From positions 1 through 52,082 of the IMG/VR virus record IMGVR_UViG_3300003323_000338: a stretch of DNA of 52,082 nt; one strand, written 5' to 3'. Under the pieces are notes generated by a model. The model ran no database searches. It saw nothing but the letters and a program-made list of their open reading frames with translations, and had not been told where the DNA came from. The DNA comes from a virus. Of this stretch, positions 1 to 52,082 are shown in pieces (position 1 is the first letter of the stretch; every line of letters begins with the position of its first letter). A program made the translations under genes and the position numbers.

Positions 1-25
1 GGAGAATATTGGGGTCGAGGATGAT
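1..25. repeat. attL core, 25-bp terminal direct repeat
   Basis: The first 25 bases of the window recur exactly, in the same orientation, as the last 25 bases (52058-52082). With an integrase 211 bases inside this copy, this is the signature of the core duplicated by site-specific integration. I do not recognise the core as a tRNA 3' end (no T-arm signature), so the target gene is unknown. The host sequence outside is not in the window, so the true repeat may be longer. Confidence 0.85.
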
Positions 26-154
26 AATATTCAAATCAATTCGACCTTTCATAACCCGTTGATTCCGCATGTGTTTTGCTTGTGGATCGTTGATCGGTAT
101 AGCAAAACAGGCCATGTCTTCGCTCGCATGTGCCGTCACGGTTCGTCACGGCAC

Positions 155-235
155 ACCTACACACTTGAGTCTTCGGTATAGCTTTGGTGTAGGTTTTCAC
201 CGAAACTGCACTGATCGAATTCGCGAGGTGTAGGT
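155..235. promoter_or_regulatory. Left integrase arm-type sites (three GTGTAGGT copies)
   Basis: The octamer GTGTAGGT occurs at 187-194 and 228-235 on the plus strand and at 155-162 on the minus strand, all between the attL core and the integrase start. The same octamer lies beside attR. Repeats flanking a core on both sides fit arm-binding sites of a lambda/P4-type integrase. The copy at 228-235 abuts the integrase ATG and leaves no room for a strong Shine-Dalgarno, so arm binding could also repress integrase synthesis (inference). The stretch 26-235 is AT-richer than the rest and holds no convincing gene. Confidence 0.6.
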
Positions 236-1555
236 ATGTTCTTCGACGCCCGAGCGGCAAAGGCCCTGGCGCCTGGAAAGCACATTGTCATACAGGGTTG
301 CCCGGGGCTGCGCTTGATTGCCTCACAGACACGTAAGACCTGGACCTATCGGTATCGCAGCCCGCACGACGGGTCGCTGAAGCAGATCAAGATCGGTTAC
401 TGGCCTGACCTTCAACCGGTCGACGCGGGAAGCCGGTGGAGCGAGTTGCGGCGCCAGCGGGACTCCGGCATCGACCCGGTACTGGCGAAGAAGGAAGGGC
501 GTGCGACGTCGCTGGCAAAGCCGGCGAAGGCGGCGGCCGAGGTCTACACGCTGGCGCACCTGGTCGAGGACTATGCAGCCGGATACCTTGCGGTGCACCG
601 CGAGGCGCGCGGCGCTCACCTGATTGCGCAGCGTCTGCGCAAGGCCATGACAAGCCACGGCAAGACACCGGTCACTGGCGTGACCCGGGCCTACGTCTTC
701 CAGTTCATCGAAGAGCGCATCAGCACCCCTGTCCTGGCGAAGTCGCTCAAGACCGAGATGGCGGCGGCGTGGCGTTACGGGATGGAGGCGGGCAGAGTGC
801 CGGAGGAAATGCCGAACTGGTGGGCGGAGAAGACCTCTCACAAGCTGCGCAGCAAGGGCGCGATGCGCGAAGGCAAGCGCAAGGGCACCGGCAAGCGAGT
901 GCTGAGCCAGGCTGAAGTGGCGACGCTGCTCAGCCAGGATCTGGCCCTGTTCAGCAGCCAGGTCGGCCAGTTCCTTGAGCTCCAGCTACTGACCTGCACG
1001 CGCGGCGGCGAGATCTGCCAGATGCAGCGCCGGCAGATCACCGAGGAGTCGGATGGGTGGTGGTGGACGATCCCGAAAGAGGCGATGAAGGGACGCCACG
1101 TCGAGGAGGCCTTCGACCTACGCGTGCCGCTCATCGGCCGCGCGCGCGAGATCGTCGCCGGCTTGCTGTCCTCCGTGGACGCCAGCATCCCCTGGCTGTT
1201 CTGGAGCCGCTCGCGGGCCGGCGTGATCGGCCCGCAGACGCAGGCCTACATGCAGAGCAAGGTGCACTACTCCCAGCCCTATAGCCGCAGCAGGCCGGAT
1301 CATGTCCGGCGGCGGCTGCAGGTCACACACTGGTCGCCGCATGACCTGCGGCGCACCGGACGCACGATGCTCGCCGCCATGGGATGCCCACACGATGTCG
1401 GCGAGGCGATCCTCGGCCATGTGGTGCCGGGCGTGGCCGGCGACTACCAGCTGTACCAGTTCGACGCCGAGCGGCGACTCTGGCTTGGGCGATGGGCTAC
1501 CCGACTCGCCGAGCTGGCGCCGGATCGTTCGCAGCGGCCGGCCGGCGCGGCTTAG
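236..1555 (+). CDS. int: Tyrosine-recombinase integrase (DUF4102/P4-type)
   Basis: Site-specific recombinase that inserts and excises the prophage between attP and attB. The 439 residues have the three-part P4-type layout: an N-terminal DUF4102 arm-binding domain (about 1-90), a core-binding SAM-like region (about 105-200) and a C-terminal catalytic domain. Visible catalytic residues are R256 (CTRGGE), H369 and R372 (HDLRR), H395 (LGH) and the nucleophile, probably Y404 (GDYQLY). The ATG at 236 directly follows an arm-type repeat. Its 3' end overlaps the convergent excisionase-like gene by 59 bases. The position next to attL and full family length indicate a working integrase. Confidence 0.95.
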   Translation: MFFDARAAKALAPGKHIVIQGCPGLRLIASQTRKTWTYRYRSPHDGSLKQIKIGYWPDLQPVDAGSRWSELRRQRDSGIDPVLAKKEGRATSLAKPAKAAAEVYTLAHLVEDYAAGYLAVHREARGAHLIAQRLRKAMTSHGKTPVTGVTRAYVFQFIEERISTPVLAKSLKTEMAAAWRYGMEAGRVPEEMPNWWAEKTSHKLRSKGAMREGKRKGTGKRVLSQAEVATLLSQDLALFSSQVGQFLELQLLTCTRGGEICQMQRRQITEESDGWWWTIPKEAMKGRHVEEAFDLRVPLIGRAREIVAGLLSSVDASIPWLFWSRSRAGVIGPQTQAYMQSKVHYSQPYSRSRPDHVRRRLQVTHWSPHDLRRTGRTMLAAMGCPHDVGEAILGHVVPGVAGDYQLYQFDAERRLWLGRWATRLAELAPDRSQRPAGAA

Positions 1556-1814
1556 GCGCGCCCGTGTTCTCCGGCGGGAGTAGGTCGGAGACCGGCAGCG
1601 CCTGCGCCGCGGCGACCAGCTCGGACCACAGCCAGCCGACGCGGGCACCGGAGAGCTTGCGCGGCTTCGGCAGCTTGCCCAGCGCCACCTCTCGCTCGAA
1701 GGTGCTGACGCTCAGCGCGAAGGCCTGCGCGGCCGTGTTCCGGTCCACGAAGATCGGCGTGGTGACGATGGAGTTCGCGCGCTGACCGCGCGCCTTCTTC
1801 GGCTGCTCATCCAT
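1497..1814 (-). CDS. AlpA/excisionase-like DNA-binding protein
   Basis: Small basic protein of 105 residues with a helix-turn-helix of the MerR/AlpA kind: a segment with VDRNTAAQAF then STFEREVALGKLPKP resembles the recognition helix and wing of AlpA and phage excisionases. It is the last gene of the leftward early operon and faces the integrase head-on, with 59 bases of coding overlap. Likely role: bending attP/attL DNA and steering the integrase towards excision, or activating integrase as AlpA does. The start overlaps the stop of the upstream 43-residue gene by 8 bases. Function is inferred from fold and position. Confidence 0.7.
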   Translation of the reverse strand: MDEQPKKARGQRANSIVTTPIFVDRNTAAQAFALSVSTFEREVALGKLPKPRKLSGARVGWLWSELVAAAQALPVSDLLPPENTGAPKPRRPAAANDPAPARRVG

Positions 1815-1938
1815 GGCTGTCTTCCTTGTCGAACACGTAGGCCAGGACCACGAACGGGAACGCGAGGATCGCGAACAAACCGACGGTGATCATGAAGCCC
1901 GCCGCGAAGCAGTTGGCGGGGATGTCGGCGCGCTTCAT
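1807..1938 (-). CDS. 43-residue single-pass membrane protein
   Basis: A very short reading frame that fits exactly between its neighbours. Its ATG overlaps the stop of the Lar-like gene (ATGA) and its stop overlaps the start of the excisionase-like gene. Residues about 9-35 are continuous hydrophobic sequence (CFAAGFMITVGLFAILAF then PFVVLAYVF), followed by the charged tail DKEDSHG. This predicts one transmembrane helix with a short soluble end. Translational coupling on both sides is the main evidence that it is real. I do not recognise the family; a small effector of membrane or host function is possible. Confidence 0.6.
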   Translation of the reverse strand: MKRADIPANCFAAGFMITVGLFAILAFPFVVLAYVFDKEDSHG

Positions 1939-2648
1939 TGCTGACCCCCAACGATTAAGCGATCCTTAATGGTTCCCTCAGCGCCAGGAGAAGGGGCGGC
2001 GGCGAGCATCGCGTCCAGCATGCGCTGAGGCAGGCCGTCGAGACCGTACGAGCGCGTCAGCACCTTGCAGGCGGCCACGTGCATCTCCTCGGTGATCGGG
2101 TGCGCGATCAGGCGGCAACCATCCGGGATTTCCGGATACTTCGACGGCGCTGCGCGCATGCAACCGCCCATCATCTGGCAAGCCTTGTCGGGACAGGAGT
2201 CGTCCGGGCGGCGGGGAGGTTGGGCGTTGGGTTGGGCGCTCAGGCAGGAGATCGTCGAAGCAGCCAGCGCCGCGCGCACGGCCTCAGCGGCGTAGGCGCG
2301 CATGTCGTCCTTGAGACTGAGGCAGTAGCCCCGGTGCATGCAGGCATTGAACGGGCTTTCGATCTTGTCGTCTCCGGTCCAGCGCTCGATCAACTGCGGA
2401 GCAGAGACGGCGAGAGCGCTGGCGACGGCCTTCGGATCGCGACGGTTCCATTCGTTGATTGCTGCCGCATGCCAAGCATCGTCAGGCGGGTAGTTGCGGC
2501 GCACCTCACCGCAGGTGGCGCCGCAGCCACCGCACGAGGCGAGCCCCCATCGGTAAGTGCTCCCGTCTGCGAAATGCAGGCCAACGTGGCCGCAAAACGG
2601 GCAAGGCAAAGGCGACCGCGCCTGCTGGTGGGTGGTCTGGTCAGTCAT
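1935..2648 (-). CDS. Lar-like restriction-alleviation family protein with phage C-terminal module
   Basis: 237 residues. The N-terminus carries a zinc-ribbon pattern of the Lar family: CPFCG at 16-20, a second pair CGGC at 39-42, and the terminal INEWNRR (about 64-70) typical of that domain. In Rac prophage, Lar relieves type I restriction; many phage copies are known only by similarity. The rest (about 75-237) is a separate module found in phage early genes, with a Cys-rich stretch near 140-165 and an amphipathic segment ending LDAMLAAAP. It is coupled to the next gene by an ATGA overlap. Confidence 0.6.
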   Translation of the reverse strand: MTDQTTHQQARSPLPCPFCGHVGLHFADGSTYRWGLASCGGCGATCGEVRRNYPPDDAWHAAAINEWNRRDPKAVASALAVSAPQLIERWTGDDKIESPFNACMHRGYCLSLKDDMRAYAAEAVRAALAASTISCLSAQPNAQPPRRPDDSCPDKACQMMGGCMRAAPSKYPEIPDGCRLIAHPITEEMHVAACKVLTRSYGLDGLPQRMLDAMLAAAPSPGAEGTIKDRLIVGGQQ

Positions 2649-2661
2649 TGGCTGGGTCCTT

Positions 2662-2859
2662 TCAATCCCACAGCGAGCAGCCGTGGCAATCGTCCTTGTC
2701 GCAGGAGCAGCGGCACTTGTCCTCCGCTTCCTCGGGTGTCATGGCTCCGCATTCCTGGCAGGGCGGCCTCTTCCATGCCTCTTGGGCAGCGACGTGCTCA
2801 CGCTTCAACGAGACCAGCTCACGGAGCGGGATGCGCATGTCCGGAGGGATGCGGCTCAT
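2662..2859 (-). CDS. Cysteine-rich small protein (probable zinc binder)
   Basis: 65 residues starting MSRIPPDMRIPL at 2859, where the start overlaps the stop of the upstream gene (ATGA). This start is chosen over the longer reading frame, whose extra N-terminus lies inside the upstream gene. The second half holds seven cysteines: C34/C37, a cluster at 49, 51 and 53, then C58/C61, interspersed with acidic residues. This suggests binding of one or two zinc ions. The family is not recognised. Confidence 0.6.
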   Translation of the reverse strand: MSRIPPDMRIPLRELVSLKREHVAAQEAWKRPPCQECGAMTPEEAEDKCRCSCDKDDCHGCSLWD

Positions 2860-4283
2860 TGCTGCACCCCTTCCGCCATGGCCTTGTCGATCGCATCGCG
2901 GAGGATGCAGCTCACCGCGTTGATCCGCCCGCCGATCCGGAAACCCAGCAGGCCGCCGACCGGCATGTGGACGAGATCCACGGTCGCACCCCTTTGCTGG
3001 AGGAAATCCAGCCTTTCGCCGTCCTTCGCATCCTCGGCAGCGGAAGGGGCGGGGATCACGGTACTGGTTCCGACCTGCGAGCCGATCGCCCAGTTGGCGA
3101 GGTGCTCGAAGCAGCGGCGGAATTCCACCCAGTCGTTGCAGAGCGTGAGCGGCCCTGCGATGCATTCCAGGCCGGTCTGCTCCAGGTTGTCGGCATAGGT
3201 CCTGCCGTTGATGATCGCGCCCGTGGGGGCAGGCTCAGCCACCGGCGCTTCAGCCTTCAGGGCGGCTCGGGCGTGCGCCACGCGTTTCCTCAAGACTTGA
3301 GCCTCTCCTGGGAACCTGTCACGAATGAAGAGTTCGCAGGTGTCCGCTTGGATTGCGAGCGCCTCCAGCGTCTTACGAAGCCTGCCCACATCCACCGTCT
3401 CGGCTTCGGTCGGCTGCGGGGCAGGAGGGGCGGCGAAATGAACGGCGCGCACATGACGGAGTTGTGACTCTAGGGCGTCGAGCCCTGCGGAGTTTTCGAA
3501 GCGCAGGCGCACCACCATCTGCTCCGGCTGGATCAGTCCTCCGGGCGCGTTGTTGCGCTCTTCCCCAACCGCTCGCCCTGCCTTGTCTTCGTCGGATGCA
3601 AGACTGATGACGAGTTCAGCAGGTTGCCCCGCTGCCGAATGATTCAGCAGGTACTCGCCAATACCGAGAACGGCATAGCCTCGGCACTCCGCCACCGGCT
3701 CTGCCGCAGATGGTGCGGGGGCGGTGAGGCTTTCGCGCAAGAGCCGCGCAGCCTGCCGCATCGTGCTTCGCAGAACGCCGGTGTCCTCGATGTTTCTCTT
3801 TCGCAGGATTTCGTCAAACCGATCGGCAATGATCAACTCGTCCCGCTCCCCCTTCTCGTCCATGACGGTGGGGGCTGGCGAATGCGCCTTGCAGGGCCAG
3901 CGCAGGCTTCCATCCCCGCTCGGGCAGGAGCACTCGGCAGAGGTCGCCGAAGGGGCGGGCGGGGCATCCTCTTCGAGCATGGCAATCACAAAATCGAGTG
4001 CGGCCTGTTCGTTCGGTCCGAGCAACTTCTCTTCGTGCTTGAACCGCTCCATGAAGAACTGCGCACGTCTCGCCGTCATACCGTCCGACCTCGCCACCTC
4101 TCCGGCAGCCGGTGCGGCGGAGGAGAGGGCGGCGATGGCGGCCCACACAGCCTCCTCGGCTTCTTTCGCGCGCCGGAAAGCGCTGCCGCCGCTCTGCGGA
4201 TGACCGACAGATTCGGCGGCGCTGATGGCTTCGCGAATCGCTTCCTTCAGCGCTTCCAGCGCCTGTGCTTGGGTGGGGTGCAT
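2856..4283 (-). CDS. Composite early protein of unknown function (475 aa)
   Basis: The start is taken at MHPTQAQALEAL (4283), two bases from the upstream stop. The longer frame is low-complexity read-through of the neighbouring gene. The protein is a string of short predicted helical modules joined by Ala/Pro-rich linkers (for example APSAAEPVAE and PAPSAAEDAK). It includes a region with GRTYADNLEQTGLECIAGPL and a C-terminal module with ERLDFLQQRGATVDLV. Such tails occur as free-standing or fused pieces in other phage early proteins, so this looks like a gene built by accretion. No catalytic motif is seen. Confidence 0.6.
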   Translation of the reverse strand: MHPTQAQALEALKEAIREAISAAESVGHPQSGGSAFRRAKEAEEAVWAAIAALSSAAPAAGEVARSDGMTARRAQFFMERFKHEEKLLGPNEQAALDFVIAMLEEDAPPAPSATSAECSCPSGDGSLRWPCKAHSPAPTVMDEKGERDELIIADRFDEILRKRNIEDTGVLRSTMRQAARLLRESLTAPAPSAAEPVAECRGYAVLGIGEYLLNHSAAGQPAELVISLASDEDKAGRAVGEERNNAPGGLIQPEQMVVRLRFENSAGLDALESQLRHVRAVHFAAPPAPQPTEAETVDVGRLRKTLEALAIQADTCELFIRDRFPGEAQVLRKRVAHARAALKAEAPVAEPAPTGAIINGRTYADNLEQTGLECIAGPLTLCNDWVEFRRCFEHLANWAIGSQVGTSTVIPAPSAAEDAKDGERLDFLQQRGATVDLVHMPVGGLLGFRIGGRINAVSCILRDAIDKAMAEGVQQ

Positions 4284-4284
4284 G

Positions 4285-4824
4285 TCAGACCTCCGAGGAA
4301 GCGAACATGCGGGGGAACTCGCCACCTTTGGCGCGCTCGATGGCGAGCTGCTCTGCGAACGTGATCGTCGTTCCGTCGTCGGCATAGAAGGGCAGGTCGG
4401 CCAGTTGCTGCTCGGTGAGCGCCGGCGCGTCCTCGGCGATCTCATCGCTGCTGACCTCCGTGTCGTACTCGCGAGCGAAGGCCCACAGGCAGGCGCAGCG
4501 GCTCGGGCCGATCCACCATTCGCAGTCGTCCATCTCGAAGACCTGCATGTCGGCGTAACCCGCCAGTTCCCGCAGTGCTGCGATGGATTCGAGGATTGGC
4601 TCCGCGCCGCCGTCGATTTCAGAGTTGACGCCCAGGAAGGCGGCGATCAGCCCCAGGTCCTCGCAGGCGGCGGAGAACATGCGGGCGTACGACTCTTTCG
4701 AGGTGGGGTCGAGGTCGTCTTCCGCGGCCACCGCCCAGTCCAGCAGCTTCGCGGTCTTCTCGTCGCCGTGGTCGATCAGCTGCAGGCGCGCGGCGCGGAC
4801 GGATTCGAGTTGGGTGGGGGTCAT
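4285..4824 (-). CDS. Hypothetical early protein (179 aa)
   Basis: Starts MTPTQLESVRAARL at 4824; the longer upstream extension is Arg/Ser/Ala-rich shadow sequence. It is acidic and mainly helical, with a central segment DDCEWWIGPSRCACLWAFA rich in Trp and Cys. No family is recognised. It ends one base before the ATG of the next gene and is part of the closely packed leftward operon. Confidence 0.55.
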   Translation of the reverse strand: MTPTQLESVRAARLQLIDHGDEKTAKLLDWAVAAEDDLDPTSKESYARMFSAACEDLGLIAAFLGVNSEIDGGAEPILESIAALRELAGYADMQVFEMDDCEWWIGPSRCACLWAFAREYDTEVSSDEIAEDAPALTEQQLADLPFYADDGTTITFAEQLAIERAKGGEFPRMFASSEV

Positions 4825-4825
4825 G

Positions 4826-5158
4826 TCATTCCTTCGCTTCGAACTTGGAGCACGCCGGAGAGCCGGCGAGGATGTCGGTGCCGGGCCCGTGGGTCCACGT
4901 GTCGCGGCGCAGCTCGCACTTGATGAACTGCTTGCTGCTGCCGGGATTGCCGCCGGTGGTCTTGTGGCGGCACTGCTTGCAGGTCTGGCCCTCGGGGCCG
5001 CTGCCCGGCGGCGCGGCGTAGCCGTTCTTCTTCGTCGGCTTGCGCGTGGGCGCGGCGGGGTAGATTCCCTCCTGCTCACGCTTGCGGCGGAGGTCGACCT
5101 GGCGGACGTAGAAGTCCGCGGTGCTGATCGGTTGGCCGTGGATGTTGACGAAGCCCAT
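4826..5158 (-). CDS. Hypothetical protein with possible zinc-ribbon (110 aa)
   Basis: Starts MGFVNIHGQPIS at 5158, overlapping the upstream stop by one base (TGATG). The N-terminal 40 residues look like a short beta-rich segment, followed by a basic linker. The C-terminal half contains CKQCRHK, FIKCELR and PACSKFE. Spaced cysteines of this kind in phage early proteins usually form a zinc ribbon. Function unknown; DNA or RNA contact is possible. Confidence 0.55.
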   Translation of the reverse strand: MGFVNIHGQPISTADFYVRQVDLRRKREQEGIYPAAPTRKPTKKNGYAAPPGSGPEGQTCKQCRHKTTGGNPGSSKQFIKCELRRDTWTHGPGTDILAGSPACSKFEAKE

Positions 5159-5784
5159 CACGCAGGCTCCTTCTCGGCTTCGAGCTCGGCGCGCAGCGCG
5201 GCGCAGAACTCCGGCCAGATGTCGCGCCAGAAGCCGACCGCTTGCGGGTGGTCGCGCGTCTCGGTGAGGTACCAGGGCTCCGCGAAGATCTCGCCGATGT
5301 CGTCCAACTCCATCGTCGAGATCGCACGACGAGCCCACGGCGCGTCGCACTCGCGGCCGATATGACCGCAGGCCGTGATGAACGACTCCTGGCTCTCACG
5401 AAGCTCGGAGCTGTGGTCGTCGATCTGATCCCAGACGAATCGCGCGGCCTCGCGGCTGATGTGGCGGCGCCGCCGCGACTCGATGACCTTGCGCTGCAGG
5501 CCGGCCATGCTTGCGTCGCCGTCGTACTGCTCCAGCGCCAGCCCCATGAACTTGCCGAAGGCGTAGCCGAAGTCCAAGCCCAGAAGGAATCGACGGAAGC
5601 GCGTGCCGGGCGCGCCCCAGTAATGGGCCCAGCTGCCGAAGGTGGAGTTGATGAGGATCTCGCCGCGATGTTGTTCGCTGCCGTCCTCGCGCTGGTCGCT
5701 CCACTCGCGCACGACGATAGTCGCCCACTCGCCGCGGTTGCGGACGCTGTAAACGTCGACGTTGGTGTGCTTGGTGACGCTCAT
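5158..5784 (-). CDS. Conserved phage protein of unknown function (208 aa)
   Basis: Starts MSVTKHTNVDVYSVRN at 5784, overlapping the upstream stop as ATGA. The N-terminal half is a distinctive beta-rich region (GEWATIVVREWSDQ, then INSTFGSWAHYWGAPG and FLLGLDFGYAFGKFMG). The C-terminal half is helical and highly charged. I recognise this type of sequence as recurring in Burkholderiales phages next to the following gene's family, without an assigned role. Confidence 0.6.
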   Translation of the reverse strand: MSVTKHTNVDVYSVRNRGEWATIVVREWSDQREDGSEQHRGEILINSTFGSWAHYWGAPGTRFRRFLLGLDFGYAFGKFMGLALEQYDGDASMAGLQRKVIESRRRRHISREAARFVWDQIDDHSSELRESQESFITACGHIGRECDAPWARRAISTMELDDIGEIFAEPWYLTETRDHPQAVGFWRDIWPEFCAALRAELEAEKEPA

Positions 5785-6260
5785 CCCGACACCCCGCGCA
5801 GGACATCGATCGTCGGACGGATCGTCACGACGTCGGAGTGGCGGCCCATCGCCAGGGGCGGCTCGGGCCGCTGGTCGATGGTGATGACGAAGCCGGAAGC
5901 GCGGGCGCGCTGGGCCAGGTCTCGCGCGGTGGCTTCGAACTGCTCGGCGGTCTTGGGCTCGAAGCGAGGGTGCAAGTCCAGCGTGTCGGACTCGGGATCG
6001 AGAATCTTGTTCTTGTCCCAGAGGATCACGTAGCACATGCCGCCGATGACGCGGCCGTGCCATCCTGGAGAAGCGTCCAGCGACGCCTTGATGAGGTCGT
6101 AGAACCGTCTGAGGTGCCGCTCGTCGTCCGGATCGAAGAACGTCGGAGCATCCTCCTCACCGTGGAGCGCGGTGTAGTACCCGCTGCTGATGTCGTTGAG
6201 CAGGGCCAGCGCATCACCAGCGGCGGCGATGTCCTGCTCGGTGGCCTTGGCCATCTTCAT
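5781..6260 (-). CDS. Hypothetical two-module early protein (159 aa)
   Basis: The N-terminal region (about 1-60) reads as a helical module with DALALLNDISSGYY and FFDPDDERHLRRFYDLI. The C-terminal region (about 75-159) is a mixed alpha/beta unit ending in FVITIDQRPEPPLAMG and DVVTIRPTIDVLR, a phrase that recurs in phage early proteins. An AGGA-type ribosome site lies about 9 bases before the ATG at 6260. Start and stop overlap neighbouring genes as ATGA. No enzymatic motif is apparent. Confidence 0.6.
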   Translation of the reverse strand: MKMAKATEQDIAAAGDALALLNDISSGYYTALHGEEDAPTFFDPDDERHLRRFYDLIKASLDASPGWHGRVIGGMCYVILWDKNKILDPESDTLDLHPRFEPKTAEQFEATARDLAQRARASGFVITIDQRPEPPLAMGRHSDVVTIRPTIDVLRGVSG

Positions 6261-6406
6261 TGCTGCTGTCCTTTCTGTGGTGGCTGGGCCTGTTGCTCTC
6301 GGCGGGCGAGGTCAGCGGCCAGTGCGATCCAGTCGATGGGGGATTCGGGCGTTGGCTTCGTCCACGGGCGCGCGTCTTGGCGCTGGCGGGCTCGTCGGGA
6401 TGTCAT
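6257..6406 (-). CDS. 49-residue basic protein
   Basis: A short gene that fills the gap between two larger ones, with ATGA overlaps at both ends (start at 6406, stop at 6257). The sequence begins MTSRRARQRQDARPW, has a central PIDWIALAADLARRE helix and ends in a Gln/Pro-rich tail. It is strongly basic at the N-terminus and may bind nucleic acid. Support is the perfect coupling; no family is recognised. Confidence 0.5.
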   Translation of the reverse strand: MTSRRARQRQDARPWTKPTPESPIDWIALAADLARREQQAQPPQKGQQQ

Positions 6407-6759
6407 GCCGCTTGCCTCGTGTGGCGACGTAGTTCGTCCTCGGCCATCTCCAGCGTGGCTTCGGCGAATGCCCGCTCGCCAGAGAGGATCGCGAGGTGCC
6501 GACGCTTACGCGCTATCAGTCGCTGCAGGGCCTCTTCCTTCGAGCGGCTGAGCCAGAGTGCGCCGGATGCCAGCGCGAACCGAGGCTTCTTGTAGTGGCC
6601 CCACTCGACGCTCCGGAACCAGCCGCCGCACTTCGTGACCCGCTCGCAGCGCCATTCCTCCCACGACAGCTCGTATCCCTCGCAGATCTCTTCTCCGACC
6701 ATTGACCCGCTCACGCGGAGCCAGACGTCGCCGACGTTCAAGGGCGGGGTCTTGCTCAT
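6403..6759 (-). CDS. Hypothetical early protein (118 aa)
   Basis: The N-terminal half looks like a small beta-barrel (VGDVWLRVSGSMVGEEICEG, WEEWRCERVTKCGGWFRS, ALWLSRSKEEAL). The C-terminal half is a long charged helix (LIARKRRHLAILSGERAFAE), probably a coiled coil. The start at 6759 overlaps the upstream stop as ATGA. The barrel-plus-helix arrangement suggests a small oligomeric adaptor, but no function can be assigned. Confidence 0.55.
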   Translation of the reverse strand: MSKTPPLNVGDVWLRVSGSMVGEEICEGYELSWEEWRCERVTKCGGWFRSVEWGHYKKPRFALASGALWLSRSKEEALQRLIARKRRHLAILSGERAFAEATLEMAEDELRRHTRQAA

Positions 6760-7049
6760 GTTGATCTCCTGACCTGGACCATCTGGTCCGCAATGGACTT
6801 GGCCCGACTTGAGATGTAGATCGGGTTCCTGTCGTGGGTGTCTCCGTGGGAGAGCATTCCCTGCATCGATGCGATGAGGGCGACGTCGTGGAAGGTGGCG
6901 CCGGCGTGCGCGGTGGTGCCGGGGGGGGCCATCGGGCCGTTGCCCGGCAGCGGAGCGCGGCGGATCGCGGCCAGGGCCAGCGCGGCGGCGACCGCTGAAA
7001 CCGCGATGCCTACCGCAGACACGATCAGGGCGAAGGTGGTGGCGGTCAT
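6756..7049 (-). CDS. Small membrane-anchored protein (97 aa)
   Basis: Starts MTATTFALIVSAVG at 7049, sharing one base with the upstream stop. Residues about 5-29 form a strongly hydrophobic Ala/Val-rich helix followed by RRAP, so the remaining 65 residues are probably cytoplasmic. The soluble tail contains ATFHDVALIASMQGMLSHGD and ends in SIADQMVQVRRST. Function unknown. Confidence 0.55.
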   Translation of the reverse strand: MTATTFALIVSAVGIAVSAVAAALALAAIRRAPLPGNGPMAPPGTTAHAGATFHDVALIASMQGMLSHGDTHDRNPIYISSRAKSIADQMVQVRRST

Positions 7050-7414
7050 CAGACGTTCCTCCACTTCGTCCCGGCCATCGGAATGTTGCCGTTGCGCCAC
7101 CCGTTCACCTGCAGCGATTCCAGGTTGACGCGGGGGATCGTCATCTGTCGGCGCACGCCATCGACGAACCGGGCGACGGCCTCCGGGCTCAGCTTCCACA
7201 GGTAGTAGTCGTCCGCGCTGTAGAGCGTCGTCCACCAGCCGGTGTTCCGGTGGTCGTTGCTGAATCCGGCGGCGCGCTCGTCCGTGTGCTCGAATCCGAC
7301 GTACTGGTAGCCGAGAGGCCAGCCGCCTGTCGCGTCGATCGCCAGGAAGAAGGTGTGATCCTTCATGCCGGGGTGGGTGTGCGCGAGACCTTCTCGCATC
7401 AGGCGGGCGCTCAT
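7049..7414 (-). CDS. Hypothetical early protein (121 aa)
   Basis: Aromatic-rich alpha/beta protein: FFLAIDATGGWPLGYQYVGF, GWWTTLYSADDYYLWKLS, then RFVDGVRRQMTIPRV. The start overlaps the stop of the exonuclease gene (ATGA at 7411-7414), so it is translationally coupled to the recombination genes. I do not recognise the family and see no catalytic motif. Confidence 0.55.
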   Translation of the reverse strand: MSARLMREGLAHTHPGMKDHTFFLAIDATGGWPLGYQYVGFEHTDERAAGFSNDHRNTGWWTTLYSADDYYLWKLSPEAVARFVDGVRRQMTIPRVNLESLQVNGWRNGNIPMAGTKWRNV

Positions 7415-9315
7415 GCCGCCTTCTCCAGGCTCTTCACCGCAGCGACCTTCAGGGCGTGGTCAGCGATGGCGGAGCAGATGGCGCCGAACTGGGACTCGCG
7501 GAACAGTCGCGCGGCCTTGACCTGCGTAGCGGTGAAGCCCAGCGTCGCCAGGAAGTCGGCGGTGACGGTGAAGCCCAGGCGGGCGTTGATGGTGCCCAGC
7601 GTGAGGGTCGGCTGTTCATCGGCCGGCGCGGGGGCGGGTTCGGGGCGGCGGACCTGGGACACCGGGGCCGCCACGGGAACGATCGGCGCCGGCGCGGGCG
7701 CCGCCGCGCGCGCGGCCAGTTCCTCGTCGCGCGCCTTCTGCTCGCGGTCCCGGGCGGCGGCGAGGTCCGCGGTCAGCTTGTCGATGACCTGGGCGTGGAG
7801 GACTTTCGCTTCCTCGAGTCGTGCGCCGAAGGTGTCCTCGCTGGGCACGTTGGAGCGCGTCATCATCAGGACGTTGTCGATCTCCAACGCGGTGCGGTCG
7901 CCGTAGTGCAGGCGGGCGTCGAGCTCTTCGAAGCGGCCCACGATGCGCGCGCGCTTGGCGGACTCCTCCGCTTCGCGCTTGATGCGCTCTTGCTCGGCCT
8001 GGCGCTGCTGGCGGGCCTCGTCTTCCGCCTTCTGGTCGGCGATGCGCAACTTCACGAGCGCGGTCAGGTCCTCGGGCTGCTTGAGGACGATCGTCGCGGT
8101 GTCGTGGAAGAGGCTCTTGTAGTCGGCGGCCAACTCGCGCAGCGTGCCCAGGTTGATCTGGATCCGGTCCGCGATGGCGTTGGCCTCGATCTTGGCGTTG
8201 GCCAGGACCAGGTTCACCGCCTCTTGCATGTTGTCGAAGCTCTTCTTGCCCTTGATCGCGCCCGCGAAGTCGGCCGGGATGGCGGGCATCAGGTCGCGGC
8301 CCAGGCGGGTGTTCAAGGCGGCGATGTGCTCGCGCAGCGCCTTGGTCGGCACGCTGACCAGTTCCACCTTCCGGCGATCCTTCTCGGCCTTCACCAGCTT
8401 GTCCAGGTCCAGGCGAACGCGGCGCGCCTCGGCGCTGATGTCGTCGATCGTGCGGAACAGAGCGTCGATGCTCTCCGTCTGGCTCAGCGCGTGCTGCTTG
8501 GCGGCGGCGAGCCGCTCCTCGACGTCGCCGCACCACTTCACGGTCTTCTCCGCGTTGGCGAAGTCATCGTCCGTGGTGAGCTCGCGCTTGATGCCCTTGA
8601 AGACGGCGAGGGCAGTCTCCTTGAACGAGTCGAGGTTGCTCGCGGTGACGGCGCCCGTGACCTGGATGCGCAGCGCCGGCAGCGTCTCCGGCGCGCGCCC
8701 CGTGGGCTTCGGCGCCTCGGCCACCGGGGGCACGTAGTCGCACAGGTCCTGCTCCAGCTGCGCCCAGCCGGCGGTGATGCGCGCGGCCAGTTCCGGGTTC
8801 GGCGTGTACCAGCAGTGGCGCTCCTCGGCGAGTTCGTCGCCGTTCCACTTCGACGCCATGAACAGCACGCGCTCGCAGCCCGAGACCATGCACTGCTGCT
8901 CCATCTGGATCTGGTAGTGCAGCGGCAGGTCGGCGCCGGTACAGCCTTCCACCATGACGGCGCGCAGGTCCTTGTTCAGGCTTTTGTGCTCGAAGGCGAC
9001 GTCATCCAGCATCGTCAGGCCGTCGAAGGACACGGACAGCTTGCCCGCGGTGCCGGTGACCGGATAGAGGTCCTCACCGATGATCTGCTCGGCCAGCGGG
9101 CGCGCGAGCGCTTCCGCGCGATGGCCCTCGTCGAAGATGCGCTGCGTCTCCGGGCTGACGTCGGCGGACAGGCCGGTATGCAGCTCCAGCAGCAGCGCGT
9201 CGCGGCTCTTGTACGGCGACTCGCCCAGCATGGCCGGCGCATCGCTCGCGTTGAAGTGGTTGAGGCGGTGGGCATGCCATTCCGGCGAGCCCTGGATCAG
9301 GTCGTGCTTTTGCAT
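7411..9315 (-). CDS. YqaJ-family recombination exonuclease with long C-terminal extension
   Basis: Lambda-exonuclease-fold nuclease that would resect double-stranded DNA ends and pass 3' strands to the ERF annealing protein encoded just upstream. The N-terminal 190 residues form the YqaJ domain. Visible are the entry motif GSPEWHAHRLNHFNASDAP (9-27), E68 (GHRAEALARP) and the metal and catalytic residues D98 (SFDG), E109 and K111 (FEHKS), then YQIQMEQQCMVSG. Residues about 220-550 are a long charged coiled-coil region. Residues 550-600 are a Pro/Ala linker followed by a short C-terminal domain. At 634 residues it is about twice the length of the nuclease alone. Confidence 0.85.
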   Translation of the reverse strand: MQKHDLIQGSPEWHAHRLNHFNASDAPAMLGESPYKSRDALLLELHTGLSADVSPETQRIFDEGHRAEALARPLAEQIIGEDLYPVTGTAGKLSVSFDGLTMLDDVAFEHKSLNKDLRAVMVEGCTGADLPLHYQIQMEQQCMVSGCERVLFMASKWNGDELAEERHCWYTPNPELAARITAGWAQLEQDLCDYVPPVAEAPKPTGRAPETLPALRIQVTGAVTASNLDSFKETALAVFKGIKRELTTDDDFANAEKTVKWCGDVEERLAAAKQHALSQTESIDALFRTIDDISAEARRVRLDLDKLVKAEKDRRKVELVSVPTKALREHIAALNTRLGRDLMPAIPADFAGAIKGKKSFDNMQEAVNLVLANAKIEANAIADRIQINLGTLRELAADYKSLFHDTATIVLKQPEDLTALVKLRIADQKAEDEARQQRQAEQERIKREAEESAKRARIVGRFEELDARLHYGDRTALEIDNVLMMTRSNVPSEDTFGARLEEAKVLHAQVIDKLTADLAAARDREQKARDEELAARAAAPAPAPIVPVAAPVSQVRRPEPAPAPADEQPTLTLGTINARLGFTVTADFLATLGFTATQVKAARLFRESQFGAICSAIADHALKVAAVKSLEKAA

Positions 9316-9325
9316 GGTGTGGTCC

Positions 9326-10174
9326 TCACTGCGCGCGCTTGATGGCGCGGATCTGCTTCTCTTGCTCGGCGTCGAAGGGCTTCTTGGCCTTCACCGTCTT
9401 GACGATGTCGTCGGCCGTCTTCTTGCCGGACTGGATGTACTTCTCCCAGGCGGGGAAGTTGCGTTCGAAGTCGGCGGCGGGGTAGGTCTCCGCCGTCGCC
9501 GCGGCGCGCGCCTCGGTGCGCGGGGCTTCGCCTTCGGACTCGTCGCCTCGCCCGTCGTTGTCGTCGCCGCCTTCGGCCACGCCGCAGATGGCCTTGAGCG
9601 TGTAGCGCTGGAGGTAGGAGACGGTCGACGCGATCTGCTGGATCGAGTTCTTCTTGCCCGAGTCGTCCGGCGGCCCGCCCATCTCGACGCTCTCGGAGTG
9701 GCCGGCCTTGTGCTTCAGGATGCACGTCACCGAGATCCACGTTGGTGTCTGCTTCACATCCCAGCGGTACGACATGCCGTGCTTCGCCAGCGCGGGGCCC
9801 ACGGCCGCCACCACATCGAAGAGCTCCGCGTGCTTGTAGCCGACGAAGGCGCCATCGCGGCCGGTGTAGCCGACCTGCTTGCTCTTCAGGATCGTGATCG
9901 CCTCGGCCTTGAAGCCGGCCATCGCCTCGTTCATCGCCTGATCGGCGAGTTTGGCGTCCTGACGATCGGCGAGATCCATGATCGTTCCGATCTGCTCCGG
10001 CGTGGCGCCGCGATCGAGCAGCGCCAGCAGGAACGACTCGCTCTTCGAGAACACCGGCTGGTTCGCGGCGGCGGTCGCGACTGCGGACGGCTGTTGCGCG
10101 GCCGCGAGGGGCTGGGACGGTCGATCGCTCAGGTCCAGGAGCTCGAGCATCTCCTGCTGGGTTGCTGCTTGCAT
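9326..10174 (-). CDS. erf: ERF-family single-strand annealing protein
   Basis: Phage recombinase that anneals complementary single strands, partner of the neighbouring YqaJ exonuclease. Start taken at MQAATQQEML (10174); the longer frame has an Arg/Ser-rich shadow. The ERF core spans about 75-205, including GYTGRDGAFVGYKHAELFDV, HGMSYRW and the hallmark ASTVSYLQRYTLKAICGV followed by an acidic DDNDGRGDE stretch. The first 45 residues are a Gln/Ala linker. The C-terminal 70 residues probably interact with the exonuclease or host SSB (inference). Confidence 0.85.
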   Translation of the reverse strand: MQAATQQEMLELLDLSDRPSQPLAAAQQPSAVATAAANQPVFSKSESFLLALLDRGATPEQIGTIMDLADRQDAKLADQAMNEAMAGFKAEAITILKSKQVGYTGRDGAFVGYKHAELFDVVAAVGPALAKHGMSYRWDVKQTPTWISVTCILKHKAGHSESVEMGGPPDDSGKKNSIQQIASTVSYLQRYTLKAICGVAEGGDDNDGRGDESEGEAPRTEARAAATAETYPAADFERNFPAWEKYIQSGKKTADDIVKTVKAKKPFDAEQEKQIRAIKRAQ

Positions 10175-10187
10175 GGCGGCGCTCCGA

Positions 10188-10475
10188 TCAGACCGCGACG
10201 GGATCGGGCTGGTACTTCTTGAACGGCAGCGCCTTGATGTTGGCGCCGAAGAACTTCCCGATCGATTCGGCGCCGACGAAGGCCGCGTAGGTCTCGGGCT
10301 CGACATCGGGGTAGTGGTAGATCGCTCCGGTGCCGCGCGGGAACGAGACGGCCAGCGTCTTCGTCTCCGGGTCATAGCCGATGGCCTGGACCTGGCTGGA
10401 CTCGACCTCGTTCAGGACGATGGGCGGGCGGGGTTCGGTCTCGAAGGCTTGGGCGGGCGTGAAGGTCTTGGGCAT
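10188..10475 (-). CDS. KTSC domain protein (95 aa)
   Basis: Residues about 24-87 match the KTSC domain, named for its usual motif. Here they read VESSQVQAIGYDPETKTLAV, then Y-H-Y-P-D-V, YAAFVGAESIGKFF and a closing aromatic region. KTSC proteins and fusions occur widely in phages and bacteria, often beside nucleic-acid enzymes, and are thought to contact nucleic acid. It sits just upstream of the ERF gene in the leftward operon. Confidence 0.75.
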   Translation of the reverse strand: MPKTFTPAQAFETEPRPPIVLNEVESSQVQAIGYDPETKTLAVSFPRGTGAIYHYPDVEPETYAAFVGAESIGKFFGANIKALPFKKYQPDPVAV

Positions 10476-10518
10476 GAGGGGGCTCCGTTGATGGGGTGGT
10501 GGGGCGACGCTTCGTCGG

Positions 10519-10713
10519 TTAGCGCGTCGTGCGCGGCCAAGAACGCGGCGGTTTGCCGATGCGCGACTGCAACGTGGCGATCTCTTCGCCTGCCATGGCG
10601 TCGCCGCGCTCGCCCCATGCCTTGTATTTGCCTTGACGGAGCAGGCGGTCGAGCGCGCGCTCGCGGCGATCGGACTTGAGGGGATGCGTGGTGCGGGAGT
10701 CGCGGATACCCAT
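10519..10713 (-). CDS. Small basic hypothetical protein (64 aa)
   Basis: Starts MGIRDSRTTHPLKSD. It is highly basic with a helical segment RRERALDRLLRQGKYKAW and a second helix around EEIATLQSRIG. It may bind DNA or a host protein. It stands 43 bases upstream of the KTSC gene and downstream of a strong GC hairpin. No family recognised. Confidence 0.45.
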   Translation of the reverse strand: MGIRDSRTTHPLKSDRRERALDRLLRQGKYKAWGERGDAMAGEEIATLQSRIGKPPRSWPRTTR

Positions 10714-10744
10714 GAGGTTCTCCAGTGGTGGTGAGGTGAAGGGT

Positions 10745-10786
10745 GGGGCGGCGTTGCATCCCCGGGATCCCCCAGGGCGCCGCCCC
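10745..10786. other. GC-rich inverted repeat in an early-operon gap
   Basis: GGGGCGGCG at 10745-10753 pairs perfectly with CGCCGCCCC at 10778-10786 around a 24-base loop that itself contains CCCGGG. It lies in one of the few gaps of the leftward operon. There is no T-tract on either side, so it is not a standard intrinsic terminator. It could attenuate transcription or protect an mRNA end. Confidence 0.4.
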
Positions 10787-10794
10787 GTTGGGGT

Positions 10795-11040
10795 TCAGTT
10801 CGGGATGGCGCGAGCGATCTGCGTGGCGAAGTGCGCCACCAGGATCACGAAGAGGACGAACGCGACGACGACGATGGCGAAGTCGGTTCCGGTCCAGCCG
10901 TTCGACTCAAGGTCGCGCTGGTAAGCGGACTCGGCCGTGTCGAGTTCACCGGGGCAGGTGTCGGACTCCAGCCACTCGATGCGACGGGTGGCGGCGGCGG
11001 GCGCGGGCGCGATGGCGCGGCGGATCAGAGCGAAGGCCAT
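10795..11040 (-). CDS. C-terminal-anchored membrane protein (81 aa)
   Basis: The soluble N-terminal half carries TRRIEWLESDTCPGE and an acidic helix. Residues about 53-72 (DFAIVVVAFVLFVILVAHF) form one transmembrane helix near the C-terminus. It begins four bases after the stop of the secreted SGNH-fold protein. The pairing of a secreted esterase-like protein with a membrane protein may be meaningful, but no function is known. Confidence 0.5.
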   Translation of the reverse strand: MAFALIRRAIAPAPAAATRRIEWLESDTCPGELDTAESAYQRDLESNGWTGTDFAIVVVAFVLFVILVAHFATQIARAIPN

Positions 11041-11044
11041 GGGG

Positions 11045-11692
11045 TCACTCCTTGAGGGCAGCGTTGATGCGATCGGCGATGCGCGCCATGCCGGTGTCTC
11101 CGGGATGGCCGAGGACGCCGACGTTCTCGGGGGAGACGATCAGTTCGGTGATGTCGACCCACCGGCCGCCGCCGGACTCGCACAGCGGGCGCATAACAGC
11201 GTCACGGTCGCGAAGCGACTGGCTGAGCCCCCAGGTCGAGACGCAGACCAGCTTCGCGCCGGCCTTGGCCCTCGAGACGAGCTCGGCGTACTTGGCAGGA
11301 AGGCCGTTGTCGCCCAGCTGCAGGATCACGACCGTCCCGGCGCCAACGGTGAACGCCGGAAGCGCCGCCGCCGGATCCGTCTCGTTGGCGTAGAGGTTCA
11401 TCGCCACGAACGTAAGGCCCTGAGCGCGCGCCACGAGGTGGACGTAGTCCTTCTCCGGCGCCGAGGCCGCCATGCCCCATCCACCCGCGCCCCAGACGGA
11501 GGAGCCCGGGACATATGAGCCATCGAAGGGGATGAGCGTCAGCGAGTTGCCCAGCGCGACGATGTTGGTCCGCTGCTGCACCGGCGCGGGGGCCGGGGAG
11601 GGCTCAGAGGCACCACCACCGCCGCCACCGCAGGATGCCGACACCACCGCCAGCACGCCAGCGAGGAACCACGCGACATTGCGGGCGCTCAT
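11045..11692 (-). CDS. Secreted SGNH/GDSL-fold protein, probable lipoprotein
   Basis: 215 residues. The N-terminus is a signal sequence (WFLAGVLAVVSAS) ending at C21, followed by a Gly run and a Pro/Ala-rich tether, as in Burkholderiales outer-membrane lipoproteins. The lipobox is imperfect because Ser is at -3. The domain has SGNH blocks: GNSLT with S50 (block I), GGWGM (II), LGDNGL with N129 (III) and GHPGD with H196 (V). The usual Asp three residues before the His is missing. It may remove acyl groups from surface glycans. Its start overlaps the first gene of the operon (ATGA). A paralogue lies at 12208-12864. Confidence 0.7.
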   Translation of the reverse strand: MSARNVAWFLAGVLAVVSASCGGGGGGASEPSPAPAPVQQRTNIVALGNSLTLIPFDGSYVPGSSVWGAGGWGMAASAPEKDYVHLVARAQGLTFVAMNLYANETDPAAALPAFTVGAGTVVILQLGDNGLPAKYAELVSRAKAGAKLVCVSTWGLSQSLRDRDAVMRPLCESGGGRWVDITELIVSPENVGVLGHPGDTGMARIADRINAALKE

Positions 11693-12048
11693 GCCGCCTC
11701 CGGCGCGTTGGCGGCAACGGGGAAGGGCAGGACCTGCGCGGTCACGCGCTGGGGAGCGGAGAAGAGCTCGAGGTGGCTCTCGCGCCGCTCGCGGTCATCC
11801 GCGATCCGGTTGTGCAGCTGGTTGACCAGCCGCTCCTGGCGGTTGCGCTTCACCGCGGCGATGTCGCGCAGCTGCAGCGAAGCGACAGACGACGACAGGG
11901 CGCGCGAAGCTGCGGCAAGATTCGGTGCCCGCGCGGCGTTCGCGCGGTGCTCGATGTAGTCGGCGTGGTGCTGGTTGACCTCTTCGGTCATCGCGGCCAG
12001 CACTCGCTGCGCTGCAGCGAGCTCGGCCTGAAGTTCGGTTGCGTCCAT
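11689..12048 (-). CDS. First gene of the leftward operon, coiled-coil protein (119 aa)
   Basis: Start chosen at MDATELQAELAAAQ (12048), which has GGGAAC about five bases upstream; the longer frame would begin 11 residues earlier, at the edge of the promoter and operator DNA. Residues about 1-90 are long Ala/Arg/Glu-rich helices (LAAAQRVLAAMTEEVNQ, LRDIAAVKRNRQERLVNQL), probably a coiled coil. It is the promoter-proximal gene, where other phages place regulators or antiterminators, but no such motif is visible. Confidence 0.6.
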   Translation of the reverse strand: MDATELQAELAAAQRVLAAMTEEVNQHHADYIEHRANAARAPNLAAASRALSSSVASLQLRDIAAVKRNRQERLVNQLHNRIADDRERRESHLELFSAPQRVTAQVLPFPVAANAPEAA

Positions 12049-12079
12049 CTGCGTTCCCGGATTGGGTTGCGACAGACGC

Positions 12080-12108
12080 AATTTACCCGCAGGTAATCAA
12101 ATAAACAA
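12080..12108 (-). promoter_or_regulatory. Candidate leftward early promoter (PL)
   Basis: On the minus strand TTGTTT (12103-12108) is followed after 17 bases by TAAATT (12080-12085), a reasonable sigma-70 pair with 4 of 6 matches in each box. It is about 30 bases upstream of the first leftward gene. The -10 box overlaps one palindromic operator and the -35 box touches the other, which would allow direct repression. Prediction only. Confidence 0.45.
12083..12096. promoter_or_regulatory. Operator OL1 (TTACC-N4-GGTAA)
   Basis: TTACCCGCAGGTAA is a perfect 5+5 palindrome around a 4-base spacer. The same 14-base form occurs at 14306-14319 between the repressor and the Cro-like gene. It overlaps the predicted -10 of the leftward promoter. 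The inferred binder is the repressor encoded at 13597-14247. Confidence 0.65.
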
Positions 12109-12121
12109 TACCTGTGGGTAA
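12108..12121. promoter_or_regulatory. Operator OL2 (one mismatch)
   Basis: ATACCTGTGGGTAA matches the TTACC-N4-GGTAA palindrome except for the first base. Its start is 25 bases from the start of OL1, so two repressor dimers could bind with a near-integral helical offset. A further half-site (GGTAA, 12140-12144) lies just beyond, inside the inverted repeat CTAGG-N7-CCTAG. Confidence 0.55.
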
Positions 12122-12179
12122 ATCATTGTGGCGAACTAGGGTAAACACCTAGCAGCGTGCGCATGGGGTTCAGGAGAGG

Positions 12180-12201
12180 CGCCGGGAGAGGCCCCCCGGC
12201 G
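12180..12201. terminator. GC hairpin after the SGNH gene
   Basis: CGCCGGG (12180-12186) pairs with CCCGGCG (12195-12201), just past the stop of the leftward SGNH gene. It could end lysogeny-region transcripts before they run into the leftward promoter. No T-tract follows on the minus strand, so this is tentative. Confidence 0.35.
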
Positions 12202-12207
12202 AGATGT

Positions 12208-12864
12208 TCAACGCGTGGAGCGCGCGTCGGCCGTCACGGCCTCGAAGACCCTGCGGGCCATCGTGTGCATGTCTGCGTCTGCCGGGTGGCGCGCAACATC
12301 CATGTTCGTCCAGGCGCCTTGCGCGCCCTTATAGATGTCGCCAATGTGCACCCAGGTCGCACCAACGGAGCGGGCGGCCCGCTGCATCACCAGATCTGCG
12401 ACGGGCCTGCGCCAATACGTCGAGGTGCATGCGATGCTGCCGGCGCCGGAAACGAGACGCAGCAGGTCCTGGTAGCGCGCCGGCAAGCCGTTGTCGCCGA
12501 GGGCAACCACGACCAGAGTGGAGGTGTCGACATGGACCTGGGGCAATGGAGCTTTCGGGTCCATCTCGATGGAGGCCACATTCACCGCGGTCACCGGCAC
12601 CCGCAGCATCGCGCCGAGGGTGTGGGCAAAGTCCCTGTCCTGTGCGCTCGCGGCCATGCCCCAATTGCCCACCCAACCCGCTGAGGGGAGGGGGCCATGC
12701 TTCGTGATGCTGTTGCCCAGCACCACCAGCTTCGTGATCTCGCCGGACTTTCGCTCGGCGACCGGCGCCCATTTGCGGCTCCGCACGAACCAACGAAGCT
12801 CGGTGACCAACCTGCGCGCACGCTTGCGCTCGACCAGCGCGCGGCGCCACACCTTTCTCAGCAC
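12208..12864 (-). CDS. Cytoplasmic-type SGNH/GDSL-fold protein, paralogue of 11045-11692
   Basis: The start is a GTG at 12864 with GGGAGA six bases upstream; the longer frame runs through low-complexity DNA with no better site. 218 residues: a basic N-terminal region of about 40 residues without a signal peptide, then SGNH blocks. These are VVLGNSIT with S52, GNWGMAAS, ALGDNGLPARY with N125, and RHPADADMH with H193. The sequence around each block is closely shared with the secreted protein at 11045-11692 (GNS-[IL]-T, GMAAS, LGDNGLPA-[RK]-Y). As there, the Asp three residues before His is Val. It lies downstream of the repressor on the same strand and is probably expressed in the lysogen. Confidence 0.65.
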   Translation of the reverse strand: MLRKVWRRALVERKRARRLVTELRWFVRSRKWAPVAERKSGEITKLVVLGNSITKHGPLPSAGWVGNWGMAASAQDRDFAHTLGAMLRVPVTAVNVASIEMDPKAPLPQVHVDTSTLVVVALGDNGLPARYQDLLRLVSGAGSIACTSTYWRRPVADLVMQRAARSVGATWVHIGDIYKGAQGAWTNMDVARHPADADMHTMARRVFEAVTADARSTR

Positions 12865-12925
12865 TGTGTTTCTCCCTGTATCAAAGGTTTCGCCTGCCCT
12901 GGCAGGCGGCCCGCATTCTGACGGT

Positions 12926-13126
12926 TCAGGGCTTGCGTCTGGGCGCTTGTTGAACGCTGAACGTGATCGGACCGCTGAGCGTGACGCCCAGGTTCTCGAT
13001 GTCGCCACCGACGTAGAGGTTCGGTAGCTTGGCTAGCGCTGTCTCGCGAGCCGAAAGGTCTTCAGCGGGCAGCGCATCAAGGATGCGTTTGACGATGGAC
13101 GACGGATTGCTATCTGGCTTTTCCAT
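12926..13126 (-). CDS. Small lysogeny-region protein (66 aa)
   Basis: An N-terminal helical half (SIVKRILDALPAEDLSARE) is followed by a beta-rich stretch (GGDIENLGVTLSGPITFSV, residues about 40-58) that resembles residues 12-30 of the next protein upstream. Co-oriented with the repressor and separated from neighbours by 60-80 bases, so probably expressed in the lysogen. Family unknown; superinfection exclusion or host modification is a guess from position. Confidence 0.5.
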   Translation of the reverse strand: MEKPDSNPSSIVKRILDALPAEDLSARETALAKLPNLYVGGDIENLGVTLSGPITFSVQQAPRRKP

Positions 13127-13209
13127 GACTGTTGTAACTCCCAGCGAACCCCCATCTTCAGCCGCCCGGCAAGGCGTGATGTAGTGGAAAGTCCTATGTC
13201 GGGAATCGG

Positions 13210-13503
13210 TCAGGAAATCCGTTTTAGGGCGCCAAGCTGAATTGCCACAATCGCCAGTAGGAGTGCGACCACCAGCGCGCGATAGGCGCGCCTACGCCAA
13301 GGCCGCCGGTCCTTTCCGCATCCGCGGCAAACGGGCGCGTGAGCCCAGTTCAGAGCCCCGCAACCCTTGACGCGGCACGGAATGCCGACTTCTTTAGGAG
13401 GGGGCATTGTTGCGACTTGTAGAACCACATCACCGTCGGCCGTATAGCCCAACTGGGTGACGTCACCCTGGACGGAGACGCCTGGCTTGGATTCCTGATC
13501 CAT
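13210..13503 (-). CDS. Zinc-ribbon, C-terminally membrane-anchored lysogeny-region protein (97 aa)
   Basis: Three parts are visible. Residues 12-30 are a beta motif (QGDVTQLGYTADGDVVLQV) shared with the 66-residue neighbour. Residues 43-62 form a C-x4-C-x10-C-x2-C zinc ribbon (C43, C48, C59, C62). After a basic stretch (RRPWRRR) comes one transmembrane helix (about 75-93) with a short tail. This places a zinc domain on the cytoplasmic face of the inner membrane. Position between repressor and operator suggests expression in lysogeny, where membrane-bound exclusion proteins are common. Confidence 0.55.
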   Translation of the reverse strand: MDQESKPGVSVQGDVTQLGYTADGDVVLQVATMPPPKEVGIPCRVKGCGALNWAHAPVCRGCGKDRRPWRRRAYRALVVALLLAIVAIQLGALKRIS

Positions 13504-13596
13504 GCACCACGACTGCTAAAAGTGGCGCCTGTTTTATTGATTCAACGTGCGGCGGCCGGAGTTATCCCCCAAGAGTGTGGTTGCGCGTGAACCACA

Positions 13597-14247
13597 TCAC
13601 GACCGGCCCGCTGGGGCATGTGCGACCTGCGTTTGATTCAGATCAAGCGTTGCGCGGTATGCGGAGTTTATGGCGTCCAGTAGGACGTCAGGCGCCAAGC
13701 TCCTGCGCGCACTTTGCAGGTGCGTGAGCGTTTCCTCAGCCATGGCCCGCCAGGTACGCAACTCGGGGGGGTGGAAGGATTGCAGCTCTTTGGCCAATCG
13801 CTCGCGGGCGATCCGGCTGTCGGGCGACTTGGCGAAGGTGGCGCACAGGTCCGCAACCAGATCCCGTCGCTCGTCCGACACCGCGGATAGCAGCTGAGCG
13901 AGCAACTCCGTCAGCTCGTCAGGCCCAAGTCCCAGGGCCCGGATCTCCGCCGGCGGCCTGGTCGCATTGCGCGTCCGGACCGGAATCGGCTCCCCCAGGC
14001 GTAGCTCCTCGGGGAAGAGCATGTGTCCTGGCGCGAGCTCCAGCGCGGACTCGATCTGCAGGGCCATCTCGTCGCCGATCGCCTTCATGGGGCGGCGCGC
14101 GTCGGCTTCGCCCTCGTCCTTCAGCGCCCGGCTGAGATAGGACGCCGGCATCCCCATGGCCGCAGCTGCCTCCTTTTGAGAGGGGTACTTGGCCGTGAGC
14201 GCCGCGAGGGCGCGCTGGCGCGCTGCGTGGAGTGCTCGGATGTCCAT
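13597..14247 (-). CDS. Prophage repressor (HTH, no S24 peptidase domain)
   Basis: 216 residues from MDIRALHAARQRAL at 14247. An N-terminal helix-turn-helix lies about 22-43 (SQKEAAAAMGMPASYLSRAL). The C-terminal half is helical (ELTELLAQLLSAVSDERRDL and ERLAKELQSF) and presumably oligomerises. It lacks the Ser/Lys peptidase domain of CI/LexA-type repressors, so RecA-stimulated self-cleavage is not expected. It is divergent from the Cro-like gene, with palindromic operators in between, the classic immunity arrangement. The start is placed before the operators; the longer frame would read through them. Confidence 0.75.
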   Translation of the reverse strand: MDIRALHAARQRALAALTAKYPSQKEAAAAMGMPASYLSRALKDEGEADARRPMKAIGDEMALQIESALELAPGHMLFPEELRLGEPIPVRTRNATRPPAEIRALGLGPDELTELLAQLLSAVSDERRDLVADLCATFAKSPDSRIARERLAKELQSFHPPELRTWRAMAEETLTHLQSARRSLAPDVLLDAINSAYRATLDLNQTQVAHAPAGRS

Positions 14248-14270
14248 CGCGGGAAGATAGCCGCCACGAT

Positions 14271-14284
14271 TTACCCCTAGGTGC
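14271..14284. promoter_or_regulatory. Operator OR2-like (TTACC-N4-GGTgc)
   Basis: TTACCCCTAGGTGC keeps the left half and three bases of the right half of the palindrome found at 12083 and 14306. It is 24 bases before the repressor start, so binding here could control the repressor's own promoter. Confidence 0.5.
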
Positions 14285-14305
14285 ATGAATTCGCTTGCAA
14301 ACAAA

Positions 14306-14319
14306 TTACCTATGGGTAA
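14306..14319. promoter_or_regulatory. Operator OR1 (perfect TTACC-N4-GGTAA)
   Basis: TTACCTATGGGTAA is a perfect 5+5 palindrome ending 10 bases before the Cro-like start. With the partial site at 14271 and the two sites at 12083 and 12108 it defines a shared operator set. The surrounding 14285-14310 stretch is AT-rich and must contain the divergent promoters, although no strong -35/-10 pair stands out. Confidence 0.65.
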
Positions 14320-14329
14320 ACTGCGGTGC

Positions 14330-14584
14330 ATGCATGGACCTTTCTATGACTACTTCTTCGGCATGGCAGTCCCCGACCGGGACGCGTTGGCCGCGCGCGC
14401 AGGGACCACTCGCGGAGTGCTGACGCAAGTGGCCTACGGCCACAAGCAGATCGAACTCGGGTTCGCTGACGCGCTGGTCGCGGTCTGCGCCGGGAAGGTG
14501 GTCCTCGACTGGTTGCCGCTCACCGACAACGCCAAGCGCCAGCGGTCCATCCGCGAATCGGCGCTGGTGGGGCAGGGGGCCTGA
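14330..14584 (+). CDS. Cro/YdaS-like DNA-binding protein (84 aa)
   Basis: First gene of the rightward arm. Start placed at MHGPFYDYFF (14330), just after the operator; an in-frame ATG at 14312 inside the operator is the alternative. Residues about 15-50 fit a compact helix-turn-helix (DRDALAARAGTTRGVLTQVA then YGHKQIELGFADALV), as in YdaS/Cro-type proteins. It would bind the same operators and favour lytic growth by blocking repressor synthesis. Confidence 0.7.
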   Translation: MHGPFYDYFFGMAVPDRDALAARAGTTRGVLTQVAYGHKQIELGFADALVAVCAGKVVLDWLPLTDNAKRQRSIRESALVGQGA

Positions 14585-14587
14585 GCC

Positions 14588-14785
14588 ATGGCCACCGAAC
14601 AGCCCGACAAGTGCGCTGCCTGCTCCAAGAGCCGCAAGGCGATGGATGAGCAGGACTGGGAGTGCAGCGCGGTGGAGTGCCCGTGCCGTCCGGTGTGCTG
14701 GGCTGGTGGTCGCGCGCTGAAGCGCAACGCCGTGGCCAAGGTGCCCAACCCCATCGCGGACCTGCTGGACCGCGTGGAGGCCTGA
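14588..14785 (+). CDS. Cysteine-rich small protein (65 aa)
   Basis: It begins three bases after the Cro-like stop. Six cysteines sit in the first 40 residues (C9/C12, C26, C31, C33, C37) with CAACSKSRKAM and CPCRPVCWAGGRAL, suggesting a small zinc-binding fold. The C-terminal end is a short helix. Position next to Cro suggests a regulatory or early host-directed role. Family not recognised. Confidence 0.5.
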   Translation: MATEQPDKCAACSKSRKAMDEQDWECSAVECPCRPVCWAGGRALKRNAVAKVPNPIADLLDRVEA

Positions 14786-14793
14786 ACCGTGGC

Positions 14794-14934
14794 TCACGAC
14801 CGCTTCGCCTTCTGCTCGGCTTCGAGCAGGTGCCGTGCGTCCGTCTGCAGCTGCGCGGCCAGCGAGCGCAGGCAGCGTGTGAGGGTCTCGCGCCACTTGG
14901 CCTTGGCCCAGTCCAGATCCTGTTTCGTTGCCAT
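14794..14934 (-). CDS. 46-residue helical protein on the opposite strand
   Basis: A short leftward frame in a gap of the rightward operon. The ATG at 14934 is preceded by GAAAGGAAAGAAGCG, which holds a good Shine-Dalgarno. The product (MATKQDLDWAKAKWRETLTR onward) is one charged amphipathic helix ending in KAKRS. A rightward frame over the same DNA has a low-complexity Ser/Arg/Cys product and is less likely. The gene would run antisense to early rightward transcripts. Confidence 0.45.
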   Translation of the reverse strand: MATKQDLDWAKAKWRETLTRCLRSLAAQLQTDARHLLEAEQKAKRS

Positions 14935-14962
14935 CGCTTCTTTCCTTTCGTCGGTGTGTCTT

Positions 14963-15043
14963 CGCGGAGCCGCCTGGGTCCAGAAGGTCCCATCAGCCGT
15001 CTCCCACTCCTGGTGGGAACGGACGGGCCTGGGCGTCTCCGCG
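14963..15043. other. Inverted repeats in the gap before the CII-like gene
   Basis: CGCGGAG at 14963-14969 pairs with CTCCGCG at 15037-15043, and a smaller hairpin, CCCAC-TCCTG-GTGGG, lies between them. The gap 14935-15093 also has to contain the start signals of the 46-residue leftward gene. A structured leader or regulatory RNA is possible; no standard promoter pair is clear. Confidence 0.3.
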
Positions 15044-15093
15044 AGGTCATGAGCCTCGAAGTCGTATCAACCTTGAGTGGGAGAGCTCAAACC

Positions 15094-15474
15094 ATGGGAG
15101 AAAGTCTGAACCCCAAGTGGAGGAAACCGTTGGATACCCGAGTTGATTCGGCGCAACCGGCGCAAACGTCCTTCGACATGGAGACGCTTGACGCGCGCCA
15201 GATCGAAGCGTTCGACCTCACGCGCTGCATGACGGAGGCCGTCCGCCATGACCCCCGAACCGATCAGCAGATCGCGAAGGCGATCGGCGCGTCGAAGGGG
15301 TACATGTCGAAGTGGCTGGGATCCGTCGGTGCCGAGCAACTTGGGCGCTTCGCCCGCTTCTGCGAGGAGACGGGACACATCGGCCCTCTGCAAAAGGTCG
15401 TCTACGACCTGGGCTTCGAGTTGAAGCCGAAGCGCTCGCGCCGCCGCGCCGCGCGCCGCCCCGTCAATGCCTGA
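15094..15474 (+). CDS. HTH regulator, CII-like (126 aa)
   Basis: The start at 15094 (MGESLNPKWRKPL) has GGGAG 11 bases upstream; an in-frame ATG at 15049 is an alternative. Residues about 56-75 (TDQQIAKAIGASKGYMSKWL) are a clear helix-turn-helix with a recognition helix, followed by a second helical unit (RFARFCEETGHIGPLQKVVY) and a very basic C-terminus (KPKRSRRRAARR). In this slot after Cro, lambda-like phages place CII-type activators. The role is inferred from fold and place. Confidence 0.6.
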   Translation: MGESLNPKWRKPLDTRVDSAQPAQTSFDMETLDARQIEAFDLTRCMTEAVRHDPRTDQQIAKAIGASKGYMSKWLGSVGAEQLGRFARFCEETGHIGPLQKVVYDLGFELKPKRSRRRAARRPVNA

Positions 15475-15487
15475 CCCCGGAGCAATC

Positions 15488-15775
15488 ATGCCCATCTACT
15501 CGCGTCGTCAGATCGCGGAGCACTTCCGCGCCTTGCTGCAGCGTCACCCACGGCTCCACGCCATCCAGATCACCGCCTCCGACTTCGGACAGTCCGCGGC
15601 GACGGTGGAAGAGGTCGTGAAGGACGCTGCCGTCACCGCCTACCTGCACGCCCTTGGTCTCGATCCGTCGGCGCCCGCGTCGCTCGTGCTCCACACCGCG
15701 GCGAAGGCTCACGGGATGGACGCTGACGCGCTGCGCGTGGCGGTCGATGAGCACTGCGAATCGGTGGGGGGCTGA
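15488..15775 (+). CDS. Hypothetical early protein (95 aa)
   Basis: Starts MPIYSRRQIAEHFRALLQ at 15488 with CGGAGCAA just upstream. It is helical with two similar-looking helix-turn segments (AIQITASDFGQSAATVEEVV and LVLHTAAKAHGMDADALRVA), which could be paired DNA-binding units. It precedes the RdgC-like gene by two bases, so the two are likely co-translated. Confidence 0.5.
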   Translation: MPIYSRRQIAEHFRALLQRHPRLHAIQITASDFGQSAATVEEVVKDAAVTAYLHALGLDPSAPASLVLHTAAKAHGMDADALRVAVDEHCESVGG

Positions 15776-15777
15776 TC

Positions 15778-16956
15778 ATGCTGAAGTCCCTGATCATCTA
15801 CCGCCTGTCGAAGGACTGGACGCCCAACGCCGATCTCTTCGAGGAATCGCTCGAGCGTGAGGCCTTCACGCCGTGCGGCGCGACGCAGGCGCTGTCGGTC
15901 GGCTGGGTGCCGCCGCGCGGTGACGCGGAGTCGCCGCTCCTGGAGATCATCGACGGCCAATGGCTGCTGACCCTCCGAGCCGAGAAGCGCATCCTGCCCG
16001 CCAGCGTGATCCGCGAGGCTCTGGAGGAGCGCCTCGACCATATCGAGCAGGAGACGGGCCGCCGGCCGGGTAAGAAGGCGCAGACCGACCTGAAGGAGCA
16101 GGTGACGCTGGAGCTGCTGCCGCGCGCCTTCACAACCTCCTCGCATACCCGCGTCTGGATCGACCCGACGCTGGGCCTGTTGATGGTGGATGCGGGCTCG
16201 GTGAGCAAGGCCGACGAGGTCGTGACGATGCTGGTCAAGGCGGACCCGTCGATCAACCTCCACCTGCTGCAGAGCGCCGAGTCGCCGGCCGCGTGCATGG
16301 GCGCCTGGTTGATGGACGGGATCCCGCCCGAGGGCTTCACGATCGACCGCGACCTCGAACTGAAAGCCGCCGACGAGATGAAGTCCGCGGTGCGCTTCAC
16401 CCGCCACAACCTGGACCGCGCCGACGTCCGCGACCACCTCACCGGCGGCAAGATGCCCACGCGGCTGGCGATGACCTGGAAGGAGCGCATCAGCTTCGTC
16501 CTCACGGACTCGATGCAGATCAAGGGCGTGAAGTTCCTGGACGTGGTGTTCGACGGCCGCGACAAGCCGGCCAAGGACGAGGCCTTCGACGTCGACGCGG
16601 CGCTGGCCACGGGCGAGCTGTCGCGCCTGATCCCCGCGCTGATCGAGGCGCTGGGCGGCGAGCTCGACTTCATCGGGCAGAACGCCAAGATCGCCGAGCA
16701 GGACGCGCTTCCAGAAGCGGTGCCGCCGCATGTGTCCGGCGACGGACCCGACCCCATCTACGCCCGAGCCGTCGAGATCGTGCGGGCGCAGAAGCGGGCC
16801 TCGTTGTCTCTGCTGCAGCGGATGCTCACGCTGGGCTACAACCGCGCGTCGCGCCTGCTGGACCGCATGGTCGCCGAGGGCGTGCTTGAGCCCCCCGGTC
16901 CTGATGGTCGATACGTGCTCGCCGCGGCCGTCGAACTCGTGGAGCCGACGCCATGA
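15778..16956 (+). CDS. RdgC-like protein fused to an FtsK-gamma DNA-binding domain
   Basis: 392 residues. The first about 300 match RdgC, a ring-shaped duplex-DNA binder that restrains RecA: it starts MLKSLIIYRL, has VGWVPPR (42-48), LPRAFTTSSHTRVWIDP (114-130), an RHNLDRADVRDHL region and GGKMPTRLAMTW (223-234). After a short acidic/Pro linker, residues about 325-382 read as the winged-helix gamma domain of FtsK: DPIYARAVEIVRAQKRASLS, LQRMLTLGYNRASRLLDRM, AEGVLEPPG. In FtsK that domain recognises the polar KOPS octamers and contacts XerD. I do not recall this pairing from other proteins. Full-length RdgC plus a complete gamma domain makes a sequencing artefact unlikely. Confidence 0.8.
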   Translation: MLKSLIIYRLSKDWTPNADLFEESLEREAFTPCGATQALSVGWVPPRGDAESPLLEIIDGQWLLTLRAEKRILPASVIREALEERLDHIEQETGRRPGKKAQTDLKEQVTLELLPRAFTTSSHTRVWIDPTLGLLMVDAGSVSKADEVVTMLVKADPSINLHLLQSAESPAACMGAWLMDGIPPEGFTIDRDLELKAADEMKSAVRFTRHNLDRADVRDHLTGGKMPTRLAMTWKERISFVLTDSMQIKGVKFLDVVFDGRDKPAKDEAFDVDAALATGELSRLIPALIEALGGELDFIGQNAKIAEQDALPEAVPPHVSGDGPDPIYARAVEIVRAQKRASLSLLQRMLTLGYNRASRLLDRMVAEGVLEPPGPDGRYVLAAAVELVEPTP

Positions 16957-17231
16957 CCATCAAGTCCGGAGACCTTGCCGAGGTGATCGGCGGGATGAAC
17001 GGCACGGCCAGCCCGAATCTGGGCCTGATTGTCCGCGTGCTGCAGTTCCGCGGAGAGCATTCTCAATTCGGCCGCATCTGGCGCTGCGAGGCGGAGTACG
17101 CGGAGTTGGGCCAGCCCGGCGTCGGGTGCCCGCCCGGGCAGGCTGACTTCGCCCAGGACTGGCTCCGCAAACTGCCGCCTGACGCCAAGCCGCCCGAGCA
17201 GATCAAGACCGAGCGCGAGGTGTCGGCATGA
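16953..17231 (+). CDS. Small beta-barrel-like phage protein (92 aa)
   Basis: The start overlaps the RdgC stop (ATGA). The sequence resembles a small SH3-like barrel: SGDLAEVIGGMNGTASPNLG, LIVRVLQFRG, FGRIWRCEAEYAELGQP, and ends in FAQDWLRKLPPDA. This type of protein recurs in early regions of Burkholderiales phages beside methyltransferases. Function unknown. Confidence 0.55.
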   Translation: MTIKSGDLAEVIGGMNGTASPNLGLIVRVLQFRGEHSQFGRIWRCEAEYAELGQPGVGCPPGQADFAQDWLRKLPPDAKPPEQIKTEREVSA

Positions 17232-17356
17232 AGCACGACGACCCGAACAACCGCTGCTGTGCCTGCGGTCGCCAAGGACACCGCGCGCACGCGTGTCCGG
17301 CTCCGATGCCGCCCGCGCCGACCAAGCCCGCCCAACCTCAGGAGAAGCAGCGATGA
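17228..17356 (+). CDS. 42-residue CCHC zinc-knuckle protein
   Basis: A tiny frame coupled by ATGA overlaps to genes on both sides. It contains C10-x2-C13-x4-H18-x4-C23 (CCACGRQGHRAHAC), the exact spacing of a retroviral-type zinc knuckle, followed by a Pro-rich tail. Zinc knuckles bind single-stranded nucleic acid. It directly precedes, and overlaps, the cytosine methyltransferase gene. Confidence 0.6.
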   Translation: MKHDDPNNRCCACGRQGHRAHACPAPMPPAPTKPAQPQEKQR

Positions 17357-18831
17357 CCCTTCGATTCGGCTCCGTCTGCTCTGGCATCGAGGCCGCGAGC
17401 GTGGCCTTCGATCCTCTGGGATGGAAGGCGGCGTGGTTCAGCGAGATCGAGAAGTTCCCGAGCGCTGTCCTGGATCACCACTATCCCGACGTGCCCAACC
17501 TCGGCGACATGACGCAGATCGCCAAGGCGGTTCTGCTCGGCGAGGTCGAAGCGCCGGACATGCTGTGCGGCGGCACGCCGTGCCAGGCATTCAGCGTTGC
17601 CGGGCTGCGCGCCTCGCTCGCCGACGACCGCGGCAACCTCACCCTGAAATTCGTGGAGCTCGCTGATGCAATTGACCATGTTCGAGGAATGCGAGGCAAG
17701 CAGCCCGCCGTCGTCTTCTGGGAGAACGTCCCCGGCGTCCTCTCGACTAAAGACAACGCCTTCGGGTGCTTTCTGGCTGGCCTTGCCGGAGAAGATGAGC
17801 CGCTCGTCGCTCCAGGGGGACGGTGGTCGAACGCTGGTGTTGTGCATGGACCCCAGCGGTCAGTCGCTTGGCGGACCTTGGACGCCCAATATTTCGGACT
17901 GGCCCAACGACGCCGCCGTGTGTTCGTTGTCGCAAGTGCTCGAGACGGGTTCGATCCCGCCCAGGTTCTTTTTGAGTGGGACGGCTTGCGCCGGGATTCT
18001 GCGCCGAGCAGACAAGCGGGGGAAGAAGCTGCCGCCACCCTTGATGCGCGCGCTGAGGGCGGTGGCTTCCCCGGAACCGACGGAGCCTGTGGCGGCCACG
18101 TCCACCCCGTTGCCTACGGCGGAAACCGCACCAGCGGTCCCCGCGATGTAGCCTCGGCCCTCACGGCCCACGGCGGCACAGGCCGCCATGACTTTGAGAC
18201 CGAGACCTTCGTCACCCACAGCTTGCGCGGCGAAGGCTTTGACGCCAGCGAGGATGGACCCGGCCGCGGCACACCGCTGGTGCCGGTGGCGTTTGACACC
18301 ACCCAGATCACCAGCGCGGCCAACCGCAGCAATCCGCAGCCGGGTGATCCGTGTCACCCACTTGCGGCCGGTGCACATCCGCCTGCCATTGCCTTCAGCA
18401 GCAAGGACCATGGCGCCGATGCAACGGCTGACCTCGCGCCCACCCTGCGCGCGATGAACCACGCGAAGAGCCATGCCAACGGCGGCGGACAGATGGGCGT
18501 CGCCTACACCACGAAGCTGCACAACACCGCGAGCAACAACGCTGGCAAGGTCTTCGAGGAGCGCTCGACCTGCCTCGACGCCAACAGCCCGCCGTCGGCG
18601 CTGTTGACCGCCATGCAGGTGCGCCGCCTGACCCCTCTCGAATGCGAGCGCCTGCAGGGATTCCCTGACGGCTACACGGCGATACCGTGGCGCGGCAAGC
18701 CCGCATCGGAGTGCCCGGACGGTCCGCGCTACAAGGCGCTCGGCAATAGCTGGGCGGTTCCCTGTGCCTACTGGATCGGAGCTCGCATCGACGCCCAGGT
18801 CCGACAACTCAATCTTCGGGAGGCCGCATGA
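17353..18831 (+). CDS. DNA (cytosine-5) methyltransferase
   Basis: 492 residues from the ATG at 17353, overlapping the previous stop. The C5-methyltransferase motifs appear in order: motif I FGSVCSGIEAAS (5-16), motif IV GGTPCQAFS with nucleophile C77, motif VI WENVPG (123-128), motif VIII QRRRRVFVVAS (185-195). Then comes a long target-recognition and insert region (about 215-430), and motifs IX-X (RRLTPLECERLQGFP and ALGNSWAVPCAYW). It would methylate phage or host DNA, probably to evade restriction. No partner endonuclease is seen. A second reading frame with protein-like sequence is nested inside it at 17666-18151. Confidence 0.9.
   Translation: MTLRFGSVCSGIEAASVAFDPLGWKAAWFSEIEKFPSAVLDHHYPDVPNLGDMTQIAKAVLLGEVEAPDMLCGGTPCQAFSVAGLRASLADDRGNLTLKFVELADAIDHVRGMRGKQPAVVFWENVPGVLSTKDNAFGCFLAGLAGEDEPLVAPGGRWSNAGVVHGPQRSVAWRTLDAQYFGLAQRRRRVFVVASARDGFDPAQVLFEWDGLRRDSAPSRQAGEEAAATLDARAEGGGFPGTDGACGGHVHPVAYGGNRTSGPRDVASALTAHGGTGRHDFETETFVTHSLRGEGFDASEDGPGRGTPLVPVAFDTTQITSAANRSNPQPGDPCHPLAAGAHPPAIAFSSKDHGADATADLAPTLRAMNHAKSHANGGGQMGVAYTTKLHNTASNNAGKVFEERSTCLDANSPPSALLTAMQVRRLTPLECERLQGFPDGYTAIPWRGKPASECPDGPRYKALGNSWAVPCAYWIGARIDAQVRQLNLREAA
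17666..18151 (+). CDS. Out-of-frame ORF nested in the cytosine methyltransferase gene (161 aa)
   Basis: An ATG with GGAG seven bases upstream opens a +1 frame of 161 residues over methyltransferase codons 105-270. Its product is not low-complexity noise. It starts MQLTMFEECEASSPPSS, has WPNDAAVCSLSQVLETGSIP, then PRFFLSGTACAGILRRADKR and a helical GKKLPPPLMRALRAVA. From memory, proteins with the ACAGILRRA-KRGK-LP pattern recur beside phage cytosine methyltransferases. Both frames therefore seem to be under selection. No function is known. Confidence 0.5.
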   Translation: MQLTMFEECEASSPPSSSGRTSPASSRLKTTPSGAFWLALPEKMSRSSLQGDGGRTLVLCMDPSGQSLGGPWTPNISDWPNDAAVCSLSQVLETGSIPPRFFLSGTACAGILRRADKRGKKLPPPLMRALRAVASPEPTEPVAATSTPLPTAETAPAVPAM

Positions 18832-18995
18832 GCGCCGTTCCTTCTGTTCCCGCCGTCATCCGGCGAGACCCTGACCGCCAGCAGCCGGCCCGCCGGAGCC
18901 GTCTCCACATCGAGGACCGAGAGCTCTGGCCGGTCCGCGCGCCGCGGCGCGAGGTGTCGGCGCGCGAGATGCGCCGGGCGGGGAGGGTGTCTTGA
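18828..18995 (+). CDS. 55-residue basic protein
   Basis: It begins on the methyltransferase stop (ATGA) and ends on the start of the adenine methylase (TGATG), filling the space between them exactly. The sequence starts MSAVPSVPAVIRRDPDRQQP, has RSRLHIEDRELWPVRAPRRE and ends REMRRAGRVS. Arg makes up roughly a quarter of it. Coupling supports it; the family is not recognised. Confidence 0.5.
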   Translation: MSAVPSVPAVIRRDPDRQQPARRSRLHIEDRELWPVRAPRREVSAREMRRAGRVS

Positions 18996-19852
18996 TGACG
19001 GGAATCGCTCGCCCCGCGCTGCGGTACCACGGCGGGAAGTTCCGCTTGGCCAGCTGGATCGCCAGCTTCTTCCCGCCGCACCGCATCTACGTCGAGCCGT
19101 TCGGCGGCGGCGCCTCGGTGTTGCTGACCAAGGACCGGAGCTACGCTGAGATTTACAACGACCTGGACCTCGAGGTCGTGAATCTCTTCCGCGTGCTGCG
19201 CGACGCTGCGCAAGCGGAGCAGCTGGCACGAGCGCTGCACCTGACCCCGTTCTCCAGGGAGGAGTTCCGCGATGCATACGCGGAGACGTCCGACCCGGTC
19301 GAGGGCGCGCGCCGTACGCTGGTCCGCAGCTTCATGGGTTTCGGCACGACGACGCTGCGGCACAACCGCACGGGATTCCGGGCGAAGGCCAATCGCCAGA
19401 CCCAGCCCGCCCAGATCGACTGGACGAACTACCCGGCGCACGTGGCCACGTTCACCGAGCGCCTACGCGGCGTGGTGATCGAGAACCGGGACGCGTTGAA
19501 GGTGATAGCCCAGCAGGACACCGAAGGCACGCTGTTCTACGTCGACCCGCCGTATCCCCACGAGACGCGGTCGGCAATCAAGAGCCACAACGACAAGGCA
19601 TATCGCCACGAAATGACCACCGAGGACCACCAGGCGCTCGCAGCGACGCTGCATAGCCTGAAGGGCATGGTGGTCCTGAGCGGCTACGCGTGCGAGCTCT
19701 ACGACCGCCAACTGTTTGCCGACTGGGAGCGCCACGAGCGCGTCGCCATGGCCGACGGCGGACGGGAGCGCGTCGAGGTCGTCTGGATCAACCCCGCGTG
19801 CGCTCGAGCGCTTTACCTCGCGCGCGGCGATCTTTTCGCGGAGGCTGCATGA
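18995..19852 (+). CDS. DNA adenine methylase (D12 class, Dam-like)
   Basis: 285 residues, starting at the ATG at 18995 with GGGGAGGG eight bases upstream. Motifs of class D12 N6-adenine methyltransferases: LRYHGGKFRLASWI (9-22), the AdoMet loop VEPFGGGAS (33-41), YNDLDLEVVNLFRVLR, and the catalytic DPPY at 184-187 (FYVDPPYPHETR). It forms a modification pair with the cytosine methylase upstream. Likely roles are protection from restriction or timing of replication and packaging. Confidence 0.9.
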   Translation: MTGIARPALRYHGGKFRLASWIASFFPPHRIYVEPFGGGASVLLTKDRSYAEIYNDLDLEVVNLFRVLRDAAQAEQLARALHLTPFSREEFRDAYAETSDPVEGARRTLVRSFMGFGTTTLRHNRTGFRAKANRQTQPAQIDWTNYPAHVATFTERLRGVVIENRDALKVIAQQDTEGTLFYVDPPYPHETRSAIKSHNDKAYRHEMTTEDHQALAATLHSLKGMVVLSGYACELYDRQLFADWERHERVAMADGGRERVEVVWINPACARALYLARGDLFAEAA

Positions 19853-20055
19853 CCAACGCCTTCTCCACCGACTACGTCTCCCAGCTCCGCCAGGACACCC
19901 AGCGCGAGCGCGCCGCGGCGTCCGCCGGCCGCAAGCTCAGCGCGATCAACCAGGCGAAGCTCGAGGCCCATGGCCCGGCCACGCTGCCGACGGTCGCGCA
20001 GCGGCGCGCCGACGAGGACCGCAACCGCGCGATCAGGGCTGGGAGGAAGCTCTGA
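19849..20055 (+). CDS. Small basic early protein (68 aa)
   Basis: The start overlaps the methylase stop (ATGA). The product is basic and helical: MTNAFSTDYVSQLRQDTQRE, ASAGRKLSAINQAKLEAHG, and it ends RNRAIRAGRKL. The repeated A-[SG]-x-GRKL phrase at both ends is curious. It may bind nucleic acid. Family not recognised. Confidence 0.45.
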   Translation: MTNAFSTDYVSQLRQDTQRERAAASAGRKLSAINQAKLEAHGPATLPTVAQRRADEDRNRAIRAGRKL

Positions 20056-20291
20056 TGCGATCGCGACCATTCAAGAAGGTCCCGGTCGCGGAGCGGCTGG
20101 CCGAGCGGCGAGGCGGCGTGATGCTGGGACCGCATGCGCCCGACCGCTCCGTCTGCTACTTCGATGGCCGGCATCTGTGGACTGGCACCGACACGAAACA
20201 CCGCACGCCGGGCGCCCGCAAATGGCGCTGCCGCGTTCGGATCAAGCGCCTTGTGCGGGGAGGGGTGGCGCAGCCATGCCGAACCGATTGA
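20055..20291 (+). CDS. Hypothetical early protein (78 aa)
   Basis: The start overlaps the preceding stop (TGATG). It is basic, with a probable short beta sheet (CYFDGRHLWTGTD and ARKWRCRVRIKRLV). It ends 16 bases inside the start of the initiator-like gene. No family recognised. Confidence 0.45.
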   Translation: MRSRPFKKVPVAERLAERRGGVMLGPHAPDRSVCYFDGRHLWTGTDTKHRTPGARKWRCRVRIKRLVRGGVAQPCRTD

Positions 20292-21115
20292 TTCGCGAGG
20301 GAGTCATGGAGTCCGAAGCAATGCTGTCGGTGCCTGCTGAGGCCCGCTGGTTGTTCGTGACGATCATGCTGTGTGCGGACGACGTCGGGTTGTTCGAGGC
20401 GACCGAGTTCAAGCTCGCCCGCAAGGCCGACGTCAACCGCGACCTCGCCGGCCGGCTCATGGGCATGCTCGCCGACGCAGACTTGATCCGCCTGTACGAG
20501 GTGTCTGGCAAGCGCTACGGCTTCATTCCGAAGTTCGGACAGCGTGTTCAGATCACCAAGGCGAAGCATCCGCTGCCTCCGGCCGCCCTTTTCGCCGACG
20601 ACGAGGATGCGGCACGAAAGATCAACAACTTAGGTGCAAAAACAACCGTTGGCCAACAGCTGTCCAGCGCTGGCCAACCGCCTGAAGTAGAAGTAGAAGT
20701 AGAAGACTCTGTATCGTCTTCTTCGAACTCTTCGAGTTCTCAGAAGCCTCGTCGGACTCGCCCGTCCGACCCGGTGCCGGCGTGCCCCTTCGATGACATC
20801 GTCCGGCTCTACAACGAGACCCTGCCGGAACTGCCGAAGGTGATCGTCGCGGGCAAGGGCCGGAAGCGCTCGATCGGCGCGTTCTGGACCTGGGTCCTCA
20901 CCAGCAAGAAGTCGGACGGCGAGCGCCGCGCCGCGACGGCGGACCAGGGGCTGACCTGGATCTCAAAGTACTTCGAGCGGGTGCGGGACAACGACTTCCT
21001 CATGGGCCGGACGGCGCCGGGCAAGGGGCATGAGGGCTGGCGCTGCACGCTGGACTTCCTCGTGACCGAGAAGGGCCTCCGCCAGGTCATCGAGAGAACG
21101 GCGGTAAGCGCATGA
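20276..21115 (+). CDS. Replication initiator-like protein
   Basis: 279 residues starting MPNRLIREGVMESEAML at 20276, with AGGGGTGG upstream. The N-terminal 110 residues are a winged-helix unit typical of phage replication proteins that precede DnaB: RWLFVTIMLCADDVGLFEAT, LARKADVNRDLAGRLMGMLA, LIRLYEVSGKRYGFIPKF. A low-complexity acidic/serine linker follows (EVEVEVEDSVSSSSNSSSSQ). The C-terminal domain (DDIVRLYNETLPELPKV, FWTWVLTS, LTWISKYFERVRDNDFLMG) resembles the conserved C-terminal part of phage O-like proteins that load the helicase. It overlaps dnaB by four bases. Confidence 0.7.
   Translation: MPNRLIREGVMESEAMLSVPAEARWLFVTIMLCADDVGLFEATEFKLARKADVNRDLAGRLMGMLADADLIRLYEVSGKRYGFIPKFGQRVQITKAKHPLPPAALFADDEDAARKINNLGAKTTVGQQLSSAGQPPEVEVEVEDSVSSSSNSSSSQKPRRTRPSDPVPACPFDDIVRLYNETLPELPKVIVAGKGRKRSIGAFWTWVLTSKKSDGERRAATADQGLTWISKYFERVRDNDFLMGRTAPGKGHEGWRCTLDFLVTEKGLRQVIERTAVSA
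20684..20746. other. Candidate replication origin inside the initiator gene
   Basis: Three tandem copies of GAAGTA (20684-20701) are followed by a locally AT-richer stretch and a 29-base near-palindrome (20718-20746) built from CTTCT, GAACTC, GAGTTC and AGAAG around a 3-base centre. Repeats plus easily melted DNA inside an initiator gene recall the lambda origin in gene O. The repeats also encode the EVEVEV linker, so coding bias is an alternative explanation. Confidence 0.35.
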
Positions 21116-22452
21116 GCGACCATCTGGCCACCCTGGCCTCACCCGAGGCCGAACAGAGCGTCTTGGGTGCCATCCTGCTCGACAACGTTGCATTCGATGC
21201 GGTGGGGGGATTCCTCGAAGCGTCCGACTTCCACCGCGGCGAGCACCGCCTGGTCTACGAGGCGCTCGCGCGGCAGATCATCGCTTGCAAGCCGGCGGAC
21301 CTAGTCTCCACGTACGAGCTGCTCAAGGCCGAGCAGGATGAAGCGGCCTTTGGCGGCCTGTCCTACCTGACCGCGCTGGCGCACAGCGTCTTCAGCTCGG
21401 CACGGGTGCGGCGCCACGCGGAGATCGTCAAGGAGAAGGCCAAGCTGCGCGGCGTGCTCGCCAAGCTGGACGAGGCGCAGGAGATCGCGCGCGGGCCCGG
21501 CGAGCTGTCGGCCAAGCTGGACGCCATCGCCGGGCTGCTCAATGGCATCGACGCGAGCAACAGCGCGCGGATGCCAAAGCCGATGTCGGACGTCATGCTG
21601 CGCGTCATCGACGGCATCAACGCGGCGGCCGAGGGCTCGGCGACGCCCGGGTGGCCGACGGGCTTCCCGACCCTGGATCGCTACCACAACGGCGGGCTGC
21701 GGGAGGGCAAGGTCTACGTGCTCGCCGCGCGGCCGAGCGTGGGCAAGTCGAGCGTCTCCTGGCAGATCCTGGAGCAAAACGCCGCCGCCGGCCGGCCGTG
21801 CCTGGACCTGAACCAGGAGATGGAGGACGAGGAGATCGGGCAGCGGGCCCTGGCCAACGTGGGGCGCATCGACTACGGGCACATCCAGACCGGCCAGCTG
21901 ACCGAGGAGGAATGGGGCAGGGTGGCCGAGGGCGTGGACAAGCTGGGCAACGCTCCGATCTGGGTGGACGACGAGCCGAGCCTGACGCTCCGAGCGATCA
22001 ACTCCAAGGCCCGCTACGTCCGCGGCCTGAAGGTGCTCCTCGTGGACTACCTGCAGCTGTGCGAGGGCGAGGGCGAGACCCGCTCCGCCGCGGTCGGCTC
22101 CGTGAGCCGAGGCCTGAAGAAGCTGGCCAAGCAGCTCGGCATCGCGGTGATCCTGCTGTCGCAGCTGAACCGCAAGGTGGACGAGCGCCCGGACAAGCGC
22201 CCGCAGATGAGCGACCTGCGGGACTCCGGAGAGATCGAGCAGGACGCCGACGCAATCTGGTTCATGTGGCCGCTCGAGAACGAGCTGGACGCCGAGGTGC
22301 GGTCGGTGGGATTCGAGGTCGCGAAGAACCGCGGCGGCAAGAAGGGCGCCTTCGTCATGAACTTCGACGGGGCGCGTCAACGGTGGACGGAATCAACCAG
22401 GCGTCTGGACGAATTCCAGCGCAGCAAGGCAAGGACTGGAGGCTTCGAGTGA
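21112..22452 (+). CDS. dnaB: Replicative DNA helicase (DnaB family)
   Basis: 446 residues, close to the usual DnaB length. The N-terminal domain (about 10-110) begins SPEAEQSVLGAILLD. The RecA-like motor has GFPTLDRYHNGGL, Walker A ARPSVGKSS (206-214), a conserved LNQEMEDEEIGQR, Walker B KVLLVDYLQL with D312, and LSQLNRKVDERPDKRPQMSD with RDSGEIEQDAD. The phage thus brings its own fork helicase, recruited by the overlapping upstream initiator-like protein. Confidence 0.95.
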   Translation: MSDHLATLASPEAEQSVLGAILLDNVAFDAVGGFLEASDFHRGEHRLVYEALARQIIACKPADLVSTYELLKAEQDEAAFGGLSYLTALAHSVFSSARVRRHAEIVKEKAKLRGVLAKLDEAQEIARGPGELSAKLDAIAGLLNGIDASNSARMPKPMSDVMLRVIDGINAAAEGSATPGWPTGFPTLDRYHNGGLREGKVYVLAARPSVGKSSVSWQILEQNAAAGRPCLDLNQEMEDEEIGQRALANVGRIDYGHIQTGQLTEEEWGRVAEGVDKLGNAPIWVDDEPSLTLRAINSKARYVRGLKVLLVDYLQLCEGEGETRSAAVGSVSRGLKKLAKQLGIAVILLSQLNRKVDERPDKRPQMSDLRDSGEIEQDADAIWFMWPLENELDAEVRSVGFEVAKNRGGKKGAFVMNFDGARQRWTESTRRLDEFQRSKARTGGFE

Positions 22453-23120
22453 CTGAAAGAACAAAACGACTATCCGGCCAGCGCATAGGCCTGCTGGGCT
22501 ACCTCAAGCTGCTGGACAAGGCGCGGCGCGAACCGGTGACCCTGACGGATGTTCAGGAGTTTCTGAACGTCGACAAGTACCGCGGGGGCCTGCTCATTCG
22601 TAGCCTTCGGGCTGTTGGCCTCCTGCATATCGGCGGCTGGGCTCCGGCGCTGAAGACCTACGGGACGATGCGCGCGATCTACCACTTCGGCCCCGGTGTG
22701 GACGTGGAGTATCCGTTGCCGATCAAACGCAAGAAGGCTCCGATGCACCGTTCGATCAACGCGACGGCGATCATGGCCAAGAGCGTTCTTGAGGCGCTTG
22801 CCGACCCTTGCTCGAAGGGTGATCTGTCGTTCTCGACGGGCATCAATGCGCGGTATGTGAATGATCTGATGAACGGCATGTACGAAGCCGGGATCGTGCG
22901 CATCTCAGCTTGGGAGCCACGCGGCATGAACTCGGGTGGGGTGCCCGTGGCGATCTATTCGCTGGGCCGAGGTCCTGACAAGGCCAGACCGGCGCCGATG
23001 ACGAAGACGAACCGAGAACGCGTGCGGAGGCAGCGCAAGCGGGCCAAGCTCGAAATGCTTGACGTCATCCGCTTGACTGCCTCGGCTGCCAACTCTGACC
23101 AGATGCTGGAGGCCGCATGA
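22449..23120 (+). CDS. Double winged-helix protein (223 aa)
   Basis: The start is a GTG at 22449 that overlaps the dnaB stop (GTGA). Two similar winged-helix-like segments are visible: residues about 25-60 (LTDVQEFLNVDKYRGGLL then SLRAVGLLHIGGW) and about 100-150 (AKSVLEALADPCSKGDLSFS then NGMYEAGIVRISAW). The C-terminus is basic (RERVRRQRKRAKLEML). It is probably a DNA-binding regulator or replication accessory protein; no family name can be given. Confidence 0.55.
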   Translation: MTERTKRLSGQRIGLLGYLKLLDKARREPVTLTDVQEFLNVDKYRGGLLIRSLRAVGLLHIGGWAPALKTYGTMRAIYHFGPGVDVEYPLPIKRKKAPMHRSINATAIMAKSVLEALADPCSKGDLSFSTGINARYVNDLMNGMYEAGIVRISAWEPRGMNSGGVPVAIYSLGRGPDKARPAPMTKTNRERVRRQRKRAKLEMLDVIRLTASAANSDQMLEAA

Positions 23121-23593
23121 CCAAGCCCCGAAAGAAGTATCGCCCGCGCGGCGCCAACCCCATGTCGTTCCTCCTGACGATGAAGGGCGCGACGCTGCTG
23201 CTCAAGGATGACCAGATCATCAAGGCCGAGCTCATGCGCGCCGCGGTCGATGCGGCGGCCCGCGCCGAGGCGAGCACCGGGCACTGGCGCGACATCTGCG
23301 ACGTGCTGAACATGCTCGAGGCCTTTGCGGCGATGAAGCTCCTGAAGGCCGAGGACGGCTTCTTCGACCAGCAGAAGCAGAACCTCGTCGACGTCCACGG
23401 GCGAATCCGCGCCAGCGGCATGCGGACTCTTCGCGCGCCGGAGTTGCAACTGCTGCGAGACCTGCAGGTGGCGTGGGCCGCCGCGCTGGCCGGCGTCACG
23501 AACAACGAGTACCGCCAGGCTGAAGAGCGCGTGCTGCGCAAGATCGCCCAGGCGGTGAACGATCCCAACGTCACCGTGCTGGAGGCTGCATGA
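23117..23593 (+). CDS. Conserved phage protein (158 aa)
   Basis: The start overlaps the preceding stop (ATGA). A short basic N-terminus (MTKPRKKYRPRGANPMSFLL) leads into a helical body (LMRAAVDAAARAEASTGHWR and DICDVLNMLEAFAAMKLLKA). I recognise it as a type commonly found between dnaB and nin genes of Burkholderiales phages, without a known role. Confidence 0.55.
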   Translation: MTKPRKKYRPRGANPMSFLLTMKGATLLLKDDQIIKAELMRAAVDAAARAEASTGHWRDICDVLNMLEAFAAMKLLKAEDGFFDQQKQNLVDVHGRIRASGMRTLRAPELQLLRDLQVAWAAALAGVTNNEYRQAEERVLRKIAQAVNDPNVTVLEAA

Positions 23594-23832
23594 GGCTCAC
23601 CCATCGCGTGCTGAAGGCCCTGACCGGGCCCAAGGACCAGTTCCAGATCGCCGGCGAGTGCGGCAGCCGCTACCGGGTGCAGGACGTCTTCTCGATCCTG
23701 ATTAACCTGGAGAACCAGGGCGTCGTCGCGCAACGCGGCGGCCTGTGGGAGCGGGTATCCGAGCTGCCCGTGGTGGCGAGCCCGCGGTGGGCCGCCGCGA
23801 ACTCCGTCTTCGACCTCGCGAGGGCCGCATGA
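23590..23832 (+). CDS. Winged-helix-like small protein (80 aa)
   Basis: Coupled by ATGA to both neighbours. The sequence fits a winged helix: RLTHRVLKALTGPKDQFQIA, GSRYRVQDVFSILINLENQG, VVAQRGGLWERV. Likely a DNA-binding accessory protein in the nin region. Family not certain. Confidence 0.5.
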   Translation: MRLTHRVLKALTGPKDQFQIAGECGSRYRVQDVFSILINLENQGVVAQRGGLWERVSELPVVASPRWAAANSVFDLARAA

Positions 23833-24320
23833 GCCAAGCCATCCGCACCTACCTACCCAACGTCGCCGAGGGCAAGGAACTGCTCGCCATCTTCGGGCGT
23901 CAGGTCAACTCGATCATGCGCAACAGCGCGCACGGCGTCACGATCGTGGCCTACGTCCCGCAGAGCCGCGACCAGCAGAGGATCTACCACTCGGCCCTCA
24001 CGGACCTCGCCAAGCAGGTGGAGATCGACGGGCGCCTCCACACGCCGGCGGTCTGGAAGCGCATGACGCTCGCCGCCTTCTTCGAGGAGACGCGCGAGAT
24101 GGACGAGTTCCGGGAGGAGTGGCGCGCCCTTGGGGCGTTGCTGATCCAGGGCCGCCTGATCACGACCGTGACGTCCGCCGAGTTCTCGATGGAGCTGGCC
24201 AGGGCCTACCTGACCTACCTGCACGCGCTCGGCGACGAGCAGCGGGTGAAGTGGAGCCCCACCAGTCTGGGCCGCGAGGCGGCGAACGATGCGGCAGGCC
24301 CGCGCTCGGAGGCCGCATGA
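23829..24320 (+). CDS. ninB: NinB-like recombination protein
   Basis: 163 residues. The region around 48-76 (RDQQRIYHSALTDLAKQVEI then TPAVWKRMTLAAF) has the NinB/lambda Orf signature with conserved Gln-Gln, Tyr-His and Trp-Lys. Lambda NinB is a recombination mediator that binds SSB and single-stranded DNA and can replace RecFOR. Its place before NinG and after replication genes is typical of lambdoid nin regions. Confidence 0.75.
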   Translation: MSQAIRTYLPNVAEGKELLAIFGRQVNSIMRNSAHGVTIVAYVPQSRDQQRIYHSALTDLAKQVEIDGRLHTPAVWKRMTLAAFFEETREMDEFREEWRALGALLIQGRLITTVTSAEFSMELARAYLTYLHALGDEQRVKWSPTSLGREAANDAAGPRSEAA

Positions 24321-24535
24321 TCGTGATGCAGCTATTGCTCGCCGCTGTTGCGCTTCTCTACGGGACCCTTTACTGGCTTACGGGAGAGCCTGACGGATGG
24401 GAAGTCCTGATGAGCTACAAGAACCATGACCGCATGGCAGCGGGATGGACCAGGGTCAAGTGGATAGGCTGGGGCCTGCTCGCCGCCTTCGATGCCGCGA
24501 TGTGGCCGTTCGTCTGGGAGCTGCTGACGAAATGA
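24317..24535 (+). CDS. Small two-helix membrane protein (72 aa)
   Basis: Starts MIVMQLLLAAVALLYGTLYW at 24317, overlapping the NinB stop (ATGA). Residues about 3-22 and 48-69 (WIGWGLLAAFDAAMWPFVWE) are hydrophobic, giving two predicted membrane helices joined by a polar loop of 25 residues. It lies between two soluble recombination proteins. Function unknown. Confidence 0.5.
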   Translation: MIVMQLLLAAVALLYGTLYWLTGEPDGWEVLMSYKNHDRMAAGWTRVKWIGWGLLAAFDAAMWPFVWELLTK

Positions 24536-25218
24536 AGCGCTCGCCCATGAACCGCAAGACCCCGCTCCGCGCCAAGCCCGCCGACGGTGCCCGCCCGGCG
24601 CCGCGCCCGGTCAAGTGCAAGGCGCCAGGCTGCGAGAACCGCTTCGTCCGCCGGTCGATGACGCACAAAGCTTGCGGTCCGGAGTGCGCGGCCGCGCTGG
24701 CGCGGATCGTGAACCAGCGCGCGGCCGCGCGCGCTGCGATCGACGACCGCAAGCAGACGCGCGCCCAGCTGGAGGCGCTGAAGGGGCTCAAGGAACTCCG
24801 CGCCGAAGCGCAGGCCGCGTTCAACCGCTACATCCGCCTGCGCGATCGCCGCGCCGGCCATGCGTGCATCTGCTGCGGCGAGCCGCTGAACTGGACGAGC
24901 AGCCTGACCGGCGGCGACGTGGATGCAGGGCACTTCCTCTCGCGCGGCGCGCGGCCGGAGCTCGCCTTCGACGAGCGCAACGTCAACGCCCAGCGCAAGG
25001 GCTGCAACAGGACGGGCGGCACGACCTACACCCGCTTCCGCGCCGGCATGGTCGCCCGCTACGGTGAGGAGGTCGTCGCGCAGCTGGAGGGCCCGCACCC
25101 GATGCCGCACCTGAAGCACGACGACTACCGCCAGATCCGGGACGCCTACAAGCTCAAGGCCCGGGCGCTGGAGAAGGTTGCGGCCAACGATGCCGACGGA
25201 TTCGTGCGCGCTGCCTGA
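24532..25218 (+). CDS. ninG: NinG (Rap) recombination endonuclease-like protein
   Basis: 228 residues beginning MKRSPMNRKTPLRAK at 24532. Two metal-binding parts are visible: an N-terminal Cys set (C29, C34, C48, C52) and a central HNH-like zinc region with HACICCGEPLNW (110-121), DAGHFLSRGARPEL, ERNVNAQRKGCNR. Lambda NinG/Rap cleaves branched recombination intermediates. It is the last gene before the late region, as expected. Confidence 0.85.
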   Translation: MKRSPMNRKTPLRAKPADGARPAPRPVKCKAPGCENRFVRRSMTHKACGPECAAALARIVNQRAAARAAIDDRKQTRAQLEALKGLKELRAEAQAAFNRYIRLRDRRAGHACICCGEPLNWTSSLTGGDVDAGHFLSRGARPELAFDERNVNAQRKGCNRTGGTTYTRFRAGMVARYGEEVVAQLEGPHPMPHLKHDDYRQIRDAYKLKARALEKVAANDADGFVRAA

Positions 25219-25225
25219 ATTTCTC

Positions 25226-25254
25226 CCTAGCATGCCCACGCCATGCGCACGTGA
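25226..25254 (+). promoter_or_regulatory. CCTAGCAT element with a 3-codon leader (copy 1)
   Basis: CCTAGCAT at 25226-25233 is followed nine bases later by an ATG at 25243 that opens Met-Arg-Thr-stop (ends 25254). The next real gene starts at 25268 with its own good ribosome site. This is the copy nearest the early/late boundary and the only one with nine rather than eight spacer bases. It may mark the late transcription start. Confidence 0.5.
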
Positions 25255-25267
25255 AGGAGCGGAGCAC

Positions 25268-25792
25268 ATGGCGGTACAGACGGCACCCTGGGTGGCCGCT
25301 GAACAGTTGGACCTGTTCGGCGGCTTTGTCGCGTCCATCGTCGAGGTCGTGAAGCGTCAGCGCGTCCGCCGCCCGGCCGCCAACGAGCCCGAGTACACCC
25401 AACTCACCCTCGCGCCCGAGGAAGCGCCTGCCGACATCCTCCCGCGCCTAGTGCTGGACGACGACGAGGACGACTACCCGGTCCACCGCCTGACCAGCGC
25501 CTCCCAGTGCGAGATCCCGAAGGGCATGGGCCCGGCGAGCATCTTTGCGGCCGGCGCCGCGGCGTGCCTGTCCAACCTCATGGGCTCCGGCCGCCAGGAC
25601 CAGCCCGAGCCGATCCACCGCCGGATCGTCCGGGACGTCGGCCATGTGGTGCACCACGCCCTACGGGTCCAAGAAACCCAGGAGTGGATCGAGAAGGAAG
25701 CGCGCCGCCGCGCCCGGCAGAAGCTGCCCAAGCCGCCGAAGCAGAAGTTCAAGACCAAGGGGAGCCGGGTGTGGGTCGACGCTCGAAGCTGA
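25268..25792 (+). CDS. Hypothetical protein with QLDLF clamp-binding-like motif (174 aa)
   Basis: The ATG at 25268 has GAAGGAG nine bases upstream, one of the stronger sites here. The N-terminus carries Q13-L-D-L-F17, which matches the pentapeptide by which many proteins bind the beta sliding clamp. After an acidic middle (LDDDEDDYPV) comes a helical region (RRIVRDVGHVVHHALRVQET) and a very basic C-terminus. It is the first gene of the late region, where phages often place late activators, but no DNA-binding motif is obvious. Confidence 0.55.
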   Translation: MAVQTAPWVAAEQLDLFGGFVASIVEVVKRQRVRRPAANEPEYTQLTLAPEEAPADILPRLVLDDDEDDYPVHRLTSASQCEIPKGMGPASIFAAGAAACLSNLMGSGRQDQPEPIHRRIVRDVGHVVHHALRVQETQEWIEKEARRRARQKLPKPPKQKFKTKGSRVWVDARS

Positions 25793-26334
25793 CAGACGCC
25801 CAGTGGGCAGACATCGAACGGAGGATGCTGGAGGGGGAGGCGGTCCGAGCGCTGGCCCGAGAGTTCCAGGTCTCCGAAGCGGCCATTCGTGCCCGCAAAT
25901 CTACGCAGGTCGAGCAGATCAAATCCGTTGCGAATCAAATAGTTGCGACGGAGCGCGCAGTTCAGGCACTGCCGATTCCTGCGCAGATTACTGCGCATAA
26001 CCTCGCAGCGAAGCTCAGGGCGATCAGCGACAACCTCGCCAGCGCAGCCCACTATGGCGCCGCCACTGCCCACCGGCTGAATGCCCTGGCCAACTCCGAG
26101 GTGGCGAAGATCGACGATGCCGATCCGCTGAAGTCGGGGGACAGCCTGAAGGGCGTCATGGTGCTGAGCAGGCTGGCCAACGACTCCGCCTCGATCGCGC
26201 TGAACCTGCTCGCCGCCAACAAGGAATCGGTCCAGAAGCTGAACGAGGATGCCCCGCCGGCCCCGACGGTGGATCCTTCCAAGCTCTCCGACTCGGCCCT
26301 GGCCGAACTGATGGCCGCCCGTGCTCAGGCTTAA
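25771..26334 (+). CDS. Small terminase-like subunit
   Basis: A GTG start at 25771 with GGGGAG seven bases upstream gives 187 residues. The N-terminus is a helix-turn-helix (LTDAQWADIERRMLEGEAVR then AREFQVSEAAIRARKS), as expected for recognition of the packaging site. The rest is helical and may form the oligomer (AHNLAAKLRAISDNLASAAH). It overlaps the large subunit gene by 14 bases. Confidence 0.65.
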   Translation: MGRRSKLTDAQWADIERRMLEGEAVRALAREFQVSEAAIRARKSTQVEQIKSVANQIVATERAVQALPIPAQITAHNLAAKLRAISDNLASAAHYGAATAHRLNALANSEVAKIDDADPLKSGDSLKGVMVLSRLANDSASIALNLLAANKESVQKLNEDAPPAPTVDPSKLSDSALAELMAARAQA

Positions 26335-27739
26335 CGACGAAGACTGGCTCGGAATAGAGCGGGAGTTCTGCCGGCGCAAGCTGGGCAACTTCATCCGCCG
26401 GGCGTGGCCGGTGCTGGAGCCTGGCCAGCCGTACATCCATGGCTGGCACATGGACGCGATCAGCGAGCACCTCGAGGCGATCACCACGGGGCATATCAAG
26501 CGCCTGCTGATCAACATCCCGCCGGGGACGATGAAGTCGATGGCGACCGCGGTGTTCTGGCCGGCCTGGGAGTGGGGCCCGCGCGGCATGGCCGCCATGC
26601 GCTTCATCGGGGCCTCCCACGAGGAGAAGCTCGCCATCCGCGACAACGTGAAGATGCGCCGGCTGATCCAGTCCGACTGGTTCCAGGCGCTCTGGCCGAC
26701 CGCCATGGCCGGCGACCAGAACGCCAAGACCTACTTCGAGAACGACAAGACCGGATGGCGTCAGGCCTGCCCGGTTAAGTCGATGACCGGCCGCCGCGGC
26801 GATCGCGTGCTGTGGGACGACCCGCACAGCGTGGAGGACGCGCACAGCGACGCGGCCCTGGAAGAGGCGAACCGGATCTTCCGTGAGACGCTTCCGACCC
26901 GCCTCAACAGCCCGAAGGACTCGGCCATCCTGATCGTGATGCAGCGCTTGAGCGTCAAGGACGTTTCCGGCGTCATCACGTCGGAGGACATGGGCTACGA
27001 GCACCTGTGCCTCCCCATGGAGTACGAGGGCCCGCGCAAGATCACGAGCATCGGCTTCGTGGATCCGCGCAAGGAACATGGCGAGCTCCTGTTCCCGGAG
27101 CGCTTCCCGCGCGAGGTGGTGGAGCGGGACAAGAAGATCATGGGCCCGTATGCCGTGGCGGGTCAGTTCCAACAGCGGCCGAGCCCCGCCGAGGGCGGCG
27201 AGTTCCTGCCCGACATGATCCAGGTCGTCGACGTGCTGCCGGCTGGCTTCATCCGTTGGGCGCGCGGGTGGGACTTGGCCGCGACCGAGGGGGCGGGCGA
27301 CTACACCGCGAGCGCCAAGATCGGCATCCTGCAGGACGGCCGGATCATCGTCGCCGACGTGAACCGGAAGCAGTACGGGACGGCCAAGCGGGACCAGTTC
27401 ATCCGCAACACCGCGGCGGCGGACGGCGCCGGCCGGGTCAAGCAGTCGCTGCCTCAGGACCCGGGGCAGGCCGGCAAGAGCCAGGCGCTCGCGATGACGA
27501 GCATGCTCGTCGGGCACCACGTCGAGACGACACTCGAATCCGGAGACAAGGTGGTCCGCGCGCGGCCGTTCGCGAGTCAGGTGAATGGCGGGAACGTGCT
27601 CATGCTGCGCGGGCCCTGGAACAACGACTTCATCGAGGAGTTGCGCCTGTTCCCGAACGGCCTGAATGACGACCAGGTCGACGCCTCGTCGCGCGGGTTC
27701 AACGCTCTGCTGCAGGCGCCGGCCGGGATCTTCACCTGA
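26321..27739 (+). CDS. terL: Terminase large subunit
   Basis: 472 residues from a GTG at 26321. This is the ATP-driven DNA packaging motor. The N-terminal ATPase has an atypical Walker A, NIPPGTMKS (65-73), as in the psiM2-type large terminases, and Walker B VLWDDPHS. The C-terminal nuclease domain contains WARGWDLAATEGAGDYTAS, with Asp residues expected to bind metal, then GRIIVADVNRKQYG and NDDQVDASSRG. Length and order are complete. The packaging mode (cos or headful) cannot be told from this sequence. Confidence 0.9.
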   Translation: MLRLNDEDWLGIEREFCRRKLGNFIRRAWPVLEPGQPYIHGWHMDAISEHLEAITTGHIKRLLINIPPGTMKSMATAVFWPAWEWGPRGMAAMRFIGASHEEKLAIRDNVKMRRLIQSDWFQALWPTAMAGDQNAKTYFENDKTGWRQACPVKSMTGRRGDRVLWDDPHSVEDAHSDAALEEANRIFRETLPTRLNSPKDSAILIVMQRLSVKDVSGVITSEDMGYEHLCLPMEYEGPRKITSIGFVDPRKEHGELLFPERFPREVVERDKKIMGPYAVAGQFQQRPSPAEGGEFLPDMIQVVDVLPAGFIRWARGWDLAATEGAGDYTASAKIGILQDGRIIVADVNRKQYGTAKRDQFIRNTAAADGAGRVKQSLPQDPGQAGKSQALAMTSMLVGHHVETTLESGDKVVRARPFASQVNGGNVLMLRGPWNNDFIEELRLFPNGLNDDQVDASSRGFNALLQAPAGIFT

Positions 27740-27770
27740 TCGCTGGATATAGTGAGGTGAGGGAGGAACC

Positions 27771-28247
27771 ATGACGAAGAACGAATTTCTCACGCTATGC
27801 GTGGCGATCTATGGCGCAGTGGTAGCGACCGCCGTGCTCATTTGGGATGTGATCAAGTGGGCGCGCGGCGGGCCTCGCTTGGCTGTGCGTGTCACGGCTG
27901 GCATGGCGCAGGTACAGCGCGGATTCTTCCAAACGGGCGGCCCGCACAAGGCTGTGGTGCTGTTCAACGTGTACAACGAAGGCGATGCGGCCACGACCAT
28001 TACGACCGCGACGTACATGGTCTATCGCAATCGATGGGACGCATTCTGGAGACGTGGCGCGGAGAGGGCGTTCGCCATCGTCACGATCGACCCCGAGCTG
28101 CCTCGCAAGCTTGAGCCAGGTGAACAGTGGCTCGGCACCACCGAAGAGAGCGACGAGTTGACCGGCCTCATCAGGGATCGGGTCGTTTACGCGGAGGTCT
28201 ACCAAGCTGGGCGCGCTGCCCCGCATCGTGTGCGACTGCGCCCCTAG
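27771..28247 (+). CDS. Membrane-anchored moron between terminase and portal (158 aa)
   Basis: An independent gene with a strong ribosome site (GAGGGAGGAA) and gaps on both sides, unlike the overlapped genes around it. Residues about 7-27 (LTLCVAIYGAVVATAVLIW) form an N-terminal membrane helix. The soluble remainder is beta-rich (KAVVLFNVYNEGDAATTITT, ELPRKLEPGEQWLG). It resembles host-type membrane proteins more than a virion part, so it is probably a lysogenic-conversion gene. Function unknown. Confidence 0.5.
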   Translation: MTKNEFLTLCVAIYGAVVATAVLIWDVIKWARGGPRLAVRVTAGMAQVQRGFFQTGGPHKAVVLFNVYNEGDAATTITTATYMVYRNRWDAFWRRGAERAFAIVTIDPELPRKLEPGEQWLGTTEESDELTGLIRDRVVYAEVYQAGRAAPHRVRLRP

Positions 28248-28252
28248 GGCTT

Positions 28253-28271
28253 CCTAGCATCCGGCCGCATG
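28253..28271 (+). promoter_or_regulatory. CCTAGCAT element before the portal gene (copy 2)
   Basis: CCTAGCAT (28253-28260) plus exactly eight bases leads to the portal ATG at 28269. There is no Shine-Dalgarno in the interval. Same layout as copies at 31142, 36785, 42027 and 43007. Confidence 0.55.
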
Positions 28272-29699
28272 GCCGAGATCACCACCAACACCTACGACGT
28301 CGCCCGCGCGCGAGCGGACTTCCTCACGGAGCTTGGCTTCGGGCTCGATGCGAAGCGCCCCGGCGCCTGGACCGAGTACGGATACAAGGAGCATCTGGGC
28401 TTCGACGACTTCCGGCGGGCATATGAGCGCGGCGGGGCGGGCCACGGCGCGGTGCAGAAGCTGCTCGGCCGGTGCTGGGCCGAGTGGCCCCGCATCAAGA
28501 AGCCGGAGGCCGACGAGGAGTCAGCGTGGGAGAAGTCGGTCCTGGCGACCCTGGATGGCATCAAGGGCTGGCAGAAGTTCCAGGGCTTCGACCGGCGCAA
28601 CCTGATCGGGCGCTATGCCGCGCTGATCTACCGGGTCGCCGACAGCAAGGCTCTTCGGGAGCCGCTGGTCCGGGCCTCCAAGCTGGTCGACATCGTCCCG
28701 CTCTTCGAGGACCAGATCAAGGTCACCGACTGGTACTCGGACCCCACCGACTCCGAGAACTACGGCAAGCCGCGGATGTTCCAGTACAGGACCCGCAGCC
28801 AGTCTTCCACCACGGACGCCGAGGCCAAGCCGGTCGAGTGGGTCGATGTCCACCCCAGCCGAGTGCAGATCCTGGCCGAGGGCGCAGACAGCGACGACTT
28901 CTACGAGGGCGTACCGCTCCTGAAGGCTGGCTTCAATGCCCTGGTGGACATCGAGAAGCTGAGCGGCGGCGGCGCCGAGTCGGCGCTGAAGAACAGCGCC
29001 CGCACGATCAAGTTCGAGTACGAATTGAACGCGGCGCCTCAGACCATCACAACGAACCCGGACGGCACGCCCGGCACGAAGTCGGTCCGCGAGGTTCACG
29101 AGGAGCAGACCCGCAAGCTCAATCGCAGCCAGGACAGCGCGATCGTCATTCAGGGCGGCAAGGCCGACACCCTGCAGACCCAGGTCGCCGACCTCTCGCC
29201 CCAGTTCGAGATCGCGGCCAACCTCTTCAGTGCCTCGGTGGGCATCCCCTTCACGATCCTCTTCGGCCAGCAGACCGGCCGTCTGGCCAGCGACGAGGAC
29301 CAGAAGGAGATGAACGCCCGCGCCGCCGCGCGCCAGCGCAACGAGCTCACGCCCATGCTGACCGAGTTCGTTAAGCGCATGCAGGCCTGTGGCGTCTTCG
29401 AGGCGGGTGACTTCGAGATCGAATGGAAGGACCTCGGCGCGCCGACCGACGAGCAGAAGATCGACAAGGCCAAGAAGATGGCTGAGACGAACCAGGTCGC
29501 TTTCAATGGTGGCTCGACGCATCCGGTCTTCGACACGGAGGAGATCCGCAAGGCTGCGGGCTACGAGGAGCGCGAAGGGAAGGGCGACGAGTTCCGCGAG
29601 GAGACGCCACCGCAGGACCCGAACGCCCCGGGCGCGCGCGTCGAGCCCGATGACACCAAGGGCGCCAAGCCTGCTCCCGCGCCGGCGCCGAAGAAGTGA
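28269..29699 (+). CDS. Portal protein (DUF1073 type)
   Basis: 476 residues. Forms the 12-fold ring through which DNA enters and leaves the head. It resembles the DUF1073 portal family: GRYAALIYRVADSKALREP, a VPLFEDQIKVTDWYSDPT segment, LSGGGAESALKNSARTIKFE, and IAANLFSASVGIPFTILFGQ followed by QTGRLASDEDQKEMNARAAA. The C-terminus is an acidic, Pro/Ala/Lys-rich tail. It overlaps the head morphogenesis gene as GTGA. Confidence 0.85.
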   Translation: MAEITTNTYDVARARADFLTELGFGLDAKRPGAWTEYGYKEHLGFDDFRRAYERGGAGHGAVQKLLGRCWAEWPRIKKPEADEESAWEKSVLATLDGIKGWQKFQGFDRRNLIGRYAALIYRVADSKALREPLVRASKLVDIVPLFEDQIKVTDWYSDPTDSENYGKPRMFQYRTRSQSSTTDAEAKPVEWVDVHPSRVQILAEGADSDDFYEGVPLLKAGFNALVDIEKLSGGGAESALKNSARTIKFEYELNAAPQTITTNPDGTPGTKSVREVHEEQTRKLNRSQDSAIVIQGGKADTLQTQVADLSPQFEIAANLFSASVGIPFTILFGQQTGRLASDEDQKEMNARAAARQRNELTPMLTEFVKRMQACGVFEAGDFEIEWKDLGAPTDEQKIDKAKKMAETNQVAFNGGSTHPVFDTEEIRKAAGYEEREGKGDEFREETPPQDPNAPGARVEPDDTKGAKPAPAPAPKK

Positions 29700-30616
29700 G
29701 CCGCCGCCCGCGCAACCCGATCATCCCGGGCTCGCTGACGGAGCGCACCGGCTCGATGCCGATCCTCCGCCGGGCGGTCCGGGAGATCAACCGCCGCTTC
29801 GCCGGGCTCGAGCGCCAGGTGCTGGACATCTTCGGCCGGATCCGCACCTACTCGCTCAACGACAGCGCCGCGCGCGCGGTGCTCTATGGCTTGAACCCTG
29901 AAGAGCTGGCCGCGCTCAACGGTGAGCTGCAGGCGGCGCTGGATTACTGGATCGCCACTGGCCGGCAGTCGGCGAACTCCTTCTGGTGGTCGCCGTTCGT
30001 GTCCGAAGCGTCGCAGCTGGGCACCGCGCAGACCGCGGCGAACCTGACCAACCTGTCCGAGGCCTACGCTGCAGCGCGCAGCCTCGCGCAGATCGTCATG
30101 TCCGAGCCCTACCGCAACAGGGTTGGCATCGCGCAGGTGAAGTCCTACGAGCATTGGGTGGGGCAGGGCGCCGAGATCAAGTCCGATCTGGCCCAGGTCA
30201 TCGGCAGCGCGGTCGCCGACGGCCGCAATCCCAAGGAGGTTGTGACGCTGCTGCAGACGCGCCTGGACGTGTCGCGCTCCAAGGCCAAGGCCTTCGCCCA
30301 GACCGACATCACCGACAGCCTGCGCCAGGCGCGCTGGGCCGAGAGCGATCAGGCAGCCGAGGAGTTCGGCCTCAACGTCGCCGAGCTCTGGACCTCCGCG
30401 CTGCTGCCCACGACGCGGCCCTGGCACGCGGACCGACACGGGCGGGTCTACACGACGGAGCAGGTCCGCAAGTTCTACTCGGAGCGGGGCAACCGGTACA
30501 ACTGCCACTGCGGGCAGACCGAGTGCTTGCTGGACGAGAACGGGAAGCCGATCCTCACCGACCGCCTCAAGGCGGCCATGGCGAAGGAACTGAAGGACTG
30601 GGCGCCGGCCGCTTAG
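29696..30616 (+). CDS. Head morphogenesis protein (SPP1 gp7-like)
   Basis: 306 residues from a GTG overlapping the portal stop. The C-terminal half carries the Mu F/SPP1 gp7 motif: SRSKAKAFAQTDITDSLRQA, then LWTSALLPTTRPWHADRHGR and NRYNCHCGQTECLLDENGKP, with Cys/His residues. Such minor capsid proteins bind the portal and help DNA ejection or head assembly. Tail-to-tail overlap of four bases with the leftward gene that follows. Confidence 0.85.
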   Translation: MSRRPRNPIIPGSLTERTGSMPILRRAVREINRRFAGLERQVLDIFGRIRTYSLNDSAARAVLYGLNPEELAALNGELQAALDYWIATGRQSANSFWWSPFVSEASQLGTAQTAANLTNLSEAYAAARSLAQIVMSEPYRNRVGIAQVKSYEHWVGQGAEIKSDLAQVIGSAVADGRNPKEVVTLLQTRLDVSRSKAKAFAQTDITDSLRQARWAESDQAAEEFGLNVAELWTSALLPTTRPWHADRHGRVYTTEQVRKFYSERGNRYNCHCGQTECLLDENGKPILTDRLKAAMAKELKDWAPAA

Positions 30617-30933
30617 ACCGGCACGAGGAACTCGATGCGCTGCGTTTGGCTGACCGCTATGGGCTCCGTTCGTCTCCAGTCCGCGCCGCCGGTTTCCAGA
30701 TCGACCGGTCCGGCGATCAGCAGGGGCGTCTCGTCCCAATAGAAGGTCTCGGAGCTCGATCCTTGACGCGTGACGCAGCGCATGTGCTGTCGGACTTCCG
30801 GGAGGGTGGGCTTTCGGCCGAGGTGAGCCTCGGCGGCGCGCAGCAACGCGGCCTCCAACTTGCGCAGCATCTGGCGCGCCATGTCCATGGCGCGCTCACC
30901 GACTTCGTCTCGGCTGAGGGTTTGGATGTCCAT
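30613..30933 (-). CDS. Leftward moron within the head module (106 aa)
   Basis: The only leftward gene inside the late region. Start at MDIQTLSRDEVGERAM (30933). A long helix (MDMARQMLRKLEAALLRAAE) is followed by a beta-rich half (SSSETFYWDETPLLIAGPVD, TQRIEFLVPV). Its TAA overlaps the TAG of the head morphogenesis gene on the other strand. It has its own upstream gap (30934-31141), which should hold its promoter. It is probably expressed in lysogeny; no homologous function is recognised. Confidence 0.55.
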   Translation of the reverse strand: MDIQTLSRDEVGERAMDMARQMLRKLEAALLRAAEAHLGRKPTLPEVRQHMRCVTRQGSSSETFYWDETPLLIAGPVDLETGGADWRRTEPIAVSQTQRIEFLVPV

Positions 30934-31141
30934 GCGCGATTGTTGCGTGGCGCCGTCAAGGCCGCAATCCCTCCATCCATCAATCGGCGCCGCGCGATGC
31001 TCGGGGAATCGCCGCATATGTGTGGACAGTGCGGATCCAGTGGCGCCACGGACCGACGGCGCAATTTTGGGCAGACGGTAGAGCCTCACAGGCTGGCAGC
31101 TGTACTCATCAATTACAGCGCCCTAGCTGTTGACGCGTCTT

Positions 31142-31160
31142 CCTAGCATGCGCTCGCATG
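31142..31160 (+). promoter_or_regulatory. CCTAGCAT element before the DUF2213 gene (copy 3)
   Basis: CCTAGCAT (31142-31149), eight bases, then the ATG at 31158, again without a Shine-Dalgarno. The gap 30934-31141 upstream is otherwise without a gene and separates the divergent leftward moron from the capsid genes. Confidence 0.55.
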
Positions 31161-32492
31161 GCAAAGAAGCACGTCCGAATCCTCAGCGCCGTCAACGCGT
31201 CCGCCGTGAGCAAGTCCGGCGGGATCTACACCATCAAGGGCGTGGTGGGCGCGGTGGACGGCATCGTCATGAACAGCATGCTCTACCCGGCCGAGCAGTT
31301 GGCCAAGGGCGTCGCGACGATGAACGGCAAGCCCGCGCCGGCCGGTCACCCGAAGAACGCGAAGGGGCAGCACATCAGCGCGCTCAACGGCGAGGCGCTG
31401 ATCACCTCGTTCATCGGCGCCATCTGCACGAACGCGCGCCACGAGGGCGGCCGTTCCATGTGGGACATCCAGGTCAACGAGGCGCAGGCCCGCGCTCACG
31501 CTGACGGCGTCAAGCTCGTCGAGCGCCTGGACGCCGCGATCGCGGGCAACAACGCCGACCCGATCCACGTCTCGACCGGCCTGTTCGTGGACGCCATCAC
31601 CGCCAACGGTGAGAGCCAAGGGAAGAAGTACTCCCGCATCGCCACGAACCTCCAGTACGACCACCTCGCGATCCTGCTCAACGAGCAGGGCGCCGGCACG
31701 CCGGAGCAGGGCGTGGGGATGTTCCTCAACGCCGAGGGCGAAGAGGAGGAGATCGAGACCGTCGAGGTCAACACCGACCCGGTGGACCACCGCGGCGAGG
31801 GCGCGCTCGCCGGCCTGAAGTCGCTCGTGCGCCGCCTGCTGGGCAATGGCACGACGGAGGTGTCCTTCGATCAGATCACCTCGGCGCTCTACACGCAGCT
31901 GCCAAGCGACTCGTGGCTCCGCGACGTGTACCCGCGCTACGTCGTCTGGACGGATGCCTCCGGGAAGTTCTGGAAACAGGACTACTCGGTCTCGTCCGAC
32001 GGCTCCGTAGCATTTTCTGGCAACCCGGTCGAAGTTGAACGCCGGGTCGATTACGTCACCGTCACCAACCACAAGGACGATCCAGTGAAAGAGACCATCA
32101 TCGCCGCGCTCAATGCAGCCGGCATCAGCGGCGTCGCGGCGATGACCGATGCGCAGCTGCTCACGGCTTACAACGCCCTCCAGGCGAAGCCGCATCTCGA
32201 CGCCCTAACCGAGGCCAACACGAAGCTCACCGCTGCGAACGCCAAGCTCGCCGAGCAGGAGCTGGCCGCCAACGCCGCCAAGGACGCCGAGCTCACCGCC
32301 CTGGCGACCGAACTGGCCGCCAACACGTCCCTCAAGCCCGAGGACTTCAAGGCCATGGGCCTGGAGCGCTGCAAGGAACTGAAGGCCAACAGCAAGACCG
32401 CCGCGCCGGTCACCCCGGCTGGTGGCAAGCAGCAGCCCGAGGACCCGTACGCCAAGTACGACCTGAACGCCATCAACAAGGAGCAGAAGTAA
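31158..32492 (+). CDS. DUF2213 capsid-assembly protein (likely prohead protease/scaffold)
   Basis: 444 residues. The N-terminal 200 match the DUF2213 type found before capsid genes: GIYTIKGVVGAVDGIVMNSM, LYPAEQLAKGVATMNGKPAP, GHPKNAKG, VSTGLFVDAITANGES and YDHLAILLNEQGAGT. This part is thought to act as the maturation protease. The C-terminal third is an Ala/Lys/Glu coiled coil (LTEANTKLTAANAKLAEQEL), as in internal scaffolds. Combining protease and scaffold in one polypeptide is common in this phage type. Confidence 0.75.
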   Translation: MAKKHVRILSAVNASAVSKSGGIYTIKGVVGAVDGIVMNSMLYPAEQLAKGVATMNGKPAPAGHPKNAKGQHISALNGEALITSFIGAICTNARHEGGRSMWDIQVNEAQARAHADGVKLVERLDAAIAGNNADPIHVSTGLFVDAITANGESQGKKYSRIATNLQYDHLAILLNEQGAGTPEQGVGMFLNAEGEEEEIETVEVNTDPVDHRGEGALAGLKSLVRRLLGNGTTEVSFDQITSALYTQLPSDSWLRDVYPRYVVWTDASGKFWKQDYSVSSDGSVAFSGNPVEVERRVDYVTVTNHKDDPVKETIIAALNAAGISGVAAMTDAQLLTAYNALQAKPHLDALTEANTKLTAANAKLAEQELAANAAKDAELTALATELAANTSLKPEDFKAMGLERCKELKANSKTAAPVTPAGGKQQPEDPYAKYDLNAINKEQK

Positions 32493-32942
32493 ATGCCGAA
32501 CCGCATCTACCGTGGGCACGTCGAAGACCAGCCCCGCAGCGTCAGCGACAAGACGGTGGCCGGCGCCTATCTGCCCGGCACGTTCGTGACCGAGGGTGCT
32601 TCTGCGCTGACCCAGGCCACGGCCTTCGCCCCCAACCTGCTGCTGCTGGCCGACCGGGACTACTACAGCCTGGGCGCGCTGGACAACAACGACCCGCTCA
32701 AGGTCGCCTACGCCTCGGGTGACACCGGCATCGCCTTCGAGCTGCGCCCCAATGCGCGCTTCCAGGCCGCCGTCGCCGCCGCGACCTACACCTTTGGCCA
32801 AGAGCTGACGGTGGGTGCGTCGGGCCGTCTGGTCGCTGCCGCGAGCGGAAACATCGTCGTCGGCTTCGCGCGCAGCGCGGGTGCGAAGGCGGCCGGCGAC
32901 CTGATCGACTTCACGGTCGCCAACTTCTACACCAAGCCCTAA
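32493..32942 (+). CDS. Head decoration-like protein (149 aa)
   Basis: It begins directly after the previous stop with GGAGCAGAAG as ribosome site. Beta-rich with TVAGAYLPGTFVTEGASALT, GDTGIAFELRPNARFQAAVA and GRLVAAASGNIVVGFARSAG. The place between scaffold and major capsid gene is that of DUF2190-type or lambda D-like decoration proteins. Confidence 0.65.
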   Translation: MPNRIYRGHVEDQPRSVSDKTVAGAYLPGTFVTEGASALTQATAFAPNLLLLADRDYYSLGALDNNDPLKVAYASGDTGIAFELRPNARFQAAVAAATYTFGQELTVGASGRLVAAASGNIVVGFARSAGAKAAGDLIDFTVANFYTKP

Positions 32943-32952
32943 GGAGGGGACG

Positions 32953-33972
32953 ATGCTCATCTTCAGCCAGAACCAGCAAGAAGCGGTTCTCCGCGCCCGC
33001 CGGGCTTTCGATGCGACCCAGGCCCGCATCGCCGAGGCCGCCGGCTTCGCCGCCAATCAAGCCGGTGACGACCTGACCGGCAACGCCGCGCAGATCCCGC
33101 TGGACGCGTGGCGCCGCATCGACGAGGACGGCGCGCGCATCCAGCGCGACGAGCTGGTCGTGTTCAACCGCCTGGCCGCCGCCAGCCAGACGCCGGTGTC
33201 CATGGGCGATCTGGTCTCCTACTTCCCGAAGGTCAGCGACTCGGGCGAGGTGAACGTCTCGATGGACGGCCGCCGCAAGGGCAACGCCGATCAGGCGATC
33301 GTCAAGTACGAGGGCACCCCGGTTCCGATCTTCGACAGCCAGGCTGAGTTCGGCTGGCGCCAGATGGAAGTGCTGCGCAAGGGTGGCGGCTTCGACATCG
33401 TGGCCGAGACCGTCTCGAACCACCAGCGCCGCGTCGCCGAGAAGCTCGAGGACATGGCCCTGAACGGCCTGGGCAACATCGTCGTGGGCGGCGCGACCAT
33501 CTACGGTCTGCGCAACTTCCCGCAGCGCAACGTGGGCGCTCACACGTTCGACCTGAATGGCGCCACCGGTGCGAACTGGATGGCCGCGGTGAAGGCGATG
33601 ATCTTCGCGCTGATCGGCGACAACGCCTACGGCAAGGTCTCGATCTTCCTGAACTACTCCGACTACGTGTATGCCGATTCCACGGACTACACGGCCGGTT
33701 ACCCGAAGACGATCCTGCAGCGCCTGCAAGAGCTGTCGTCGGTGGCGGAGTTCATCCCGGCCGCTCGCGTGCCCGCGAACGAGCTGATCGGCATCGCCAA
33801 CCTGAACAGCCGCAACTGGGGCAAGGTCCTGAACGGCATGCCGCTGACCACGCGCCCGAAGGTCCGCCACAACCCCGAAGACGACTACGTCATCGGCGCC
33901 ATGGCCTCCGCCGCGACGCAGTTCAAGTCGGACTTCAACGGCAACTCCCAGATCGCCCACTGGAGCAAGTGA
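32953..33972 (+). CDS. Major capsid protein
   Basis: 339 residues with a strong ribosome site (AAGGAGGGG), fitting high expression. It is of the HK97-fold type seen in DUF2213-containing phages: AWRRIDEDGARIQRDELVVF, VNVSMDGRRKGNADQAIVKY, EGTPVPIFDSQAEFGWRQME, and an encapsulin-like C-terminal part (IGIANLNSRNWGKVLNGMPL, DDYVIGAMASAATQFKSDF). No obvious cleavage propeptide is seen. It would build the icosahedral shell. Confidence 0.85.
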   Translation: MLIFSQNQQEAVLRARRAFDATQARIAEAAGFAANQAGDDLTGNAAQIPLDAWRRIDEDGARIQRDELVVFNRLAAASQTPVSMGDLVSYFPKVSDSGEVNVSMDGRRKGNADQAIVKYEGTPVPIFDSQAEFGWRQMEVLRKGGGFDIVAETVSNHQRRVAEKLEDMALNGLGNIVVGGATIYGLRNFPQRNVGAHTFDLNGATGANWMAAVKAMIFALIGDNAYGKVSIFLNYSDYVYADSTDYTAGYPKTILQRLQELSSVAEFIPAARVPANELIGIANLNSRNWGKVLNGMPLTTRPKVRHNPEDDYVIGAMASAATQFKSDFNGNSQIAHWSK

Positions 33973-33974
33973 AC

Positions 33975-34472
33975 ATGAAGGTGCGCATCACCCAGATGAA
34001 AGCCCCATGGCCCGCCGGGGCTGTGGTCGACCAGATCGTTCACTTCGAGGCAGGCGCGATCCCCGCGTGGGCTCTCGGGAAATGCACCCAGGCCGGCGAA
34101 GACAGCGTGGCTGACCACACCGTCGCTGCCCCGATTGCCGGCGTGTCCGATGTCGCCGGCAATCTGGAATCGAAGCTGACCCAGGAAGAGCGCGAGCAGA
34201 TCGGCGCCGAACTCCATCGTGTGCGCGACCAGGCCTTCGAGGCTGTCCGCGTCCTGGAAGCGGAGAACGCCGAGCTGCGCGAGCAGCTGGCCGCGAAGGA
34301 TCTGCAGATCCTGGAATTGCAGACCGCTCCGCCGGCCGGCGAAACCGCTCCGAAGGTCGACCGCGCCGCGCTGGAAGCTGAAGCCAAGGACCTGGGCGTC
34401 GAGTTCTCCCCGAACATCGGCGACAAGACCCTGGCCGAGCGCGTCGCCAAGAAGAAGGCGGAGGCGAAGTGA
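33975..34472 (+). CDS. Capsid-proximal protein with coiled coil and HeH-like C-terminus (165 aa)
   Basis: The ATG at 33975 is eight bases after GGAG; the GTG at 33969 is too close to that site. A beta-rich N-terminus (MKVRITQMKAPWPAGAVVDQ) leads to a long coiled coil (AVRVLEAENAELREQLAAKD) and a C-terminal LEAEAKDLGVEFSPNIGDKT with LAERV that resembles the small HeH/LEM nucleic-acid-binding fold. It may be a head completion or DNA-contacting protein. Not firmly assigned. Confidence 0.55.
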   Translation: MKVRITQMKAPWPAGAVVDQIVHFEAGAIPAWALGKCTQAGEDSVADHTVAAPIAGVSDVAGNLESKLTQEEREQIGAELHRVRDQAFEAVRVLEAENAELREQLAAKDLQILELQTAPPAGETAPKVDRAALEAEAKDLGVEFSPNIGDKTLAERVAKKKAEAK

Positions 34473-34837
34473 TCACGAGCGCGCAGGCGACCCAGTACCT
34501 CGACCAGGAGCTGGGCGTCAGCGTGCCGCCGTTCATCGTGGATGCGGCGGTCGCTGAAGTGGCGACCGCCGAGCCCGCCATGCAGTCCGCCGGCTACAGC
34601 GCGACGAAACAGATCCTCGTGCAGAGCATGGCGGTCGCGATCGTGGCGTGTGCCGGCGGAGCCCGCCGAATCCAGTCTCAGACCGGCCCCAACGGCGCCT
34701 CCCGCTCGTTCAAGAACGACGACCAGGCGCTGACCCTCATGCGCCGCGCGCTCGCCGCGCTCGACACCGCCGGCACCGTGGCCGCCATCGTCGGCCCTGA
34801 CCCTTCCACCAACACCATGTTCATGGTCGTCTGCTGA
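34469..34837 (+). CDS. Head-tail connector-like protein (122 aa)
   Basis: A GTG start overlaps the previous stop (GTGA). Helical with ATQYLDQELGVSVPPFIVDA and a long central helix (TKQILVQSMAVAIVACAGG), then NDDQALTLMRRALAALDTAG. Size, helicity and place after the capsid gene fit adaptor proteins of the HK97 gp6 kind that bind the portal. Motifs are weak. Confidence 0.55.
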   Translation: MITSAQATQYLDQELGVSVPPFIVDAAVAEVATAEPAMQSAGYSATKQILVQSMAVAIVACAGGARRIQSQTGPNGASRSFKNDDQALTLMRRALAALDTAGTVAAIVGPDPSTNTMFMVVC

Positions 34838-34851
34838 CGACGGAGATCTTC

Positions 34852-35151
34852 ATGTCCCTCCTCGCTCAAGGCAATCGCGCGAAGCAGGCAGTCCATCCCG
34901 GGCGCGTGCTGCGTGTCTCCACGCCCGGCTCCGCCCAAGTTCAGGTCGGCTCGAACGCGCCCACCACCCTGACGGCGAGCAGCCAAGACTACGGCCCGTT
35001 CGCTTCGCTGACGGTGGTGACGATCCACGCCACATCAAAGGACGCTGACTTCGGCGTGATCCCGCGCGACCTGCGCGAGGTCGTCACCAGCCCCAACGCT
35101 CCGACCAACAACGACGGTCGGCCCGACGGCACCATCTACATCCAGGGCTGA
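34852..35151 (+). CDS. Small beta-rich structural protein (99 aa)
   Basis: Has its own ribosome site (CGGAGATC) and begins MSLLAQGNRAKQAVHPGRVL. It is beta-strand-rich with RVSTPGSAQVQVGSNAPTTL and ASLTVVTIHATSKDADFGVI, and ends in a Gly/Asp-rich tail. Possibly a virion decoration protein or attachment platform for the fibre encoded next. Family not recognised. Confidence 0.5.
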   Translation: MSLLAQGNRAKQAVHPGRVLRVSTPGSAQVQVGSNAPTTLTASSQDYGPFASLTVVTIHATSKDADFGVIPRDLREVVTSPNAPTNNDGRPDGTIYIQG

Positions 35152-35153
35152 GC

Positions 35154-36779
35154 ATGGGAGTCCTCGAGAAGGTCGCTGGCCTCTACACCGCCCGCCCGAG
35201 TGCTTCCGTCAAGTCCGGCGGGATCTACGGCCAGTCGTTCGTCACGAACCTGCCTACGCTGACGGGCTGGGTGGTCACCGGCGACAGCATCGCCTGGGGC
35301 TCCGCCGCGGCGCCGGACACACCAGAGCTGAGCTGGGTCAACCGCGCGGCCTCGCACCTGGGAGTCCCGATCCTGAACTGCGCGGTGTCCGGAACCGTGC
35401 TCCAGAACTCCACCGCATCTGGCGGCACGGCCCTGTCGCAGAACGGTCTGGACAACGTGGTCACGCGCATGCTGGGCGCCAACAAGCGCGAGGGCGGCAT
35501 CGTCGCCTACGGCTTCAACGACATGCGCTACACCGGCGCGCCGGCCACCTTCAACGTCACCACGTTCATCGACTGCTACCGCAAGTACCTCAATGTGCTC
35601 ATCGAGGGCGGCTACGTCCCCTCGAAGCTGCTGCTGGTCTCGCCGTACTACATCACCGATTCGGGCCTGGCGTCCGGAAGCGCGGGCTTCCAGGGTCAGT
35701 CGCGCGCCAACGTGCTTCAGTTCGTCGCCGCGGTCGCCCAACTGGCCGCCGAGTACGGCACCTACTACGTCGACATGTACCAGTACATGCTGGCCAACGG
35801 CGCCGCGACGCTGATCAGCGCCGACAACATCCACCCGAACGCGACCCCGGGCCACGCGACCATCGAGAACGGCATCCACACCGCGACGGTCACGAACACC
35901 CGCACGAAGCCGACGCTCACGGTGACATCGCCGTCTGCCAACACCCTGAACTGGTCGTTCCCAGCGGTCTCGGGCGCCACCGGCTACACCGTCGAATACC
36001 AGCTGACCGGCGGCTACTCGGGCCTCTACACGGGCACGGTCACCGGCACCGCGCTGAGCGGCCAGTTCACCGGCCTGACGCCGGGCCAGTACATCGTCCG
36101 CGCGAAGGCGACCCTGGCCACAGGCGACTCGCCCTGGACCTTCTCTCAGAAGGTGGCCGTCGCCGCGCCGGCCCAGACGGGGGTCGTGTTCGAAGCGAGC
36201 TTCACGGGCGCCGCTGATGCGGCCCTCTCCGGTATCGACCCGGTGACGGGCAGCCGCATGGTCGCGGCCACCTCCTACACGGGCGACGTCGCGCTGGATG
36301 GTTCCGGCGGGTGCTACTCCAAGACCGCGAATCAGGGCGTGATGCGCACCCAGGATGCCGTCTCGGCGATGCCCTACGTGCTGGAGTTCGACCTGAAGAA
36401 GTTCACCACGATCAGCACCGACAACAGCGGCGTGATCTTCCACGCCCAGGCTGCGGCGAACACCCACTACTTCATCCGGTACAACCAGCCCACCGGCGCG
36501 TGGCAGCTTTACCGGAACACCGCGAGCAACCCGGTGAAGCTCGGCTCCGACGTGGCGCAGTCCTTCACCGATGGCACCAGCAAGTCCTGCAAGGTCACCG
36601 TGTCGGACGCTGGCGGCGGCCAGACCAGGATCCTGTTCGAGGTCGCGGGTGCCACGGTGATCGACTTCACCGACACCACTCCGCTCGCCTTCAGCGGCTA
36701 CGCAGGGATGCGGCTGGCCGGCGCGAACGCCGCCACCACCGGCTGCCACATGACCAAGCTGAAGCTCTACACGCCCTGA
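35154..36779 (+). CDS. SGNH hydrolase-FnIII-lectin-like virion fibre protein
   Basis: 541 residues in three parts. About 36-245 is an SGNH/GDSL hydrolase with complete catalytic blocks: TGDSIAWGS with S45, a Gly at the CAVSG segment, YGFNDMR with N122, and SADNIHP with D224 and H227. About 250-342 is a fibronectin type III domain (TLTVTSPSANTLNWSFPAV, GYTVEYQLTG, PGQYIVRAKATLA). About 345-541 is a jelly-roll, LamG/concanavalin-like domain (LEFDLKKFTTISTDNSGVIF). It would bind and deacylate a surface polysaccharide. The location between capsid and head-tail joining genes, away from the tail fibres, suggests a head fibre. Confidence 0.7.
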   Translation: MGVLEKVAGLYTARPSASVKSGGIYGQSFVTNLPTLTGWVVTGDSIAWGSAAAPDTPELSWVNRAASHLGVPILNCAVSGTVLQNSTASGGTALSQNGLDNVVTRMLGANKREGGIVAYGFNDMRYTGAPATFNVTTFIDCYRKYLNVLIEGGYVPSKLLLVSPYYITDSGLASGSAGFQGQSRANVLQFVAAVAQLAAEYGTYYVDMYQYMLANGAATLISADNIHPNATPGHATIENGIHTATVTNTRTKPTLTVTSPSANTLNWSFPAVSGATGYTVEYQLTGGYSGLYTGTVTGTALSGQFTGLTPGQYIVRAKATLATGDSPWTFSQKVAVAAPAQTGVVFEASFTGAADAALSGIDPVTGSRMVAATSYTGDVALDGSGGCYSKTANQGVMRTQDAVSAMPYVLEFDLKKFTTISTDNSGVIFHAQAAANTHYFIRYNQPTGAWQLYRNTASNPVKLGSDVAQSFTDGTSKSCKVTVSDAGGGQTRILFEVAGATVIDFTDTTPLAFSGYAGMRLAGANAATTGCHMTKLKLYTP

Positions 36780-36784
36780 CGCTC

Positions 36785-36803
36785 CCTAGCATGCCTCGGC
36801 ATG
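36785..36803 (+). promoter_or_regulatory. CCTAGCAT element before the head-tail joining gene (copy 4)
   Basis: CCTAGCAT (36785-36792), eight bases, then ATG at 36801; no Shine-Dalgarno. It follows the fibre gene stop by five bases, so this junction is almost entirely made of the element. Confidence 0.55.
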
Positions 36804-37142
36804 TCTTCTCTTGCCGCCTGGAGCTACACCGCGAAAGCCACCGTCTGGCCCTTCCTGGGCCGCGGTGACTGGAACGGTGTGGCGACCTACGGGCCGCCCG
36901 AGGTCTTCTCCTGTGGCTACTCCGCCAAGTCCATCCGCATGACCGACGCCAACGGCGTCGAGTTCGTCACCAAGCAAGTCCTTTACACCGAGCGGTCCGA
37001 CATCAAGCAGCAGGACATGGTCCTCATCGGGGAGATCGATCTCCTTGATCCGGTCGCCGCCGGCGCGGCCGAGGTGCGCATCGTGGCGCGCGATCAGGAT
37101 GTCTTCGAGGGCCTGGCGGATGATTTCACCTTGTGGACTTGA
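36801..37142 (+). CDS. Head closure-like protein (113 aa)
   Basis: A beta-rich protein with KATVWPFLGRGDWNGVATYG, EVFSCGYSAKSIRMTDANGV, EFVTKQVLYTERSDIKQQDM and AAEVRIVARDQDVFEGLAD. Length and place fit head-tail joining (stopper) proteins that close the portal. No unique motif, so the name rests on order and fold. Confidence 0.6.
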   Translation: MSSLAAWSYTAKATVWPFLGRGDWNGVATYGPPEVFSCGYSAKSIRMTDANGVEFVTKQVLYTERSDIKQQDMVLIGEIDLLDPVAAGAAEVRIVARDQDVFEGLADDFTLWT

Positions 37143-37144
37143 CC

Positions 37145-37516
37145 ATGGCGACCGCCCCGAAGATCAAGAAGCCTAAGGTCACCAATGACCTCGGCAAGTT
37201 CATCACCGAGCGAGAGCACGCGGCCTCGCGCGCGATCACAGCGGCGCTGGTCCTGGGTGGGGCCGAAGCAAGCTTGTTGACCCCGATCGACACCGGCACG
37301 CTGCTCAACTCCCAGTTCCGTCACGTCTCGAAGGACGAGGCCGGCCGCATTGTTGGCACGGTCGGCTACACGGCCGACTACGCCGTGTCGGTGAACGACC
37401 CAGCCCACCCCCAGACCTTCCGCCGCGCGACGGCGGAGAAGGACTTCCTGCGCAAGGGCTTCGACAACGCGAAGCCGCAGATTGATGCCGTCCTCACCGG
37501 AGCACTGAAGGTATGA
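37145..37516 (+). CDS. HK97 gp10-like neck/tail completion protein (123 aa)
   Basis: The start at 37145 is preferred because it follows the upstream stop; a GTG at 37133 is an alternative. The core phrase LLTPIDTGTLLNSQFRHVSK with GTVGYTADYAVSVNDPAHPQ and FLRKGFDNAKPQIDAVL is characteristic of gp10-type proteins, which join the neck to the tail tube. It overlaps the following gene by four bases. Confidence 0.75.
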   Translation: MATAPKIKKPKVTNDLGKFITEREHAASRAITAALVLGGAEASLLTPIDTGTLLNSQFRHVSKDEAGRIVGTVGYTADYAVSVNDPAHPQTFRRATAEKDFLRKGFDNAKPQIDAVLTGALKV

Positions 37517-37863
37517 CCGCCGCCGACGCACTGCGCCAGTTCCTGATTCCGCTGCTGCCTGGCTGGCGCATCCAGTTCGGCCAATGGGTCGACGGCAGCA
37601 CGACTGACCGATATGCGGTGATCCGGCCCGTCGGCGGCCTGCCGGCCGAGTTGGTGCGGCGCCCGCAGTTCACGCTACTGCTCATCGGGCCGCTTGGCGA
37701 TGACCTCTCCATAGCATCGGTCGCTGCGGATGTGGTTGTCGAGGCGACGCGCGCAAGCAGCGGCACCTTGGTGCTCATCCAGGCGAGCGAGCCCGTGGGC
37801 CCGACGTTCACGACGGACGGCCGACCCATGGTCGAGATCCCGATTTCCACGATCACCACCTGA
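37513..37863 (+). CDS. Tail terminator-like protein (116 aa)
   Basis: Small alpha/beta protein (LRQFLIPLLPGWRIQFGQWV, DRYAVIRPVGGLPAELVRRP, FTLLLIGPLGDDLSIASVAA) with the order and look of lambda U-like terminators, which cap the tail tube at the defined length. It is preceded by gp10-like and followed by the major tail protein. Confidence 0.7.
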   Translation: MTAADALRQFLIPLLPGWRIQFGQWVDGSTTDRYAVIRPVGGLPAELVRRPQFTLLLIGPLGDDLSIASVAADVVVEATRASSGTLVLIQASEPVGPTFTTDGRPMVEIPISTITT

Positions 37864-37874
37864 GGACTTACGAC

Positions 37875-38333
37875 ATGGGTACCTATACCGGGCGCGATGT
37901 CATCGTCAATTTCGCGATTGCCGACGAGAGCGCCGATCCGAGCGGTCTGACCTTCAAGCGGCTGGGCATGATGCGCGGCAAGAGCATGAAGACCACCTGG
38001 GACACCGTGGACACCACGGCGGACCAATCCCCCGACTTCACCAAGACCAACCTGGTCACGTTCAAGTCCTGCGAGTTCTCCGGCGACGGCGTCTCGTATG
38101 ACGATGACCTGTTCAACCAGGAAGAGTTCAAGGCGCACGTCATCAGCCCCGGCGCCGGCACCGCGAACCAGCCGAAGGTGTGGATGCAGGTCATCTACCC
38201 GAATGGCTCGCAGTACGAGGGCCCGTTCATCGTCTCCGAATGGACCGACGACAGCCCCTACGCCGATGCCGCCACCTGGAGCATGACCGCGTCCAGCAAC
38301 GGCGCCGTCGTCTACACCCCGCCGACCCCCTAA
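37875..38333 (+). CDS. Major tail tube protein
   Basis: 152 residues, with GAGGACTT upstream of the ATG. A beta-rich tube protein: TGRDVIVNFAIADESADPSG, LMMRGKSMKTTWDTVDTT-like segment, VTFKSCEFSGDGVSYDDDLF, FIVSEWTDDSPYADAATWSM. It would polymerise around the tape measure. Position after the terminator is canonical. Confidence 0.8.
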   Translation: MGTYTGRDVIVNFAIADESADPSGLTFKRLGMMRGKSMKTTWDTVDTTADQSPDFTKTNLVTFKSCEFSGDGVSYDDDLFNQEEFKAHVISPGAGTANQPKVWMQVIYPNGSQYEGPFIVSEWTDDSPYADAATWSMTASSNGAVVYTPPTP

Positions 38334-38343
38334 GGAGTAGCCC

Positions 38344-38688
38344 ATGGCTGCCATCGCTTCCATCAACGCCAAGCAGAACGGTGCCTTCGCCGCGGCGATC
38401 TCCACGCTGACGGCTGACGACACCATCACCTTCAACCCCGGCAAGAAGCAACTGCTGGTGCTGACCAACACCACCGGCGGCGCGCTGACCGCGACGGTCG
38501 ACGGCGCGGACGGCACCACGGTCTCCGTCCCCGGGCTGGGCAACGTGAGCGTCGCCGCCGGCCTGGCCATCGCAGTCCCCGCCGGCGAGTCGCGCGCCGT
38601 GGTGCTCTCCACCATCAGCGCCTACCTCAAGGGCGTCGTCCACCTGCTCGGCGGCACCGGCCTGAAGGCCCAGCTCTTCGACCTCTGA
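38344..38688 (+). CDS. Beta-sandwich tail-associated protein (114 aa)
   Basis: Strong ribosome site (AAGGAG). It resembles a small Ig-like sandwich: DDTITFNPGKKQLLVLTNTT, GGALTATVDGADGTTVSVPG, AIAVPAGESRAVVLSTIS. Probably decorates the tail tube as Ig-like domains do in lambda V. It is coupled to the next gene by TGATG. Confidence 0.6.
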   Translation: MAAIASINAKQNGAFAAAISTLTADDTITFNPGKKQLLVLTNTTGGALTATVDGADGTTVSVPGLGNVSVAAGLAIAVPAGESRAVVLSTISAYLKGVVHLLGGTGLKAQLFDL

Positions 38689-39251
38689 TGCTGGTCGAGG
38701 CCGGATTCGTCCGAGCCGTGGACAGCGACGGGCGGGAGTGGACCTTCCGCCCGTCGCTGGGTCGTATTGCCTCGCTGGGGACACCCCATGAGATCGTGGC
38801 CATATACGCCGGACTCCACGGGCCCAAGGCCGCAACGGAAGCGGCCTATGTCCTGGCTTGTCTGTGCGATCAAGAAGATGCCTCGCCGCTGATCGGTCAC
38901 ATCGCCGAGGGCGGCGAATGGGTGGCTGGTTTGATGCCTCCCGATGAGCAGGTGATCATTGCCAGGCACCTGATGCAGCACGGCATCGTCGGGAAGGCGA
39001 GCCCTGGGAAGGGCGGTGGCAAGTACTCAGATCGCTTCGACGCGAGCGAGTACATCAGTGCCGCCCGTGTGCACCTTCGGCTTTCCAGCGCTGACGCGGA
39101 AGCTCTGAGCATGACCGAGTTTCAGACCATGTTCGAGATGAAGTATCCCGAGCAGAGCGGGAAGGGCAAGGAGAGGGACGTTCCATCCCGGGACGAGTAT
39201 CGAGAGCGAATCCGGAAGATGGAGGCCAAGCATGGCGGTCAAGGTCGGTGA
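38688..39251 (+). CDS. Tail assembly chaperone-like protein (187 aa)
   Basis: Lies between tail tube and tape measure, where tail assembly chaperones are encoded. Helical, with WTFRPSLGRIASLGTPHEIV, AATEAAYVLACLCDQEDASP and a second module, LRLSSADAEALSMTEFQTMF followed by EMKYPEQ, typical of the 'T' half of chaperones. I see no slippery heptamer or overlapping frame for a G/GT frameshift, so the two halves may be fused here. Overlaps the tape measure by 20 bases. Confidence 0.65.
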   Translation: MLVEAGFVRAVDSDGREWTFRPSLGRIASLGTPHEIVAIYAGLHGPKAATEAAYVLACLCDQEDASPLIGHIAEGGEWVAGLMPPDEQVIIARHLMQHGIVGKASPGKGGGKYSDRFDASEYISAARVHLRLSSADAEALSMTEFQTMFEMKYPEQSGKGKERDVPSRDEYRERIRKMEAKHGGQGR

Positions 39252-42018
39252 GTTGTACTACGAGGTCACCCTCGACACGCAAAAGCTGATCAACGGGAAT
39301 CGCCAGGTCGACAAGGAACTCAGGCAGACCTCCGGTTCGATCGAGAAGCTCGCGACGTCGCTGACCGCAGTGGTCAGCGCGATCAAGCTGTACGCCGCCG
39401 CCGCTGCGCTCGTGAAGGGCGCGAACCTGGCAGATGAGATGCGCATGCTGGCGGTGCGGGTTCAGGTTGCCGCCGGCGGAATCGAGCAGGGGGCCGACGC
39501 GCTGCGATCGCTCCAGGCCATCAGCACAAAGACGCAGACGGCCCTTGCATCCAACGTCGACGTCTTCTCACGCCTGAACCAAGCCATCCTCCAGATGGGC
39601 GGGACGCAGCGCGACACCTTGGCATTGACTCAGACGCTGGCGCAGGCGATCAAGGTTTCCGGGGCCTCTGCGGAAGAAGCGAAGAACGCCATGCTGCAGT
39701 TCGGCCAAGCCCTTGGCTCTGGCAGGTTGCAGGGCGACGAACTGCGCTCCCTAATGGAGAACGCGCCGTATCTGATGCGGCAACTCGCTGACGCGCTCGG
39801 CGTGCCGATCGGTGCGCTGAAGAAGCTTGGCGAAGAGGGGAAGCTGACCTCCGACGTCGTGACCAACGCGCTGTCAAAGGCCGCCGCGAAGATCGATGCC
39901 GACTTCAAGCAGTTCCCCCAGACACTTGGCGGAGCGTTCACCGTTGCCGCGGACGCCGCTGCGCGTGCCAATGAGAAGCTCGACGAGCTCACTGGCACGA
40001 GTACCGCTTTGACTGGCATCGCAAAGGGAGTGGGAGAGGCCTTCGACTTTCTCGCCACTCTGTTTGGTCAGTCGACCAATGAGGCCGACAAGCTCGGGCG
40101 CAATAAGTCGATCCAGACCTGGGCGGACGGAACCGTTCGAGTGCTGTCCTACGTCCTGGACGCCGCCGACTTCGTCACGCGAGTCTTCCGCGAGCTCGGG
40201 ACGATGATCGGTGGCGTGGCGGCTTCCGCAGCGAATGCCGCGCAGGGCAAATTCGCGGCTGCAGCCCAGACCTTGAAGGACACCTTCAAGGACGTCATGG
40301 CCTTCAGCGATCCGACGTACGCGGGTGTGCGTCTTAGGCAGCAGCAGGATGCTCTGAAGATGACGCCCGAGGCGGACCGCATGGATCGCGCGGCAAGCGG
40401 CTCCGGTGGCCCGCGGTCCAAGCTGAAATCTCCCGTCGATGACGACGCCGGGCGAAAGCTCAAGGCGCGCGCCGAGGCTGCGCAGGCGTACTACGAGGGC
40501 CTGGTGGCGGAGAACAAGTTCGCGCTGGAGAAGATCGACGCGGAGGAGCGCAAGGCCCTGGCCGACAACTCGCGCCGCATGGCCGAGGACAAGAACAACG
40601 CGGGCGTGTACCTGAAGGCGCGGCAGGAGATCGTCGCCAAGTTCGCTCGAGAACGTGCTCTCCTGGAAGAGAAGACCACCCAGGAGGTGGCGGATCTCAA
40701 CATCGCGATCACCACAGACGAGGAGCAGAAGATCGGCCTCATCCGCGATGAGGCATTCCGCCGCGCCGAGGCCGAGGAAAAACTCGGTGTGAAGACGCAC
40801 GACGAGGCGGAGCGCGCGAAGACGCTAGCGGCGTTCCAGGCGGCGCAGGCGCGCGCTGCGATCAACGAGCGGCTCGACCAGACGATTGCTGAGAACCGCA
40901 TTGCGGCGACGACAGACGAGATCACCCGGATCGACCTGATCCGACAGGAGTCTTTCCGACGCATCGACGCGCAGGCTCGGGCCGGCGTCATAACGCACCA
41001 GCAAGCTGAGGCGGAGAAGGCTCGTGCAACCATCGAGGCGCAGAACGCCGTCCGCCAGCAGGTCCTCAGCGTCAACCCTCTGGCAGCGCTGCAGCAGGAA
41101 TACGAGCAAAAGCTTGCGATCGTCAGGTTCTATGAAGAGCAGATGGCGAAGGCTGGTGTCGACGGCGAGGCCTTTGTGCAGGCCAAGCGGACGGAACTCG
41201 CCTACCAGTTCCAGCAGCAGCGCCAGGCGCTCGCTGAAGCCGAGTTCGCCAGCCAAGGCCTGGCCAATCAGACGCTGATTCAGGGTCTCGACGCTCTTGA
41301 GAGTTCGGCGACCAGTTCCATCACCGGTTTGATCACCGGCACGATGACCGCGACCGAGGCCATGCGTGGTCTTGCCAACACCGTGCTCAACGAGGCGGTC
41401 GGCGCGCTGGTTCAGGTCGGCGTCCAGACCATCAAGAACGCGCTCATCGGCCAGGCGGCGGAGAAGGCGCAGATGGCGACCAAGGCGGCCAACGCCGCGC
41501 TGTACACGACGGCGGTGACGGCACAGGTAGGCGCCACCACGGCGTTGGCGGCGCAGAACGCATTCATGGCGACGGCCGCGATTCCAATCATTGGACCAGC
41601 TCTTGCGCCGGCCGCCGCCGCCGCCGCCGCCGCCGCCGCTGGCGCACTTGGCGCGCCGGCGATTGCAGCGGCACCGGTGGCCGGCGCGCGGATGTACGGT
41701 GGCGGAGTGGAGGCCGGCTCCCTCTACCGTGTTGGTGAGAATGGGCCTGAGATGTACACCGCAGCCAACGGGAACCAGTACATGCTGCCGGGCCAGCGCG
41801 GGCAAGTGACTCCGAACGATGAACTCGCGGGTGGAAAGATCAATCTGCAGGTGGTGGTGAACAACAGCCACCCGACCGCCCAAGTGACCGCGCAGGTGGA
41901 CGACACAGGCAGGGTGGTTCAGATTGCCGTCGCGGAAGTCGCAGGCCAGATCGCGAGCAACAGCGGTCCAGTGTGGTCGGCTATGCGCAGCAGCACCAAC
42001 GTCGCAGGCCGGCTGTGA
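39232..42018 (+). CDS. Tape measure protein
   Basis: 928 residues; the longest gene. The first about 230 residues match the tape-measure domain (GELYYEVTLDTQKLINGNRQ, QFGQALGSGRLQGDELRSLM, ENAPYLMRQLADALGVPIG). A long coiled-coil centre contains two similar repeats (ITTDEEQKIGLIRDEAFRRA and ATTDEITRIDLIRQESFRRI). Hydrophobic Ala-rich segments near 790-815 include a run of GCC codons. The C-terminus has a Gly-rich RMYGGGVEAGSLYRVGENGP motif common in such proteins. At about 0.15 nm per residue it predicts a tail near 140 nm. Confidence 0.9.
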   Translation: MAVKVGELYYEVTLDTQKLINGNRQVDKELRQTSGSIEKLATSLTAVVSAIKLYAAAAALVKGANLADEMRMLAVRVQVAAGGIEQGADALRSLQAISTKTQTALASNVDVFSRLNQAILQMGGTQRDTLALTQTLAQAIKVSGASAEEAKNAMLQFGQALGSGRLQGDELRSLMENAPYLMRQLADALGVPIGALKKLGEEGKLTSDVVTNALSKAAAKIDADFKQFPQTLGGAFTVAADAAARANEKLDELTGTSTALTGIAKGVGEAFDFLATLFGQSTNEADKLGRNKSIQTWADGTVRVLSYVLDAADFVTRVFRELGTMIGGVAASAANAAQGKFAAAAQTLKDTFKDVMAFSDPTYAGVRLRQQQDALKMTPEADRMDRAASGSGGPRSKLKSPVDDDAGRKLKARAEAAQAYYEGLVAENKFALEKIDAEERKALADNSRRMAEDKNNAGVYLKARQEIVAKFARERALLEEKTTQEVADLNIAITTDEEQKIGLIRDEAFRRAEAEEKLGVKTHDEAERAKTLAAFQAAQARAAINERLDQTIAENRIAATTDEITRIDLIRQESFRRIDAQARAGVITHQQAEAEKARATIEAQNAVRQQVLSVNPLAALQQEYEQKLAIVRFYEEQMAKAGVDGEAFVQAKRTELAYQFQQQRQALAEAEFASQGLANQTLIQGLDALESSATSSITGLITGTMTATEAMRGLANTVLNEAVGALVQVGVQTIKNALIGQAAEKAQMATKAANAALYTTAVTAQVGATTALAAQNAFMATAAIPIIGPALAPAAAAAAAAAAGALGAPAIAAAPVAGARMYGGGVEAGSLYRVGENGPEMYTAANGNQYMLPGQRGQVTPNDELAGGKINLQVVVNNSHPTAQVTAQVDDTGRVVQIAVAEVAGQIASNSGPVWSAMRSSTNVAGRL

Positions 42019-42026
42019 TGGGGCTG

Positions 42027-42045
42027 CCTAGCATCAGGTGCTATG
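42027..42045 (+). promoter_or_regulatory. CCTAGCAT element after the tape measure (copy 5)
   Basis: CCTAGCAT (42027-42034), eight bases, then ATG at 42043. The spacer CAGGTGCT contains AGGTG, so this is the one copy with a possible weak ribosome site as well. Confidence 0.55.
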
Positions 42046-42516
42046 CCTGAGGCCTATCCGTTCACCCTACCGTCGTTCCTGAAATCGGGGAAGAGTCGCA
42101 GTCAGCCGGCGAAGTTCTCGCAGGCGGATCCGCGCCGCGGACCGGGGTACAAGCAGGGGACCGGCACTGACGTTCCTGTGTTCTGGGACCTGACATTCCT
42201 GTTCAAGCCGGACGAGGCCATCGCGTTCCAGCTCTGGGGAACGCAGAAGCTGAACAACTGGATGGACGACTTTGTCATGCCGATCCGAACCGAGTTCGGT
42301 CTGCTCGACCATGTGTGCAGCTTCCTCCCCGACACGCTGCTCCCGGTCAACGAGGATGGACCACTGTTCCGCTACACGGCCAAGATCATGGCCCGCGCGC
42401 AGATCATCCCGGATGCGTTCAAGGACGCCGCTGATCTCATCATCGGCTTGCCAAACTGGCGCCTTTGGGCGGACTACCTGGACGTGACCGTCAACCAGGC
42501 GATGCCGGAGGCCTGA
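42043..42516 (+). CDS. Distal tail protein (157 aa)
   Basis: Starts MPEAYPFTLPSFLKSGKSRS. Further on are KQGTGTDVPVFWDLTFLFKP and AIAFQLWGTQKLNNWMDDFV. It follows the tape measure, where lambda M-like distal tail proteins lie. Single-base overlap with the next gene. Assigned by order and general resemblance. Confidence 0.65.
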   Translation: MPEAYPFTLPSFLKSGKSRSQPAKFSQADPRRGPGYKQGTGTDVPVFWDLTFLFKPDEAIAFQLWGTQKLNNWMDDFVMPIRTEFGLLDHVCSFLPDTLLPVNEDGPLFRYTAKIMARAQIIPDAFKDAADLIIGLPNWRLWADYLDVTVNQAMPEA

Positions 42517-42998
42517 TGGATCGCCGAACCTACTGGGCGACGAAGAGCCCGCTGCCGGCCTATCACGCGATCACGTTCTCGCACCCATCGTTCGATGCGC
42601 CTTTCCGTCTGGTCGCAAACCAGTTCGAGCCGGTCACGCTTGGCGGCCAGGTCTTCACGCCGGCCGGGATGACACTCAAGCAGCCGGACAAGAAGAGCGA
42701 CGCCCAGCCGAAGTTGACGCTGTCGTTCCCGCGCCAGCAGGCGGGGCGGGCGTTCAAGCAACAGATGCGGCGCATCGTCGGCGCTGCCGCTCTTGATCCA
42801 ATTGCGGTGAACTACTCCGTCTACTTGGGCGACACGGTCACGGCCCAGGTGACGTGGGACCTGTTCGTCGCCGACGCCAACGGGATCGGCTTCAACAACG
42901 ATGCGGTCCAGGTGACGGCGACGATCGACAACCCGATGCGACGCGACGTTGGGCCGATCTACGACCCTGCCATCTTCACGGGCCTCGAGATTCTGTAG
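42516..42998 (+). CDS. Tail tip protein (DUF1833-like, 160 aa)
   Basis: The start at MDRRTYWATKSPLPAYHAIT (42516) sits on the previous stop (TGATG). The sequence fits DUF1833/lambda L-like tip proteins: AITFSHPSFDAPFRLVANQF, VTLGGQVFTPAGMTLKQPDK, TLSFPRQQAGRAFKQQMRRI, QVTATIDNPMRRDVGPIY. It builds the tip complex with the neighbouring peptidase and J-like protein. Confidence 0.7.
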   Translation: MDRRTYWATKSPLPAYHAITFSHPSFDAPFRLVANQFEPVTLGGQVFTPAGMTLKQPDKKSDAQPKLTLSFPRQQAGRAFKQQMRRIVGAAALDPIAVNYSVYLGDTVTAQVTWDLFVADANGIGFNNDAVQVTATIDNPMRRDVGPIYDPAIFTGLEIL

Positions 42999-43006
42999 GG
43001 CCACTC

Positions 43007-43025
43007 CCTAGCATCCCCTCGGGTG
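43007..43025 (+). promoter_or_regulatory. CCTAGCAT element before the NlpC-type gene (copy 6)
   Basis: CCTAGCAT (43007-43014), eight bases, then GTG at 43023. The constant spacing supports GTG as the real start in place of the ATG 12 bases later. Confidence 0.55.
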
Positions 43026-43424
43026 CAAGCCTTGATGACTCCCGCCGAGTTCGTGAACCGCGCTGTCGGCGTGCCATGGGTTAAGTGGCGATCCGACTGG
43101 CGAGGGATGGACTGCTTCGGGTGCGTGGTGCTTTGGTTCCGTGAGGTGCTCGGGGTGGAGGTGGGCCCGGTGCCAGAGATGGACATCGAGGCTGGTTTCC
43201 ACTCGCTGCCGCAATGGCGCGAATGCGATCCGGAGGCTGGGGCAACCGTCTGGATGGCGTGGCGCGACGGCGCGCCAACGCACTGCGGAGTCCTGCTGGA
43301 CGCCCGCCGAGTGCTGCACGCCGAAGGAGGAGAAGGCAAGCCGGGATCCGTGCGCATCTCGCGTCTATCAGCGCTGCAGCGGGTCTACGGCGAAGCCAAG
43401 TTCTATCGGTACTCCACATGCTGA
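43023..43424 (+). CDS. NlpC/P60-type tail tip peptidase (133 aa)
   Basis: Lambda K-like cysteine peptidase that cuts cell-wall peptides during DNA entry. The catalytic Cys lies in GMDCFGCVVLWFREVLGV (C31, less likely C34), and the His is H87 in APTHCGVLLD, followed by a polar residue region. The start is taken at GTG 43023 because of the constant element spacing. It overlaps the J-like gene by seven bases. Confidence 0.8.
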   Translation: MQALMTPAEFVNRAVGVPWVKWRSDWRGMDCFGCVVLWFREVLGVEVGPVPEMDIEAGFHSLPQWRECDPEAGATVWMAWRDGAPTHCGVLLDARRVLHAEGGEGKPGSVRISRLSALQRVYGEAKFYRYSTC

Positions 43425-45877
43425 GCATCTATAACGACCCGTCGGGCGCCACGGGCGCCGAACACTATCGCTGGGACTACGGGATCTCCATCCAGGCAAA
43501 CATCGAGCGCCACCTGGCCAGCGGCGCATCGTGCGAGGTCTACATCAACGCGGAGCGCGTCGACCCGGCCACCGATGACCGCATGGAACGTCTGCCTACG
43601 GTCGCCGACCAGGTCCGCGTCTGCCGGCGGCCTGAAGGGTTCGACCCGCTGACCATTCTGGTGGCGGCGGCCGTCGCGGCGCTGATCGTCTCGGTGGCCC
43701 TCATCCCCAAGCCGCCGAGCGTGGCGGGCGCCGGCAAGGACAGCCCCAACAACTCGCTCACGGCCCAGTCCAACGTCGCGCGCGCCTACCAAGCGATCCC
43801 GGACGTCTACGGCTTCCGCCGCGTCTGGCCGGACCTGATCCAACCCAGCACGATCGAGTACGTCAACCACATCAAGTACGTCACCGAGTGGCTCTGCGTC
43901 AGCCGCGGCGATGGGAGCATCAGTTCGGTCCAGTACGCGGAGACCCCGATCACGGACATCGTGGGCGCGAGCTACGAGGTGTTTCCTCCGGATGCTGGGG
44001 CGGGCTATCCCGAGCTGCGCTCTACGACCTTGCGCGACGTCATTGAGACCTTCGCCAGCGACGAGGTGAACGGCCAGGAGATCGTGTATCCAACCGGAGC
44101 GGTGACGGTCACTCCGGTCGGGTCGTTCAGTGCAACAGCTGGATCTACCTCGCTGAGCATCACCGTCCCCGACGCGTCCAACCTGGCCCCTCTCAAAGCC
44201 CTAGCTGGCACAGGATCGGCGCGCGTCACGTTCACCTACGGGGGCGGGCCCACCGTGTTCGACCAGACCTGCGCCGTGGCGTCCTTCAGCGTGACGGGAA
44301 GCAATGCGACGTTCATCTTCACGTCGTCTACCTGGGCGACGACCGAAGCGGGATCACTGATCGACTTCAGCATCACGCCGCAGACCGCCACGTCCTACAC
44401 GACGATCGGCCCCTACACGTTGCCCGTGGACTGCGGCCGGATTCGGTGGAACACCGTCTTCCTGCGCGGCCTCAAGGGGACCGTGGCGATCAAGGCCTCG
44501 TGGTGGAAGGTTGATTCGAGCGGCCTCGAAGTGCCGGGCACGCGCGAGACCCAGACGAACAGCTATACCGCCGACACCTACGACGCGCGGTACTACACGA
44601 ACACCGTGACGCCGGCCGCGGGAGTCGGTCGGTACCGGTGCGAGTTCAGTCGCCAGACCAACCAGATCGGAGACCAGGGCACGGATGTCGCCAAGTTGGA
44701 GGAGCTGTATGCCGTTCGCTACTACGCGACCAAGACACTTCCAGGCGTCACTGTGATCCGAGTGACCACGAAGGCCACGAGCGAGGCCACCGGCTTCAGC
44801 GATCGCAAGTTCAACCTCCGGTGGTTGCGCAAAGTGCGCGCGCTCGACAGCGACGCGATCAGCACCTCGCGCAACTTTGCCCGCGCGATGGCGCACGTCT
44901 GGACGCTAGCCGGCTACGACATCAGCGGCATCGACGTGGAGACGCTGGCCGACATCAACGACCGGCTGGGAGAGACATCACCGCTGCTGCGCTTCGATGG
45001 CAGCTTGGACGACGCGGACATGAGCTTGGGCGAGCGGATGGCGCTGATCGCCAATCACGCGCGATGCGTGGTCTGGCGAGATGGAACGAAGTGGACCGTC
45101 AGTCGCGACGAGAGGAAAGACGAACCGGAGGTCCAGTTCGACTACCGGAATCTTTCCAGCGGAGGCAACTCTACGATCAACTTCTCCGCCCAGATGCCTG
45201 ACTCGCACGATGGCGTCGAGGTCGAGTTCGTAGACGAGGTATCGCAGAGCAAGAAGTCATACATTCGCCTGGCCATCAGTGCAGGAGCCATCGTGGAGTC
45301 GTCGAGCGCGAACCCGTCGAAGGTGAAGCTTCCTGGCTGCACGACTCGCGACCAGGCTATGAACCGCGCCCAGTTGGAGATCCGCCGACTGCTCTACCAG
45401 CGCGAGAACGTGAGCGACACCGCGTTGGCGGACGCCGGATCCATCGGTCCGGGAAGCCTGGTCCGCTACATCGACCCCAACGACTTCGCGGGCGATGATG
45501 GGCTGCAGGGCGGTGAGGTCATATCCATCGCCGGCCTGATCATCACGACCAGCGAACCGCTGGACTGGAAGGGTGAGATCGACGGCCGCCTGATCGTGAC
45601 CGGAACGGATGGCCGCAGCTCCGCGACGGTTCGTTGCTGGCCTGTCGACGGGGATCTCTATGCCGCGCGCCTGGAGTCTGTCCCGCCGAATCTCTATGTC
45701 TCCGACGCTGCGCGCCAGTGCGGCTCGCGCTATGCCTTTGGTCCGGGCGTTTCGGACGCGGAGCTCGAATCAGCTGGGCTCTTCACCATCACGGCCGCCA
45801 AGCCCGAGTCGGATGGGACGACCGTCTCCATAGCATGCACACGCTATGACGCGCGCCTCTACGAGTTCGATGCATGA
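43418..45877 (+). CDS. Tail tip attachment protein (J-like)
   Basis: 819 residues starting MLSIYNDPSGATGAEHYRWD at 43418. N-terminal part with a hydrophobic helix (about 78-97, TILVAAAVAALIVSVALIPK) typical of lambda I/J-type tip proteins. Then NNSLTAQSNVARAYQAIPDV and YGFRRVWPDLIQPSTIEYVN, a long beta-rich centre, and QMPDSHDGVEVEFVDEVSQS near 640. It forms the central hub contacting the receptor. It overlaps the spike gene by four bases. Confidence 0.85.
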   Translation: MLSIYNDPSGATGAEHYRWDYGISIQANIERHLASGASCEVYINAERVDPATDDRMERLPTVADQVRVCRRPEGFDPLTILVAAAVAALIVSVALIPKPPSVAGAGKDSPNNSLTAQSNVARAYQAIPDVYGFRRVWPDLIQPSTIEYVNHIKYVTEWLCVSRGDGSISSVQYAETPITDIVGASYEVFPPDAGAGYPELRSTTLRDVIETFASDEVNGQEIVYPTGAVTVTPVGSFSATAGSTSLSITVPDASNLAPLKALAGTGSARVTFTYGGGPTVFDQTCAVASFSVTGSNATFIFTSSTWATTEAGSLIDFSITPQTATSYTTIGPYTLPVDCGRIRWNTVFLRGLKGTVAIKASWWKVDSSGLEVPGTRETQTNSYTADTYDARYYTNTVTPAAGVGRYRCEFSRQTNQIGDQGTDVAKLEELYAVRYYATKTLPGVTVIRVTTKATSEATGFSDRKFNLRWLRKVRALDSDAISTSRNFARAMAHVWTLAGYDISGIDVETLADINDRLGETSPLLRFDGSLDDADMSLGERMALIANHARCVVWRDGTKWTVSRDERKDEPEVQFDYRNLSSGGNSTINFSAQMPDSHDGVEVEFVDEVSQSKKSYIRLAISAGAIVESSSANPSKVKLPGCTTRDQAMNRAQLEIRRLLYQRENVSDTALADAGSIGPGSLVRYIDPNDFAGDDGLQGGEVISIAGLIITTSEPLDWKGEIDGRLIVTGTDGRSSATVRCWPVDGDLYAARLESVPPNLYVSDAARQCGSRYAFGPGVSDAELESAGLFTITAAKPESDGTTVSIACTRYDARLYEFDA

Positions 45878-47877
45878 CGACGCCTAGCACCACTCCGATC
45901 CCCAGCAAGCTCCCGCAGGACCTGCTGTTCAATGCGGAGAAGTTGGACGAGGGCGTCAATAGCTCGGCCCAGACCTACACAGATCGGTTCGGCACCAATC
46001 GCCTGACGGTACAAGGCTCGATCGATACCTTCCGGGCCATCAACCCACGCGGCGCGTGGGCGACCGGTACCGTCTACGCGGCGCGCGACGTCGTTACGAA
46101 CGGAGGATCGTGGTGGATCTCCCTTGATGGACACACCGCGGGCGCGACGTTCGCGGGTGACCAGGCGGCGCACTGGCGACCGTATCAACTGCTCACCGGT
46201 GACGTGACGATCGTGGTCGCCGGCGGTGTTGCAGACCGGGCCCAGTTGGCAGCGGCGGATGCGATCGGGCGACCGATCGCCATCATCGGCATCGCAAAGT
46301 GCGAGTCGCCGCTGACGATTACTGCCCCGCTGGTGGACAGCTTCAAGCAGATGTTCACGCTGGACAGCCAGCACCAGATTGGAAATGGCTGCATCAACCG
46401 GCCGGAGTGGTACGGCCCGAGCGGCACTGATGCCGGCGTGATCCGCTACGCAGTGAATACCACGCTGAAAGCGACGATCCCGCTCCGGACCGGCTACTCC
46501 TACCGGTCCGGCTACGACACGGCAACGGCAGCCATGTTTACCAACCGCGGCGGAACGCCGGGCGTTGATTACATGATCAAGCCCAATATCACGATCCAGG
46601 GTGAGCAGTTGCCAGACTATGTCGGCACGCCTGGAGCGGAGACAGGATTCACGAACGGAGCTGTCATTCGTGGCCGCTTCTTCGTGTCCTCTGAGGCGGA
46701 GAACTTCTACATCGACAACGTCGGCATTGACGTCAGCGCAGCGGTGAACACGGCGCTATACGGCGGGGCGGACTCAGATGGGATGTGCATCGTTCAGGTC
46801 AACAAGAACACGCCCCTGATCGGTAAATCTGGACGCATGGGCCGCGTTCGTGTTCTCGGCCCGGGAGGCGCGACCCTGGGTCACGGGATCCTCCTGGAGG
46901 CGCTGGACAAGGTCGAGTTCGATTATCTGGAGTCGCGCCGGCATTACCACAACATCGTGGTGAAGGCCCGCAATGTCAACGGCACCGCAGCGATCGGCCT
47001 GGAGGCGTCGGGCGAGTCGGTGATCATCAAGTCCGACAGCTACGCCCCGATGGCAAACGTACGCATCGCTCTGGTCGATGCGCGGTCTCTGGATGCCACC
47101 GTGGACACGACGGCCGGCCTGATCGTGGAGGCGACCACCGCCTCTGGCAGTAATGTGCAGATCGGCCAGTTGATCACCAGCAAGAAGGCCAACGGCGTCA
47201 TCGCGCGCTCGCAGCCGGGCTTCACGCTCAGCAACGTCACGATCGGCAGCCACGAGAGCAGCGATTGCCCGATCGGTGTGTTCCTCTCCGGTGATGTGCG
47301 AGGCTTCAAGCAAGTTAGCGGTTCGATCGAGAACGCGACCGTTGGTGTGGAAATCGATGGGACCTGCACAGACGCCAGCAACGCCATCCTGAACACGCGC
47401 ATCAAGAACGTGACAGATGGCTTCCGGCTGCGCGGCCGGATCGTTGCCGACAACATCGACTTCGACACGGTCACGGGATATGCCCTGAACTACCAAACCG
47501 TCGCGGCGCGGATCCGCCTGGGGCGCCGCACCCTCACCAGCGTCGCCGCCTTCTGGCCGCTGTCGTTCAACCTAGTCGCGCCTTGGGTGAACGAAGGCAA
47601 CGCGGCGAATCCGACGTTTGACGTGACCCTTGAGAACAACCAGGTCCGCCTGTCGGGCTACATCAAAGGGGGCACAGCCGCCACTTTCGTCACCGGCTTC
47701 TCGACCCAAATGCGGCCGGCGAAGAACACGGCGCGCTCGACCTTCGGACGCAATGGCGCCACCAGCGTGTTGCAAGAGGTGCAGATCGTGCCGAACGGAG
47801 ACCTGCAATTGCCGGCATATGCCTCGGCGCCCACCTACATCTCGCTTGAGGGCGTGTCTTGGGATGTCCCGTTCTAA
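45874..47877 (+). CDS. Tail spike/fibre with right-handed beta-helix
   Basis: 667 residues. The N-terminal 100 form an attachment head (LPQDLLFNAEKLDEGVNSSA, RLTVQGSIDTFRAINPRGAW) seen on many phage fibres. About 170-560 shows the regular short-strand pattern of a pectate-lyase-like beta-helix (VRVLGPGGATLGHGILLEAL, FTLSNVTIGSHESSDCPIGV, VEIDGTCTDASNAILNTRIK). The last about 100 residues form a separate beta domain (FDVTLENNQVRLSGYIKGGT). Likely binds or cleaves a surface polysaccharide; no catalytic residues can be named. Confidence 0.75.
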   Translation: MTTPSTTPIPSKLPQDLLFNAEKLDEGVNSSAQTYTDRFGTNRLTVQGSIDTFRAINPRGAWATGTVYAARDVVTNGGSWWISLDGHTAGATFAGDQAAHWRPYQLLTGDVTIVVAGGVADRAQLAAADAIGRPIAIIGIAKCESPLTITAPLVDSFKQMFTLDSQHQIGNGCINRPEWYGPSGTDAGVIRYAVNTTLKATIPLRTGYSYRSGYDTATAAMFTNRGGTPGVDYMIKPNITIQGEQLPDYVGTPGAETGFTNGAVIRGRFFVSSEAENFYIDNVGIDVSAAVNTALYGGADSDGMCIVQVNKNTPLIGKSGRMGRVRVLGPGGATLGHGILLEALDKVEFDYLESRRHYHNIVVKARNVNGTAAIGLEASGESVIIKSDSYAPMANVRIALVDARSLDATVDTTAGLIVEATTASGSNVQIGQLITSKKANGVIARSQPGFTLSNVTIGSHESSDCPIGVFLSGDVRGFKQVSGSIENATVGVEIDGTCTDASNAILNTRIKNVTDGFRLRGRIVADNIDFDTVTGYALNYQTVAARIRLGRRTLTSVAAFWPLSFNLVAPWVNEGNAANPTFDVTLENNQVRLSGYIKGGTAATFVTGFSTQMRPAKNTARSTFGRNGATSVLQEVQIVPNGDLQLPAYASAPTYISLEGVSWDVPF

Positions 47878-47904
47878 CGGGATCACGTGAGGGAGGAAGC
47901 AGAA

Positions 47905-48156
47905 ATGAAGCAAGAACTCAAAGACATCGCAGTCGAGGTAGCAACGAAGACCGCGCCGGCCGGCGGCCTGCTGGCGTGGTCAACAGACTGGCTCTCGCAG
48001 ATCAACTGGAACGTCTTTCTTGGCGCCGTGCTGATCGTGCTGCAGATCCTGTACCTGCTGCGCAAGTGGTGGCGCGAGGAGACCAGCTTCGGAGTCTGGA
48101 TGCGCCGCAAGGTCGGCGCGCCGGTTGTCAGCAAGCCGATGGAGCTGGACGAATGA
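47905..48156 (+). CDS. Holin-like protein (83 aa)
   Basis: The ATG at 47905 has GAGGGAGGAAGC upstream. Residues about 35-53 (WNVFLGAVLIVLQILYLLRK) are a membrane helix; a weaker amphipathic stretch (APAGGLLAWSTDWLSQI) precedes it. A charged C-terminus follows. Size, topology and place directly before the endolysin fit a holin or, given the SAR endolysin, a pinholin. Overlaps the endolysin by four bases. Confidence 0.7.
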   Translation: MKQELKDIAVEVATKTAPAGGLLAWSTDWLSQINWNVFLGAVLIVLQILYLLRKWWREETSFGVWMRRKVGAPVVSKPMELDE

Positions 48157-48611
48157 ACAAGCTCAAGGCCGTCGCCACGGCTTCAGCTGCGGTCCTCGCA
48201 CTCGCCGCGCCCGTGGTCATGACCTTCGAGGGCCTGCGCACGGACCCGTATCGCGACCCGGTCGGCATCCTGACGGTCTGCTACGGCGAGACGCACGCGC
48301 CGATGCGCCGCTACTCGCCGGCCGAGTGCCAGGACATGCTCGCCGCCTCGCTGGCACAGCACTGGCAGCAGATCGCGGCGTGCGTGCCGGCGGATGCGCC
48401 GGATCGCGTCAAGGCCGCCTCGGCGTCCTTCGCCTACAACGTCGGGCCCGCGGCCTTCTGCGGGTCCAGCATGTCCCGCAAGCTGCTCGCGCGCGACTAC
48501 GCGGGCGGCTGCGCGGAGCTCTCCCGATGGACCTATGCCGGCGGCCAGCAGTTGCCCGGCCTCGTGAAGCGCCGCGCGGCCGAGCGTGCGCTGTGTGAAG
48601 GACGCGCATGA
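48153..48611 (+). CDS. SAR endolysin, T4-lysozyme family (GH24)
   Basis: 152 residues. Hydrolyses the glycan strand of peptidoglycan. The N-terminus is a signal-anchor (VATASAAVLALAAPVVMTF, about 7-25) rich in Ala and weakly hydrophobic, as in SAR endolysins that are exported by the host Sec system and released from the membrane. The E-8aa-D-5aa-T catalytic triad is intact: E26 (FEGLR), D35, T41. Further family motifs are FAYNVGPAAFCGSSM and LSRWTYAGGQQLPGLVKRRA, followed by ERALC. Conserved Cys residues may control activation. Confidence 0.9.
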   Translation: MNKLKAVATASAAVLALAAPVVMTFEGLRTDPYRDPVGILTVCYGETHAPMRRYSPAECQDMLAASLAQHWQQIAACVPADAPDRVKAASASFAYNVGPAAFCGSSMSRKLLARDYAGGCAELSRWTYAGGQQLPGLVKRRAAERALCEGRA

Positions 48612-49051
48612 GCGAGAAGCCCACGAACCCGAAGGACGCCATCGGCGCCAACAAGCTGCCGCTGCACTTGTGGCCGCCGGCCGCCACCGCGTACGGCTGC
48701 ATCGGCTTGGCCGAGGGCGCGCTGAAGTACGGGCGCGGCAACTGGCGCGAGGCCGGCGTCAAGGCGTCCATCTACATCGACGCCTGCAAGCGCCATCTGG
48801 ACGCGTGGTTCGAGGGCGAGGAGTGCGCGCCGGACTCCGGCTCTCCGCACCTGTCCAACGCGCTCGCCTGCCTGGCCATCCTGGTCGACGCGAAGACCAC
48901 CGGGAAGCTGATCGATGACCGCAACTTCAACGGCGCCGGCTACCGCGCGCTGGTGGAGCAGCTGACGCCGCAGGTCCAGCACCTGAAGGACCTCTTCAAG
49001 GACAAGTCGCCGCGGCACTTCACGATCGCCGACAACGGGAGCGCCGAATGA
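48608..49051 (+). CDS. dATP/dGTP diphosphohydrolase-like protein (DUF5664 type)
   Basis: 147 residues, overlapping the endolysin stop (ATGA). The family pattern is clear: NPKDAIGANKLPLHLWPPAA, GALKYGRGNWREAGVKASIY, DACKRHLDAWFEGEE, then DSGSPHLSNALACLAILVDA. Members of this alpha-helical fold hydrolyse purine dNTPs, as MazZ does in phages with modified adenine, but most members are uncharacterised. No purZ-like gene is present, so a 2-aminoadenine genome is not implied. The place inside a lysis cassette is unusual for a nucleotide enzyme. Confidence 0.7.
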   Translation: MSEKPTNPKDAIGANKLPLHLWPPAATAYGCIGLAEGALKYGRGNWREAGVKASIYIDACKRHLDAWFEGEECAPDSGSPHLSNALACLAILVDAKTTGKLIDDRNFNGAGYRALVEQLTPQVQHLKDLFKDKSPRHFTIADNGSAE

Positions 49052-49377
49052 GCATCCTCGTCACGCTGGGCCTGCTGAGCTTCGTCTTCGTCGCGGTCTT
49101 CACCTGGCGGGCCTACACGCGCGCGCCCGGCGCTGGCCAGTCGCCGCGCAGCGCAATCATCGAGGCCTGGGCCAACATCGCCGTGGGCTTCTCGATCAAC
49201 TTCGCGGCGAACCTGCTGATCCTGCCGCTTGTCGGCGCCACGCTGACGGCCGGGAGCAACTTCTGGCTCGGGTGGATCTACACCGCGGTCTCGATCGTTC
49301 GGCAGTACGTGATTCGGCGCTGGTTCAACGCGCGCCTCGTCGCGATGTCGAAGCGGCTGGCCGGGGAACGCCCATGA
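49048..49377 (+). CDS. Conserved phage membrane protein (109 aa)
   Basis: Overlaps the upstream gene (ATGA). Predicted membrane helices are at about 3-20, 44-64 and 72-90. The phrase AWANIAVGFSINFAANLLIL then FWLGWIYTAVSIVRQYVIRR followed by WFN is characteristic of a recurrent phage family that usually travels with the dNTP-hydrolase-like gene. Possible roles are accessory holin or membrane helper; not established. Confidence 0.6.
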   Translation: MSILVTLGLLSFVFVAVFTWRAYTRAPGAGQSPRSAIIEAWANIAVGFSINFAANLLILPLVGATLTAGSNFWLGWIYTAVSIVRQYVIRRWFNARLVAMSKRLAGERP

Positions 49378-49718
49378 ATCCCTACGCGATCCTCGGCGCC
49401 GCGCTCCTGGCGATCGCCGCCTACGGCGCCGGCCGCTGGGACGGCGGACGGCTGAAGGAGGGCGAGCAGGACCGCACGAAGCTGGCGGTCGAGGAAGCCG
49501 CGCGCGCCGCGCGCGAGTCCACCGCCAAGGCCATCGCCTCCATCAAGGTCCAGAACACCACCATCCAGCAGCGTCTGGAGAAAGAGGTCCGACGTGAACC
49601 GGTCTATCGTGATTGCCGCCTTACTCCTGGCGGGCTGCGCGACCTCAACGAAGCCCTCGCCGGCACCGGACCAGTCGCAGGTCCTGGCGGCGTGCCCGCT
49701 TCTGACGCCGCTCTCTGA
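49374..49718 (+). CDS. Rz: Rz-like inner-membrane spanin subunit
   Basis: 114 residues starting MNPYAILGAALLAIAAYGAG: an N-terminal membrane helix (about 4-19), then a long periplasmic coiled coil (LKEGEQDRTKLAVEEAARAA to IQQRLEKEVRRE). The C-terminal phrase VYRDCRLTPGGLRDLNEALA is typical of Rz proteins. With Rz1 it fuses inner and outer membranes in the last step of lysis. Confidence 0.85.
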   Translation: MNPYAILGAALLAIAAYGAGRWDGGRLKEGEQDRTKLAVEEAARAARESTAKAIASIKVQNTTIQQRLEKEVRREPVYRDCRLTPGGLRDLNEALAGTGPVAGPGGVPASDAAL

Positions 49719-49815
49719 CGACACCATGGGCGCCGTCGTGCTCAAGCTGCAGCAGGTCGCCGGCCAGTACCGCGAGTGCCGCGCCGCGGCGCTTGGCGAG
49801 AAGGGCGCGCGATGA
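49594..49815 (+). CDS. Rz1: Rz1-like outer-membrane lipoprotein spanin
   Basis: 73 residues in another frame, beginning with GTG at 49594 inside Rz and running past it. A signal sequence (MNRSIVIAALLLAGC) ends at a perfect lipobox, LLAGC with C15, followed by a Pro/Ser/Thr-rich region and a helical C-terminus (VVLKLQQVAGQYRECRAAAL). The nested Rz1 arrangement is the classic one in lambda. Confidence 0.85.
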   Translation: MNRSIVIAALLLAGCATSTKPSPAPDQSQVLAACPLLTPLSDDTMGAVVLKLQQVAGQYRECRAAALGEKGAR

Positions 49816-50066
49816 GCAAGCCGCCGCCCATGGTCCTCATCGAGTGGGAGGACGCCACGCAGCTCGACACCGGCGCCTGGGCCAGCAACGAGACGCCGGC
49901 ATACACGCCGAAGCTGTTCCAGCAGGTCGGCTTCCTGCTGTCGGACACGCCGGAGGGCGTGATCGTCACCTCGGCGTGGTCGCCCGACATCGTGGCCACC
50001 CGCGACCAGATCCCGCGCGGCATGGTCCGCAGCATCCAACACCTCCAGAAACCGAAGGCCCGCTGA
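49812..50066 (+). CDS. Small hypothetical protein (84 aa)
   Basis: Coupled to Rz1 (ATGA) and to the phosphoesterase gene (TGATG). Starts MSKPPPMVLIEWEDATQLDT, continues ETPAYTPKLFQQVGFLLSDT and EGVIVTSAWSPDIVATRDQI, and looks like a small beta sheet. It recurs with the next gene in related phages, from memory. Function unknown. Confidence 0.55.
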   Translation: MSKPPPMVLIEWEDATQLDTGAWASNETPAYTPKLFQQVGFLLSDTPEGVIVTSAWSPDIVATRDQIPRGMVRSIQHLQKPKAR

Positions 50067-51250
50067 TGCCGAAAGAAGACCTCAACGAGCTGCTCAGCTG
50101 GGCCACGGCGCGCGAGCGCGAGTACATCGAAGCCATCCAGGCGACGGGATCCCTGATGCGGGCGGCCGAGAAGCTCGGCGTCACCCGAGGCACCGTGCAA
50201 GGCGGCCTGCGCTACCTGCGAAAGCGCGCCGCGCGCCAGGGCTACAGCCCCGCCCACGACATGACCAAGACCGTCCCGGACGGGTACAAGGTCAAGGGCG
50301 TGTCCACCTACTACGACAAGGACGGGAAGGCCGCCGGCCAGTGGGTGAAGTCCAGCATCGACGAGGAACGCCAGGAGACCATCCGGCGCGCCGCGATGGA
50401 GGCTTTCGCGCAGACCCTGCCGCGCGTGAAGCCGCGCAAGGCCGCCGGAGACCCCGCTGCCTACAGCGCACGCCTCATGGCCTGCTACCCGATCGGCGAT
50501 GCGCACATCGGGATGATGGCCTGGCCGGAGGAGACGGGCGAGGCCTGGGACCTGAAGATCGCCGAGGAGATGCACACCTCCGCGATGGCCGCGCTGGTCG
50601 AGATGGCGCCGGCCTGCGAGGAGGCGGTGATCGTCAACCTCGGTGATTGGTATCACGCCGACAACATGGAAGGGGTCACAAGTCGGTCGGGACATAAACT
50701 CGACATGGACAGCCGCTACGCCAAGATGGCGCGCACCGGCGTTCGGATCATGCGCACAATGGTCGAGACCGCGCTGTCGAAGCACAAGCGGGTCCGCGTG
50801 ATCAACGCCGTCGGCAACCACGACGATACCGGCAGCTTGATGCTCAGCATCTGCCTGGCCAACATCTACGAGCACGAGCCGCGGGTGATCGTCGACACGA
50901 ACCCGACGCCGTGCCACTACATCCGCCACGGCGCCACGTTCGTGGGCGTCCATCACGGCCACAGCATCAAGCCCGAGCGGCTGCCCGGCGTCATGGCCAC
51001 CGACCGCCCGAAGGACTGGGGCGAGACGACGCACCGCTACTGGTGGATGGGCCATGTGCACCACCAGTCGGTGATGAAGGATCACCCGGGCGTGTCTGTC
51101 GAGTCCTTCCGCACCCTGGCCGCCAAGGACGCCTATGCGACCTGGGGCGGCTACCGAGCGCCGCGCGACATGAAGGTGATCCTGCTACACGATCAGCACG
51201 GCGAGGTCGGCCGCTACACGGTCACGCCGGAGATGCTGGCGGAGGTGTGA
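50066..51250 (+). CDS. HTH-metallophosphoesterase fusion
   Basis: 394 residues. The first about 60 are a helix-turn-helix (REYIEAIQATGSLMRAAEKL then GVTRGTVQGGLRYLRKRAAR), close to small-terminase or Sigma-like DNA-binding units. A linker with GQWVKSSID follows. Residues about 137-380 are a calcineurin-like phosphoesterase with all metal motifs: D145 and H147 (GDAHIG), D194 (NLGDWYH), N251-H-D (GNHDD), H297-H-G-H (VHHGHS) and H330/H332 (GHVHH). This suggests a nuclease or phosphatase delivered to specific DNA or RNA. It sits after the lysis genes at the end of the late operon. Confidence 0.75.
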   Translation: MPKEDLNELLSWATAREREYIEAIQATGSLMRAAEKLGVTRGTVQGGLRYLRKRAARQGYSPAHDMTKTVPDGYKVKGVSTYYDKDGKAAGQWVKSSIDEERQETIRRAAMEAFAQTLPRVKPRKAAGDPAAYSARLMACYPIGDAHIGMMAWPEETGEAWDLKIAEEMHTSAMAALVEMAPACEEAVIVNLGDWYHADNMEGVTSRSGHKLDMDSRYAKMARTGVRIMRTMVETALSKHKRVRVINAVGNHDDTGSLMLSICLANIYEHEPRVIVDTNPTPCHYIRHGATFVGVHHGHSIKPERLPGVMATDRPKDWGETTHRYWWMGHVHHQSVMKDHPGVSVESFRTLAAKDAYATWGGYRAPRDMKVILLHDQHGEVGRYTVTPEMLAEV

Positions 51251-51486
51251 TGCGCTCGAACTGCCTCATCTTCGCGCTCGCCCTGTACACGCGGCGGCGC
51301 CGCAAAGGGGATGAGGTCTACCTGAGCCTGCGCCGGTCGCGCTTCGGCCGGTTCTCGCACTTCCTCGTCATGCGCCGGCGCCGCGACGGCCTGTTTCGCG
51401 CCGTCAGCTACAAGCCCATCGACCCCACGGAGCGCAAGGTGCTGCCGCCGGTCTTCGAGGGCCGGTCACGCTGGGGCGACCTGTAG
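51250..51486 (+). CDS. Small basic protein at the end of the late operon (78 aa)
   Basis: Coupled to the phosphoesterase gene (TGATG). Highly basic: ALYTRRRRKGDEVYLSLRRS, RFGRFSHFLVMRRRRDGLFR, with a C-terminal VLPPVFEGRSRWGDL. It resembles small phage proteins that end lysis regions. Its stop codon lies inside the terminator palindrome. Function unknown. Confidence 0.55.
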   Translation: MRSNCLIFALALYTRRRRKGDEVYLSLRRSRFGRFSHFLVMRRRRDGLFRAVSYKPIDPTERKVLPPVFEGRSRWGDL

Positions 51487-51538
51487 GCACCTGAAATCGA
51501 GCCGTATCGGCTCAGCGCTCGATTTCACGAGCCTACAG
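51481..51538. terminator. Bidirectional terminator containing both stop codons
   Basis: A 58-base palindrome. The outer stem CTGTAGGC (51481-51488) pairs with GCCTACAG (51531-51538), and the inner stem TGAAATCGAGC (51492-51502) pairs with GCTCGATTTCA (51517-51527). Both convergent genes end in CTG-TAG inside it. The A/T-rich inner arms can serve as the weak RNA-DNA tract on either strand. Confidence 0.7.
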
Positions 51539-51976
51539 CTTGCCGGCGCGCACCGCGGCGTTGACGCCCAGCCGCGCGACCTTCGCCTCCAGGGCGGCTC
51601 GGTCCGCCTGGTGATCGCGCCGGCCGCCTGACAGCACCACCGTCCCATCCGTTGACCCGACCTGGGGCCAGAAGACAGCCGGCAGCGGCGAGCTCCGGAG
51701 CTCTGCCTCCGCGAGCTCTTGAATCCGCTCGAGGCGGCGCCGCGCGCGGTCGATCGCTACGCGTGCCGGGCTGCCGCTCTCCAGCGGCTCCGGCTGGCCA
51801 CCATCAGACGCACCAGGCTCGCCGCGCCAGAAGGCGCACCCCTGCCGTGGGATCACCGCCATGGCGTTGCTGGTAGGCAGGAGGCACATGCCGTGAGGGT
51901 TCTCGGCCATGAGGTAGCCGAACCAGTGGCAATGCCAGCATGGGCCCGTCTCACGGGCGTAGAACGTCGGGTCCAT
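51533..51976 (-). CDS. LexA-box-controlled protein at the right end (147 aa)
   Basis: Leftward gene starting MDPTFYARETGPCWHCHWFG (51976). The N-terminal half has Cys/His pairs (C13, H15, C16, H17), then HGMCLLPT and GCAFWRGEPGA, a pattern found in small proteins of Burkholderiales prophages and probably zinc-binding. The C-terminal half is helical (RARRRLERIQELAEAELR, AALEAKVARLGVNAAV). A near-consensus LexA site lies at -2 to -17 of the ATG, so it should be switched on by DNA damage. Transcribed away from attR, ending in the shared terminator. By analogy to phage 186 Tum it may counter the repressor (inference). Confidence 0.6.
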   Translation of the reverse strand: MDPTFYARETGPCWHCHWFGYLMAENPHGMCLLPTSNAMAVIPRQGCAFWRGEPGASDGGQPEPLESGSPARVAIDRARRRLERIQELAEAELRSSPLPAVFWPQVGSTDGTVVLSGGRRDHQADRAALEAKVARLGVNAAVRAGKL

Positions 51977-51995
51977 GCTGTGAATATATACAGTA
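51976..51995. promoter_or_regulatory. LexA (SOS) box
   Basis: On the minus strand the 20 bases match the enterobacterial LexA consensus at 17 of 20 positions, including the full CTGT-N8-ACAG core (51978-51993) with an alternating TA centre. It is immediately upstream of the leftward 147-residue gene. The CTGT-N8-ACAG form fits gamma- and beta-proteobacterial LexA. Confidence 0.75.
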
Positions 51996-52011
51996 TTCTC
52001 GCGCCGCTCTA

Positions 52012-52031
52012 GTGTAGGTTATGGTGTAGCA
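52012..52031 (+). promoter_or_regulatory. Right integrase arm-type sites
   Basis: GTGTAGGT at 52012-52019 is identical to the three left-arm copies. A partial second copy, GTGTAGCA, follows at 52024-52031. They lie 39 and 27 bases from the attR core. In the circular phage form they would bracket the attP core with the left-arm copies. The AT-rich stretch 51996-52057 contains no gene. Confidence 0.6.
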
Positions 52032-52057
52032 AATTGCGTTCAGTTTCTAATATCAGA

Positions 52058-52082
52058 GGAGAATATTGGGGTCGAGGATGAT
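52058..52082. repeat. attR core, 25-bp terminal direct repeat
   Basis: Exact copy of bases 1-25. It marks the right prophage boundary; the window stops at its last base. Confidence 0.85.

Follow-up and report, generated by a model that had tools for sequence, protein, structure and literature searches.

A phage protein joining RdgC to the FtsK-gamma winged helix, an architecture that recurs widely in phages

We describe a phage gene that encodes RdgC and FtsK-gamma in a single product. RdgC is a ring-shaped protein that covers DNA and keeps the host RecA recombinase in check, and FtsK-gamma is the small domain with which the cell-division motor FtsK reads DNA. The fusion is confirmed as real and correctly placed in the window, which is an entire virus record of 52,082 bp with the gene content of a temperate tailed phage. 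It is not a one-off; RdgC-gamma is widespread in phages. Two separate pathways, RecA restraint and FtsK-guided chromosome processing, are thereby joined in one small phage protein. Our preferred interpretation, held tentatively and with slightly less than even confidence, is that the protein is a DNA-coating RdgC to which gamma adds a further DNA anchor, one that possibly reads sequence; this would help a phage that performs annealing recombination with its own proteins. The two domain families are known and a fusion of gamma to a terminase has been published (PMC8190038). The preliminary description of this DNA had pointed to no described protein of the RdgC-gamma architecture, and we likewise found no account of it in the literature searched, most subscription papers being outside the reach of that search.

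The same description had placed RdgC first and FtsK-gamma second within one gene, and Pfam bears out this order. The RdgC profile PF04381 scored 346.7 bits against a cut-off of 25 (E 1.5e-103), with positions 3-298 of its 298 covered, and the match to FtsK_gamma (PF09397) predicted for the C-terminal residues is present at residues 325-373, with 59.4 bits against a cut-off of 30.6 (E 2.9e-16). These were the sole Pfam matches, an ATPase motor domain being absent from the protein. PHROGs assigned the RdgC part to phrog_724 and the C-terminal part to several gamma-bearing phage families, and a PDB sequence search returned the RdgC structures 2owl and 2owy together with the FtsK gamma structures 2ve8, 2j5o and 2j5p, both in agreement with Pfam. 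The coordinates and domain borders first proposed are correct. The GC content at the three codon positions (0.69/0.44/0.93) is a strong coding signature. It could be argued that a sequencing or assembly error has joined separate genes, and at two other loci (L045 and L181) gamma does lie in a separate frame directly 3' of rdgC. Nothing in the window points to such a frameshift, the open reading frame being uninterrupted, and this explanation is refuted, with hardly any residual doubt, because the same domain order recurs in many independent genomes, including the records of isolate phages.

Table 1. Location of the fusion gene, its domains and selected neighbouring genes in the window
Feature	Coordinates	Strand	Remarks
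Tyrosine integrase	236-1555		
RecE-like recombination exonuclease	7411..9315	-	phrog_7655, E 7e-197
Erf-like single-strand annealing protein	9326..10180	-	phrog_155, E 8e-32
Small gene, 102 aa	15467..15775	+	2 bp upstream of rdgC-gamma
RdgC-FtsK_gamma fusion gene, 392 aa	15778..16956	+	ATG start, TGA stop, single open frame
RdgC domain, residues 2-295	15781..16662	+	Pfam PF04381; VIA-align to 2owy
Linker, residues 296-324	16663..16749	+	AlphaFold2 model: helix 298-309, then flexible stretch
FtsK_gamma winged helix with RASLSLLQRMLTLGYNRASRLLDRM, residues 325-382	16750..16923	+	Pfam PF09397; match to 2ve9
Small gene, 92 aa	16953..17231	+	Downstream; ATG overlaps rdgC-gamma stop (ATGA)

An AlphaFold2 model of the monomer, built from 50 sequences, contains two well-defined domains with a mean pLDDT of 92.7. 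Low values are confined to residues 316-319 and the C-terminus (53 for the block 311-320). The RdgC part aligned with 2owy over 301 residues (VIA-align, Z 32.8, rmsd 2.0), and the gamma part matched the KOPS-bound P. aeruginosa domain 2ve9 over 62 residues (Z 10.6, rmsd 1.7). As a phage RdgC, the protein would be expected to encircle duplex DNA as a ring of two subunits and to hold back RecA, while the gamma winged helix on its flexible linker could act as an extra DNA anchor. The two gammas of an RdgC dimer might then bias the landing place or the residence time of the ring. The stoichiometry counts against this proposal, since crystals contain three gamma domains per KOPS (PMC5052618) and an RdgC dimer would offer two.

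Besides rdgC-gamma, the plus strand encodes two DNA methyltransferases, a replication initiator, a DnaB-like helicase, terminase, portal and tail. Homologues of the 102-residue product encoded upstream, with 50-61% identity (tblastn), lie directly 5' of rdgC in four sister prophages (L004, L012, L014 and L017). The host is probably a burkholderialean of the Roseateles, Mitsuaria, Rubrivivax or Pelomonas kind, because the closest relatives of the RdgC domain, with 64-78% identity, are found in genomes of these genera.

The preliminary description had proposed a search for the same architecture in other phages, and RdgC-gamma proved to recur widely, both in IMG/VR and in isolate phage records. 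With tblastn, 449 of 50,697 phage records matched the fusion protein and 149 covered at least 80% of the query, a coverage at which the match extends past the RdgC domain. An IMG/VR scan with gamma only gave 231 loci, with RdgC-gamma in at least 50 of the best 80, and a scan with RdgC only found gamma on 19 of the best 80. Pfam confirmed the annotated examples, which are from Achromobacter phage CF418P1 (there named 'DNA translocase'), from Vibrio phage K478b and from Pseudomonas phage PA8. The fusion is common enough among phages infecting well-studied bacteria (Pseudomonas PA8, Achromobacter CF418P1 and Vibrio phages) to be readily testable. In a sample of 200 genomes of the host order, nearly all of the host RdgC matches among those listed lacked gamma and ended at about residue 295-326 of the query. 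The exceptions were a sister prophage whose tail has diverged and a single genome containing prophage-like fragments; gamma elsewhere in these genomes was mostly in FtsK-sized frames.

Comparison of related loci indicates that RdgCs gain and lose the gamma tail as a cassette and that the DNA junction is clean. Trees of the RdgC domain require at least 18 switches of the gamma state for one set of 121 sequences and at least 17 for another set of 109. In one pair the RdgC domains of L163, with gamma, and L175, without, are 97% identical; the DNA is 98% identical to about 17 bp past the RdgC domain, where the tail is replaced, and downstream the two become similar again. Such repeated gain and loss provides natural matched pairs for experiments. 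The gamma-less proteins end bluntly, in short acidic tails resembling the tip of SSB, or in other small domains. Tails like the SSB C-terminal tip (...TGPKAAPTDTSPGESPF, ...DAAPF, ...EAAPWD) occur on many gamma-less phage RdgCs and some host RdgCs (L164, L184, L192, L202, L205, L131 and L015-L030), and might bind interaction partners of SSB. Two sister tails (L003:6955-7140 and L012:8976-9164) share the length, place and helix pattern of gamma without its GYNRA motif and are perhaps decayed gammas, the hhalign probability being only 22%.

The ease with which the tail is replaced is also what would be expected if gamma were simply a handy winged helix, conferring general DNA affinity or recognizing some altogether different sequence, without any connection to KOPS or Xer. 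The sister tails of the same length and place that lack GYNRA fit this explanation, as does a Burkholderia-type group of phages in which both R1292 and R1300 (E. coli FtsK numbering) are lost. On the other hand, most tails strongly conserve N1296 together with the remainder of the recognition helix, which plain affinity would not need; we consider this alternative rather unlikely.

RdgC is one of several partners of gamma in phages. We found gamma on the nucleoid-associated protein NA37, on a beta-clamp-like protein, on a ParB-like protein, on DUF5906 primase-helicases and on further proteins of 200-355 residues. The clamp-like case (L072:3278-4183) has a weak match to the DNA polymerase III beta clamp, below the Pfam cut-off, and the ParB-like protein (L060:3185-4600), read as such by eye and not by Pfam, carries two gammas in tandem. 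In the primase-helicase-like proteins (L057:797-3751, L071:2828-5959 and L105:2798-5845), which have about 1000 residues, gamma lies near residue 400. Among the loci searched, no case of gamma on two different genes within 10 kb was found. In the group of F116 and PA8, gamma is constant in position but not in partner. It is joined to RdgC in PA8, whereas a related locus (L068:2014-4183) encodes a gamma-less RdgC followed by NA37 bearing gamma, and in Pseudomonas phage F116 the NA37 protein gp13 (L396:8968-10023) retains a remnant of the gamma wing beside a gamma-less RdgC. The C-terminus of F116 NA37 (MNAHGSREAQP) is encoded by DNA that can be aligned with the final codons of gamma in PA8. Our best reading is that gamma serves as a transferable DNA anchor for phage proteins that coat DNA. 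A bolder proposal is that gamma, often borne by proteins that encircle or coat DNA (the RdgC ring, clamp-like, NA37, ParB-like), creates motorless mimics of FtsK at KOPS or XerCD, through which the phage would govern recombination, the resolution of dimers or the division of its infected host; we regard this as speculative and improbable.

In E. coli FtsK, residues N1296, R1300 and E1303 are required for KOPS recognition (PMC2533119), and gamma contacts XerD through Q1288, R1289, R1292, I1293, G1294 and N1296 (PMC5052618). The corresponding residues in the window are Q1288, R1289, T1292, L1293, G1294, N1296, R1300 and D1303. Hence two of the three KOPS-reading residues are kept and the third is changed conservatively, while the set of XerD contacts is incomplete, lacking R1292 and I1293. 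Across 62 distinct RdgC-gamma tails, Q1288, R1289, G1294 and N1296 are invariant, E or D occupies position 1303 in 60, and R or K position 1292 in 50. R1300 is retained by 49 tails and replaced by A, S, Q or N in the other 13, which makes it probable that any target sequence differs between tails. Although QR and GY were selected for in the scan with gamma, conservation is the same in the 19 tails that were found via RdgC, without a gamma pattern.

This pattern is relevant to a further possibility, that the tail contacts host XerD and not DNA. RdgC-gamma would then act in place of FtsK, though without its motor, and would activate XerCD or sequester it, either resolving multimers of phage or host DNA or disturbing dimer resolution in the host. 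The four XerD contacts kept in the window are compatible with this, as is the presence of Q1288, R1289 and N1296 in every tail, including those found via RdgC. Moreover, activation can be achieved by tethering just nine residues of gamma to XerC, and a phage-type activator of XerD, XafT, is known (PMC9765430). However, R1292, the source of most of the other contacts with XerD, is replaced by T in the window, and 12 of the 62 tails have a non-basic residue at this position. Conservation alone cannot separate XerD from KOPS as the partner because both use one surface of gamma, the QR....GYNRA core doubling as the DNA-reading surface. No dif-like site was found in these phages, although the same search also failed on control host genomes, and the phage encodes its own tyrosine integrase, whereas Xer-exploiting elements of the XafT type (IMEX) have no integrase of their own. 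Overall, we think it doubtful that XerD is the partner.

If the anchor reads a sequence, it could target KOPS, or octamers resembling them, in either the host chromosome or the phage DNA. A count by strand, suggested in the preliminary description, gave 11 KOPS octamers (GGGNAGGG) on the plus strand of the window and 0 on the minus strand (two-sided binomial p 0.001). They span 11595-39166, with three of the 11 lying within a region of minus-strand genes, and their total is no more than chance (9.2 expected). The majority strand holds 273 of 315 KOPS across 36 RdgC-gamma records and 51 of 53 across seven gamma-less temperate records. Among virulent phages, PB1 (1:1) and YuA (7:7) have no polarity and ACP17 has counts of 4:13. 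Four RdgC-gamma records have 0 or 1 KOPS, some RdgC-gamma phages having none. The density is higher with gamma than without (1.85 vs 1.26 per 10 kb, p 0.02), but pairing on the RdgC tree left no association between gamma and KOPS density. Within 5 kb of rdgC-gamma we counted 40 KOPS against 24 expected, in 15 hand-compiled and uneven records that include gamma-less F116 as gamma-bearing, and clustering was not stronger close to rdgC-gamma than at 10 kb. At two loci (L037 and L063, in records G009 and G019), the KOPS near rdgC-gamma are opposite in direction to those of the rest of the phage genome.

We considered KOPS polarity as proof of a phage-borne target and rejected it, as gamma-less temperate phages are just as polar and the virulent controls mostly are not. 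KOPS on phage DNA as the target of gamma is unsupported because gamma-less temperate phages share the polarity and several RdgC-gamma phages lack KOPS. The suggestion that the fusion marks phage DNA orientation through KOPS is unsupported on the same grounds, as well as by the missing link to density on the tree. The polarity seen here is best read as an adaptation to life in the host chromosome; KOPS polarity in prophages was already known (cited in PMC5993296).

The KOPS counts, together with the variability of R1300, also count against our preferred interpretation of gamma as an extra DNA anchor for RdgC. In its favour are the domain and fold assignments, the state of the KOPS-recognition residues, the occurrence of gamma on other phage proteins that bind or process DNA, the fixed gamma with changing partner in PA8, L068 and F116, and the RecE-like and Erf-like genes in the same phage. 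The likely benefit would be local suppression of RecA while the RecE-like exonuclease and the Erf-like annealing protein recombine DNA. Targeting of RdgC by gamma, whether to KOPS or to XerD, would give phages a means of controlling where recombination takes place.

Known systems share one or other part of this architecture. The RdgC structures of E. coli (2owl) and P. aeruginosa (2owy) have 33-37% identity to the RdgC of the window and cover its whole fold (Z 32.5-32.8), but these proteins, like the sampled host RdgCs, stop at about 300 residues where the window protein continues into gamma. The RdgCs of Acidovorax phage ACP17 and Pseudomonas phage F116 have the same domain and lie in phage DNA-metabolism operons, but unlike the window protein bear no tail. 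The gamma domains of FtsK/SpoIIIE (2ve8, 2ve9, 2j5o, 2j5p and 5dcf; PF09397) have the winged helix and recognition helix in common with the window, where N1296, R1300 and R1289 are kept; the window differs in having RdgC as partner in place of a motor and in the changes of R1292 to T and E1303 to D. XafT of the TLC satellite phage is also phage-encoded and replaces FtsK in XerD activation (PMC9765430), a parallel drawn from its description, but it serves Xer-driven integration at dif and has no RdgC. Finally, the published fusion of FtsK_gamma to the small terminase in Bacillus phages Sam46 and Sam112 (PMC8190038) is, like the window protein, a phage protein with a captured FtsK_gamma. Its authors likewise suggest loading sites that resemble KOPS/SRS, and in the phage they saw few KOPS; unlike the protein described here, it has a terminase as partner, an N-terminal gamma and a Bacillus host (PMC8190038).
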